NCBI RefSeq assembly: GCF_000226095.1
Contig: NC_016472.1
Span: forward strand, 2,852,001-2,916,000
From: Thermothelomyces thermophilus ATCC 42464
Lineage: Eukaryota; Ascomycota; Sordariomycetes; Sordariales; Chaetomiaceae
Length of the DNA: 64,000 nucleotides
Direction: 5' to 3'
The translations under genes and the position numbers were made by a program. Positions 1 to 64,000 of the stretch are shown one piece after another (within the stretch, counting starts at the first letter, position 1; each line of letters opens with the position of its first letter). The notes beneath the pieces were generated by a model. The model saw only the letters and a list, made by a program, of their open reading frames with translations, had not been told where the DNA came from and did not search any database.

Positions 1-124
1 TTTAGGTACTAGAGAGCTCTCCTTAATCTTTAAGATATTAATTATAGGCTTATATAACTAGGGGGTAGAAAATAAGTTAAATTCGCTAAATAAAATACCA
101 CTTAATACTTCCTATCCATTACTA

Positions 125-950
125 TTAGCCATTACTAAGATTAATAGCCTTACCTTTGCCTTTATCTTAGCTAGGTAGTAATATAATGCTTAATATATTA
201 TCAGATACATTAATATAAGCATTATAAGCCTCTTTAATCTTACCTAACTAGTAGAAGATATTATATACTAAGTAAGTAATCTTTATAAAATATATAAGTT
301 TAGCCTTATCAAGCTCGTACTCCTCTATATTATCTATACTAGCATGTTTTAGGTTACTCTAAAGAATTATATATAACTTCTTAAGATCCTATATATAACT
401 ATTAGCAATTTGCCTATATATTAGGGGTAGAGGTTTAGGATCTAGGGACTTATAAAAGCTTTAGCTCTATCCAATAAAGCCTTCGTTAAATCCTTTACTC
501 ACCTAATATAAAAAGTAGAACTACTAATATAGTTAATATAAGTATTATAAGAGCTATTAGATATATAGGTAATTAGTATATATCTCCTTATATTTATAAG
601 AACTATAAGTATAATAGTAATAATAGGAGCTAGCGCTAGAATAATCGTAACATTCCCCAAAAGAACGTCCTACTAGAGCTAACTATATATATATTCTGTA
701 AGGTACCTTACAAAGCTTACTAATAGTAATATCGCTATATTTAGTTAGCTTGAACGATCTTAACGCGACTAGTAAAGCGCTAGAAAACTACAAAACTAGT
801 AATAAACAAGAATACTTACAGTTTAGAAGCTTTAGTACGCTTACGTTTTCAAGGCGTTATAAGAGTAGGAGTTAACCTACTAGTAATAGCCGTATTTGTA
901 ATAGGTATACCTAACAAGTTATCCGTTAATTCGAGTATAGGAGGCATCAT
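125..950 (-). pseudogene. Antisense Cys-rich ORF in the 3' region of copia A (left copy)
   Basis: On the strand opposite to the element's gag-pol, an open-frame-like region starts with two ATG codons (MMPPILEL...) 240 bp from the LTR and ends in a run rich in Lys/Gly followed by TAA. Reading requires changes of frame, consistent with introns (a GTAAGT follows the basic stretch KRKRTKASKL). Stops are TAG, TGA or TAA explainable as mutated CAG, CGA or CAA. The same frames and order occur in the other A copy at 14151-14953. The region lies beyond RNase H, so it is not a shadow of pol. I do not recognise the product beyond its cysteine cluster. Confidence 0.5.
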
Positions 951-1189
951 CTTATTATTATTATTATAATTAAAACTAGTAATATTATCGCTATTATAAC
1001 TATAATAGCTATATTTAATCTATAGCTTTAAAGGAATCGCTCTACTATACTTAACTCTTTTAGACTTCCAAATATAAAAGGTAGGCCCCTTAAGGGAGCT
1101 ATTAAGGTAAGAGCGACAAAGGATATAATATTAAGAATAGTATTACTATAAAGCGTAGTTAAACGACTATTACCTTTAACTAGGGGGTA

Positions 1190-1398
1190 TGTCGGAAGCT
1201 ATAAAGCTTCTAAACGTATTAGCTATACGTTTGCTATAGCTATATAAGGCTATTTAACGTATTGGCTAGTTCCTTTTGTCTATAAATATTAGTCGTTTTG
1301 TCTCCTTTGTAGATAGTTCAATAAGGTACTGTCTCCTTCGTATAGCCACCTACTGTAAACTGCTTTTAACGCTCCCGAAGCTCCCACTGCGTTTGGCA
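1190..1398 (+). repeat. 3' LTR of left copia A copy
   Basis: The LTR begins TGTCGGAAGCT and ends GCGTTTGGCA, directly after the polypurine tract. It is the inverted counterpart of the two 208-bp LTRs of the complete A copy, with one extra base. It is less mutated near its gene-side end than the internal sequence. The next five host bases are ccgac, the expected target duplication whose partner lies off-window. Confidence 0.85.
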
Positions 1399-2086
1399 CC
1401 GACAGACGCTGCAAAGGGCCGCTTACACCCCGCCGCCATGGAACTAACAGCAGCCGCCGCGACAGCAACGGCAAGCTCCAGTCCGCCACCCGGGACAGAA
1501 CAACCCAGGTCCCAACTCCCGGCCCACCTACCAGCCTCCCTACCGTCCCTCTCAGGACGGGCAAGCCAGTCTAGTCCGTAGACTCGAACAACAGCCACCG
1601 CGACAGCAACATCAACAACAGCAGCGTCTACTCAGCGTGCCCACGGGACAGAGACCCCGACCCAGACAACCCAATGCCGCCGGGACGCCTCCTCCCCGAG
1701 TCGGCCGCGTCGCGCCTCCTAGTCCGCAGTACAGCTACGCCGCGCCGTCAAGGAGTACCAACCCCAACAGACCATCCCCGGTAAAGCGCAAAGACTCCGG
1801 CTACTCGAGCTGGAGCGCCGCGACGCCTCGAACGCTGGATGCTCCTGGGGCGCATGAGCAGGGACGTGGACATGGGCTCGGAGCGGCGGTGGAAGAGGGG
1901 GAGGGGGAGGAGGAGGAGGAGGAGGCCTATTATACTGGTCCGGATGGGTATGACGGCTATGACGATGGGAATGGAGTCGCCGGGGGGGAGTATGAGCATG
2001 GAGATGGGGAGTATGAGCAGGAATACTATGATGAGTCCGGGCGGTATCACGCGTGGGATGAGGAGGATGTGGAGGTGAGGTATTGA
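1399..2086 (+). pseudogene. C-terminal remnant of a host gene truncated by copia A
   Basis: An open frame read from the LTR edge encodes a Pro/Gln/Arg-rich stretch (QTLQRAAYTPPPWN, stop, QQPPRQQRQ...), then a Ser/Pro region with KRKDSGYSSW, then a strongly acidic tail (EEGEGEEEEEEAYY, GEYEQEYYDESG) ending at TAA-free TGA 2084-2086. The single in-frame TAA at 1445-1447 sits in a Gln-rich run and is most simply a CAA changed to TAA, that is RIP leaking out of the transposon. Low-complexity composition continues on both sides of it. There is no credible start codon after the LTR, so I infer that the N-terminal part was cut off by the insertion. Function is unknown; the tail looks like an intrinsically disordered C-terminus. 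Confidence 0.6.
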
Positions 2087-2494
2087 GAGTCGTGTCTCGG
2101 TGTTGGTCGCTTAATTATTTATTACAAAGCACGGCGCACCCACGGCTAAAACGTCACTGTAAAAATGCTGCACTACAGTACAGTACTCTTCCGAGAACCT
2201 GACGCAGCTATGCCGGGCCGACCAACCAGAAATAGAAGGACGCAGCAGGGGGGGCTTTATTAATCTACTTCTCGAGAGAAGTCCACTAGTGGGAGGCAAT
2301 GTGTGGAGCGGAGATAGAGAGTAGGAGGAGTACAGTGGGTAAAAGACGGTTGTTATTTAAACTGAGCCTGCAGCGAGCTGCAAATCGCCGGCACCAGTGC
2401 CAGGGTCGAGGTGTGCATAGGTAATTAACTTGTCTTGTTGCCCGGTCACGGTTTCCCCCGCGGTTCTCTGAAGAGCCAGATGGTGTTTGTTAAG
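2087..2494. other. Intergenic, no gene seen
   Basis: This stretch lies between the truncated gene and the convergent small gene on the minus strand. Composition is ordinary for the gene island. It contains a short CTCGAGAGAAG-type inverted motif near 2271, but I see no coding signal or RNA gene. Confidence 0.5.
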
Positions 2495-2917
2495 TCAACT
2501 CAAAGCCGGAAGAGAATTGGCGAATGCAGTTCTCTTGTCCCAGATGGCCGGGTCGATCCAGATGAGCTCGGCGAACTGCGTGCCGTTGCTGCTAACGTCA
2601 AGGACCGAGATGTGGGACCACCTGGGATGCGCCGTGACGGCAAGGTTGTCGGTAGCCAAGATTCCCTTGCCGTCCATCACCACCATGTACTTGGCCCCGA
2701 TGGTCACCAGGTGCTGGAAGCGGACATTGGCGAAGTTGGAGTCGAGGAGGACCGGCGCCTTTTGACAGGCATGCTTGCCGACACCAGCGACCCCACGTAC
2801 AGCTCGCCCGCCTATGTCAGCAGCAAGGCCAAGCCGCAGGATATCATTGTCAAGCTTGTCAGGGCGCCGAGCTCGTGATCTCGTCATGCGCTGCCTTGCA
2901 ACCCCTGCTCTGGGCAT
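2495..2917 (-). CDS. Hypothetical protein or C-terminal gene remnant
   Basis: A 140-codon frame with clear coding-type third-position GC bias from about residue 50 onward (LLDSNFANVRFQHLV, IGAKYMVVMDGKGILATDN, AELIWIDPAIWDKRTAFAN). The first 45 codons look less protein-like, and the neighbouring frame there reads GELYVGSLVSASMP, so either an upstream exon joins near 2780 or the gene has suffered a frameshift. The alternating hydrophobic pattern suggests beta strands. No signal peptide is visible in the annotated frame. It lies in the same direction as, and downstream of, the 272-aa gene. I do not recognise the family. Confidence 0.45.
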   Translation of the reverse strand: MPRAGVARQRMTRSRARRPDKLDNDILRLGLAADIGGRAVRGVAGVGKHACQKAPVLLDSNFANVRFQHLVTIGAKYMVVMDGKGILATDNLAVTAHPRWSHISVLDVSSNGTQFAELIWIDPAIWDKRTAFANSLPALS

Positions 2918-3276
2918 GTGTATTTAGGCATAGACAGATGCATCTTGATCAATATCATCATGTCTAGGACGACTAATTAAATAGAGCTATGGCATGTGCA
3001 TGAGTGGAATCTGAAGCCGTTGACTTTGAACCACTAAATCAGATATTCGGAATCATAACTGGGTGATGAGCTCAATGTACTTACGTGCGGCTTAACCTTG
3101 TGAGATTGAATTCTCTCATGTTGTCCACTTAATACAGGTAGAGCTAATTATTTCGGTCATTTTGTTCGATTGCGCCACCACAGTTCAGTTGCTACCCGTG
3201 ACGGTAGACACCGTCCCAACTTTGACATCCCCTAGCAGGAGGTCACCGTCGTGCTCCGTGATCCGGATGTTTGACT
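2918..3276. other. Intergenic, no gene seen
   Basis: This is the gap between two same-strand genes, AT-richer than its surroundings. It holds the 3' flank of the 272-aa gene and possibly the promoter of the small gene downstream. No motif stands out. Confidence 0.45.
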
Positions 3277-4095
3277 TCAACTCCCAGTCTGCCCGGCTCC
3301 AGAATATGTGAGCGGCTCACACAGCCAAGTCATGGCTGCCAACCGGTCGTGCAGCGGGTGCTTCTTGCGATTGGCCTTCCACCTCTCCTCTGGCATGACC
3401 ATCAGAGAACCCGGCTTCGGATGAGAAACCATCAGCTTCGTCCCCGGCGGCAAGGGCTTGCCGGCCACGGCATCCCCATAAGCAGCCAGGATATCGTCGC
3501 GCAAGCCCAGCAGCCAGGGATGCACCGCCGACACAAAATCATGCACCGTCAGGAACTCTCCCGTCGCCTCCACCACCAACTTGGCGGCCTTGTCAAGCGG
3601 ACGGTCTACTCCGCAGCACCTCCGCAGGTGCTCCTGCCCGGGGAAGCCCTCGTATTCCGGGTCCTCGCCGGGAATCATCCCGAAGCGGACTTGGCTGCCT
3701 TCGGCCTCCCAGTCGTCGTCGGGTCCATCCCAGTGCCCGTCGTGCGTCTCGCCCCAAAGCTTCTCCCAGTCGTCCAGGACGTCGACGCTCACCGTGGCGG
3801 ATCTGATCTTGGGTTCGGTGAGCGGGGACTGCGAGACGGGATGCAATTCCGACGCATCGGCGCCGGATGAACCCCCGCGGACGTACGGCTCGAGAGGAGC
3901 GTTCGGGTCGTAAAAGGGTTCGGGCATGACAAAGATGGAAGTGCTCAGGGGTCCGGTGAGAGCCCAGTAGAGGCGCTTGGCGTCCTTGGTAGCCGGGATG
4001 AACTTGTTTGCCGGGTGCGCGGCCGGTGTTGAATTCGCGTTGTCTTGCGCAGACGAGTGCTCATTTCTGGAAGTTCTGGTGTCCGAGGTGGCCAT
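3277..4095 (-). CDS. Conserved-looking hypothetical protein, 272 aa
   Basis: A single uninterrupted exon from ATG 4095 to a stop at 3277-3279. The N-terminus is Ser/Thr/Asn-rich and probably disordered. Residues about 40-75 (TKDAKRLYWALTGPLST, FVMPEPFYDPNAPLEPYVRG) and about 165-225 (LTVHDFVSAVHPWLLGLRDD, KPLPPGTKLMVSHPKPGS) look like folded, conserved segments. There is no signal peptide or membrane span, so it is probably cytosolic or nuclear. Codon use is GC3-rich throughout. I associate the layout with uncharacterised proteins of Sordariales but cannot name a domain. The open frame on the other strand (3271-3870) is a shadow. Confidence 0.8.
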   Translation of the reverse strand: MATSDTRTSRNEHSSAQDNANSTPAAHPANKFIPATKDAKRLYWALTGPLSTSIFVMPEPFYDPNAPLEPYVRGGSSGADASELHPVSQSPLTEPKIRSATVSVDVLDDWEKLWGETHDGHWDGPDDDWEAEGSQVRFGMIPGEDPEYEGFPGQEHLRRCCGVDRPLDKAAKLVVEATGEFLTVHDFVSAVHPWLLGLRDDILAAYGDAVAGKPLPPGTKLMVSHPKPGSLMVMPEERWKANRKKHPLHDRLAAMTWLCEPLTYSGAGQTGS

Positions 4096-5961
4096 GGCTA
4101 TGGAATATTATCGGCAGGAAACTCATGCACCGATGCGTTGATAAGACGCTCGTGGATTGATGGGGTGCAAGAACCTGAAGTCCTGAACAGGTCACAATGT
4201 TGGGTGACTGGATTGAGATTGGTGATGCTGCTTGACCCTCGCGTGTTGAGAAGGAGTCGGAGAAGGAAACTTGAACTGCAGCGGAAGCGGAACTTGCAGC
4301 CTGTTTATATGTACGGCCTGGGCCTGGTGCTCTCAAAGATCTGATCTCTCAGTCACGTTGCATCCAAATTGTCAAACGAGGGAACCGGGAATATGTGGTG
4401 CTTTCCTGCTTAAGTACCTTACCCAGAGGTAGGTACTTGTACGATACCCATCGGCTCAAGTATTATATCGCTGCTACGAAATGCAAACACCACCGGCAGT
4501 TTCCTTCTACTCTCGCGGAAGGCCATCTCAGGTAAGGTATACAGAGGTACCCGGTGGTTAGTACGGATACTGACTAATTAGTTCAGAACTACCACCTATC
4601 TCCCGACAGGTGGGGCCAAAACCCCCGGCAAAACATCGGGCGAGCGTTGGGTCGAAGCAGCTGAGTCAGCAACCGCAATCGTGCAACGCCCAAGATTTTG
4701 CAAGTCTGGGGAGATTATCGCCCATCCCAGCTGTTATGCGGAAACTCCCAGCCGCGACCAACAAACCTGGAAATTAACTGGCAATCCGTTGGTAGGCACC
4801 TCGCTCGCAATTCCAGCACTGGCGAATTATTGAGATGCCATAAATAGGAACAGGGCAGATGACAATCATCAACCCGTCGCATGCAATGCCACGCTGCGAT
4901 CGGGAGGGAATTATTCGAGAGGACGCACTTCGACAATTGAGGCAGTCTTGCCCACGGAAAGGTCCAACCGTGTTCCAGTGACGATATTTAAGCTTAGAGC
5001 AGCCAGGCGAATCAGCAGCTGGCCCAGACTGCTAGCGGGAGCTCAGGTTGACCGGACCGGGGCCGAGAGCTCAATAAATGGCTTGCCGCAGGCAATGGCG
5101 TTGCATCCAAACAATAACAATGCGGAAATGAGCTCCGCAGCGGATTTATTATTTTTTTTTTCAAGGGTGCGTACCGCAACACTGGAGTGCATGGTGGACC
5201 GATTCAACCTGATGGCGCAAAGCCATGAGTCCAGCGGGGTTGCCGACCAGGCACAGCACTACCCCGGATCAACCTGGGCGAACGGGTAAGTAACCAAAGG
5301 AAGCACGGAGCACAGAACAAAATGTGGTGTGACAACCGCGCTGGGGACGTGCCTCTACACAATATCGGTCGAGATTGGCTACCGCACCGGGTGCATCGGC
5401 GTCCTTGGGAATCCCAAGTTCCCAATGTTGCACTCCCCCGGCCACATTCCGTGTTCTCGCCCCTAACCAACGCTCCAAAACCAGTCCACGGGCTGTCTTG
5501 GTCCAGAAAGGGTCGAGAGTTTACGGATCCTATTCCTGGGTCTTAATCTAGACCTTGGTTCGTGCCAATCCCAGCACCCGGAAATCCACGGGCGGTAATC
5601 TGGATAAATTGGGAAAGCTCCGCACCCAAACTTTGCGAGGAGAAAAATGCGCCGAAAGCATGGGTGGCGACGAGAAGACCAACATCACGATCCGTTTGGA
5701 TCACGACACTCGCATTCCCAGGCAGGTCGATGCCAGGTGTTATGCTAGGCGTTGGGGTCTCGAGGATATAAAGGAGCATGCATTCCTGAGCTGTCCCAGG
5801 TAAAGACCGAAGCAAAGCTCCGCCATAGAAACATACTTGACTCTCCCAGCCCTTTCTCAATATTAACCGAGAAACAGAATCTGCACAGTCGTGAACGGTT
5901 TCAATATTTGTCAACTTCACCAGATTCAACTTCCGAGAACGCCATTTCGGGTTCATCAGCA
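4096..5961. other. Intergenic region with divergent promoters
   Basis: 1.87 kb between the minus-strand 272-aa gene and the plus-strand DUF4360 gene. Several frames of 70-140 codons occur on both strands but lack coding bias, splice signals or plausible protein composition. A short T-run lies at 5152-5161. Upstream sequences of both flanking genes must lie here. Confidence 0.55.
5763..5772 (+). promoter_or_regulatory. TATA-like box of the DUF4360 gene
   Basis: The string gatataaagg stands about 195 bp before the chosen start codon, with CT-rich sequence between them. This fits a core promoter for the secreted protein gene; it is a motif match only. Confidence 0.4.
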
Positions 5962-6666
5962 ATGGGTCTCCTTTCTAACCTCGTGCTCCTCACAGCGGCC
6001 GTGGCTGTCGCCGCCGATCCCGCCACGCCCAAGATCTCCAGCATCAGCTTTTCAGGCAACGGTTGCCTCAACGACCCCAAATTCTCGGGCAACTTCGACG
6101 TCCCATGCCTCACCTTTTCAAACTTTGCTGCCGCCCTCCCGGGAAACAACAAAACGGTCAACTGCCAGGTCCACCTGCAAACACAGGGCGCGACCCCCGG
6201 GTGGCAGGTGGCACTCAAGAGCAACGTCGTCAAGGGCCACGTCGTTCTCTCTCCTGGAACCACTCTGACCCACTACACGACCGTCTTCTTCAGCCAGGAC
6301 GCTTCGAACACGGTGAGTCCCGACCGAAGACATGCAGTCATTTCCGCTTTCTTCTCTCTCCCCCTCGGTTATCATCATCAGCCCATCGCAGCAGGCCACT
6401 CACCGACTTGGGGGTCGACCCCCTTCGCGGTGTCGAACCAGGACACCTTCTCGAACACGATCGAAAACAAGGGCACCACCGCCATCAACAAGCCCGTCAC
6501 CCTCGTCGGCAACGCCGACGGCGGAAAGGTGTGGTCGCCGTGCACCGGCAGCGACGGGTCCACGGGCATCATGAACATCAACTTCCGGGGCGCGTTGGCG
6601 GGCGATGGGGAAGCCTATTTCGAGGCGAACACCGAGGAATGGGATCTCGAGTGGAGGAAGTGCTGA
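5962..6666 (+). CDS. Secreted DUF4360 family protein, 211 aa
   Basis: Exons 5962-6312 and 6382-6666. The 69-nt intron starts GTGAGT, and the splice keeps the frame (…ASNT then PIAAGHSPTWG…). Start ATG 5962 gives a clear signal peptide (MGLLSNLVLLTAAVAVAA, cleavage before DPATPK). The mature part shows the features I associate with DUF4360: an SFSGNGC motif near the N-terminus, NCQVHL in the middle, and VWSPC...GIMNINFRG near the end, with cysteines at conserved-looking places. Length matches the usual 200 aa or so. The family is secreted and of unknown function in fungi. An unspliced reading through the intron is also open, but it inserts an odd His/Phe-rich segment. Confidence 0.82.
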   Translation: MGLLSNLVLLTAAVAVAADPATPKISSISFSGNGCLNDPKFSGNFDVPCLTFSNFAAALPGNNKTVNCQVHLQTQGATPGWQVALKSNVVKGHVVLSPGTTLTHYTTVFFSQDASNTVSPDRRHAVISAFFSLPLGYHHQPIAAGHSPTWGSTPFAVSNQDTFSNTIENKGTTAINKPVTLVGNADGGKVWSPCTGSDGSTGIMNINFRGALAGDGEAYFEANTEEWDLEWRKC

Positions 6667-7518
6667 TTATCAGAGGAAGAACGGACCACACGCCAGCCAA
6701 TCATGTTCTTCTCCGTCGAAAGATGAGGGTTAAGATTCAAAATGTACTAGAGGAAGGGCTGGGGAGAAAAAAAGGTTAGGTTTGCTCTTTTTTTTTTTTT
6801 TTTTTTTTTTTTGTATCTATAGTTTTGCCTTGGATAAAGAGATTGATTTCCATCAACCTAGATCCTCACCCCAAGGCTCCGAATCTCACCAGAATATCTT
6901 GGAGGCACTGGAAGGTGTTGTCTAAATACACTACAGGTCGGACCCTGGTCAGTCATTCCTCCTGTTGGTGGGTCAGCCAGATCTGACCCCCTGGTAGTCA
7001 AGTCCTGTAATTAACAGTCGGATGGAAACTTCTATTCAATATACGGATGTAGGTTAGGCATTATTACAGAATGGTATTTCCTTCCCAAAATGACGAGCAA
7101 GCCTGCCCAATGCTCCGATGCAATGCAGCGAAAATGACTCCCGGAACCCAGCCCATCCTGTTCCCGCCCCTCAGATGTCCCATTTTTTGTTCTTTGAGGT
7201 TCGAAAGACCATAGGAGGCTTTACCCCGATATGGCTTTCCTGTCTGCCGAGTAGTGGTAGGCTGACCCTCGCTCATCGCGAGATGGAGGCTCCCCTCCCC
7301 TTTTTGGCCTGACTGCCGTGAAAACAGGCACGGCACCCCATCGCACCACTCGGCTCGGTACACCCAACCCCCCCCCCCCTTTCTTCTTCCTCCTTCCTTT
7401 CTCAGCCAAGGTCGACTCGACTCTAAACCCAGGCTTGCAGATGGGGGAGAGGGGCACGCAGCGACAACAATACCGCAAACAACTCGTCTTTCTCTCTTCC
7501 CTTCTTCGAGCAATCCCA
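6667..7518. other. Intergenic 3' flanks, poly-T tract
   Basis: This separates the 3' ends of the convergent DUF4360 and MFS genes. It contains an uninterrupted T run at about 6787-6812 and a C run at about 7369-7379 followed by a CT-rich stretch. Frames seen here are low in coding character. Confidence 0.55.
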
Positions 7519-9342
7519 TCAAGGGTTGGCCACGTAACTGCGCGCCCGCTCCAGATCCTCCAGGTCCTCGTGCAGCGGCGCGTTCGCGTCGACGGGCCGC
7601 GCGTCCCGCCCCTTCTCGAGCTCCTGCTCCTCCTTCTCCTCCTCGCCACCGAAGGCGTACTTGCTCCGCGCGCGGATCCTGGCGCCGTAGCGCCAGAACA
7701 AGAAGGGGATGGCGCAGCAGGCGAGACTCAGGAAGGCCAGGAAGCTGGACGCCCACTGGTCGCCCATGCGGTCGTACATCTGCTCGGTGAAGAGGACGAC
7801 GCCGGCGCCCCAGAAGGAACGGAGGAACGTCTTGGCGGCCAGGGCGGAGGCGGCCTGGTGCTGGTACGAGTCGACCAGGTAGTTGTTGGCCGCGTTGTAC
7901 AGGAAGATGAAGCCGAACCCGACGGGCAGGCCCGCGAGGCAGGGGCCGACCCAGATCAGGTGCGGGTAGGACGTCCAGGCGAAGATGAAGAGGCCGATCG
8001 GGATGAACCAGCAGCTGACCATCATGGGGATGAGGCGGACCTCGGCGGGGGGCCGGCCGTTGTGCTTGACGACGAGCTTGAGGTAGTGCTTGTTGATCAT
8101 CGGGGCGCAGGCGGCCGAGAGGATGACGCCGACGGCGACGGGAATGAACATGAGACCGGTGGTGCCCGCGCTGTAGCCCTTGCGGGCCTCGAAGATGATG
8201 GGGTAGGCGACGAAGAACATGTAGAGGAGACCGTAGAGCACGGACATGTACAGGCTGATGAGGAAGACGATGAGCTCGCGGAAGAGCAGCTGGAAGGGGC
8301 GGATGAGGAAGACGCCGAGCCGCTGGGAGAACGGGCGGGGGTCGAGTTCGGCCTCGGTAACGTGGCCCTGGTCGCCGGTTTGCTTCCTCAGCTTCGCCGC
8401 GCGTCGCGCAAGGATCGTGGGCGCGTACGTCTCGGGAACGGTGAAGGTGATGAGGAACCAGACGACGAAGGCGAAGATGAGCTGAATCCAGTACAGCCAG
8501 CGCCAGCCAGCCGCGTCGGACAGGAAACCGCCAATGAGGGGGCCAACTAACAAAAGGGAAAAAAAAAAAATGTTAGCAAAAGGGAGCGTCGGCATGCCAA
8601 GAGAAGGGGGTTGGACGGGTGACGTAGACGCACTCGCAGGGCCGATGAAAGGAGCAGCAGAGAAGGCAGCCATGGGAACGCCACGCTCCTCGTTACGCCA
8701 GAGATCGGCAAGGGTACCGCCGACGAGAGTCATGGGTGCGGAGAAAGCGATGCCGTCGATCGCTCTGCAGACAATTAGGGTGCCGATGTTCTTGGCGACT
8801 GCGCAGGGGATGATGAAGACGACGGCGACCAAGAGGGTAGAGCCACTAATAATTAAGGGTTTCGGATGTCAGCATCTGCAAAGCCGGCACGGTTGCTCCG
8901 TCAGAAATCACACAGCAACGAGTAGGGGATTCATACTAGATGATGCGTCTCCCGTAGACCTCGGAAAGAGGGGCAAAAATCATAGGCCCTTGAAAGAACG
9001 TAATTAATTATTAGCTCGCCTGCAAAAAACGTTACCCCATTCAAAACAGGCGCAAGCAAAGGAAGACGACTCACCAACGCCGAAACCGACGACAAACACG
9101 GTGATGGTAACAAGGGCAGCCTCGTGGCTGACATTGAACGACTCCGAGACGCCGGAGATGTCGGCGGTGATGACGCTGGAGCAGAAGGCGACGACGAAAC
9201 ATGTGACGGCAACCACCATGGTGATGTACCACTTGAATAGCTTGGACCAGTTCTTGGGGTTCTCCGGGTCGCCCTCCGTGAAGGTGACCAGCTTGTAGTC
9301 CTTCCGGGTCTCCCCGTTCGGGACTTTGTTTGCCTTGTCCAT
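7519..9342 (-). CDS. MFS drug:H+ antiporter (DHA1-like), 519 aa
   Basis: Four exons on the minus strand: 9342-9075, 8988-8937, 8845-8634, 8546-7519. Introns are 86, 91 and 87 nt with donors GTGAGT, GTATGA and GTGCGT; the total is exactly 520 codons with the stop. The start is [17 protein letters not shown], followed by the [14 protein letters not shown] motif common in fungal DHA1 transporters. Splicing restores the transporter signatures: [18 protein letters not shown] (loop 2-3, motif A-like) and PFIGPAIGPLIGGF (motif C, typical of antiporters). About 12 hydrophobic spans follow, with a central charged loop near [15 protein letters not shown]. The C-tail is acidic ([14 protein letters not shown]). 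It should export small molecules from the plasma membrane; the substrate cannot be read. It is a lone gene with no biosynthetic cluster nearby. Confidence 0.92.
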
Positions 9343-11454
9343 GTTGGTGATAAAACCGCTCGACGGTTAAGCACCACCTAATTCGAACTTGTAATTAACC
9401 TTCAATAATTATCCGTCCTCCTTATTTTCCCGTCTGGGCGACTGTGATTTGTGGATGTTCCGGTTGGCGACGGGGACTAGAAGGCTACACATAAACGTGC
9501 TCTTCTCCTTCGATACCCACTTGGGGAAATCGGACTCGCTCGTCTCCCGAAACTAGTTGGGTGGGAGATAGGAAGGGGTGGTTGTGACTGAAAGAGTATT
9601 TATTTATTGGTGGGGGGGGATGAAGGGAGATTCGTGAGATTGTTCCACCACGTCCCAACACATCTCACATAGTATATAGTACACCATGACCTACCTGGTT
9701 GTGGCCGGGGCCGGCTAGGACTTATTATATCCATCCTGCATCAAGAAGCGGCCTTTGCTCGGGACGGGCTCGGGAAGGTTTCAGCCATGGGACGAGCGCT
9801 CATCTCATCCCTGCGACGATCGGTAAACCACGAACAATGTCGCGAAGAAACGATCGCGAATTCGACGTCAAGTCGCCCTCTGGGAACCGGGCCCACGAGC
9901 TTGGGCCCGCCATTGACCAATCATGCGGCTCGGATGCATGAAGATCTTGTAGCCCGTTGACGTACCTGAGCTCTCTCATGGTGGCAATAGTGGGGCCCCG
10001 TGAGACAGCTTTCGAGTCAGGGAGTGCTGTTATCCAGCCCTGGTCACATCAGCAGTGCCAAGGGGTCCGCGCAGGGAATAAGTGGGCTGAAGGGCCGCTC
10101 TGGTTGGACAGAGTGCTCGGCATCGCGCCGTCCACGAAAAGCGCGAAGCGCCAGCGACCGTCGAGAATAAATATCCATGTCTCGATCCTCGCGAAGCGAA
10201 GAGATAACAACAACAACAACAAAACAAAAAAAAAAAAAAAAAAAAAAAAAACTGGTTCTCGACAAACGAGAGCAAAAGCGAAAGGATCAGCCTTGGCGCA
10301 GAGTTCTCAGCGAGCTACCACAGTATGCTCCTAATCTAACACACACTCACACCTCGACGGTCTCCGTCTTGAGATGCGGGGGTGGCCACTCATGTAGTTG
10401 ATACACAATCTGCCATGACGGTCTTGCACCTTCGAAGCAGAGGTCGGTGATATCAGTCCCGCAAGGAGCCAGAGCCTGTCGGAACGACCGGGGCTAGGTT
10501 GGTCCCAGTCCCTTCGAGAGTGGAGATGTATCGTGGGTCGTGTTCTTGGGTCCTTGTATCTCATTACATAGCTCGTACGCTGTCTTTGTGCATCCCCACC
10601 TTCCTACTGCGTATACCAGGCGGGTAGTTGCTAGCTCCCCTCAATTCTAGACCTGCTTTTCCAGAATTCCGATCGGCCGGTGTGGGTTTCGTCGTAGCCG
10701 GAGGCGATGACTGTCGCTTGAAATTTCGCTGTGCTGTGTCAAATTTGTTTGATCGTGTTTGGGGCTCCGCAAAAGGTGTCGACGCCATTTTCAACTCGTG
10801 TCGAGATGCGCAACATCATCTGACCAGAGTTCTGCATAGTAAGCGCCGGTAATGATTGGAGAGTGAAAAAATTGAGTTTGCCATAACTTAGGTGCCTTGT
10901 GGCCGCTGCCGCCGTCGCCAGAGTCCGTGTGTATCTTCACGAGCAGCACCGCTTACTGGGCAGCGCGATATCCCGAGGCCGGACGCGATGGTCAAATCCG
11001 GGTTCATGCGCTTCCACGTTCGGACGGGATCTTCCCGGAACGTCCCTCGCTCTGCCCTACAGGTAGTGGGTCAATTGACTATTCCGCCCCGGGTCTACTG
11101 GCAACCCAGAGGTTTCTCTGCTTATGTATGTACCTGAACTGGGTACCACCTCAACCTCTTCCAGGGAGGTCAAGAGTTGGTGTGTTCTGTACTTCCGCTG
11201 CGTCACGTTCGAGGCTGTCACGGAATCGGCAATTTGCAAGTTTTCGGCCGTAACTGATGTGTCGTTATGACTCATTCCTTGTCGCTTCTTGCCTGGACCG
11301 TCGATGATGGCTTTGCCCAGCGGTTCACTCTCTATTAATTATTAATCATAGCTTCTCGGCCATCACTGCCGTGCATTACGTGGCTCGACTCGCTCCCCTC
11401 GTGCGCTCTCGCCTGGTCTCGCTTTCCACCCCAACCTGGATTCAAACCAAAACT
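9343..11454. other. Intergenic, no convincing gene
   Basis: About 2.1 kb upstream of the MFS gene and downstream of the next minus-strand gene. A pure A run (about 10223-10250) is preceded by an (AAC)n tract. Frames of 60-125 codons on both strands have no coding bias. The 76-codon minus frame at 10564-10794 is the least bad but has nothing to support it. Confidence 0.5.
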
Positions 11455-12134
11455 CTATTGTGGCGGCGGGGACGGTGACGGTGTCGGCGCCGATGTGACC
11501 GAACGATCGTCTATCGCCGGTCCCTTCGCCTCCATTTTATTTTTCCGTTGCCATCCTAGCTCATCCGAAACGTCCGACCCGTTGCTACTCAACCCTGGGC
11601 TGATCGAACCGTCCGATGCCGACGAGGCGGCCTCGGACATCGCTGTACCATTAGACCGCGGATCGTCGACGGTTTCAGCATCAGAGAGCTCGTTTTCTGG
11701 CAGGTCCGACACCGTAACGACGTTCCGAAGCGGCGACGGCAGAAGTGGTGTGTATCGCTGGTGCAGCGGCAACCGGAGAGCGCGTATGCGGAACCGTTGG
11801 AACTCGAGCCGCTTTTCGCGTGCATCCAACCACTGTGTCCAGACCGGTATTAACCGAACCTCCCATTCAAAATACCTAACCTACACCCATCATACTCACT
11901 CACCCTTGCCTGTCCTAATGTTGGAGCTTTTAGCCGCGGCGAGCAACTTTGTGGGTGTTGTGTGTGCAGCTCTTGCGGAGGCACGTCCGGCGTATCCTCA
12001 ATGCAGGAGTCAATCTCCATAGGTTTTCCTGAAGCCTCAACGTCCGACCATTCGCCGATTTGGACTGGTCCTGTATGGTCGATGACGGGGCCAGAAAGCG
12101 GAAGAGAGAACTTGTCGTCACGATTGGCGGACAT
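11455..12134 (-). CDS. Hypothetical protein, 202 aa, spliced
   Basis: Two minus-strand exons, 12134-11904 and 11832-11455, join in phase through a 71-nt intron (GTGAGT...GGTTAAT...ACAG). The joined protein starts MSANRDDKFSLPLSGPVIDH, runs through an acidic region, then a basic helical segment created at the junction (QAR / WLDAREKRLEFQRFRIRALRL), then an acidic Ser-rich tail ending PTPSPSPPPQ. The junction and the helix directly after it are the best reason to accept the model. No membrane span or signal peptide is visible. I do not recognise the family; disordered regions plus one basic helix suggest an adaptor or nuclear protein, which is only a guess. Confidence 0.65.
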
Positions 12135-13177
12135 TTTTTGGAAACGCTGCTAGGGAATGTAACAGTAATGAAATATACTAATTAGTAGATGTAACTGGGT
12201 TTCGTTAGATTTGTCCCGTGATGACGCGCCGCGCAAGTCCGTTGTTGAGGGTTCGCAAAGCGGGAATGGCTGGAGGCAGGATAGAGTTGGATGAGATGGG
12301 AGAGGCCTCGCAGCGGAGGAGGTTGTGTTTGGGTTAACTGGCCTAATGCTGCCGTTCTCTGCACTTGACGAATTCTTACCCTAGAGAGCGTGGCCGATGC
12401 GCAGGCTCCATGCATCCTGCTGCTGGATGGAGGCCATTTGGGCAGGTGCAGTCTTGGGGATTTGGCTACCGAAAAGACAACATCCAAGGAACCAGAACGA
12501 GTTGCCGGTCTGATACCTAAGGTACCCTCACACCAATGTGGCCCCTGATTTGCGGCCAACACTGCACTACCAAATCTTCATCATCATCAGAAGATTAAGT
12601 TGAAGTTTTGCTTTGGCCAGAAGGGGCCACGTCGCTTCTTGCTTGCTCTTCACGGCACTTTTCTTTCCCGGACATTCTTGGTTAGCCCTTGACGCTGAGC
12701 TTAGAAAGCAGAAAATGAGCGCGATTCCCCCAAGATCTGCTCACGCATACCGGAGTGTTCCAGCTGCAACTTATACTTCATCTGGTGAGAATTTGCCGCC
12801 GGTTCTCCAAACCTCGCCAGGTCCTGCGGTGCCCCTGCAGTGCTCGGAGTTCGAAACCTTTACGACGCAACCTGGCCTTAGGCAGGATAACTTTACAGTT
12901 TTAACACATCCACTCCACATAAGCGTGCTAATAGCTATGAAAATCATGTACGTTAGGTCTGCTTTGCAATCCAGCATGTGAGCTAGACTCGAGGACGCAA
13001 ATATAAAAAGCCTGGTCCACGAAACCTAAGGTATTTAAATAACCTGTCCAACTGAAAGCTTTCGATATTCAAGACGGAAAGACGCAAAGTCAAATACCGC
13101 CCTTGCCGCTACATTCATTTTCAGTATTATTTTCCCCTTTCAAGCTTGAAGGCGCTCAATTCAGTAAGGATATCAAA
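12135..13177. other. Intergenic region
   Basis: Divergent spacer between the minus-strand 202-aa gene and the doubtful small gene at 13178. Frames present (such as 12613-12981 on the plus strand) show no coding bias. A TATA-like string stands near its right end. Confidence 0.5.
13000..13009 (+). promoter_or_regulatory. TATA-like box
   Basis: The string aatataaaaa is followed by a CT-rich segment and then by an ATG in an A-rich context (tatcaaaATG) about 170 bp on. The arrangement looks like a fungal core promoter and is the main reason to consider the next frame a gene. Confidence 0.35.
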
Positions 13178-13630
13178 ATGCGCACAAGTAACCTCAAGGG
13201 ACGACCCATCCCACCTATGCGGCAGCCGCAAGGTCCCGACCCTTCTGGCAGCGCCGGCTTTGCCGCCCGAAGGGGGGTTCTAAGGCGGGAAGTGCCAAGC
13301 TACTCGTCGAAGCTGCACATACGGAAGCAACGGGGGGTTGCTCCAGTCAGTTCGCCCCCTACAGCTCTCAACGGCCGCTCGTTCGCTGCCTGGGGGCCAA
13401 CGACACCCCCATCCAACAGCGAGTGGTCACTGCCTACCGCGGGGAGAACCTCGGCGCTGGTGAGCACGTGGGGCCCGGGGTCCTTCCCACAGTATCGGCC
13501 CGTAACCGTACCCGTGCCGGCTATTTCGGCACTGGGTATAGTCGGATGCTCCCAAGTCTTCGTCTCCGTTCCAGCGGAAATCTGGTTAAGCAGCGTCCTC
13601 GAATCACTAATCGCCGTAAGCACAGCCTGA
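13178..13630 (+). CDS. Possible small protein, 150 aa
   Basis: An open frame from ATG 13178 that ends just before the copia insertion. Composition is Pro/Ser/Arg-rich (SSPPTALNGRSFAAWG, PQYRPVTVPVPAISALGIVG) with no recognisable domain and no signal peptide. Neighbouring frames are partly open as well, and a minus frame (13623-13300) is similarly long, so a frameshifted or decayed gene, or none, is possible. Support comes from the promoter-like sequence upstream rather than from the protein itself. Confidence 0.25.
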   Translation: MRTSNLKGRPIPPMRQPQGPDPSGSAGFAARRGVLRREVPSYSSKLHIRKQRGVAPVSSPPTALNGRSFAAWGPTTPPSNSEWSLPTAGRTSALVSTWGPGSFPQYRPVTVPVPAISALGIVGCSQVFVSVPAEIWLSSVLESLIAVSTA

Positions 13631-13699
13631 ACAATACATCACCACGTTCGCCGCCGCCGTGAGATCGTGGCCCTTTAGGGGCTCAAGGAAATGACAATA

Positions 13700-13704
13700 C
13701 GATG
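13700..13704. repeat. Target-site duplication (left) of the nested block
   Basis: The five bases cgatg directly precede the copia A LTR and are repeated exactly at 50457-50461 after the other LTR. Removing the element and one copy rejoins unmutated single-copy DNA (…gacaatacgatg with gatgtgacagg…). Confidence 0.95.
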
Positions 13705-13912
13705 TGCCGAACGCAGTGGGAGCTTCGGGAGCGTTAAAAGCAGTCTACAGGGGGTGGCTATACGAAGGAGACAGTGCCTTATTAAACTATCTACAAAGGA
13801 GACAAAACGACTAATATTTATAGACAAAGTGACTGGCCAAAGCGTTAAACAGCCTCATACAGCTGTGGCAAATGTATAGCTAATACTCTTAGAAGCTCCA
13901 CAGCTTCTAATA
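13705..13912 (-). repeat. 3' LTR of copia A
   Basis: The LTR runs TGCCGAACGC to TTCTAATA in window direction, 208 bp, matching the right-hand LTR base for base in length. The inner end TGTCAG has become TATTAG. The polypurine tract (ccccctagtt, read in complement) lies next to it. Confidence 0.93.
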
Positions 13913-14150
13913 CACCCCCTAGTTAAAGGTAATAGTCGTTTAACTACGCTTTATAGTAATACTATTCTTAGTGTTATGTCCTTTGTCACTCTTACCTTGA
14001 TAGCTCCTTTAGGGGCCTGCCTTCCGCATTCGGAAGTCTGAAAGAGTCGAGTATAGTAGAGCGATTCCTTTGAAGCTATAGATTAAATATAGCCATTATA
14101 GTCGTAGTAGCGATAGTATTATTAGTTTTAATCGTAGTAATAATAACAGG

Positions 14151-14953
14151 ATAACGCCTCTTACGTTTGAATCAACGGATGACTTGTTAGGTACGCCTGT
14201 CGCGAACACTGCTACCGCTAGTAGGTCGACTCCTACTCCTATAACACCTCGAAAGCGTAAGTGTGCTAAAGCTTCTACATTGTAAGTGTTCCTTCTAGTG
14301 CCTTGCCTGTTGTGTTAGGATCGTTTGAGCTAACTAAGTATAGTGATATCGAAGCTAGTAAGCTTTGTAAGGTGCCCTATAGAATATGTATATGATTAGC
14401 TCTAGTAGGACGCTCTTTTAACAAATGTCGTAATCATTCTAGCGCTAGCTCTTACTACTACTATTGTACCTATAGTTCTTATAAGTATAAGGATATATAC
14501 GTTAATTGCCTATATATCTAATAGCTCTCGTGATACTTATACTGACTATAACGGTAATCTTACTTCTTATATTAGGTTAGTAAAGGATTCGATAAAGGCT
14601 CTATTAGATAGAGCTAAGGCTTCTATAAGTCCTTAGATCCTAAACCTCTACCCCCAATATATGGGTAAATCGCTAATAGTTATATATAAGATCTTAAGAA
14701 GTTATATATAGTTCTTTAGAGTAACCTAAAACACATTAGTATAGATAATATAGAGGAGTATAAGCTCGATAAGGCTAAACTTATATATTTTATAAAGATT
14801 ACCTACTCTATATATAATATCTTTTACTAGTTAGGTAAGATTAAGGAAGCTTATAATGCTTATATTAGCATATCTAATAATATATTAGGCGCTATATCGT
14901 TACCTAGCTAGGATAAAGGCAAAGGCAAGGCTATTAATCCTAATAATAGCTAA
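14151..14953 (+). pseudogene. Antisense Cys-rich ORF in copia A (right copy)
   Basis: On the strand opposite to A's gag-pol, starting 238 bp inside the 3' LTR. The initiator appears as ATA (mutated ATG). An N-terminal part with FESTDDLLGTPVANTATASR and the basic PRKRKCAKAS is followed by a donor-like GTAAGT (about 14283). Another frame then carries a cysteine cluster (LCKVPYRIC … NKCRNHSSAS … YYYCTYSSYK). The last part, near DLKKLYIVL and KLDKAKLIYFIKITYSIYNI, ends DKGKGKAINPNNS and TAA. Where TGY has become TAY, the cluster reads C-x2-C-x12-C-x9-C-x2-C-x6-C. The left A copy preserves the same segments, so this is part of the element. It resembles fungal zinc-cluster proteins in style only. 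Confidence 0.5.
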
Positions 14954-14988
14954 TGATAATAGATAAGGAGTATTAGGTAATATTTTAT

Positions 14989-15349
14989 TATTATGAACAT
15001 AAGCTAACTCGTACCTATAGCTAGGCTATAGCAGCTAAAGGGCCTATACTAGGACACTAATAGGTATAACCTTACTATAATAGGTATAATTAAGGTATAG
15101 CTAGGAAAAGGGGATAGCTAATCCGTAATATAAGATATACCTATTAGCCTATGGATCCAAAAGGGAGGTTTTCCTCCCTAAGGATCAATCTATATAACTA
15201 CAATTCGAGTAGGATATAAATAAGCAGCCTACTAGCCCTAGAACAATTAACTCTCCTAGCCCCTATAATTAGTACAAACTTACTTAGAAAGGCCTTTATA
15301 ATAGTACTACCTCTCTAGATAACTAGCCTAACGGTAGGCCGCCTTAACA
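14989..15349 (+). repeat. 5' LTR of C1
   Basis: 361 bp, from TATTATGAAC (mutated TG start) to CCTTAACA. Equal in length to the three other C LTRs. A TATA-like ggatataaat stands about 130 bp from its end. Confidence 0.93.
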
Positions 15350-15479
15350 GTTTCTAATCCTTCTTACCCTTTATTAATTGAGATAGTACTGTCATTTAGC
15401 CGTTTAACGCCTATAGAACGGGAGGACAAACCCTCGAGCCTAAGCGAGACTCTTTCGGCCTAGTATCGGCCGCGAAACC

Positions 15480-18400
15480 ATTCTAAACCCCCTCTTTACG
15501 TTCTAATACTCTCCGATTTAGAGCCTTTAATGTAAGGCCCTGATCGTGAAGAGCTTATCTGGAATCTAGAAGGCCGGGTTAAGAAGCTAGAAAGGCTATA
15601 GTAACTATAAGACTAAGAAAAATTCTTATTAGAGAAGCTAAGACTATTAGACTATATAAAGGTCTTAAAACGGCTCTAATTACCTATCGAATCCTTAGAT
15701 TCTAATGATTTAGGATATTACTTTAAGGCTATTAAGGTTATTAATCTAATTTGGTTTACTAATATAATAACCTACTAGTAATAGTAAGAATAGCTTTAAG
15801 ATTTATAATATACTTTTTAAAGAGATCTTAAGTAATTTAAGATATTATAGAATTATATCTTATTTATACCTAATTATATGGATAAATAACCTTAGAACTA
15901 CTAATATAGTTATTATTAGAATATATTACCTAAAGAGTATAATTAGTTGGAAAGTACCTAGACTCTATTTAAAGAATAGATAAATACCTATATAATTAAT
16001 CTTATAGATTAGGTATCCTAAGTAGCTAAGGCTTTAAATTTAGCTTACTAATAAAATAGTTAATCCTTATAAGATCTTTACTATTACCTTAAATTCTTTA
16101 AAGCTTAGTTTCCTTACTTGGATAAGAAAATTTAAGCTTTAAGCTTTTATATTAAGCTATTACCTTTCCTTATTTAATATATTAACTATTATTATATCTA
16201 CTACTTAGAGATATAAGAAGGAATAGTATAGTTAGTATTATGGATCTAGTATAGCTTTTAGCGACCAAATTATAATTAGACTACCCCCTTTTTACTACTA
16301 ACTTACGATTAATTACATTATATACCTAATATATTATATTCCTATATATTATTATCTTACTATTAAACTAGACTTATAACAAAGCTATAATTAGCCTTAT
16401 AAGGCGCTTTAAACCTTATATTAACCTCTACTCTTAAGATATAAGGTAATAGCTTATATTTCCAATATAGAAAGGAGGGACATTTTATAAGAGATTACCT
16501 AGAGATAGTATAGGTTGCTTTCTATTAATAGGGCTCATACCCTAGTTACTAAGGTTTAGGCTATTTTTATCAGGGAAATGGGAGTCGCTTGTAATGGATC
16601 TTAATACTATAGGAATAGCTATAGGGGATAACCTAAAAAGGGAATATATATATATAGCTATTATAATAAATATATATAAAGGAGTTTCGACGATAGTAAA
16701 CCTAGATTCCTATATAGAAGTAAATATTATAGACTTTAATCTTATTTAGAAATACTAATTAAAATAACTTACTTATATTTTACTCATAATTCGATAGTTT
16801 AATAAAACGGTTATAGCATCTTATAAGGTATATTGGATATTAATTATACTAACCGATAAATATAGAATTATATATTAATATAATTACCTTTATATTATTA
16901 TTAGCTATAATGCCGAAACCTTGCTAGTCTTATTAGGAATACCTATACTTAGTAATCTTACTATCTTATTATTTCTAATAGAGAATCGCTAGTAGTTTCT
17001 ACTAGAAACTAAGATAGCCTAACTCTAGCACTCTAAAAGAATGGAAAAGGACTACCAAAGGGGAGCTAAGGTCTTTATATTAACTACTATTTTAGATATC
17101 CCTATAGATCTATTCCCTAATAAGGAAGAACCGAAACCCTTAGGAAACTTAGAAGAAATTCCCCCTAAGCTATAAGACTTTACTAATGTAATAGATATAT
17201 TAAATTTAAGCATCCTTCTTTTGTTTAAAGTAACTAACTATAAGATCGATCCATAACTAGGGACGACTCCTTTAGTTAGACCGATTTACCCCTTATCCTA
17301 ATACGAACTTGGTATACTATAGGAATACTTAGATAAAAACTTTACTAAGGGAAGGACTTAACCTTTTAAGAGTTTGGTAGCTAGCCTAGTCCTATTTATA
17401 TCTAAAAAAGATAGAAGCCTTTGTCTTCATATTCATTACCAAGGACTTAATATAATTATCTAAAAGAATTACTATCTATTACCCTTTATTTTGGAGATTC
17501 TTAACTATACTTCTAGTACTTAATTCTTTACTAAGCTTAATATTAAAGATACTTATTATTAGATTTAAGTATAGGAAGGGGATAAGTAGAAAACCGCCTT
17601 TTGAACTTACTATAGATTATTTAAGTACTTAGTTATATCATTTAGCTCAATAAATGTATTAGCTACTTTTTGGAATTATATTTATTAAGCATTAGGTAGA
17701 TTACTTGACAAATTTTATATAGTTTATTTAGATAATATCTTATTTTTTTTATTAGACCATAAAATATATATAAAATATATCTAGAAGGTCTTCGAACGAC
17801 TATAGAATATATAGCTATATTATAAACCTAGTAAATATTTATTTTATAAGGACTAAGTTAACTTCCTTGGATTTATAGTAAATTAGTAAGGAATTATAAT
17901 GGACCTAGTATAAATTAAAATAGTAGAGAAATAGCTAGAACCCTAGACCTATTATAATATTTAGGTATTTCTTAGATTTGTTAATTTTTATCGGAAATTC
18001 ATTCGCAATTTTTCACGGATCGCCTACCTTCTAACAAGTCTACTAAAGGGGCTAGAAAAGGGGAAGAAACCGGTAGGAGTCTAATTTAACCTTAAAGAAT
18101 AAAAGGCATTTTAAGAAATTAAAAACCATTTTAAATCGGTGCTAGTTCTCTAGTATTTTAATTCTGAAAAGCTAATGACTATCGAAATGGATACTTCTAT
18201 ATTTATAATAAGGGCCGTCTTATTATAGTAAGTAGAGGACTCTCGAAAACATCCTATTATATTCTAGTTAGCTAAATTCTTAGGACTAGCCTACTACTAT
18301 AGTACCCCTAATAAGGAAATAATAGTAATTGTAGAAAGCTTTAAATACTAGTAATACTATTTAATAAGAAATCCTTATAAAATCATAGTCCATTTGGACT

Positions 18401-20260
18401 ATGATAATTTATGAGGATTCATAAGATAAACCTAATTTAATAGTCGCTAAGCTAGATAGTATATATATTTTTTAGGCTTCGATTTTACTATTAAATACTA
18501 GCTAAAGAAGTAAAACCTTATAGATAGCCCCTTAAGAGGACTAGATTATAAAGTAGATAATCCTCTTAAGAACTAAGAATGGTTACCTATAATCTAAAGG
18601 AAGATAGCAAACTATAAAAAGGCATAAGAAGCGTGAAGAGTTTCGTAATCTTTTTAATACTAAATTAGAATCTAATCGTTAAAAGTTAATCTAAAGGGAT
18701 TATATAATATAGAACAAGCATACCTCGAAAGGAAGCTAATTATATTACGAAGATAGGCTAAAGAGGTAGTAAGACTAGAATTAGCTTCTACTATCTAGCC
18801 GTCGTAAATACTTAGAGAGTATATTTTAGAGCTCTAAAGATTAGACCCCTTAACTTAAAGAGTAAAGCAAGGCCTAGAAAAGGGTATAATGAAAGGCTAA
18901 CGAAGTACTAGCGAAGCCGAACTATAGTCCTTAGGATATAGTAGTAAGCTACTCTATAAAAGAGCGCTTTACGTTCCTATAGAAGAAACTGTAAGGTAAG
19001 AAATCCTTTAGTTATATTATAATAATACTAGAGCCAGACACTTTGGCCCTAAAAGAACTAGTGAACTTATTTAAAGAAAGTTTAATTAGCAAGGCCTGGT
19101 AAGAGATATTAGGCATTAGTGCTAAACCTATTACGTTTATTAAACAAATAAACTAAAATGGTATTAAGGTTATAGTAGCTTAGAATCCCTACTAATCCCT
19201 AACTAACCTTAGTAAGAGATTAGTATAGATATAATTATAGGTTTTCCTATAGTAAATTTCTAAGTAGAAGAAAAGAATATAGTACTTATAATTGTAGACC
19301 GCTATACTAAGATAAATCGATTCTTTACTATTAACTTAGATATTACAAGTTAGTAGCTTACTAAGCTAGTTTATGAGGAGATCAAACTTAAATATGGTAT
19401 ATTAGAGGGCTATATAAGTAATTATAGCTCTATATTTACCTTACAATTTTAGGTAGATCTCTACTACCTAAACTATATTAATAGAAGGCTTTCCATAGCA
19501 TTTTACCCTTAAACTAATAGCTAAACTAAGTAGAGTAACTAAATACTTATATAATACCTTTACTATTTTACTATAGTAAACCCTATAATTTAAGTATAAA
19601 TCCTCCTAGAAGTAGAGTTTATATATAATAATGCTATTAATATAATTACCGGACTACCCCCTTTTCGAGCATTAATAGGCTATAACTTTACAATTTTATT
19701 ATAAATTAGGGACGATTCGCTAAAAGGGAGGTATTACCTTAATATAATAAAACGAATCGGAAAATTACAAGTATTATAAAAATAATTAGAAGTATATTAG
19801 AAGGAAGCTATCTAAAATTATAAAATTTATTATAACTAAAAGTATTAGGAAAGGGTATTTAAGAGGGGCGACTTTATCCTACTCTTAACCTAGAATCCCA
19901 AGTTAAAGACACTAAAAAAATTAACCTTTGAATTTATCGGCCTATTTCAGGTACTTAACCTAGTTAGTTCGCTAGTATATCAGCTAGCGTTACCTATATG
20001 GTATACCTAGTTATATAATATCTTCCCTATTTCTCTACTTAAACTATAGCACCTATATAGCTAAAATAAGGTAGAATAAATGCCGATACTAGAGCTCGAG
20101 GATAATAAAGAATAGGAGGTTAAGGAAGTTTTAATAGAGTAAGCTAATAGCAGAACCCGTTAATTCCTAGTAAAGTAAAGGGGATAGCCCTCTAAATTTA
20201 ACTAATAGGTAGATAAAGAAGATATTACTAATATATAGGGTAAAGTACGTAAGTTTAGGG
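15480..20260 (+). pseudogene. gag-pol remnant of C1 (Ty3/gypsy, chromovirus-like)
   Basis: Frames are broken mainly by TAG/TAA that stand where Gln or Trp is expected. Gag is near 15500-16280. A retropepsin-like LDSYIEVNIID (DSG altered) is near 16700. Reverse transcriptase is at about 17260-17790, with VLFISKKDRSL, TAF-TYYRLFKYLV and YLDNILFF where active enzymes have YLDDIL. RNase H is near 18180 (EMDTSIFIIRAVL) and integrase at 19230-19540 (IIVDRYTK, FYP-TNS). GPF-like barrel and chromodomain-like residues (EVKEVLIE…FLVK) come at 19930-20190. These are fungal Ty3/gypsy landmarks. Confidence 0.85.
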
Positions 20261-21008
20261 AGTATACTACGACTATAGAATGCCTATAATATAGTACAGA
20301 AAAGTATAAGAAGAGGCTAGAAAGAGGGCGCCCGCGGAAAACGCCTAGATATATATCCTAAGGGAAAGTACACTAGGTAGGGCAGTATATTACTATAGTA
20401 ATACGCCCCGAGACCGCAATCGAAACACCGTAGAAAAGGCCCAGAGAAGGGCGCGCTAAGAGGGGCCCTAAGCTATATTGTAGAGAACTATATATTAAAT
20501 TGACATTACGCCGAAACTATAGTAAAGAAGGCCTTGCTAGAGGTACTAAAATTAGTAAAAAAAAAAACATTTGTATTATAGCTCTATAAACTAGTAAAGC
20601 GAATCTATAATACCGATTTAGAGCCAAAGGAGTATCCACTCTATATAATTAAAAAAAATAAAAATAAGATAAAATTCTACTACCTTAAAAACCCTATTAA
20701 AAGCTATTATAGGAGATAAATTCCAAGTCTACTATATATTTACCTAAGAATCGGGCTACCTTGCCCTTACTACCTAAGGCTTTTACTATAAGCGTGCCTA
20801 GTTTAGTAATAAACTTATACTTAGCTATCTACTAAGTAATATGACCCTTATTAATAGGCTCTAGGCAAGGTAATAGCAAATGCTATTAGATTATGAGATT
20901 ATATAGTATCTATATCATATTAGTAAATAATTAAATAGACTAAAATGCGACTAAATATACTATACTAGTATTAAACTTAAGCTATAGGTTAATAGCTATA
21001 ATTATATA

Positions 21009-21778
21009 CTTATAATCGGTTATAAACTTACTATATATTAGCTATTACTCCCATAAATATATTAATATTCACGCTAAATTGTAAGCAAAAACGAATAGGT
21101 TTCTATAAAAGTGATCTTCTCATTACTATTATTAATAAGGCCTATATTAGACTAGTAATGTTTCTCGACTACCTCGAAAGTGACGGCCGTATTATTTATA
21201 AGCGTAGTAATATAGTAGTAACGGCGCTTGCTAAGTATAAGCAAGTCCTCAGAGTTAGCTATATCCGGCTTTAGGGCTAAAATAACCTTATAGGCAAACT
21301 AAATAATAATTATAAGGTCGACTATATTACCAGTTATAGCATTAACAGCCTAAATAATTATTAATACCTAGGGAATCGCCCCTAAAATATATACTTACTA
21401 GTAAATAGCTCGTCTAGTAGTCCTAGTAGCACCGAAAACACTTAAACGAGCTAGTAGTAGGAAACGTATATTAAACGTCAAAGGGAACCTCGTCATTCGC
21501 CTTAACATCTTTAATAGTGCTATATAAGTACTATATATATAGTAGCAAGTCGGCCGTACTAAGCTACTAAATCTCTATAGTATTACTACGGACGTAAGAA
21601 TAAAGATTTGAAAATTGAAAAATTGGATTATAGGCGGCCGAAGAGCGAACGATATAAGAAAGATAAGGTTAAAGATTGAAAGGAAATCGAGAGCGAAGAG
21701 CGGCTCTCTAAGAGAGTTAAATATTATTTCCATTGCTATAGCGGAGACCTTCCTAGCGCTATAGTAACCATTAGACAT
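21009..21778 (-). pseudogene. Antisense ORF in the 3' region of C1
   Basis: A frame on the strand opposite to gag-pol starts at ATG 21778, 242 bp inside the 3' LTR, and stays coding-like for about 250 codons, interrupted mainly by TAG codons. Segments conserved with C2 include VSAIAMEIIFNSLREPLFALD, LILSKRRYYYITTLINN and AVTFEVVEKHY. Two copies differing by many RIP changes keep the same frame. There is no cysteine cluster and no family I recognise. It lies beyond the chromodomain, so it is not a shadow of pol. Confidence 0.45.
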
Positions 21779-22019
21779 GTTTATAATAAAGCGAATCTTT
21801 AGACGAAAACACTCGAATGATAACTATAATAATAGTAATATATATACGAAAATAAAGGTGCCTAGTACCTACCTATTTTACGTATAATCGCAAATAAAGC
21901 TATAATAATAAAGTGCTAAAATAATAGCGATCTACTACTATAGAATAGGCATCTAGGATAAAGCTATTCTAATAGAGCCTATAGGCCTATAGATAGGCTT
22001 GCTAAGGGGGAGAGTAAGT

Positions 22020-22380
22020 TATTACAAATGTAAGCTAACTTATATCTATTGCTAGGCTATAGTGGCTAGAGGGCTTATACTAGGGCACTAATAGGTATAA
22101 CCTTACTATAATAGGTATAATTAGGGTATGGCTAGGAAAAGAGGATAGCTAATCTATAGTATAAGATGTACCTATTAGCTTATGGATCTAAAAGGGAGGT
22201 TTTCTTTCTTAAGGATTAGTCTATATAACTATGATTCGAGTAGGATATAAATAGGCAGCCTACCGGCCCTAGAATAATTAACTCTCCTAGCCCTCATAAT
22301 TAGTACGAACTTACTTAGAAAGGCCTTTATAATAGTGCTACCTCTCTAGATAACTAGCCTAATAGCAGGTCGCCCTAACA
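22020..22380 (+). repeat. 3' LTR of C1
   Basis: 361 bp, preceded by a purine-rich aagggggagagtaag tract, starting TATTACAAATG and ending CGCCCTAACA, followed by the tttat duplication. Confidence 0.94.
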
Positions 22381-22738
22381 TTTATTTAGTAAATTTAACT
22401 TATTTTCCACCTCCTAGTTATATAAGCTTATAATTAATATCTTAAAGATTAAGGAGAGCCCTTTAACGTTCGAAGGCTTATCGGCTAAGTCATTTAGTAA
22501 GCCTATCTATTAGTATCTAACTAGTTAGTGGATATATAGCTTTAAACGTTCCTTTCGCTACTTCCTAATATAACTATATATCATAGATATCTATATGCTA
22601 TAGACAAGTATTAATATATTCGTTCTTAGCTATCACTAGTCTTATCGTTTACTAATCATTATAATAGATGTTCTAGGGTTCTCTAAGCTTAAGATTAATA
22701 TCTATAAATAGCCTTTTAAGTACTATAGCCTCTCTTAC

Positions 22739-23099
22739 TATTAAGGCGGCCTGCCATTAGGCTAGTTATCTAGAGAGGTAGCACTATTATAAAGGCCTTT
22801 CTAAGCAAGTTCGCACTGATTACAGGGGCTAGGAAAGTCAATTATTCTAGGGCTAGCAGGCTACCTATTTATATCCTACTTAAATTATGGTTATATAGAC
22901 TAATCCTTAGGGAGGAAAACCTCTCTTTTAGATCTATAGGCTGATAGGTATATCTTATACTATAGATTAGCTATCCCCTTTTCCCGGCTATACTCTAATT
23001 ATACCCATTATAATAGTGTTATACCTATTAGTACCCTAGTATAAGCCCTCTAGCCACTATAGCCTAGCTATAGGCGTAAATTAGCTTACATTTATAATA
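22739..23099 (-). repeat. 3' LTR of C2
   Basis: 361 bp, tail-to-tail with the 3' LTR of C1. The inner border is followed by the complement of the purine tract (acttactctccccc). Confidence 0.93.
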
Positions 23100-23340
23100 A
23101 CTTACTCTCCCCCTTAATAGGCCTATCTATAAGCCTATAGGCTCTATTAAAATAGCTTTATCCTAGATACCTATTCTATAGTAGTAGGTTATTATTATTT
23201 TAGCGCTTTATTATTATAGCTTTGTTTATAATTATATATAAAATAGGTAGGTATTAGATACCTTTGTTTTCGTATATATATCACTATTATTATAGTTACC
23301 ATTCAAGTGTTTTCATCTAAAGATTCGCTTTATTATAAAT

Positions 23341-24111
23341 ATATCTAGTAGTTACCATAGCGCTAAGAAGGTCTCCGCTATAGCGATAGAAATAATATTT
23401 AACTCTCTTAGAGGGCCGCTCTTCGCTCTCGATTTCCTTTTAATCTTTAATCTTATCTTCCTTATATCGTTTGCTCTTCGGCTGCCTGTAATCCAATTTT
23501 TCAATTTTCAAATCTTTATTCTTATATCTATAGTAATACTATAGAGATTTAGTAGCTTAGTACGGCCGACTTGCTACCGTATATACGGTGCTTACGTAGT
23601 GCTATTAAAGATATTAAGGCGAATGACGAGGTTCCCTTTGACATTTAGTATACGTTTCTTATTACTAGCTTATTTAAGTATTTTCGGTGCTATTAAGGCT
23701 ACTAGACAAGCTGCCTACTAGTAAGTATATGTTTCGGGGGCGATTCCCTAGGTATTAATGATTATTTAGGCTACTAGTGCTATAACTAGCGATATAGTTA
23801 ACCTTATAATTATTATTTGGTCTACCTATAAGGTTATTTTAGCCTTAAAGCTAGATATAGCCGACTTTGAGGACTTACTTACGTTTAGTAAGCGTTATTA
23901 CTATTATATTACTACGCTTATGAACGATACGGCCGTTACTTTTGAGGTAGTTAAGAAATACTACTAGTCTAATATAGGCTTTATCGATAATGGTAATAAA
24001 AAGATTACTTCTATAGGAACCTATTCGTTTTCGCTTACAATTTAGCATGGATACTAATATATTTATAGAAATAATAGCTAGTATATGATAAGTTTGTAAC
24101 CGATTATAAGT
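23341..24111 (+). pseudogene. Antisense ORF in the 3' region of C2
   Basis: Counterpart of the antisense frame of C1, with the start codon changed to ATA. The stretch from KLDIADFEDLLTFSKRYYYY to NDTAVTFEVVKKYY and GFIDNGNKKITSIGTYSFS is open and protein-like. Interruptions are mainly TAG/TAA at positions also hit in C1. It is a second copy of the same unidentified protein. Confidence 0.45.
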
Positions 24112-24858
24112 ATATAATTATAGTTACTAATCTATAGCTTAAGTTTAACGTTAGTATAGTGTGTTTAGTTATATTTTAATCTATCTAATTATTTATTAAT
24201 ATAGTATAGGTACTATATAATTCTATAATCTAGTAGTATTTGCCATTACCTTGCCTAGAGCCTGTTAATAAGGGTTATATCGCTTAGTAGATAGCTAAAT
24301 ATAAGTTTATCACTAAACTAGGTACGCTTATAGTAGGAGCCCTAGGTAGTAAGGGCAAGGTAGCCTAATTCTTAGGTAAATATATAGTAGACTTAGAGTT
24401 TGTCTCTTATAGTAGCTTTTAATAGGGTTTTTAGGGTAGTAAAATTTTATCTTATTCTCATTTTTTTTAATTATATAAAGTAGATACCCCTTCGGCCCTA
24501 AATTAGTATTATAGATTCGCTCTGCTAGTTTATAGTGCTATAATATAAATGTTTTTTTTTTTACCGATTTTGGTACCTCTAGTAAGGCCTTCTTTACTAT
24601 AGTTTTGGCGTAATGTCGATTTAATATATAGTTCTCTATAATATAGCTTAGGGCCCTTCTTAGGGCGCCCTTCCCTAGGCCTTTTCTATAATGTTTCGAT
24701 TATAATCTCGGGGCGTATTGCTATAATAATACGCTACCCTACCTAGTATACTTTCCCTTAGGATATATATCTAAGCGTTTTTCGCAGGCGCCCTTTTCTT
24801 AGCCTCTTCTCGTGCTTTTCCGTACTATATTATAGGCGCTCTGTGGTTATAGCGTGCT

Positions 24859-27800
24859 CCCTAAACTTATATACTTTACCTTATATATTAGTGATGTCTT
24901 CTTCGTCTACCTACTAGTTAAATTTAGAGGGCTATCCCTTCTATTTTACTAGGAACTAATAGGTTCTACCGTTAGCTTACTTTACTAAAACTTCCTTAAC
25001 CTCCTATTCTTTATTATCTTTAAGCTTTGGTATTAGTATTTGTTTTACCTTATTTCGGCTATATAGGTATTATAGTTTAAGTAGAGGAATAGAGAAGATA
25101 TTATATAGCTAGGTATACCATATAGGTAATACTAGCTAATATACTAGTAAACTGACTAGGTCGAGTACTTAAAATAGGCTAATAAATTTAGGGGTTAATT
25201 TTTTTGGTATCTTTAACTTAAGATTCTAGGTTAAGAGTAAGATAAAGTTGCCCTTTCTAAATACTCTTTCTTAATGCTTTTAATTATAATAAATTTTATA
25301 ATTTTGGATAGCTTCCTTCTAATATACTTCTAGTTATTTTTATAATACTTATAATTTTCCGATTTGTTCTACTATATTGGGGTAGTACCTCCCTTTTAGC
25401 GAATCGTCCTTAATTTATAATAAAATCGTAAGGTTATAGCCTATTAATGCTTAAAAAGGGGGTAGTCTAGTGATTATATTAATAATATTATTATATATAA
25501 ACTCTACTTCTGGGAAGATTTATACCTAAATTATAGGGTTTGCTATAGTAAAATAGTAAAGGTATTATATAAGTGTTTAGTTACTTTACTTAGTTTAGCT
25601 ATCAGTTTAGGGGTAAAATGCTATAAAAAGCCCTCTATTAATATAGTTTAGGTAGTAGAGATCTACCTAAAATTATAAGGTAAATATAGAGCTATAATCA
25701 CTTATATAGCCCTCTAATATACTATATTTAAGTTTGATCTCCTTATAAACTAGCTTAGCAAGCTACTAACTTATAATGTTTAAGTTAATGGCGAAGAATC
25801 GGTTTTTCTTAATATAATAGTCTATAACTATAAGTACTATATTCTTTTCTTCTACTTAGAAATTTATTATAGGAAAACCTATAATTATATCTATATTAAT
25901 CTCTTACTAGGGTCGGTTGGGGATCGGTAGGGATTCTAAGCTACTATAACCTTAATACCGTCTTGGCTTATTCGTTTAATAAATATAGTAGGTTTAGTAC
26001 TAATGCCTAACATCTCTTACTAGGCCTTACTAGTTAAACTTTCTTTAAATAAGTTTATTAGTTCTTTTAGGGCTAAAGTGCCCGGCTCTAGCATTATTAT
26101 AATATAACTAGAGAATTTCTTACCTTATAGTTTCTTCTATAGAAATATAAAGCGCTCTTTTATGAAGTAGCTCGCCACTATGTCCTAAGGACTATAGTTT
26201 AGCTTTGCTAGTACTTTACTAGCCTTTTATTATACCCTTTTCTAGACCTTACTTTACTCTTTAAGTTAAGGGATCTGATCTTTAGAGCTCTAAAATACAC
26301 TCTCTAAGTATTTACGACGGCTAGATAGTAGAAGCTAATTCTAGTCTTACCGCCTCTTTAGCCTATCTTTATAATATAATCGGCTTTCTTTCGAGGTATA
26401 CTTGTTCTATATTGTATAATCTCTTTAGATTAACTTTTAATAACTAGATTCTAATTTAGCATTAGAAAGATTACGAAACTCTTTACGCTTTTTATATCTT
26501 TTTATAGTTTGCTATCTTTCTTTGGATTATAGATAACTATTCTTAGTTCCTAAGAGGATTATCTTCTTTATAATCTAGTCTTCTTAAGGGGCCGTCTATA
26601 GGGTTTCGCTTCCCTAGCTAGTATTTAATGGTGAAATCGAAGCCTAAGAGATATATATACTATCTAGCTTAGTAACTATTAAGTTAGGTTTATCTTATAA
26701 ATCCTTATGAATTGTTATAGTCCAAATAGATTATAAATTTATAAGGATTTCCTATTAAATAGTATTACTAGTACTTAATACTTTTTATAATTACCATTAT
26801 TTTCTTGTTAAGGGTACTATAGTAGTAAGCTAGTCCTAGGAATTTAGCTAACTGGAATATAATAAGATATTTTCGAGAGTCCTTTACTTATTATAATAAG
26901 ATAGCCCTTATTATAAATATAGAAGCGTCCATTTCGATAGTTATCGGCTTTTCGGAATTAAAATGCTAGAGAACTAGCGCCGATTTGAAATGGTTTTTAA
27001 TTTCTTAAAATACCTTTTATTCTTTAAGGTTAAATTAGACTCTTCCTAGTTTCTTCCCCTTTTCTAGCCCCTTTAGTAGACTTATTAGGGGGTAGGCGAT
27101 CTATAAAAAATTACGAATGAATTTCTAATGAAAATTAATAAATCCGAGAAATACCTAAATATTATAATAGGTCTAGGGTTCTAGCTATTTCTCTACCGTT
27201 TTAATTTATACTAGGTCTATTGTAATTCTCTACCGATTTACTATAAATCTAAGGAAGTTAACTTAGTCCTTATAAAATGAATATTTACTAGGTTTATAAT
27301 ATAGCTATATATTTTATAGTTATTCAAAGACCTTTTAGATATATTTTATATATATTTCATGGTCTAGTAAAAAAATTAAGATGTCATCTAAATAAACTAT
27401 ATAAAATTTATTGAATAGTCCATCTAATACTTAATAAATATAATTCTAAAAAGTGGCTGGTATATTTATTAGGCTAAATAGTATAACTAAGTACTTAAAT
27501 AATCTATAGTAAGTTCGAAAGGTAGTTTTCTACTTATCCCCTTCTTATACTCGAATCTAGTAATAAGTATCTTTAATATTAAGCTTAGTAAAGAATTAAG
27601 CGCTAGAAGCACGGTCGAGAATCTCTAAAATAATGGGTAATAGATAGTAATTCTTTTAGGTAATTATATTAAGTCCTTAGTAATTAATACAAAGATAAAG
27701 GCTTCTATTCTTTTTAGGTATAAATAGGACTAGGCTAGCCGCCGAACTCTTAAAAGGTCGAATCCTCCCCTTAGCAAGGTTTTTATCTAAGTATTCCTAT

Positions 27801-29639
27801 AGTATATCAAATTCGTATTAGGATAAGGGGTAAATTGGTCTAACTAGAGGAATCGTCCCTAGTTATAGATTGATCTTATAGTTAGTTACTTTAAACGAAG
27901 GAAGGATGCTTAAATTTAATATATTTATTACGTCGGCAAAGTCTTATAGCTTAGGGGGAATTTCTTCTAGGTTTCCTAAGGGTTTCGGTTCTTCCTTGTT
28001 AGGGAATAGATCTATAGGGACATTCGAAATAGTAGTTAATATAAAGACCTTAGCTCCCCTTTAGTAGTCCTTTTCCATTCTTTTAGAATACTAGAGTCGG
28101 GCTATCTTAGTTTCTAGTAAAAACCATTAGTAATTCTCTATTAGAAATAATAAGATAGTAAGATTACTAAGTATAGGTATTCCTAATAAGATTAATAAGG
28201 TTTTAGCATTATAGCTAACGGTAATATAGGGGTAATTATATTAATATATAGTTTTATATTCGTTAGTTAGTATAATTAGTATCTAATATACCTTATAAAA
28301 CGTTATAACTAGTTTATTAAACTATCGAATTATAGGTAGAATATAAATAAGTCATTTTAGTTAATATTTCTAAATAAGGTTAAAGTCCATGATATTTACT
28401 TCTATATAAGAATCTAGGTCTATTATCGTTAAAACTCCTTTATATATATTTATTATAAGAGCTATATATATATACTCCCTTTTTAGGTTATCCCTTATAG
28501 CTATTTCCATAATATTAAAGTCTATTATAAGCGACTCCTATTTTCTTAGTAAAAACGGCCTAAACCCTAATGACTAGGATAATAGCCTTATTAGTAAGAG
28601 GCAACCTATATTATCTCTAGGTAATCTCTTATAAAATGTCCCTCCTTTCCATATTAGAAATATAAGCTACTACCTTATATCTTAGGAATAAGGGTTAATA
28701 TAAGGTTTAAGGCGCCTTATAAGGCCGATTACAGCTTTGTTATAGGTCCGGTTTAATAGTAAGATAATAATGTATAGGAACGTAATATATTAAATATATA
28801 ATGTAGTTAATCTTAAGTTAGTAATAAAAAGGGGGTAGTCTAACTATAATTTGATCGCTAGAAGCTATATTAGATCCATAATATTAACTATACTATTCCT
28901 TTTTATATCTTTAGGCAATAGGTATAGTAACGATTAATATATTAAATAAAGAAAGGTAATAACTTAGTATAAAAGTTTAAAGCTTAATTTTTCCTATCCT
29001 AATAGAGAAACTAAGCTTTAAGAGATTTAAAGTAATAATAAAGATTCTATAGAGATTAACCATTTCGTTAGTAGGCTAAATTTAAAGCCTTAGCTACTTA
29101 GAATACCTAATCTATAAGATTAATTATATAAGTATTTATCTATTCTTTAAATAGAGTCTAGTTACTTTCTAGCTAATTATACTCCTTAGGTAATATATTC
29201 TAATAATAGCTATATTAATAGTTCTAAGGTTATTTATCCATATAATTAAGTATAAATAGGATATAATTCTATAATATCTTAAATCGCTTAGGATCTCTCT
29301 AAAAAGTATATTATAAATCTTAGAGCTATTCTTACTATTACTAATAGGTTATTATATTAATGAACTAAATTAGATTAGTAACTTTAATAGCCTTAGAGTA
29401 ATATCCTAAATCATTAGAATCCAAGGATTTAGTAGGTAATTAGGGCTATTTCGAGACCTTTATATAGTCTAATAGTCTTAACTTCTCTAATAGGAACTTT
29501 TCTTAGTCCTATAGTTACTATAGCCTTTCTAGCTCCTTGACCTAGCCTTCTAGATTCTAGATAAGCTTTTCGCAATCAGGGCCTTACGTTAAAGGCTCTA
29601 AATCGGAGAATATTAGAACGTAAAGAGGGGGTTTAGAAT
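24859..29639 (-). pseudogene. gag-pol remnant of C2
   Basis: Mirror image of the C1 gag-pol region with the same domain order. The reverse transcriptase region lies at about 27330-27860 and integrase at about 25550-26000 in window coordinates. All domains are interrupted by RIP-type nonsense codons, but at partly different sites than in C1. Confidence 0.82.
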
Positions 29640-29769
29640 GGTTTCGCGGCCGATACTAGGCCGAAAGAGTCTTACTTAGGCTTAAGGGTTTGTCCTCCTA
29701 TTCTATAGGCGTTGAACGGCTAAATGACGGTACTATCTCGATTGACAAAGGGTAAGAAGGATCAGAAAC

Positions 29770-30130
29770 TGTCAAGGCGGCCTGCCGTTAGGCTAGTTAT
29801 CTAGAGAGGTAGTACTATTATGAAGGCCTTTCTAAGTAAGTTTATATTAATTATAGGGGCTAGGAGAGTTAATTGTTCTAGGGCTAGTAGGCTGCCTATT
29901 TATATCTTACTCGAATTGTGGTTATATAGACTGATCCTTAGGGAGGAAAACCTCCCTTTCGGATCTATAGGCTAATAGGTATATCTTATACTACGGATCG
30001 GCCATCCCCTTTTCCTGGCTATACCCTAATTATACCTATTATAGTAGGGTTATACTTATTAGTGCCCTAGTATAGGCCTTCTAGCTGCTATAGCCTGGCT
30101 ATAGGCATAAGTTAGCTTGTATTTATAATA
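29770..30130 (-). repeat. 5' LTR of C2
   Basis: 361 bp. In window direction it starts TGTCAAGGCGG and ends ATTTATAATA. It is the least mutated of the four C LTR ends, since the TG is intact here. Confidence 0.94.
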
Positions 30131-30135
30131 CTTGC

Positions 30136-32749
30136 TATAAAGGAGAGCATTAAAAGTTCTACTTTAGTACTTAACATTATAATAATATCTTAATAGAATG
30201 TCTTCTATATAATAGGACTTCTGAATAGGAAGAAGATATATCTCTATAATAAATACTATATATTTAGATTATCTATATACAAAGCGTCTCCAGCAATTAT
30301 AAGTAATAGACTTTCTAACGCTTGCTTGCCTTTATACTAGATTAATAGGTAAAAGCTCCTAAATAGATATCTTATTACTTGCTATACCTCTAATAAATAA
30401 TCCAGTCCTGGGTTAGTTAGGTATTAGAAAAGTACTAAATAGGTATATACGACATCTAGACATAGTATAACTATATAATATAGGATTAATCTAACAAGCT
30501 CCTAGTACTCTTTGATTTACGTATTAGTAGTACTCCCTTTAAACTTCTTAAGTTTTTTATAGCTTAAGGGAGTTAGCTTATATATATTAGATATATCTAG
30601 CCTATATCTTCTCGCTACCTTTCTAATATATTAGTTATAGACTAACTATATCTTATATATAGGTCAGTCTTAAATCACCCTAATGCTAAGAAACTAACCA
30701 ATATCACTCTATTTATAGACGTTATATTAAGCTTTGATTCCTTCTATTACCCACTTAGCCGCTATAACGTTACTTTTATAGAAGAAGACCAAGAAGTCAT
30801 TAATATAGAAGATTAGGATAACTTATTTATCATAGCTTAGGAAGAGGCACTTCTCTTCGCCTAATAGTTCTATACCTGGATCTAATAGCGTTTTATGAAA
30901 CTCCTTATACTATAAGAGTAGCAAGTCTCTTAAGCCGTATAGAGCTCTATGTAACTCTATATATTTCTCTAGCTACTTAAATCCTCCTAGCAATTCGTAG
31001 ACGATAGGATCATCTTTAGGTCATTCGGCGTTAAGAAATGCTTACGCTACATCGAACTACTTAACTTCCAAGTCAAAGTATATAGCGATCGCCATCATTA
31101 TATAGAGCAACTATACCGCCAGAGTAGCTATATATATACTTTCTACTAAGCTAATATCTTATAGATCTCCTTATACATAGATCCTTACCTTACACTTCTC
31201 TAAGAAACCGTCCTTGTCAAACTTATACGTAAAGACCTATTTCAACGGGATAGGTCGCGCTCTTGCCTGCTTGTATAGTACGATCTTCCACGTTCCCCTG
31301 CTCTCTAAGTTATATATCTCCTCGCGAGCCGCGTCTTTAAACTATTATTCTAATAGGTGGTTATATAGGTCTTACTAGTTGGTAGGAACACAAGTAAGAT
31401 CGTCGATATGCTAACATAGCTTATTTAGGGCTGCTCTGAGGCGTATGGTATCCTTCTATCGTATAGCGGTAGTAAACACTATATATATCGTTCTTATACT
31501 CCAGTCCTCTAGGTAAGCTTCCTATTAATTAGGTAGGTAAGTCTTATAAAACTATTACTAGAGTTCCTTAGTTATATAGATAAAGGAGTAGTAGTAATTA
31601 ACCCTCTCTTTAATTTATAGCCTTTTACTTAACCGGATAGGGTCCCTAGGCTTATAAGCCTTCTTCCTGCCTCTACCTCTCCTTATAGGAGGTTACCAAG
31701 TAGCTTCTCCTTTGCTTCTACCTTCTAAAGGATATATTGGCTGATCTGGACTTCGTTTAATGCTCTGCTCCTCTAGCCTAGCCAGGTACGATATATCGGT
31801 AGTACTGTCCCTAGCTCCTAGCTCTTCCGTCTATTCGTCGTATACGTTAGATTCTTCCATAGAAGGCATCCCTCCGCTAGATTTGGTAGCTCCCCTGCTC
31901 TCCTTAGCGTCTAATTAGCTAGCTAGTAACTAGGAAGGCCCTAATTTAAACCTTCTTACTTCCTAGTAGACGTCCCCTTTACTAGCTGGTATAAGGTAAG
32001 TTACTAAGGGCTTAGACATATATTTAGGGGTTAAGAGTCCTTTAAAGCTCTCTATCCATTTGGTAAGTTCGTCTATTACTTACATCTCTGCTATAAGAGT
32101 CTCTAGAACTAACTACTTACTTATAGGCTACGTATTAGAGAGCTCCCTTACCCTTAAGTCTTAACCCTATTAGAGAGGTTAGTCTACTACTAGACTCTCC
32201 TATAATAGAGGTAGCCAAGCTACTATAATAGAGTCTTCCATTGGTTATTAGGTCCATTATAATGCCTCCTAGAGAAAGTTAGTATTCTAGGAATCTTTGC
32301 TAAGATCGAACTAATTAACTTCCTAGCTTGCTACCGCTAGCGATAACTCTATTAGCTACTCTTTACCTAGACGGTAGAAAGTCTTCTTATCGAAACAAAT
32401 ATTACAAGTTATAATGACCCTATCGAGCTTAGGTATCTAAATACGATAGATATTAATATATAATATCCTATAAGATATCCTATTAGCCTATACGGTAGTA
32501 TCTTAAAGTCCTTTATACGTTGCTTAGCTTCCCTATCCTTATAAAGGATATATACCTGGTATCTATATATAAAGATATTACTCTAATCTAGGCATAAGTC
32601 GCTAGTTAACGTAATTATCAAGCTAGGTTTATACTAGCGAAAATACTATTTAAACTAGCTATAGAGTACTTCGTTAGGAGTTCTAAATAAGTAAGTACGG
32701 CTCAGGCATATTATATATAAGTATACTACCGCTTATATACTTTCCAACT
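30136..32749 (-). pseudogene. Copia A pol remnant: reverse transcriptase and C-terminal integrase
   Basis: Read on the minus strand. The integrase tail resumes after the B1 insertion (AVY..NMPEPYLL, near 32690). Reverse transcriptase follows at about 31100-30700, with QFDV-AFLNAE, LHRALYGLRD and YINDFLVFF, which corresponds to the YVDD box of copia enzymes with Val and Asp altered. RNase H residues follow towards 30140. The order integrase then reverse transcriptase is the mark of Ty1/copia. Mutated codons abolish activity. Confidence 0.8.
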
Positions 32750-33171
32750 TGTAACGAACCCAACTCAGACTTCTTCTAAAAGGGTTCAGACGAAGGTAGG
32801 TTAAGCGGGACAAGCGTATAGGTCGTCTAAGGGATTCGGTAAAGCCAAAGAGTTCACGACAACACTAGAGTTGTCTCTCACAGTAGTTAACGATGCTTGG
32901 TATGAGTACTGTGATTATAGGTTGCTATCACTGGTAAACTCCTAGAGTCTACTGTAACGAGTGACTATCTATATATATATATAATCTTGGGATCACTCTT
33001 TATCTAGTGATCCTTTGTCGTCTGGATCATAGCTACGATAGTAATCCTATAACGTATATATCACTTTGCCAAGCGTGATTCTTTCCTAATTGGTCTATTT
33101 GTGCCTGCTGTCCTATTGGCTTGTCAGGGAAGGCAGCTTAGGCGGCGTCCTGTATGTATATTTCTGTTATA
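32750..33171 (-). repeat. 3' LTR of B1
   Basis: 422 bp, TGTAACGAACCC to TTTCTGTTATA in window direction. It contains the R-start motif AGTGATAGCAA (minus strand, 32922-32932). The U3 part differs from that of B2 and B3. Confidence 0.93.
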
Positions 33172-33293
33172 CGATGCCCCTCCTTCAAGGCTTTTGACCC
33201 GAAAGCCTATCTTAGGCCGTTTCAAATAGCGCTAACAACCCTTAGTAAGTTGTCTCCTATATTTCCCTCTTTCTTCTATATACTGCTGATAAC

Positions 33294-33943
33294 ATGTCTC
33301 GTATAGTAAAGCGTTCGATAAAAAGGTCTGTAAAGACCGAGGAGCGTATTGCCCTAGCTACTGCTATTAACGAGCTAGGGTTCGAAGTGATACCTTGTTC
33401 TTTTTGTTTTTCTTACGGCCTATACTGCCATATAATAGAGAGTTCTTCTCGTTATAGTAAATGTGTTTGTCATAGGAGGTCGTATAATAGTTCTAAGGTT
33501 CTAGTCTTGTCTTGTCAGTGTTCCCTTGTTAATATATTTTTCCTATACTAACTTCTATAGTATCCTATATCATAGACAAATCAAAGCGCCTCGACTAATT
33601 AGAATAAGATACTAAAGAGGCTCTCCGTACTAACCGCGATTTGTTAGCAAAAGTATAGCGTCGTCTAGACAAGTCTCTAGCTCGTTTAGACTATATTTGT
33701 CGTCAAAAGCGATCGTTATTATCTCGAGGGTCGGAGATGGTTTGCCAGGGTCTTACGTCTTTAGATAAATTAGAAGAGGTAGAGTAGCAGGAATCGGGGG
33801 CGGTTCTAGGTGTATAGCTTAATGGTGGCGTTAACGTTATTAACTAGGGCGCTATCTTCGATTCTATCCCGGTTTTGCCTTTAGTCGATCTAGGTTCTGC
33901 CGGTAGAACTGTTCTAGTTTCTTAGGGTAATTTAGGTTCTTGA
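33294..33943 (+). pseudogene. Antisense zinc-cluster/coiled-coil gene of B1 (195 codons, spliced)
   Basis: Opposite to gag-pol, starting 123 bp inside the 3' LTR. Exons 33294-33513 and 33576-33943 with a 62-nt intron (GTCAGT, TACTAAC at 33546, CATAG). Exon lengths sum to 588 nt and the frame closes on TGA 33941-33943. Exon 1 starts MSRIVKRSIKRSVKTEERIA and carries IPCSFC-x6-C-x8-Y-x2-C-x6-Y. Reading the two Tyr as TGY-to-TAY mutants gives C-x2-C-x6-C-x8-C-x2-C-x6-C, the Zn2Cys6 spacing. Exon 2 is a charged heptad-like helix (LDKSLARLDYICRQKRSLL) ending in an acidic tail. Its six or so internal stops are all TAA/TAG at Gln-like positions. Function is unknown; DNA binding with dimerisation is a hypothesis. 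Confidence 0.65.
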
Positions 33944-33949
33944 CGGGTT

Positions 33950-36900
33950 CCTATAAGTTGTCTTCTAGTCTAAAATCAAGCTATTTGACTAGATACTGTA
34001 GTTCCCTATTGATGATATGTGAATCTAGAATTTCTTTGATATCCTATTCTTCTTCTTCGTCCTTTGCTTTAATATTTATAGCGATTTTGGCATTCTTTAG
34101 CGCTGGTTCGAGAAGTGAAATATGAAAAATGTCTGTCTATAGTCGTATAGATGATGGTAATGATAGTCGATAGTTGGATGTCAAGATTCGTTCTTTGATA
34201 ACGAAGGGTCCGACCTTCTTAAAGTCTAGCTTTATACTTAGTCGTTTGGTTTGTAGGTTTCGTGTAATTAGGTAGACTTTATCTCCCCTCTCTAGGTAAG
34301 GTCCCTCGAGCCTATATTTGTCGTAGTAGTTCTTTATTCTAGTTCTGACAAACTCAAATTCGTTTTTAAGCTTCTTATATAGTATATATATTTATTCTAC
34401 TTTGACTGTTGCTCTTGGCATTATAACCTTTAGTCCTTGCCTAAGGTCTGCTTTATATCTATAGTTCGCGAAGAATGGTATAACTTTAGTCGTTTCTATT
34501 GGCATTATATTATAAGCGAGTTATACTATTAGTAATAGTATAACCTAGTCATCTTGCTAATAGTTAATATAAGAATAGAGGTATTGCTTAATAACTTGGT
34601 TTAGTTACTCCGTTTGTCCGTCGGTTTATAGGTAATATATTATTAATAGCTTGCTATTAATGCCTAATTGTTATATTAACGCTTACTAAAACTTCGATGC
34701 GAACTTGGTGTCCCTGTCGGTAATCTATTTCTATAGCCAAGCGTATACTAATGCGACTTGCCAATAGATTATGTCTGCTAACTGTTCTACTATCTAGGAC
34801 TCCTTATAAGGAAAGAAGTATGCCTATTTAGTTAGGCAATCTACTATAGTAAGAATACTATCGTAGATTACCCTTATAGCCGTGTCCTTGGATTCTAGCA
34901 GTTTTGTAATAAAGTCTATCGTAACTAAACTCTATAGTTTGTCGGCTATTGGTAGTGGCTAAAGTAGCCTATACGGCTTGTATCATGCTATTTTACTTCG
35001 ATTGCAGATATCGTAGCTCTATACGACTTCCTTGACTCGTGTCGTTAACTATAGAAAGTTATAGTGTTTCTTGACTTGTGTGACAGTCTTTGTAACTCCT
35101 TTATATCCTCCGAGTTTCGACTTATGGAGTTCTTAAATCATTTGTAGCTGTTAATCTTTGTCGTAGATATATGCTTTGCCTTGGTACTAGAGTTTCCTAT
35201 CTTTTTATTCTAGGAACAAGTCGAGTAGGTCATCTTCTATAGGTGTCTACGTTTCGTGATATAGCGTTCCGTCTATTTATTCCTTAAATGATAGTGGCGT
35301 TGTTTCCGTTCGTCCTTCTATATAATCTATTCGTCGGCTTAAGGCGTCCGCTCGTACGTTCTCTTTGCCCTTCTTATAGCGGATCTTAAAATTAAATTCC
35401 GTAAGGAATTCTGCCTATTATATTTGTCGTCCGTTAAGTACCTTTGTCGTTATAAAGTATTGTAAATTCTTATAATCTATATATACTTATACTAGTTTAA
35501 TCGTACTACTAAGGTATAATCGCTATTCCTTAAAAGCTTTAATAATCGTAAGTAATTCCTTATTATAGATCAGATAATTAAGACATAGTCTATTAAGCTT
35601 CTTTGAAAAGAAGGCTATAGGATGTAGCTTCCCTTGTTCGTCTTGTTATCCTAATTATCCTCCGATAGCGTAGTCTAAAGCGTCCGTTTCTACCTTAAAT
35701 AGCTTCTTAGGGTCTAGTAATACTAGTACTAGATCTTTAGTAATGGTATTACGGATCTATATAAATGCTTGCTCATGCTATTCTTCCTATTGGAATTTAG
35801 TATTCTTCTTAGTAAGTTTGTATAAAGGTCTTACGATCGCTCTAAAGTTCCTAATGAACATCTAGTAGAAGTTCGTAAACCTAATGAAACTTTATACTTC
35901 TATAACTAATGTCGGTCGTAGCCAATCCTTAATAGCTTCGACCTTTAAAGGTTCTATCTGGATTTGTCCTAGGGATATTTCATATCCTAAAAACACCATC
36001 TTCCTAACGTAGAATTTGCTCTTTTCCTTGTTAACTAATAGCTTATACGTGTATAATGTGTCTAGTACTACTCTTATATACTTCTGGTATTTATCTATCG
36101 TCTTAGAGAAGATAAGTATATTGTTAAGATAACATACTATAAATTTGTCGAGAAAGGGTCAGATAGCTTGATTAATTAGGGCTTAGAACGTTACTAGCGC
36201 ATTTATAAGTCCGAATAGCATGATAAGATATTTGTAGTGACTATAGGGTGTCCTAAAGGCCGTTTTCTACTCATCGCCTTCTTTGATCTATATATAGTTA
36301 TAGGCCGATAGTAAATCAAGATACATAAAATATTAGGCTCCTGCTAACTAATCTCGGAGCTATAAGATTAGTAGTAATAGGTATCGGTTTTTTATAGTCT
36401 GTTTATTAAGTTACCGGTAGTTAACATATAACCGTAGCTTTCTATCTTTCTTAGGTATAAATAGGATTAGGTAGCCTATTAGCGATATCAATAGGCAGAT
36501 ATATCCTCTTCGAAGGTTCTCCTCTAAATATCGCTTAAGTTTTTCGTTCTATGTCTAGCTTATATAGTAAATCTTGAAGAACTTTAGTCGTGCTCCTTCC
36601 TTGAGCTTGATCTCGTAATCTTATAGGCTGTACTCTGGTAACCCTTCTAGATGCTTTGGTTCAAATGCTAGGTATCCTTTATATTCCTTCGGTACTTCCC
36701 TAGTCTTGTCTTGTCTCTCGGCTTTCTAATAGTATACAAACTTGGTTCCGTCTATAGCGATGCTAGCGATTTCTCCTATCTTAACCTACTACTCTAGTTA
36801 TAGTGCTCTGTATTCGTTAACGGAGAGAACAGCTATCAGCGGTTTAGCTTATTCTTCCTATTATAATGTTAGTGTCGTTATACTACTTCTTCTAGAGTCT

Positions 36901-39610
36901 ATAATAGTCTACCTACTACTATCTGTCTCTTATAGTAGATCCGTAGGACATGCCTTCCTCTAAGCATCGTCTGCTTATGATCCTTATATACTCTCTATCT
37001 TGCTAGTCAAATATAACTCCGTTTAAGGTCGTAGATAGCTACTATTCTTTTAGCTAATGTCTAGGTCGTAATCTTTATACTATAGTAATCCTAATATTAT
37101 ATCTTTATTATTGCCTATATCTATAATATTAAATACGACTATTATAGTTTTCCCTGCTATAGTAATATTAATTGGTTCGGTCTCCTTATATACTTATTAT
37201 ATTAGAAATGGCCCTTTGACTATGCTATACTTCTGCTTTATTCTCTAGGGTATCTATAGCTAATTTATAAGTGTTAGCAAAATCAGGTTTATCTCTGCTC
37301 TACTATCTACTAGTATAAGCATTTCATACTATCTCTATTATACTATTATCTATAGTCATTTGTCTTGCCGCTGTCGTCTAAAGATTATGGCGATTTCCTA
37401 TGTTTCTGCCGGGAGGTCTCGATATAGTGGTCTCTTACGCTAGTTCCTCCTATACTACGTTATTACTTGCTATTATACAGGCGTTAATGGTTTTCGGGCC
37501 CCTCGAAGGGCCCTAACCCGTTTCCTAGGTTAGTACTAACCTCTTTGGTTATTTGGCTAATAGCGGCTTCGTCGATCATGCTCATTTCTATAAGCCACTA
37601 AGTGCTTGTAGCTTCCTACTATTAGGTCCGTTCTGCTTTTCGTTGTATATGCTATAGCTTTATCTAAAGCTCCTGGATCCGCGATTTCTTTTCGTCTATG
37701 TAGTAGAGGTAGTCATTACTCCGGCACGAGTCCTATATATCTTGTCCTATTCTATAGTGCCTAGGCTAGGCTTGTTTTAGTACTACTATAATGCCTTCTA
37801 GATTATAGGCTTCGATCTTCTAGAGCAATTCGGCTGCTCTATTTCCTATATTATAGATCTATTCTATAGGGCAGAGGCTTCTGTTCTCATTTTCTTATTA
37901 GGTTAGCTAGTAATTGTTTTCGAATTTGTTACGAAAGTAGTATTAGCATTCGTATAATATATACTAGAACTAGGGCACTTATATATATGCCTCGTGTCGC
38001 AGGTACAGTCACGTAGCGTTACCTAGAAGGTATTGGAATTCTTTCCCGAATCCTTCCTACTATATATAGACTATAGATACTCTAATGCTAAGGTAGGAGT
38101 ATTTCTTCTAATAGCTTTCCTATATATGCTTATCTTTTCCGTAGTTCGCGTGTATAAACTAGTACTTAGGGTTCCATACGTCATAGCCAAGTTGCTAATC
38201 GTCAAAATACTCGGTATAGCTATTAAGCCCATCGTATATCACAGGCTATTCCCCTTTAATGGTTTCTACGATATATCAGAGTTCCCTTATCTCGTCCCTC
38301 ATCTTATCGCTCTACTAGGCAAGTCAAATCAAGCATCTATCCTGTTTGTATAGTTCCGTATTGAGCCGGAAAACTTTGTTACGATACTATTCGATTCGTT
38401 CCTAGAGGAATAGAACATTAGGTCTAGGTCTTTTGATTCTTTAGGTATCAGTCATCTACGATCTATCCTACCTCTAGGTAATTATAAAACCCTACTACCT
38501 TAGGGCTAGGAGAATCGAAATTAGTAGTATATACTCTCCTACTATATCCTATTTGGCAAGACCTATCTCTAGGTCTACCGTAACTAGTTCGGAGTACGGT
38601 GCTTATTTGTCTTTACTATCGCTATCGTGTCCAAGACTATCTATATTACTATCCCTGTCTTTATAGCTCGTAGCTACTACTTCGATGACATCTTTAGTAG
38701 TTTCGTTAATAGCTATAATTTCCTTTCTAGGGACTGCTTTCTACTCTTTCTTTAGGCTTTGACATTCTTGCTTGTAATGCCCTTTCTTTCTATAATTATA
38801 GTAGGTAATATAGGACTTGTCTTTAGTCGTCTTCTTTTAGTCCTATTTCTATGCTATATCTATATCTATAGCTCTAGGATATATCCTATATAAGGTGCTA
38901 ACATATACTCGTTTTTTCTTGTTATTAGCCTTGACCGTAGTTCTATTTATCTAACCTTATTTCTACTACTCTTATATATAAAGTCAATTATCGATTCTAA
39001 TAGCCTATATAATATATTTATCTAGGGTCTTAGGCTAGTTATACTTATATAGCTTATCTTTAACCTTTTCCTTTAAGCCATTATAAAATAGTTATATTAA
39101 TGCCTTATTATTAAGCTAAGACTTAAGTATATCCTATCTAAACTATATAACATAAGAGGCTACTAACTTAGTCTATTGGAGATTAGCAAGTCTTTCTTAT
39201 ATATAAATCTTCTTATCTTTGTCGCTAAAAACCTTCTAAAGCTCTTCTTTAAAATAGTTATAAGATTAAAAGACTACTTATATAAACGCGTCTTAGTCGT
39301 CTTTATCTTCCTTAGTAAGATGGTTATTCTATATAGGCTTAAACTATCTAAGTACCTTACCTTCTAGTCTTATAGCTATATAGAGGACTTTAGCTTTATC
39401 GTCTAGAAACTTGTCATTATTAAGCCAGAAGTAGGATCAGAGGTTCGTTAGGAATCCTATAAGATCTTCCTTAGTTCCTCCGTATTTGCTAGGTAGTTAA
39501 ATCTTGATATGGCTCGCTTTGGCGTCTTCGAGTGCCTTGATTTTAGCATAGGCCTCGTTAACTAGCTTCTACAAGTGCTTTTCGCTGTTCTCGAGTTCCT
39601 TGATCCGAGC
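33950..39610 (-). pseudogene. gag-pol remnant of B1 (most of it)
   Basis: From the B2 junction leftward on the minus strand. The remainder of gag includes a CCHC knuckle near 38763-38808 (mutated: YNYRKKGHYKQEC). Next come the gag/pol hairpin GGGCCC-loop-GGGCCC at 37496-37513, the protease near 37290, reverse transcriptase about 36080-36480 with the YLNNIL-type box, RNase H about 35350-35720 and integrase about 34330-35180. A chromodomain-like tail lies near 33950-34100. The first gag codons lie beyond B2 at about 47175-47310. Confidence 0.8.
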
Positions 39611-39615
39611 TTAAG

Positions 39616-40042
39616 TGTCACGGAAATATACATGCAGATGCCGCCTGAGCCACTGGCACGAACGGGCCAATCAAGCCGAAGGAATGATAGACCAATTAGG
39701 ACGGGATTACGCTTGGCAAGAAATAATCCTAATAGAGGATCACTGGCTCACGATATAAGCTAGGTAAGCTAGTATAAATGATCACCATGACTACTAGTAA
39801 TCCTAGGAGTATATATACATATAAATAGTCACTCGTTATAGTAGACTCTAGGAGTTTACTAGTAGTAATAATTATAATTATAGTACTTATACCAAGTATT
39901 GCTAATTACTATAAGAGATAACTCTAATGTTATTATAAACCCTTTAGCTTTACTAAATCCCTTAGACAACCTGCCTACTTGTCACGCTTAATCTACCTCC
40001 GTCTAGACCCTTTTAGAAGAAGTCTAAGTTAGGTTCGTTATA
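39616..40042 (+). repeat. 5' LTR of B2
   Basis: 427 bp, TGTCACGGAAATATAC to GGTTCGTTATA. It contains a TATA-like gtatatatac and a mutated R-start motif (AGTAGTAATAA). The primer site CGTTGTTACCACTCCC follows immediately. Confidence 0.94.
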
Positions 40043-40069
40043 CGTTGTTACCACTCCCTTTGTTCTGTC

Positions 40070-43000
40070 ATAGTTTAGAACGGAGGTGACTTCGACCTCG
40101 ATATCGATATAGCTACCAACGTCATAGCCGAACAGCTGCTTACTTAGCTTGGTCAACTCTAGTAGCAGATCTAGGAGTTGGACCAGAGAGACAAGGCTGC
40201 TCAAGCTCGAATTAAGGAACTCGAGAACCGCGAAAAGTACTTGCAGAAGTTGGTTAACGAGGCCTATGCCAAAATTGAGGCACTTGAGGGCACTAAAGCG
40301 AAGCGTATCAAGATCGAACTACCTAGCAAATACAGAGGAACTAAGGAGGATCTTATAGGATTCCTGACAAACCTCCGATCCTACTTCTGGCTTAATGACG
40401 ACAAGTTTCCGGATGACAAAGCTAAAGTCCTCTATATAGCTACAAGACTAGAGGGCAAGGCACTTAGATAGTTCGAGCCTATATAGAACGACTATCTTAC
40501 TAAGGAAGACAAAGACGACCGAGACGCGTTTATATAGGTAGTCTTCCGATCTTATGACCATTTCGAAGAAGAGCTTTAGAAAGTTTTTAGCGACAAAGAT
40601 AAGAAGATTCATACGTAAGAAAGACTTGCTAATCTCCAATAGACTAAGTTAGTAGCCTCCTATACTGTATAGTTTAGATAGGACATACTTAAGTCTTAGC
40701 TTAATAATAAGGCGTTAATGTAATTGTTTTATAATGGCTTAAAGGAAAAGGTTAAGGACAAGCTATATAAGTACGATCGGCCTAAGACTCTAGACGAATA
40801 CATTGTACAGGCTATTAGAATCGATGATCGACTCTATATACAAGAGTAGTAGAAACGAGGTCGAATAAACGGAACTACGGTTAAGGCTAACAACAAGAAA
40901 AAGCAAGTGTACGTTAGTACCTTATACAGGATATACCCCGGAGCTATAGATATAGACGTAACGTAAAAGCAAGACTAGAAGAAGACGACCAAAGACAAGT
41001 CTAATATTACCTACTATAACTACGGAAAGAAAGGGCACTACAAGCGAGAATGCTAAAGCCTAAAGAAAGAATGGAAATCAGCCCCTAGGAAGGAAATTAC
41101 AGCTATCGACGAAACCACCAAGGACGTTATCGAAGTAGCGGCCACAAGCTACAAAGACAAGGGCAGTGATACAGACAGTCTCGGACATGACAGCAACGGT
41201 AAAGACGAACAAGCACCGTACTCCGAACTGGTTACTATAGACCTAGAGACAGGTCTCGCCGAATAGGATACGGTAAGAGAGTATATACCGCTAATTTCGA
41301 TTCTCCTAGCCTTAAGGCAGTAGGGTTTTATAGTTATATAGAGGTAGGATAGATTGTAGACAACCGACACCTAAGGAATCGAAAGACCCAGACCTAATGC
41401 TCTATTCCTCTAGGAACGAATCGAATGGTACTATAACGAAGTTTTCTGACTTAACATGGAACTACGCGAATAGGATAGGTGCTTAACTTGACTTGCCTAG
41501 TAGAACAATAGAATAAGGGACGAAATAAGGGAACTCCGACGTATCGTAGAAACTATTAAAGGAGAACAGCCTATGACATATGATAGGCCTGATAGCTACG
41601 CCAAGTATCTTGACGGCTAGCAACTTAGCAACGACATATAGAACCCGGAATACTAGTTTATACGTACGAACCGCGGAAAAGACGAACGTACGTAGGAAAG
41701 CTACTAGAAGAAACACTCCTATATTAGCACTAGAGTACCTATAGTCTACGTATAATGGGAAGGATTCGGGAAAGAATTCTAATACCTCCTAGGCAATACC
41801 ATGTAACTATACCCTTAACATAAGGCACATATATAAGTGCCCTAGTTCTAGTGTGTGGCACACGAATGCTAATACCACTTCCGTGACAAATTCGAAAACA
41901 ATCACTAGCCGACCTGACAAGGAAATAAGGACAGAAGCTTACACCCTATAGAATGGGTCTACGATATAGGGAACAGAGCAGCCGAATTGCTCTAGAAGAT
42001 CGAAGCCTGCAATTTAGAAGGCATTACGATAGTTCTAAGACGAGCCTAGCCTAGGCACTACAGAACCAGACAAGACATATAGGACTCGTGCTAGAGCAAC
42101 GATTGCCTCTATCATACGGACAAAAAGAAATTACGAATTCGGGAGCTTCAGACGAAGCTATAGTACGTACAACAGAAAGCAGAATAGACCTAATAGTAGG
42201 AAGCCGCAAGCACTTAATAGCTTACGGAAATGAGCACGATCGACGAAGCCGCTATTAGCTAAATAACCGAAGAGGTCAGCACTAACCTAGGAAACGGGTC
42301 AGGGCCCTTTAAGGGGCCCGGAAACCATTAACGCCCGTGTAGCGACAAGTAGTAGCGTAGTATAGGAGGGACTAGCACAAGAGACCACTATATCAAGACC
42401 TCCTAGCAGAAGTATAGGAAATCGCCGCAATCTTTAGACGATGGCAGCAAGACAAGCGACTATAGATAATAGCATAATAGAAATAGCACGAAATGCTCGC
42501 ACTAGTAGATAGTAGAGCAGAGGTAAACCTGATTTCGCTAACACTTGTAAATTAGCTACGGATACCCTAGAGAATAAAGCGGAAGTATAGTATAGTCAAA
42601 GGGCTATTTCCGACATAATAGGTATATAGGGAGACCGAACCGATCGACATCACTATAGCAGGGAAGACTATAGTAGTTATATTTAGCATTATAGACATAG
42701 GTAACGATAAAGACATGATATTAAGGTTACCATAGTATAAAGATTACAACCCGGACATTAGCTAGAAGAATAGTAGCTACCTATAACCCTAAACGGAGTC
42801 GTATTCGACTAGTAAGATAGGGAGCGTATAAGGATCGCAAGCAGACGATACTTAAGGAAAGGCATATCCTACAGATCTACTACAAGGGACAGACAGTGGT
42901 AGGTAGACTACTATAGACTCTAGAAGAGGCGGTATAACGATATCAATATTGCGACAGGAGGAACGAGCTAAATCGCCGATAGCTGTTCTCTCTATTAACA

Positions 43001-46000
43001 AATGCAGAGCACTATAATTAGAGTAGTAGGTTAAGACAGGAGAAATCGCCAGCATCGCTATAGACGGAACTAAGTTCGTATACTATTAGAAAACCAAGAG
43101 ACGAGACAAGACTAGGGAAGTACCGAAGGAATACAAAGGACACCTAGCATTCGAACCGAAACATCTAGAAGGATTACCAGAACACGGCCTATAGGATTAC
43201 GAGATCAAGCTTAAGGAAGGAGCATAACTAAAGTTCTTTAAGATTTACTATACGAGCTAGACACAGAACGAAGAACTTAAGCGATATTTAGAGGAGAACC
43301 TTCGAAGAGGACATATCTGCCTGTCGACATCGCTAGCAGGCTACCTAATCCTGTTTGTGCCTAAGAAAGACGGAAAGCTACAGTTATATGTTGACTATTG
43401 GTAACTTAACAAACAGACCATGAAAAATCAATACCTGTTACTACTGATCTTACGGCTCCAAGATTAGTTAGTAGGAGCCTAATATTTTACGTATCTTAAC
43501 TTGCCATCGGCCTATAATTATATATAGATCAAAGAAGGCGACAAGTGGAAAACGGCCTTTAGGACACCCTATAGCTATTATAAGTACCTCGTCATGCCAT
43601 TCAGACTTACGAACGCGCTAGCAACGTTCTAAGCCCTGATTAATCAAGCTATCCGACCCTTTCTCGACAAATTTACAGTATATTATCTCAACAATATACT
43701 TATCTTCTCTAAGACGATAGACAAATACTAGAAGTACGTAAAAGTAGTACTAGACACGCTACACGTATACAAGCTATTAGTTAACAAGGAAAAGAGCGAA
43801 TTTCACGTTAGGAAAATGGTATTTCCAGGATACGAAATATCCCTAGGATAAATTCGGATAGAACCTTCAAAGGTTGAAGCTATTAAGAATTGGCTATAAC
43901 CGACGTCAGTTACAGAAGTACAAAGCTTTATCGGATTTACGAACTTCTACCGAATGTTCATTAGGAACTTTAGAGCGATCGTACGACCTTTATATAAACT
44001 CACCAAAAAGAACGCCGAATTCTAATGGGAAGAGCGACATGAGTAAGCATTTACGTAGATCTGTAATACCATTACTAAGGATCTAGTACTAGTACTACTA
44101 GACCCTAAGAAGCCATTCGAGGTAAAAACGGACGCTTTAGACTATACCATCGGAGGACAATTAGGACAACAAGACAGACAAGGAAAGCTATATCCTATAG
44201 CCTTCTTTTTAAAGAAGCTTAATAGACTACGTCTCAATTATCCGATCCACAACAAGGAACTACTTACGATTATCAAAGCTTTTAAGGAATGGCGACCATA
44301 CCTCAGTAGCACGATTAAACTAGTACAAGTATATATAGATCATAAGAATTTGCGATACTTCATAATAACGAAGGAGCTTAACAGACGACAAATACGATAG
44401 GCAGAATTCCTCACGGAATTTAACTTTGAGATCTGCTACAAAAAGGGCAAAGAGAACATATAAGCGGATATCTTAAGCCGACGAACGGATCATACAAAAG
44501 GACAAATAGGAACAATACTACTATTGTTTAAGGAACGAACAGACGGAACGCTACATCACAAAACGTAGATACCCGTGGAAGACGATCCACTTAACTTGTT
44601 CCCCGAATACTATATAATCTTTCGAGAGGAAAGGATTAACAAGGCATAGTATTAAGCAGTACCCGGACCAGTGGTACCTAACGGAGTAGAAGAAAGAGAT
44701 AGGAAACTTTGGTACCAAGGCAAAGCATATATCTACGACTAGAATCAATAGCTACGGATGATTCGAGAACTCTACAAGTCGAAACTCGGAGGACATAAAG
44801 GAGTCACGAAGACTGTCGTACAAGTTAAGAAACACTATGACTTTCTACAGTTAATGGCACGGGTTAAGGAAGTCGTACGGAACTACGACATTTGTAATCG
44901 AAGCAAAACGGCACGATACAAGCCGTATAGGCTACTTTAGCTACTACTAACAGCTAACAAACTATAGAGCTTAATCATAATAGACTTTATTACAAAGCTA
45001 CTAGAATCTAAGGATATAGCTATAGGAGTAATCTATAATAGTATTCTTACTATAGTAGATCGCCTGACTAAATAGGTATATTTCTTTCCCTATAAGGAGT
45101 TATAGATAGCTAAATAGCTAGTAGACGTAATCTATTAGCAAGTTACATTAGTACATGCTTGGCCGCAAGAATGGATCACTGACAGAGACACCAAGTTCGC
45201 ATCGAAGTTTTAGCAAGCGTTAATATAACGATTAGGCATTAATAGCAAGCTGTCAACGGCATATCACCCACAGACTAACAGACAAACAAAGTAACTAAAC
45301 TAAGTTATCAAGCAATATCTCCGTTCTTACGTCAACTATTAGTAAGATGACTAGGTCATACTATTACTAATAGCATAACTCGCCTATAATACGACACTAA
45401 TAGAAACAACCAAAGTTATACCGTTCTTTACAAACTACAGATATAAAGCAGACCTTAGGCAAAGACTAGAGGTCATAGTACTAAGAGCAGTAGTCAAAGC
45501 AGAACAAATGTACACACTATATAAAAAGCTTAAAAAAGAACTCGAGTTTGTCAAAACCAGAATAAAGAATTACTATAATAAATATAGGCTTGAGGGACCT
45601 TGCCTAGAGAGGGGAGACAAAGTCTACCTAATCGTACAAAACTTACAAACTAAACGACTAAGTGCAAAGCTAGACTTTAAGAAGGTCGGACCCTTTATTA
45701 TCAAAGAACGAATTTCGACATCTAACTACCGACTATCGTTACCGTCATCTATACGACTACAGATAGATGTTTTTTATATTTCACTCCTCGAACTAGCACC
45801 AAAAAACGCCAAGGTTGCTACGTATATCGAAGCAGAAGACAAGGAAGAAGAATAGGACGTCAAAGAAATTCTAGATTTATGTATTATTAATAGGGAACTA
45901 CAATACCTAGTTAAATAGCTTGATTTTGGATTAGAAGATAACTTATAGGAACTAGTTAAGAACTTAAACTACCCTAAGAAACTGGAATAGTTCTACTAGC

Positions 46001-46060
46001 AGAACCCGGATCGACTATAGGCACTAGCTTAGACAAAACGGCTAAGTCGGCCTCTGACAA
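40070..46060 (+). pseudogene. gag-pol remnant of B2
   Basis: Gag begins at a mutated ATG (ATA). The coiled segment near 40178-40330 is still open (DKAAQARIKELENREKYLQK). The CCHC knuckle lies near 41010-41055, the gag/pol hairpin at 42302-42319 and the protease near 42500 (LVDSRAEVNLIS, catalytic Gly changed). Reverse transcriptase is at about 43360-43720 ([22 protein letters not shown]), RNase H 44120-44480 (KTDALDYTIGGQLGQQ) and the integrase HHCC region 44758-44940 (GGHKGVTKTVVQVKKHY). The integrase core follows to 45300 (ILTIVDRLTK, TDRDTKFASKF, YHPQTNRQTK). A GDKVYLIV…FKKVGPFIIKERI barrel and a chromodomain-like end come at 45850-46060. Confidence 0.85.
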
Positions 46061-46616
46061 ATCTAGGCCTAAAGAAGACCAGTTAAACAGGACGTTAGCA
46101 CCCTAGGACCGTACATCACTAATAACGCGTACTTCGGACTCCCGTACCCTCCGTTCTTCTACCTCTATTTCCTCTAGAGACTGTATACCTCGACAAAACA
46201 ACTCGGAACCCTGCTCCTTCAAGAAACGTTTCTAGCGACGAAGACAAGCTAATCGACCGATAGCCGTCTGAAGTTAAGTCTGAAGGACAAAAAGGGCCTC
46301 TTCGGCATCGGCCTCTTCTTGTTCTACACGCTTTTGTTCGGATATAATCTTCGTTACTATAAAGAATTAGCTACAAACATTAAGGTAATAAACTAGGTCA
46401 TAAATAAGCAGATGCTATATTAGAACCATCGTAAGAACGACCCCGATATATGTACTCGCTATAACGAGAAGAGCCTAACGCTATATGACAAGCCAAGTTC
46501 TGCTTAAAACACCACGAACACGGTATGACGTCCACGCCAGAAGAATTAATAAAAGAAGCAAGCGCGGCATACTATTAGGATTTCGAGGATCGGCATTTAG
46601 AAATACGATCTGCCAT
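45956..46616 (-). pseudogene. Antisense zinc-cluster/coiled-coil gene of B2
   Basis: Counterpart of the B1 antisense gene, starting 126 bp inside the 3' LTR and ending at TAA 45956-45958, so its end overlaps the chromodomain end of pol by about 100 bp on the other strand. Exon 1 has VIPCSWC-x6-C-x8-Y-x2-Y-x6-Y, the same spacing as B1 with Tyr at three cysteine sites. An intron-like gap (…TTTGTAGCTAATTCTTTATAG) separates it from a coiled-coil exon (IISEQKRVEQEEADAEEAL, KEQGSELFCRGIQSLEEIE). The protein differs from B1's by far more than C-to-T changes, so the two are distinct subfamily versions. Confidence 0.6.
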
Positions 46617-46742
46617 CTTATTAGTCACTAGTAGTACAGGAAAAGGGAAAAATTACGAGGCATATATAGAAAGGATGTTAGCGCTATTTGAAACGGCCTA
46701 AAAGAGGGCTTTCGGGTCAAAAGCCTCAGAGGGAGGGTATCG

Positions 46743-47169
46743 TGTCACGGAAATATATATATAGATGCCGCCTAAGCTACTAGCACGAACGGGCCAATCA
46801 AGCCGAAGGAATGATAGACCAATCAGGACAGGATCACGCTTGGCAAGAAATGATCCCAACAGAGGATCACTAGCTCACGATATAAGCCAGGTAAGCTAGT
46901 ATAAATGATCACCACGACTACTAGTGATCCTAGGAGTATATATACATGTAAATAGTCACTTGTTATGGTGGACTCTGGGAGTTTACCAGTGGTAACAATC
47001 ATAATTACAGTACTTATACCAAGTATTGCTGATTACTGTGAGAGACAACTCTAGTGTTGTTGTGAACCCTTTGGCTTTACCGAATCCCTTAGACGACCTG
47101 CCTGCTTGTCACGCTCAATCTACCTCCATCTGGACCCTTTCAGAAGAAGTCTGAGTTGGGTTCGTCACA
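46743..47169 (+). repeat. 3' LTR of B2
   Basis: 427 bp, TGTCACGGAAATATAT to GGGTTCGTCACA, after the purine tract gagggagggtatcg. The R-start motif AGTGGTAACAA is intact at 46988-46998. Confidence 0.94.
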
Positions 47170-47331
47170 TTAAGCAACCTTATCTCTCTAGTCTAACTCC
47201 TAGATCCGCTGTTAGGATTAACTAAGCTAGGCAAGCAGCTGTTCGGCTGTAATGTTAGTAGCTATGTCGATATCAAGGTCGAAATTACCTTCGTCCTAAA
47301 CTATAATAGAACAAAGGGAGTAATAGCAACG

Positions 47332-47753
47332 TGTAACGAACCTAACTTAGACTTCTTCTGAAAGGGTTTAGACGAAGGTAGGTTAAGCGGGACAAGTGTA
47401 TAGGTTGTCTAAGGGATTTGGTAAAGCTAAAGGGTTTATAATAACACTAGAGTTATCTCTTATAGTAGTTAACGATGCTTGGTATAAGTACTGTAATTGT
47501 AAGTTACTATTACTGGTGAACTCCTAGAGTTTATTGTAACGAGTGACTATCTATATGTATATATAATCTTAGGATTACTCTTTATCTAGTGATCCTTTGT
47601 CGTCTGGATTACGGCTGTGATAGTGATCCTATAGTGTATAGATCACTTTGTCAAGCGTGATCCTTTCCTGATTGGTCTGTTCGTGCCTGCTGTCCCATTG
47701 GCTTATTAGGGAAGGCGGCTTAGGTGGCGTCCTATATACATATTTCTGTAATA
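47332..47753 (-). repeat. 5' LTR of B1
   Basis: 422 bp, TGTAACGAACCT to TTCTGTAATA in window direction. The primer site of B1 (minus strand CGTTGCTATTACTCCC, plus 47316-47331) lies directly inside it. Confidence 0.93.
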
Positions 47754-47758
47754 TAACT

Positions 47759-50230
47759 AGAGCTTTATAGGTAGATTTGCGCCGTTAAGCATCTTAATTA
47801 AGTGTAAGATTAGCTCTTGCCTTACTTGCTCTATTAGTCTATTAGGCTTATAGGTATATAAAGGTAAGAGTTTAAGATTAATATCACTTTCTATGGCCTA
47901 AGTCTAGTAATATATTAGTATATACCTTACTAAACTGATCGTCGTAGTATCGTTATCCCACTCAATCTTATAGATAGTAAGCCTATATTAGTGTTTTACC
48001 TAGCTCTCAAAATTCTAGATAACTCTTATAATCTAGTCTAGCGACTTTATCGTTAAGAGGAAAGGGAAGAGCTTCCTACTATACTTATTAATAATTATAA
48101 GCAGCTATTATAATCTATTAATCGCTTTAGGATGGTTAAATAGATCCTAGGCTACTTGCTAGAATAGGTACGCTAACTTCTATTTAGGCAGTATTTTCCT
48201 AGAGATAACCTTACTTATATAAGTACGAGTATAACTCTTATACTTAATATATATTATCCCTTTAATATAGATGTTTCTAGTATTATTAATAAGTACTTTT
48301 AACGTTTCTAGTCCGAGGTAGCTAGCTCTTAAGTACTAAAGATCCTTAGTATCCTCTCTTATAATAGGTAACGCTTACGTCTAAGACCTTTTACTATATA
48401 TAGTGAATATATTCTACGAGGATATATAAATGTTCATAATACCCGCTTTACTAATTAAGATATAGTCTAGGAAGCTCGAATAGTAGGAAAGTGGCTTATA
48501 TTTAAGGAAGGTAAGATTATATTTACATTCTAACTTATAAAGGATAACGTTATTTTCTAATGTTCCGAAACGTAGTAAGCAATCTAAGCTATAGTACTAA
48601 GTGCCTACCTTAAGTAATAGAGCTTCTAGGACAATATTAATATAGAATCCTTCGATAATAGCGATATCCTTAAGCGTTAAGCTCTTAGTATATAATCTAT
48701 ATAGTCTATCTAGAACGTTCTCAATTATCTAAGTGCCCCTCCTACTAATAGGAAAGGTCGTTATACCTACTTTAACGAACTTAGGATCTTCTACCTTAAT
48801 AAATATCCTAGGTAAAAGGAACTTCTTATCATTAACTAAGTAGGTCGTATTATATAAGTCTAGTAAAGTGCTTTCCGAAAGAGGATAGCGTTATAAAGTA
48901 ATTATACTAAATGTCCTATAGTAAGTCAAGAGCTTACTAAGTAGTTAAGGGCTAATAATTAACGTATTAAGGGAACTAAGGTATCTTGCCCCTAACTACC
49001 TAGAATAGAATAGCTCCCCCTACTTAGCGATAAGTTAGCTTTTTAGTCTAGCCTACTTTAGCTTATCAAGCTCCTAGCAAATCCTCTTATACTCCTTATT
49101 AGAAAGGTACAAGCGTTACTCGTTACTATAGACAGCTTACTTAAGCGTATAGCAGTCTACTAGATCCTATAGATGTCTTAGATACTTATAGGGATATCTT
49201 ATATTACGCCGCTAACTACTATAAGAGTCTCCATATAAGTCTCTGCCTCTCTCCTTACCGCTCTTCTAAGCTATAGGAAGTATTAGCATATAAGTTGTCA
49301 AGAAGATTCTATACTTCCGAGAGACTCTAGGTTACATGTCGTTGTTAATTAGGATCTCGGCCATTGTAACGAGGGTACTAAGCTCCGGAAGTGGCTATCC
49401 CATGCTATTAGCAAGCTCGATTTCTATCCTCTTGTTCGCTACCTAGGTTAGTAAGATATGTATAGCGATAGCGTTAAGAAAGGTATAAAGTCCTTATATA
49501 CTTTATACTTCTAGGATATCGTATTAGATAGCTTACTAGAAGGCAACATTAAAGTTACGAATCTAGCGCTATAGATTAACTCCTAAACATTTAACTACGT
49601 TAAGACTAGTTATATATTATACTATAACTATTATATAAAGTATTATAATGGATAGTATAAGTATAGAGCAAAGTACCTAGATAATCCCTCTAATAAGGTT
49701 AATATCCTTCTTCCTATACGCTTTTATAGCTTTATAGAGTTTAGGATCTATAGTATATACTAACTAGCATTATAGCTATCTTATCCGCTTACTAACGTCT
49801 ATAGTATACATAATATCTTTATAAAAGAAGTCTTATAGTTATACAAATTTAGCTATAATAGCTATATTAGAAGGTATTAAATCTATAGATATCGAGGGTA
49901 ATAATCCTTCTTAAAGTTGCTCCTAGGAAGCTAAGATAAGGTTATCTCTAGCTTGCTTATAGGTTAGGCACTATAGAACTTCTAGATCTAGCTCGTGGTC
50001 GCCATTAGGGTTAACGAATCCCTATATACTAGCAAATTCAGCCTATAACTATAGTTTAATATACTACAAGTTCTAGGAACTAGGTTCTATAAGGTATATA
50101 GAAGTCTCGACTAGGATCTTGGACATAATAGACGGATATATCGTCGAAAGCGTATTAAAGCAGGGTAAGAGAGTTCGTAATAGAGGAAGCTACTATTGAT
50201 ATTAAAGATACGTCAGCAGAGGAGTAGTCA
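47759..50230 (-). pseudogene. Copia A gag, protease and N-terminal integrase remnant
   Basis: Read on the minus strand from the primer site leftward. Gag-like text near 49400-49280 (KRIEIELANSMG, PELSTLVTMAEILINNDM) precedes a protease region near 48860-48560 (TYLVNDKKFLLPRIF, LTLKDIAIIEGFYINIV, as in copia proteases before the integrase). The integrase core follows towards 47775 (MLNGANLPIKL), where B1 interrupts it. Nonsense codons of the TAG/TAA kind are frequent. Confidence 0.72.
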
Positions 50231-50232
50231 AG

Positions 50233-50248
50233 GCGCCGGGCTTATAAC
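50233..50248 (-). promoter_or_regulatory. Primer-binding site of copia A (initiator tRNA-Met half)
   Basis: The 16 nt after the 5' LTR read GTTATAAGCCCGGCGC in element direction. Apart from one RIP-type A for G, this is the complement of the anticodon arm of eukaryotic initiator tRNA-Met (GGGCTCATAAC). Priming by a 5' half of that tRNA is known for Drosophila copia. Confidence 0.7.
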
Positions 50249-50456
50249 TGCCGAACGTAGTGGGAGCTTCGGGAGCGTTGAAAGCAGTCTGTAGGGGGTG
50301 GCTGTACGAAGGAGATAGTGCCTTGTGAAACTATCTATAAAGGAGACAAAACGACTGATATTTATAGACAAAGTGACTGGCTAAAGCGTTGAACAGCCTT
50401 ATATAGCTGTGGCAAATGTGTGGCTAATACTCTTAGAAGCTCTACAGCTTCTGACA
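50249..50456 (-). repeat. 5' LTR of copia A
   Basis: 208 bp, TGCCGAACGTAG to CTTCTGACA in window direction, followed by the cgatg duplication and then unmutated host DNA. It is the least mutated A LTR. Confidence 0.95.
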
Positions 50457-50461
50457 CGATG

Positions 50462-51055
50462 GATGTGACAGGAAGCCCCCGCGTAACATGATGTGGAGAT
50501 GGTATTGGTTAGTTTCTGGTTCCTAATTGTCAGCTTATTCTTTTCTGATATTCCTTTTACAGGTTAATAACCTCGATAGCACTTGACGCCAGAACAGGTG
50601 AACTGCGTGCCTATGTTTCGTGAGATCGCGTAGCGCCGTCTTTTATGTATCGTTTGGAGAAGAGATCTAGAAACCAGTTCAGATAGGTTAAAACCTACTC
50701 TAGAGTCTCAGAGCCAGCTTTCAGGGAACATAAAAGACATGACTAACTAATTATTTGGCCCCTTTAACTTCTATAGTCCGGGTTAACAAGTAACTGACAG
50801 TACGGATTAATTACATTGTGTATAACGCGGTTCAGACCACAGGGGCTTGTCTCCCCTTTACCGGTAGTGCCGGTGGGGCCGGGAGCCGGCTGGATTGAGA
50901 CCAGAGGAGTCAATAGGCCCGAAATCCATGTTGTTGTCTACTGTTAGAGAGGAAAGACAAAGCGAACATAGATATGATCATAACAAAAAAAAAAAAAAAA
51001 AACACGTCACATGTTGTTTAAAGCACTTTCGCTTAGTGCTAAAAACAGTGACAAT
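50462..51055. other. Intergenic, GC-normal host DNA
   Basis: Single-copy-looking sequence that was contiguous with 13699 before the insertion. It contains an A run at about 50985-51002 and, at 51041-51045, the A5 that forms a T5 Pol III terminator for the tRNA gene. No protein gene is seen. Confidence 0.5.
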
Positions 51056-51129
51056 CTCCTCCGGGAAGGCTCGAACTTCCAACCTCCTGATTAACAGTCA
51101 GACGCGCTAACCAATTGCGCCACAGAGGA
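51056..51129 (-). tRNA. tRNA-Asn (anticodon GTT)
   Basis: Cloverleaf read on the minus strand: acceptor TCCTCTG pairs with CGGAGGA (one G-T pair), D-arm GCGCAATTGGTTAGCGC, anticodon loop CTGTTAA on a 5-bp stem, T-arm GGAAG-TTCGAGC-CTTCC and discriminator G, 74 nt. No intron. A run of five T follows about 10 nt downstream, as for RNA polymerase III. Confidence 0.93.
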
Positions 51130-51512
51130 TCACGTGTTGTGGTTCTGCTCCTTATTCTAGTATTATTAGTCCGAAAGGCAATAGATTTGATCAAAGATAG
51201 TGAAATATTCCTTCCGTATTCGAAAGCAGCCGGCCGCTGAAGGTGAGACGCAGCGAACAGGTCGAAGAATCTTGAACTTTCCGGGCAGCAGTGGGAAACC
51301 GATGTAGAAGAGGCCCCGAGAAGCGCTCTCTAGGCAATGACGCCACAAACGTTTCAAAAGGGGGCGGCTGAGTGCATTCCATCCTTCCCTACGTAATCCA
51401 AAACCAAACGCGCGTACCACGTGACTGTGAGCACACTCCACTTTACGGTATTTCCAAACTTTCCCGAAACCTTGACACAACCAATCTTTCACTAGCGGAA
51501 TCATCGGTCACC

Positions 51513-52926
51513 ATGCCACGTCGCGTAGATGACGATGTCCACGCGGCATTCGTGGAGTTTCGCGCCGGTCAGGATGACAAGTGCCTGTCTGTGCAGTGGT
51601 AAGTGGAATCGTGCCTCATTTCTGATCGGCCGCCCTTTGCGGCTCTCGATGAAAATGAGCAGACGCGCCCTTGCGTCGCGAGCTGTGTTTCTCCCGATGG
51701 CCCGATTAGGAAAGAAATAGCTGACGGTCATGAACAGTATGTACTGTCAGCAGGTGAGGGCCAAAAACACGACGCGTCAAAAGCAGCACCTCCTTCAGTG
51801 CGCCCCGTACCTCCAAGCCCACCCCGACGTCGCACTCCAGGCTTCAGCGGCATCGGCCACGGTAGCTCCCGCTCCTGGCCCCCAGGGACATGGTGCCCCC
51901 GCTCCACCGTCAGCTGCGCCAGCTGCCCATGATGGCTCGCACCAGCCGCACGTTGCGCCCGTGCCTGCTGTCCCTCCGTACGGCCATGAGGATGCTGCGG
52001 GAGAGCACACCAACCTGAGCTTCATGCCCAATCCCCGCATCAACGGTTCGCCCAGCCACGCCCGCCCCTCGCTGGGAGCCGAAGGCACGCCCGCGACCAA
52101 GAAGCAAAAGACGAAGCCATCGCCGGCTTCCAACCTTCCCGAGATTCCCCTGCGCGATGTCCATGCGGCCTTCGTCGAGTTCCGGGCCAAGGAAGACGAC
52201 AAATGTCTCTCGGCTCGGTGCATCTACTGCTCTCAAGTCCGGGCAAAGAACACGTCGAGGCAAAGAGAGCACCTGATGACGTGCCCCGGTTACCAGGCCG
52301 TGCTCAAGGACAAGATCCCGGCCAATAATCTCCGCCACCAGTTTGACGAGGACGATGTCGCCAGCTCGCTGGCCCTGCCGGCACCGGCTCTCGACCTCGA
52401 CTTCAGGATGAGCATCAGGGTCAAGCCCAAGCTGAACGTGGGTGCTAGTCCGGCCGGTCGGCAGAGCTGGATCTCGTGCGTCGGTGGTCAGTGGGCTGGC
52501 ACCTGGGGCAAGGGCGTTCTTCTGGTCAGTAACACCCCGTTCCCCTCTATCTTGTGGTCCTGGTCTCGGTGCCGGAACTAACCAACGACTCTCTCTCTAC
52601 AGCCTAGCGGGCAAGATACTCAGACAACCATCAAGGACACGGCCACCCGCATCGACGCGCGGTATCTCATGCAGACCAGCGATGAGCACCCGGCCCTGAT
52701 CATATGCAAGATCACCGGTTGGCTGACGGGCGAGCGCGACGTCATGGAACGGCTCCAGGACCCGGTGGCTGCCGATAATGTTGCCGCACACCGGTACCGG
52801 CTTCGCGTCACCATGGAGCTGGAGACGGGCGACGAACGCTACCAGGAAGTGAACACGGGCATTTGGGTTGGCAGTGGCTGCCGGCGGGGTGCCGAGATCG
52901 TATACGATGCGTACCGGATCGGCTAA
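51513..52926 (+). CDS. Duplicated C2HC zinc-finger protein fused to DUF3237, 398 aa
   Basis: Exons 51513-51598, 51738-52524, 52603-52926; introns of 139 and 78 nt (GTAAGT…GCTGAC…CAG and GTCAGT…CTAAC…CAG), total 399 codons with stop. The first splice completes a cysteine codon and creates C-x2-C-x13-H-x3-C (CMYCQQVRAKNTTRQKQHLLQC is read across it). Residues about 160-205 repeat the unit (DVHAAFVEFRAKEDDKC…). The fingers are BED/transposase-like in style. A Pro/Ala-rich, probably disordered linker separates them. The last 150 residues resemble DUF3237 (GRQSWISCVGGQWAGTWGKG, ATRIDARYLMQTSDEHPALI, NTGIWVGSG). DUF3237 is a small beta-barrel family of unknown function. The fusion suggests a nucleic-acid-associated protein; its role is not known. 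Confidence 0.85.
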
Positions 52927-53293
52927 CTGTTGCCGCCAGAGCCCCTGCTCCAAGTCACAGTGAGGACGTCTGTGTCATTTTGACCCCAGTCTGCTCTGTT
53001 TTGTTATTGTGTTTTTACCTCGAACGTTTTGTCGGTGTTTGGGAAGGTTTGGCTTTTTCTTATCGTTTTGGAGTTGGCTGGGCGGAAAGGCACACGGCTT
53101 GCCAAAAGTCGGTCTGTAGTTGTTAATATACCACTCTCGCACACTACGGGAGTGACGCCGCTTCCCAATCACGACCATACATACGGGCCCCGGACCGCCA
53201 ACATGGTGCATAAATCGGACGAGGTGAATGGCAGCGCAAGACGCGGACCATCGCCTCACACACGCATACTCTCTCTACTTACGGCCTCACACT

Positions 53294-53342
<49 letters not shown>

Positions 53343-56300
53343 TGCTCTCGTTTTCACACTATTTGGCGCCAATTGGCCCGCTCCTGTATGGACGATGGAC
53401 GGGAACGAGCAGGTCGGCGGGCGGGACGGTGAGGGAGAATGGCAGTGCCAGAAGGGAGCTTCGGATCGAGTCTATAGCGTACCGTCTTTTCTTCTTTCTT
53501 TTCTCTTCCTTTTTTCCTTGTTGATGTTGGACCTCTCATGATACGAACTAGGGGAAGGTCATTGCAACAGATCTTATTATTCTTGCCTCTTCCTTTTGTT
53601 ACCCTCACGAGAATAAGGGAAGGAGGAGGCGGGGGAGGGGGGACAGAAAAGGAATTTGCATCTATGCCCTGATCCGTCATTGGCGGTTCATCACCTTTGC
53701 GGCCGCGTCTAGATTAGGGTAAATGCTTCCAGACAAGATCACCTGGGCAGCACTGGTGATGGGGAAACTTGCAACTGCTTGCTCTAACAGGCAGCTCCGG
53801 TCTTCCGGAAGGGGAGAGAGCAAAAGACGTCCTGCACTTTGTGACTAAGCTGTTCTTATTTGGAATGGTGCTGTCTGAATTCAGTTGGTCGTCAAACTCT
53901 CTTCTCGTCACTCGCGTGCGCATGGTATCATTGCCATGGCAGACGAATGTGAAACAGCCTTCCTCCTCTTGTCAGGTTTTCACAGTGGTCGTGATGGTAA
54001 TTATGGGAACTATTGGTCGTGCGTTGATGACTCGGTTACTTGAACAAACAAGGCTTGCGTTACACCTCGGACGGAGGTGGGAGCTGGGGACGGAAGGGGG
54101 TTCCCGTTTCCAAATCGTGTTGTTGACGGTTCTGACAATGCAATGTCCAATATCGTCTGTCGCGCTTTTTTCTTCCCGAGCCATAATTATGCTTTGTAGG
54201 GCTCAACCTCCCAGAAGAACAATGTTGACGTAGAATCGGGGAACAAGAGCGTCATGATTAGAACATCTCAGTGTTGTCAAACTGCTTCGAGGCCTCGGTT
54301 GTAGCAGTGCCAAAGCAGGGCCTCAGAGCATTGCCGGAAATTTCGGGCGGGAATCGTACCCGGCTCCATGGAAGAGTTTCTGTCACCGCTACTTTCGTCC
54401 CATAGTCTCCGAGGCTTTACATCTGCTGGAGTTCAACTAGTCGGAGCGATGAATATCCGTCAAATGAGGTCGATGGCGTTGACTGAACTGGTCTAGCCTG
54501 GGTAAAGCAAGAATATAACCGAGCTCTGGTAAATTTCAGTGCGCGATGGCAAGTGCGAGCGTCTTATCTAAGATGGTCGTGGGAAGTGGGGCTAAAGGGC
54601 AGGCAAGTCAGATCGGCGAGTGATCAGCGCGATATTTGGGGTCAGAGCGGTGGGGAGCTCCCGAGAGGCCTTATCGCGGATTGGAGACGACACGAAAAAT
54701 GGTTGTCGGGAAGAAACTGGTCATCAACCACGCTGCCCTCGCGAAAAAAGCTGCTGGACGTTGCAAATAAGTTAGGGAGCCCCGATCTCGGGACGTCTTG
54801 GGTGCAGGCCCATGGCGGCCCGACCTGCAGTGCGATCGAGCCAGAGAGACGGTACGGATGCCTATTTGCTGCGGCTGGCAAGTTCCGCGAATTTGTCAGG
54901 CTGCGTGGTTCTGGCAGACGCGCCAAGATGGCAGAAACATGCAGTCCTACACAAGCGTAGGGCAATGAGCGTGCTACGAGTAAGGCCGACATGTTCGTCA
55001 TGACGGAGCGACAAATGTGGATGAAACATAATAAACTGTGTATGTGCAGGATGCGATAACAAGAGCCGACGTTGAATTAGCCTCTGGGCTAGAATACACT
55101 ATGTGGTCTGGGATCGACGGCATTCCCGCGCGAGGATGCCGCAAGCTCACCAGCTCCACAGCGGGGACGTAAAGGGCCGTACACTAGGCCGCGGCCAGAG
55201 CGACCCAAGTGCATGCCAGAGTAATCTTCTTTGCCCTCAGGACTTTGCATGTCTCGGGATCAAAGACGCCTTTGCCGCTAGGCTAACAGACAACCCAACC
55301 CACCGGGTTCCAGTTTGAAGAATGCAGGGACAGACTACCACGTAATCCGTATTACACCACCACACACAGTGTCAAACTTGATTCTCCCAAGGGGACCTTA
55401 CAAAACCTTCAGTTTATGGGCATCGGTCATTTCAGCTCCTGCGAACATCGGGCATTCTCGAGTCGGCAAATGTTCTCGGCCAGATTCGCAGGCACGCGAA
55501 GGGCCGGAACGAACCTAACCGGTTTTAGTTCAATTGAGCCTGGGCACGGGAATGGAGCTTCGAGGCTGGAGGGTCCAAAAACAGATTGGAAGGAGGGGTC
55601 TCTGCAGAACATTTGTTTGCTCCCAGGGACCTAAGGCGGTTCCCATTGGCGCTGTTGTGACCCTCCGAGCTTCCCTGCCGTCGCTCTTTCTCTTTTCGGC
55701 AGAGACGTGGCCGGGTCTGCTGCTGGAAACTTGGAAATCAATTCTTTCAGTTCCAAATTCGGGACTCTGCAGCACCAACCAACTGGCTGCTTGGGCAACC
55801 AGCGGTAATGGCCGCTTCACGGTTAGAAAGCCCAGGCATGTCGCTCCCAAGAATCAAACAGACTCCCCATGAATCGATCTTCCCTCCTTACGCCACCCCT
55901 CCCCCTCTCCCCCTCCCCGAGCTCCTCGAAGACCTCCTTTTGCAGGGCGCATTTACCGAATTCGCACGATTGCTGGGTCTCTGCCCACCACCAGTGCTCG
56001 GCGCCCCTATCACTTCTTCTCTCCACAAAAAAAAAAAGTTCAGCTCTTGCTCCCAGGACCGAAGTCCTCCCGATTTCTGGATCCGACAGCCACCGTCGCT
56101 CGAACCCCAAGATTCAGGTAGTCACAGTTTGAAAGAGGAAAGAATGGTCGGACAACATGCATTTGGCCCCGGGTGTCGCTCACAGGCGACACCATCTCGT
56201 CGGTTTGCGCTTTGAAAGGGTTGTGTGTTACTGTACATCCACAGATTCGGCGGGTGGCTGTCTCTTGTCGCGGCAGCACCCCGTCCCGCCATTCATCATT

Positions 56301-57852
56301 GAGTGTTACTGCCCGGAGCCTGCTCAGTCCAGCGTCGCACAGGTGCGGCCTTGGCTACCCTGACTCCCTGGTCCAGCATGTCACTGGACGGTCCACGGCT
56401 GCAATCCTGCACTTTGAGACGCGAAGTGGAAGGTTGCTGCAGAGGAATTCGGCTATGTTGCCTGAAGGGGCCAGACCAGTCTGGCCAGGGAGAAGATCAT
56501 CCTCCCCTGCCTCTCGCGCTCAAGAGGGGACAACACGAAGCGTTCTCCTGCAGACTGCCCAGCCAACAGATCCGAGCACCGACATGTCCTAATGTACGGA
56601 GTATGTGCGGACAGTATCTCGTACTTGGAGTATGTACATACATACATACGTGTACGGATTACAGTACGTACATACCTACATCCTTACATACGCAGTCGAC
56701 TAAGCCCACGGCCAACTAAAGACAGAGACAGCCGGAAGAGCTCGGCAGCCTCGTTCTCCCCACGGTAACCTGGCGGCCGAGACAAGACAACGTCCATCTC
56801 CACACAGAGCAACGTGGCCACGTCGAGCGTTGCAGTCACAGCAGATTTCGAGGACTTGCAATTTCTTGTGAGGCCCAAGAAATGCGATCTTCACTTGCTT
56901 TAAAAAGGCAACAGAGTCCTTCAAGAGTTTATTCAGATCAACAAGGATGATGCACAGACATTGCAGCGTTACTAGTAGGTACGATTGCCGCAATCTTCAA
57001 GCAACAAGCTGGCGTCGGAGGAAGTCGCTCTGGGCGATTATAACCGGGCAAACCCCCCCCCCCCCCCCGGGGCATGAACAGGCAGAGTGCCGGCCTGGGA
57101 TTGGCGGAGAGATCCCCGTCGTCATCCCTGGCCGCTAATTCGTGAATACAACGACATGGCGCTTTTTGGGAGGCTGGCGGAGGCTGGTCTCAATTGGTGG
57201 GGTGGTCGCCGTTGATTCAAGACCAATGGCAATGTGCGATCATCTGCTTGAATTGCACTGCATTGCGTCCTCTACCCTGTTGCAGCAGAGATACCGGAAC
57301 GCTGTGCCCGTGTGCTTGGCTGCTAACGGGAACCTTGTATGTTTATTACAGTACACGCACTTGTTGTGATGGGCTCCTCCCAGGAGATGGTCGAATTCAG
57401 CAGCAGATCGGAAGTGCAGCATGCTGCGGCTAGATCCTGCTTCCCGAGACGTTGGTGTCTGTAGCGCTACAGGCGCAGGCCGACATGGCAGGAGGGTTGA
57501 AAGAAAAGCAACGCCCTGTCGCGTTAGCACGCTAAATTATTCCCCGACGGCATTGGGGTAACTCGACTGCGGAAGCCGGCTTGTACCGTAGAGTAACCGC
57601 AGGGCGCCAGTCCGTTGAGAACCTTCAAACCCTCAACGGCGCCCCGCCGTCTTCAAAACCGGACTCCGGCCCTCGGTTCCTCAGCGTCGGGAAACGGCTG
57701 TGACCAAAATCCTCGCAGTGCCAATCCAACATCGTTCTACCACCATCTCAACTATTATCCCCCCTTCCCCTCCCCCCTCGCTTCCCGAAAGCCCTATCCA
57801 CCAGGTGGTCCCATTTAACGCCCTTTGCCCTTTTAGGTGGCGAGGGACAGAG
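52927..57852. other. 4.9-kb region without a convincing gene
   Basis: Downstream of the DUF3237 gene and upstream of the bHLH gene. It has many frames of 60-150 codons on both strands, none with coding bias, splice support or recognisable domains. It contains a dinucleotide microsatellite, a C run at about 57053-57068 and a TACA-rich stretch at about 56630-56690. Composition is GC-normal, so it is not a RIP-mutated transposon. Part of it may be long promoter sequence for the transcription factor. Confidence 0.5.
53292..53342. repeat. (TC)n-(CA)n compound microsatellite
   Basis: About 13 TC units pass directly into about 12 CA units, just after the DUF3237 gene. Confidence 0.95.
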
Positions 57853-59523
57853 ATGGATCACGATCGCGCCTGGCCTGCAAACGGGTCGTCTGAGGTACGC
57901 CAGGTTGCGGTGCTCATTACTTCTCTCTTTTGTTATTCTTATCTCCGAGGAGAGGCTATCTCTCTCCAGGGAGGAGCCCGACCATTGACCATTCCAGTGC
58001 ACCCATCGCGCTGGCGTCCCGACTAGTCGCTGGAAAGCCTAACCTAATCGTAGGGACTCGATGGGCTGCACGACAGCATGTTGGCCACCGGCCTCGTCGC
58101 TCAACCGCTTGCTCATAGCCGTAATAACCCTGAGTCAAGTCAACCTGGCCCGTGGACAACTGGTACGGTACCGGCTTGCTCGCCGCGCTTTGGGGGTTTA
58201 TTTGTCCAGACACAGCAACAAGGGGCCATCCACCCATATGGACTGCCGAGTCCAGCACCGACAGCTCCGGTCGCCTCGCCGCCCGACTGGCCGAACCATG
58301 ATACTTCGTGCGTCGTTGGCGCCTGGCCCGTCAGTCCAATAAGCCCAAGCCCAACCGTCGGCGAAGCGGTGGGCGTTGAGCTCAACCATAACCTGCTTTA
58401 TCAACCCCACTCAGCTCAGGCAGCACACGCCTTGTTCGACGTCGGGTTCCGAGATTGGGTCGGGAATGCCAACTTCCACTTGGACCTGCACAACACGTAC
58501 TCGGCTGCTCCCACTGTCTCCTCACTGCCGCATGCAGTTCCGCCCAACGTCGGGTCCGCTTGGCCCGGTCACCTCCCAACCACAACTCTGGACAACGGAG
58601 AGTTGCCAGAGACAACAGCATTTGGACACACTATTACTCGTTCGTCCGACCCACCCACCGTTCCTGGGCCAGCTCTTCGCCCAACCCAAGCCGAACGTTG
58701 TACGGCCTTCCTTCGGTGCCCGCCCGCGTATCCACCGAGCAAGCGGCCCCTATCTCGCTCTCGACAAGAGCATCAACCTCCAGAACGATCAAGTCAGCCC
58801 GCGACAGCTCCCTAACCCCCGACCGTAGAAGCGACGGAGACGAGCGTAAAGCCGAACACGACAGAAAAAAAGGGACAGAGACCCAAGGCGAAGAAGCCAC
58901 CATCCTCACCCGCCGCCGCCGCCACCGCAGCCGCAGGAGAAAGAGGCTGCGGGCCGACCCTCCGCACGGCAACCCGCCGCGTCAAACGGCCGGCCCCTGC
59001 TCCCCGGCCGGGCGAGTCGGCCGCGCACCAGCGGGCGCGCGCCAACCACAACCTGGTCGAGCAGCACTACCGGCACCGGCTGCACGCGCGGTTCGAGGCG
59101 CTCCTGGACTCGCTCCCAGAGGGAATTCTCAACGACGACGACGACGACGACGACGACGACCAGGCCGTGCGGGGCGATCCCCGAGGAGGGACCGGCGGGG
59201 ACGCCACCGTCGCTGCCCGCGGCAGTGGCGGATGGGATATTAACGACGATCAACAGACCGGGGCCCTCGCCACCGGCGTTGGTGGTAGGGGTGGTGGCGA
59301 TGGTGGAGGCATCAAGGGGCGAAATAACAGGCGGATGAGCAAGGTGGACGTACTGACCAAGGCCGATAGAGTAATTAAATTTCTGGAGGGGGATATCCAG
59401 AGGATGAGGTGGGAGATGGAGGAGATGAAGAGGCAGAGGGAAGTGGCCTTCAGGAGGGTGGCCCCAATGGAGACCGGTGTAGAGGTCAGGGGGAACTGCG
59501 AGTGGAATATGGAGGGTCGGTGA
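57853..59523 (+). CDS. bHLH transcription factor, about 440 aa
   Basis: Proposed exons 57853-57894, 58054-58639, 58829-59523. Intron 1 (159 nt) is GTACGC…CTAACCTAATCGTAG and keeps phase 0; intron 2 (189 nt) is GTTCGT…CCCTAAC…GTAG and removes the in-frame TAA at 58813. A donor at 58697 would also keep frame, so the second donor is uncertain. The N-terminal half is Pro/Ser/Asn-rich. The basic region (RARANHNLVEQHYRHRL) has His283, Glu287 and Arg291, the H-E-R pattern for E-box binding, and Tyr before the Arg as in SREBP-type factors. Helix 1 ends LLDSLPEGI. A loop of about 70 residues with ten Asp in a row precedes helix 2 (RRMSKVDVLTKADRVIKFLE) and a short coiled coil. It is probably a nuclear dimer. 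Confidence 0.82.
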
Positions 59524-60626
59524 CGTACGGAAGGGCGGATCTTTTTTTTTTTTTTTTCCTCATTCTTTCTTGGTTCCAGTTGCGATCCGCTGAAAACTGA
59601 GTTGATCAGTGTCTGGGATCCAGTGGAGGCAGCATACGATATCACGAACGACGAACGGCCATGTTATATTATTATTATAAAAGGAATGATGGATGACACC
59701 TTATGTCAGAGGTTAAAGAAAAAAAAAAGGGGGGGGGGTTGTGTTGTTGTTGTTGTCATCATGTTAATCAGATAATTAATCTACACTTCGAACCGTTTCT
59801 ACGAGACCTATTCAGTGCTCTAGTCACGGGGGGCTTCATCATCGTGACATGTTTATCATATTTGCCATCTTGGTTGCAGTCCATTAGCACTCAATTTCTC
59901 TCCATCTAGTACCCCAGCCTGCAAGCCAACATCGGGGAGGGTAGATTCTGTTGCGGTTTTCGTGAAGGCAGCTTGTTTTCCAAGAAAGAGGAAGAGAACC
60001 AGAAGGAAAACCAGAAGGAAAGCACAGAGCAACAAGCCTGACTTCGCCAACACTGCATTTTCGACTACCTCCCATGGGGCAAAACACCCCTCCCCATTCG
60101 CTTTTGGCAGAATAGGATTCACCACGCTAAGGCACATTAAAGTACGTTGTGGCCTGATGCAGTACGTTGTCTACGGACGCGTCCATCATGTAAGGCTGGA
60201 TAAGATAAGACCTGTGGATCTGGCAAACAGGCTGGCAAACGGAGGGTTCTTTGTTCCTATCCTCTACTTATACAGAGCCACAGGGCCAGCAATCGTGGGA
60301 AGGAGACATCGCACTTTTGAACTATTTATAACTTACCAACTTTCTTCCATCAATTGGAACTATCTTCCATCTATTGGAAACTATCTTTTATCAAATGGTA
60401 GCGGAAATTCTGCTCTAACCATCTAAAACCATTAGTACTAGATTCGTTTCGTGTTAACGAACATTTAGTACTACTTTCGTGATAGTTATGCTCTGTTTTA
60501 GTAACTTGGTAACCGAACTAAGTAATTCTATTATAACTACTATAAAATCTCTCCGTTCCTGGTGACTTAGTAACTAGGGCAGTCTTCTATCTACCTCTCT
60601 AAACCTGGTAACTTGGTAACCAGTGG
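59524..60626. other. Intergenic region before element B3
   Basis: Contains T and A/G homopolymer runs (59541-59557, 59718-59740). From about 60330 it becomes AT-rich with short repeats, possibly remains of an older repeat. A minus frame (59856-60137) has one hydrophobic stretch but nothing else to support it. Confidence 0.5.
60344..60400. repeat. Short tandem repeat, about 2.7 units of 20-21 bp
   Basis: Units begin cttccatcaattggaacta, cttccatctattggaaactat and cttttatcaaatggt. They lie in the AT-rich strip just left of B3. An imperfect hairpin (AGTACTAGATTCGTT … AACGAACATTTAGTACT, 60434-60473) follows. Confidence 0.6.
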
Positions 60627-61078
60627 TGTCACGAGCCAACCATATACCGCGACCCGGTGGGGTGCAGCAGGCCGAATGAGCCACCAATCAAGAAGGACAC
60701 GAAGCGAGGCTGACACGGATCGCTAGGGAGCGCAGGCTACTACGAGCGAACAATTGCCAAAAGGGGAAAGATAGCGGAGGATAGCTAGCTACCAAAGGCG
60801 ATCCAAAGACAGGATCGAAGAAGGCCATAAGCGATCAGGAAGAGTATATATACATGTAAATAGTCACTCGTTATGGTGGACTCTGGGAGTTCACCAGTGG
60901 TAACAATCACAATCACAGTACTCATACCAAGCATTGCTGATTACTGTGAGAGACAACTCTAAGTGTTGTTGTGAACCCTTTGGCTTCACCGAATCCCTCA
61001 GACGACCTGCCTGCTTGTCCCGCTTCACCCACCTCCGTCTGGACCCTTTCAGAAGAAGTCTGAGTTGGGTTCGTCACA
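60627..61078 (+). repeat. 5' LTR of B3 with a divergent U3
   Basis: 452 bp, TGTCACGAGCC to GGGTTCGTCACA. From the TATA-like box (about 60843) to the end it is nearly identical to the B2 LTR, but the first 215 bp are unrelated by eye to those of B1 and B2. Confidence 0.88.
60896..60906 (+). promoter_or_regulatory. Predicted transcript start of B3, self-primer
   Basis: AGTGGTAACAA stands about 45-50 bp after the TATA-like tatatatac and is the exact reverse complement of the 11 nt at 61081-61091. In Tf1/sushi elements the first 11 nt of the RNA fold onto the primer site to prime reverse transcription. Confidence 0.6.
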
Positions 61079-61080
61079 CG

Positions 61081-61091
61081 TTGTTACCACT
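61081..61091 (+). promoter_or_regulatory. Self-priming primer-binding site of B3
   Basis: TTGTTACCACT starts 2 nt after the LTR, where a tRNA primer site (often TGG…) would be expected. It pairs perfectly with AGTGGTAACAA in the LTR. Confidence 0.6.
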
Positions 61092-61105
61092 CCCTTTGTT
61101 CTGTC

Positions 61106-63367
61106 ATGGTTCAGAACGGAGGAGACTTCGACCTCGACATCGACATGGCTACCGACGTCACGGCCGAACAGCTGCTCACTCAGCTTGGTCAACTCCAGCA
61201 GCGGATCCAGGAGTTGGACCAGAGAGACAAGGCTGCTCAAGCTCGAATCAAGGAACTCGAGAATCGCGAAAAGTACTCGCAGAAGTTGGTTAACGAGGCC
61301 TACGCCAAAATCGAAGCGCTCGAGACCGCCAAGGCGAGCCGCATCAAGATCGAACCACCTGGTAAATACGGAGGAACCAAGGAGGATCTCGCAGGATTCC
61401 TGACAAACCTCCGATCCTACTTCCGGCTCAATAACGACAAGTTTCCGGACGACAAAGCCAAAGTCCTCTACGCAGCTACGAGACTGGAGGGCAAGGTACT
61501 CAGATGGTTCGAGCCTACGTGGAACGACTACCTCACTGAGGAAGACGAAGACGACCGAGACGCGTTCACACAGGCAGTCTTCCGATCTTACGACCGTTTC
61601 AAAGAAGAGCTTCGAAAGGTTTTCGGCGATAAAGACGAGAAGATTCATGCGCAAGAAAGACTCGCCAATCTTCGACAGACCAAGTCAGCAGCCTCCTACG
61701 CCGTACAGTTCAGACAGGACATGCTCAAGTCTTAGCTTAACGACGAGGCGTTGATGCAACTGTTCTACAACGGCTTGAAGGAAAAGGTCAAGGACGAGCT
61801 ATACAAGTACGACCGGCCTGAGACCCTGGACGAATACATCGCACAGGCCATCAGAATCGATGATCGACTCTACGCACGAGAGCAGCAGAAACGAGGTCGA
61901 ATGAACGGAACCACGGTTAAGGCCAACGACAAGAAAAAGCGAGCGTACGTTAGTACCTCGTACGGGACGCACCCCGGAGCCATGGATGTAGACGCAGCGT
62001 AGAAGCAGGACCAGAAGAAGGCGACCAAAGACAAGTCCAATGTTACCTGCTACAACTGCGGAAAGAAAGGGCATTATAAGCGAGAATGCCGGAGCCCGAA
62101 GAAAGAATGGAAGCCAGTCCCTGGAAAAGAAATCGCGGACATTGACGAAACTACCAAGAACGTCACCGAAGTAGCAGCTACGAGCTACGAAGACAAGGAT
62201 AGTGACACGGACAGTCTCGGACACGACGGCAACGGTAAAGACGAACAAGCACCGTACTCCGAACTGGTCACTGTGGACCTAGAGACAGGTCTTGCCGAAT
62301 GGGACATGGCAGGAGAGTATACGCCGCCAATTTCGATTCTCCCAACCTTGAGGCAGTGGGGTTTTACAGTTACGCAGAGGCGGGATGGATCGTGGACAAC
62401 CGACACCTAAGGAATCGAAAGACCCGGACCTAATGCTCTATTCCTCTAGGAACGAATCGAATGGTACCGTAACGAAGTTTTCCGACTTAACACGGAACTG
62501 CGCGAACGGGATGGGCGCTTGACTCGACTCGCCTAGTAGAGCGATAAGATGAAGGACGAAATGAGGGAACTCCGACGTATCGTGGAAACCATCAAAGGGG
62601 AACAGCCTGTGACATATGATGGGCCCGATAGCTACGCCGAGCACTTTGACGATCAGCAACTTAGCCACGACGTACGGAACCCCGAATACCAGTTCATGCG
62701 CGCGAACCGCGGAAAAGACGAACGTACGTGGGAAAGCTACTGGAAGAAACACTCTTATATTAGCACTGGAGTACCTATGGTCCACGTACAATGGGAAGGA
62801 TTTGGGAAAGAATTCTAATACCTCCCGGGCGACGCCACGCGACTGTACCCTCGACATGAGGCACATGCGCAAGTGCCCTGGTTCCAGTGTGTGGCACACG
62901 AATGCCGATACCACTTCCGCGACAAATTCGAAAACAACCACTGGCCGACCCGACAGGAGAACGGGAACGGAGGCTTGTGCCCTGTGGAATGGGTCTACGA
63001 TGTAGGAAACAGAGCGGCCGAATTGCTCTGGAAGATCGAAGCCCGCGATCTAGAAAGCATCACGATAGTTCCAAGACGAGCCTGGCCTAGGCACTGCGGA
63101 ACCGGACGAGACATATAGGACTTGTGCTAGAGCAACGATTGCCTCTATTACGCGGACGAAAAGAAATTGCGAATTCGGGAGCTTTAGATGAAGCTATGGT
63201 ACGCACGATGGAAAGCGGAACGGACCTAATGGTAGGAAGCCGCAAGCACTCAATGGCTTACGGAAATGAGCACGATCGACGAAGCTGCTATTAGCCGAAC
63301 AACCGGAGAGGTTAGCACTGACCTGGGAAACGGGTCAGGGCCCTTCGAGGGGCCCGGAAACCATTAA
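61106..63367 (+). pseudogene. gag of B3, 753 codons with nonsense mutations
   Basis: Starts at ATG (MVQNGGDFDLDIDMATDVTA), 27 nt after the LTR. A coiled coil (LGQLQQRIQELDQRDKAAQA) leads into a retrotransposon gag core (GFLTNLRSYFRLNNDKFPDD, FEPTWNDYLTEEDEDDRDAF). The CCHC knuckle CYNCGKKGHYKREC is at 62048-62089. About 420 further codons follow in the same frame, including a Cys/His-containing segment (WFQCVAHECRYHFRDKFENN) of unknown type. The frame ends at TAA 63365-63367. Interruptions at 61733, 62000, 62408 and later are TAG/TAA of the CAG/CAA-derived kind, so the copy is inactive though young. Confidence 0.85.
63325..63355 (+). promoter_or_regulatory. -1 ribosomal frameshift signal, gag to pol
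   Basis: Slippery heptamer G-GGA-AAC (63325-63331) in the gag frame, a 6-nt spacer GGGTCA, then hairpin GGGCCC-TTCGAG-GGGCCC (63338-63355). Shifting by -1 leads into the frame that encodes the protease. The hairpin is conserved in B1 and B2, where the heptamer is spoilt by a G-to-A change. Confidence 0.75.
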
Positions 63368-64000
63368 CGCCCGCGTAGCGGCGAGTGGTAGCGCAGTATA
63401 GGAGGAACTAGCGTAAGAGACTACTATACCGAGACCTCCCGGCAGAAACATGGGAAATCGCCGTAATCTTTGGACGACGGCGGCAAGACAAGCGGCTGTG
63501 GATAACAGCATAGTGGAAACAGCACGAAATGCTCGCACTAGTGGACAGTGGAGCAGAGATGAATCTGATTTCGCCGACACTGGTAAATCAGCTACGGATA
63601 CCCTGGAGAATGAAGCGGAAGCATAGCATAGTCAAAGGGCCATTTCCGACACAATAGGTACGCAGGGAGACCGAACCGATCGACATCACTGTGGCAGGGA
63701 AGACTATAGCAGTCGTATTTAGTATCGTGGACATGGGTAACGACAAAGACATGATATTGGGGTTACTATGGCATGAAGATTACGACCCGGACATTAGCTG
63801 GAAGAATGGTGGCCACCTGCGACCCCGAACGGAGTTGTATTCGACCAGCGAGATGGGGAGCGCGCAAGGATCGCGAGCGGACGATGCTCAGAGAAAGGCA
63901 TGTCCTACGGATCCACCGCAAGAGACGGACAGTGGCAGGCAGACCACTACGGACTCTGGAAGAAGCGGTATAACGATACCGACGTTGCGACAGGAGGAAC
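63331..64000 (+). pseudogene. Start of pol in B3: aspartic protease
   Basis: In the -1 frame, after a basic linker, the retropepsin reads LALVDSGAEMNLISPTLVNQ with the catalytic DSG intact, then the flap region, then VDMGNDKDMILGLLW, the second conserved block (hydrophobic-ILG). Several TAG codons interrupt the frame (for example near 63376 and 63511). The sequence continues past the protease towards reverse transcriptase and leaves the window. Confidence 0.8.

Follow-up and report, generated by a model that had tools for sequence, protein, structure and literature searches.

The Ty3/gypsy elements of family B carry, between pol and the 3' LTR, a spliced antisense gene for a conserved protein with a Zn2Cys6-type cysteine cluster, and both this gene and the adjoining U3 occur in discrete types on otherwise near-identical elements. 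From the sequence comparisons we suggest, with a probability of about 0.5, that the elements encode their own homodimeric Zn2Cys6-type regulator, and that this regulator and its U3 target are exchanged as one cassette among near-identical elements.

Elements B1 and B2

The window, i.e. the whole stretch of 64,000 nucleotides analyzed here, corresponds to positions 2852001–2916000 of contig 1 in a genome of 38,744,216 bases and seven contigs. At about 14 to 50 kb of the window the composition is RIP-like, with a TA/AT index of about 1.3–1.8. Element B1 is located on the minus strand (32750–39615 and 47170–47753), with the 3' LTR at 32750–33171, the 5' LTR at 47332–47753 and target-site duplications CAACT (32745–32749) and TAACT (47754–47758); its LTRs are 3 transversions and 49 transitions apart. 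Element B2 is located on the plus strand (39616–47164, target-site duplication TTAAG), nested in the B1 leader, and its LTRs differ by transitions only (45 transitions, 0 transversions). The LTR at 39616–40038 was also considered as B1's own and was rejected, since it belongs to B2. The main part of the gag-pol side of B1 spans 33944–39615 (minus strand).

An LTR pair and a target-site duplication, the criterion used for Ty3/gypsy elements, were found for both B1 and B2. The pol end of L081, a copy of the third type, B3, scored above the Pfam cut-off for Integrase_H2C2 (58.6 bits), SH3_Tf2-1 (59.9 bits) and Chromo (50.1 bits), and just under the cut-off of 32.6 bits for rve (31.5 bits). The pol end of B1 is nearly the same as that of L081, transitions aside. 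Family B is a Ty3/gypsy chromovirus, with integrase followed by the chromodomain at the 3' end of pol.

The antisense genes of B1, B2 and B3

The antisense gene of B1 is located on the plus strand. Exon 1 (33294–33513, 220 nt, phase 1) starts with the ATG at 33294 and encodes a basic N-terminus and a Zn2Cys6-type cluster; the phase 1 intron (33514–33575) has the donor GTCAGT, the branch site TACTAAC and the acceptor CATAG; exon 2 (33576–33943) encodes a coiled coil and an acidic C-terminus. The start, the 62-nt intron, the in-frame TGA and the 195 codons put forward in the sequence-only reading were all recovered exactly when the gene was re-derived from the sequence. The same applies to the TAY codons at two of the six cysteine sites, as the cluster reads C-x2-C-x6-C-x8-Y-x2-C-x6-Y, with four cysteines kept and two sites occupied by tyrosine. 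The gene contains seven internal stops (2 TAA, 5 TAG), all in exon 2. They are of the TAG/TAA kind as claimed, but not all of them fall on Gln-like positions, since some of these are not Gln in the alignment to undamaged types. With its seven internal stops and two tyrosines in the cluster, the B1 copy is broken; it belongs to a large family and has been damaged by RIP.

In the 35 of 41 B1-type copies that are of equal module length, the branch site ATACTAACT was present in 23 and the acceptor TATAG in 19. Among the 29 B1-type copies for which a donor hexamer was listed, 23 start with GT and 6 with AT. We infer that the intron is removed by splicing in vivo. The gene starts approximately 120 nt element-inward of the 3' LTR, which places the U3 of that LTR directly upstream.

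Lack of a blastn match had suggested that B2 has no antisense gene, which was rejected when translation revealed a diverged homologue at the same place as in B1, on the minus strand of the window. It consists of exon 1 (46406–46616), a 49-nt intron (46357–46405) and exon 2 (45956–46356), with intron position and phase shared with B1. The window copy has no GT donor, and neither do most of the B2 copies that were compared, i.e. the 16 of 42 that are of equal length, few of which have one. The exon-joined junction (..NIASALTKIISEQKRVEQ..) agrees with that of an independent database protein, P0001 (..SVASALTKIMSEQRRVEQ..), which was found with a B2 query that contained no junction residues.

The B3 gene has an exon 1 of 208 nt, an intron of 66 nt and an exon 2 of 383 nt, and encodes 196 residues; intron position and phase are as in B1 and B2, and the gene and the pol end overlap tail to tail by 125 nt. 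Copies L082–L089 are 99.67–100% identical to L081 over about 2440 nt (0–3 mismatches), and TA/AT is 0.69 for B3 as compared to 1.47–1.52 for B1 and B2. Thus, B3 copies free of RIP damage exist, although a great many copies in this genome are RIP-damaged. The main difference among the B3 copies L081–L089 and L103 is the length of a poly-T tract within the intron. The genome tally had given the appearance of further undamaged types; the one examined, L103, proved to be B3 with an extended tract in the intron.

A conserved family of zinc-cluster-like proteins

A search with the B2 product, with X for stops, retrieved 6 proteins, and a profile of these retrieved 87 at E≤0.01. A profile of 53 members gave 65 matches at E≤0.001, including 35 additional proteins. 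The total is at least 122 homologues, these counts being lower bounds because the profile searches scored only the candidates with the most shared words. The named sources include Parathielavia, Canariomyces, Corynascus, Staphylotrichum, Verticillium, Colletotrichum, Trichoderma, Cordyceps, Apiospora, Thyridium, Sclerotinia, Stromatinia, Botrytis and Rutstroemia. Of the 53 members aligned, 41 continue without interruption over the intron position, 22 of these on contigs shorter than 2.1 kb, which suggests that the short contigs may represent spliced transcripts. Another 11 members have an in-frame stretch of 16–19 residues exactly at the intron position, as unspliced DNA would read, and one has an ambiguous insert of 7 residues there.

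The protein layout comprises a basic N-terminus, the Zn2Cys6-type cluster, a long coiled coil and an acidic C-terminus with a conserved Asp-Trp motif. The GAL4-type spacing noticed in the sequence-only reading is supported by the homologues, as the strict pattern C-x2-C-x6-C-x5-12-C-x2-C-x6-8-C was found in 85 of 122 (52 of 87 and 33 of 35), and many of the others start downstream of the cluster. In UniRef, three homologues are already named 'Zn(2)-C6 fungal-type domain'. The Pfam cut-off for PF00172 Zn_clus (21 bits) was missed by P0001 (10.8), P0051 (12.2), P0056 (11.7) and P0110 (15.6), and no Zn_clus match was listed by Pfam for P0008, P0081 and P0120; at E≤0.1, Zn_clus was found in 9 of 53 members, with a best E of 0.0011.

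The AlphaFold prediction displayed a small cluster and a helix of 91 residues, with short cluster helices preceding the long helix, which is of the coiled-coil kind and thus in line with the coiled coil claimed from the sequence. A Foldseek search with both predicted models gave no match at E≤10, and a sequence search of the PDB gave nothing significant. The profile search of the PDB had coiled coils at the top, followed by PUT3 (E 1.9), Cep3 (E 3.1) and LAC9 (E 8.5). As to a zinc-binding fold, structure prediction is compatible with the cluster, but the structural matches are weak. Among viral contigs, the query P0055 gave 23 stretches with the pattern and 0 relatives. The protein resembles GAL4, HAP1 and PUT3 in the six-cysteine spacing, in the short cluster helices with a long helix behind them and in the acidic C-terminus; unlike these, it falls below the Pfam cut-off where scored, is very small at about 200 residues and is encoded antisense in a retrotransposon whose U3 motif is not CGG. 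Based on the Zn2Cys6-type cluster and the long coiled-coil helix, the antisense product is probably a dimeric DNA-binding protein, which would bind zinc.

Transversions between the gene types were distributed as 144, 105 and 158 over codon positions 1, 2 and 3 (P=0.004, three disjoint type pairs summed). Taken singly, the bias was below P=0.05 for B1–B2 (0.014), B1–B3 (0.0002) and B3–T3 (0.006), and not for the other 12 of 15 pairs, including every pair that involves T1 or T6, the types that are most degraded. The sequence-only reading had held the gene model hard to explain by chance, and the B2 homologue, the 122 database homologues and this codon-position bias bear it out. AT-rich sequence is rich in splice-like words, and open frames with an intron could in principle arise by chance in RIP-mutated DNA; the probability of this is negligible given the homologues, the undamaged copies and the conserved position and phase of the intron, and we reject a chance open frame on the first two of these.

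The conservation of the protein also bears on whether the antisense RNA itself acts, by dsRNA or silencing control, with the protein being secondary. One study (PMC10648671) reportedly deals with antisense long noncoding RNAs that derive from transposons in a fungus. A role of the antisense RNA has been proposed for antisense aORFs in general, in the passages available from PMC7264820. However, we consider such an explanation very improbable here, as the protein is conserved over many genera, with conserved cysteines and codon-position bias.

Six module types on near-identical elements

The type-specific module of B1 (33244–33875) has no blastn match to B2, whereas the flanking pol is 84% identical. 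Compared to B3, the right edge of the module is at about 33816, and similarity between B1 and B3 sets in 3 nt away from the stop codon of pol. The gag-pol of B1 and B2 (33900–39599) showed 0–4 transversions per 300-nt bin in 19 bins, with a total of 25.

In 101 of 102 loci, a module of 603–664 nt was identified between an anchor on the polypurine side and one in pol, the remaining locus being without the left anchor. In a transition-blind (purine/pyrimidine) code, which hides RIP, the modules were assigned to six types, namely 42 B2, 41 B1, 12 B3, 3 T1, 2 T3 and 1 T6, counts that are not frequencies because 90 of the 102 loci were chosen by similarity to the gene. The six types were unchanged at cuts of 0.06, 0.10 and 0.15, and three groups were obtained at 0.20. 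When loci were instead chosen by the pol flank (12 of 40 pol-flank matches), 11 of 12 contained a module (3 B3, 2 B2, 3 T1, 2 T3 and 1 T6). Representatives of all six types translate as homologous genes, T6 poorly, with 20–51% protein identity between types (15 pairs, stops excluded). The claim of a spliced gene opposite to gag-pol and close to the 3' LTR, made for B1 in the sequence-only reading, is supported, and the homologues that this reading had proposed to look for next to other 3' LTRs exist. T1 (L094, L095, L101) is the most diverged type.

Over about 1300 sites, pol transversions per site were 0.0046 for B1/B2, 0.0023 for B1/B3 and 0.0023 for B2/B3; the contrast with pol covers the whole gag-pol for B1/B2 and the last 160–1300 nt for the other types. 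The B1 and B2 genes, on the other hand, differ by 124 transversions in 182 codons. In the segment comparison, which comprised 24 of 101 loci (17 for R-U5, 15 for further pol), R-U5 (four types), the polypurine segment and pol were nearly the same between types, whereas the module and U3 were close to the shuffled floor, except for the U3 of B1/B2 at 0.90 (transition-blind). The polypurine segment had a transition-blind identity of 0.90–1.0 across the six types. In B1, this segment is located at 33172–33243 (minus strand), and the tract and a hairpin beside it, GGCTTTC..GAAAGCC, were read by eye; the segment is alike in all six types and possibly forms an RNA structure. Residual DNA similarity between modules was observed towards the pol end, with the longest stretches being 118 nt (B1/T3) and 170 nt (B3/T3).

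Simple fast mutation of the module was rejected, as pol transversions amount to just 0.2–0.5% per site. A near-identical pol next to a diverged module and U3 is incompatible with mutation at one rate, whereas exchange can account for it, and we conclude from these comparisons that module and U3 appear to be exchanged between near-identical elements. The antisense types of this genome are scattered over the family tree (12 of 49 inner branches open), which was built without the degraded T6 and in which T1 forms a long branch of unsure placement.

U3 types and repeated motifs

With cuts of 0.05 and 0.07, the U3 cluster agreed with the module type for 101 of 101 loci. A cut of 0.03 set two B2 loci apart, and from 0.10 upwards the U3s of B1 and B2 formed a single cluster. 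The type-specific U3 of the B1 3' LTR (32981–33171, minus strand) contains 4 ATCAC/GTGAT, a TATA seen by eye and the inverted repeat GGATCACT-N8-AGTGATCC (P 0.07 in the window copy). Within the window, ATCAC occurs 4 and 5 times in the two U3s of B1 and 2 and 4 times in those of B2, with only 2 in the B2 5' LTR. The sole place outside the B1 and B2 LTRs with three ATCAC within 190 nt is located at 53581–53865.

GATCAC occurs 4.59 times per copy in the B1 U3, and the most frequent six-letter word per B1 U3 has a median of 5 occurrences (median P<0.005 against 200 shuffles). This blind repeated-word test was not significant for B3 and T1, nor for T6 with six letters. In this test and in the motif test that follows, B3 was represented by 4 of its 12 loci, because L082–L089 are near-copies of L081. 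By Poisson P values on a first-order expectation, uncorrected for the four motifs tried, ATCAC, which is the core of GATCAC, was enriched in the U3 of B2 (P 0.008), B3 (P 0.01), T3 (P 3e-8) and T6 (P 0.04) and not significant in T1 (P 0.18); for ATCGC the values were 0.001 in T6 and 0.07 in T1. Over all 12 B3 loci, ATCAC occurs 5 times per U3 in 9 loci, 3 times in 2 and twice in 1. Four U3 types thus have ATCAC clusters and the two others lean to ATCGC, and neither motif was significant in non-U3 segments (R-U5 covered for B1, B2, B3 and T3). CGG, which is the usual half-site of Zn2Cys6 proteins, was not enriched in U3. The longest U3 inverted repeat was motif-based in 8 of 12 single copies (2 B1, 3 B2, 2 T3 and L081; P from <0.004 to 0.07), whereas that of L091, L093, L094 and L095, the last two being T1, was not. 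There is no strict correspondence between motif and protein, as ATCAC is common to B1, B2 and T3 despite their differing proteins, and T6 has 2 ATCAC besides ATCGC.

Sites for host factors are common in LTRs, and the U3s of B1, B2, T3 and T6 are enriched in GATC. The motifs might therefore be sites for host factors such as GATC- or GATA-type regulators, with U3 diversification reflecting host control and the antisense protein not being involved. We regard this as unlikely, since the B3 U3 contains no GATC, the split between ATCAC and ATCGC follows type, and the parallel replacement of the gene would be left unexplained.

The strongest rival explanation is adjacency alone, by which gene and U3 co-vary as 3'-end neighbours moved by template switching, and the protein is otherwise employed, in nuclear import, integration-site choice or chromatin. 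The U3, the polypurine segment and the module are contiguous, and the linkage between U3 and gene may reflect nothing else, because there are just six types, three of which rest on 1–3 loci. In the parts of the literature available, U3 diversity is reported for Tnt1 elements (PMC1838419), and some plant antisense aORF products are reported as nuclear, with their role unknown (PMC7264820). However, adjacency on its own does not explain why the motif clusters are restricted to U3 or why a cluster of DNA-binding type is conserved, and we consider it rather unlikely.

A model for regulation and exchange

Under the self-encoded regulator that we favour, the antisense protein would act as a homodimeric DNA-binding regulator of its own element's U3 by binding the repeated motifs, and would more likely be an activator than a repressor. 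The ATCAC/ATCGC sites are located upstream of the sense TATA in the 5' LTR, where U3 drives gag-pol. In the 3' LTR, the same U3 with its sites directly precedes the antisense gene, so that a single protein could control both genes. Protein and U3 would travel as one 3' cassette between otherwise alike elements. Extrapolating from established retroviral replication, the route may begin with an intermolecular first-strand transfer, after which a template switch close to the pol end would leave R-U5 and pol from one element and U3 and module from another. Under such a route, the conserved polypurine segment between U3 and module would need constraint as its explanation. More tentatively, and at somewhat less than even odds, the swapped unit may be a complete self-control cassette that moves between elements identical in gag-pol, so that separate regulatory groups would drive only their own kind.

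Relation to known systems

The antisense gene brtn was reportedly described by Zhao et al. (2011, Virology 417:248). According to the passages that cite it, brtn is found in the Boty elements of Botrytis and Sclerotinia, where it occupies the region between pol and the 3' LTR, and dates from 2011 (PMC7264820, PMC8365987, PMC4227169). The statement of the sequence-only reading that fungal elements of this kind lack an established description, and with it any claim to novelty for antisense genes in fungal Ty3/gypsy elements, therefore fails. By these passages, brtn and the B gene are both antisense and located between pol and the 3' LTR of a fungal LTR element, and the present family has members in Botrytis cinerea (P0120) and Sclerotinia sclerotiorum (P0101). 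Compared by description only, brtn likely belongs to the same family. The citing passages are silent on Zn2Cys6, type exchange and U3 linkage, on which the original paper may differ.

HBZ of HTLV-1 is a spliced antisense gene from the 3' LTR side, encoding a dimeric regulator of the LTR of DNA-binding type. It is similar to the B gene in layout, whereas it is a bZIP protein, retroviral and unrelated. VANDAL elements are DNA transposons. The VANC proteins of Arabidopsis VANDAL transposons are described, in the passages available, as element-encoded, sequence-specific factors that evolve with repeated motifs and vary between related elements along with these (PMC5735166). The difference is that these are plant elements in which anti-silencing was proven by experiment, according to the same passages, whereas the likeness here consists of motif clusters and linkage. 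Tnt1 elements are alike except for U3, and the corresponding passages report no regulator gene swapped along with it (PMC1838419). Among the listed titles and abstract openings of the open-licence literature, neither a fungal antisense zinc-cluster gene nor a U3 linkage was found. What looks new is the surroundings of the gene, namely the discrete types and the joint replacement of gene and U3.

What antisense genes do in LTR retrotransposons is described as an open question (PMC7264820, in the passages available). With a conserved protein of DNA-binding type that is replaced along with a motif-bearing promoter, this question becomes directly testable. The modular exchange at the 3' end of the LTR elements is evident from transversions, which RIP cannot produce. 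If each protein binds its own U3, the family would provide a second case, unrelated to VANC, of matched pairs of factor and target in mobile elements.
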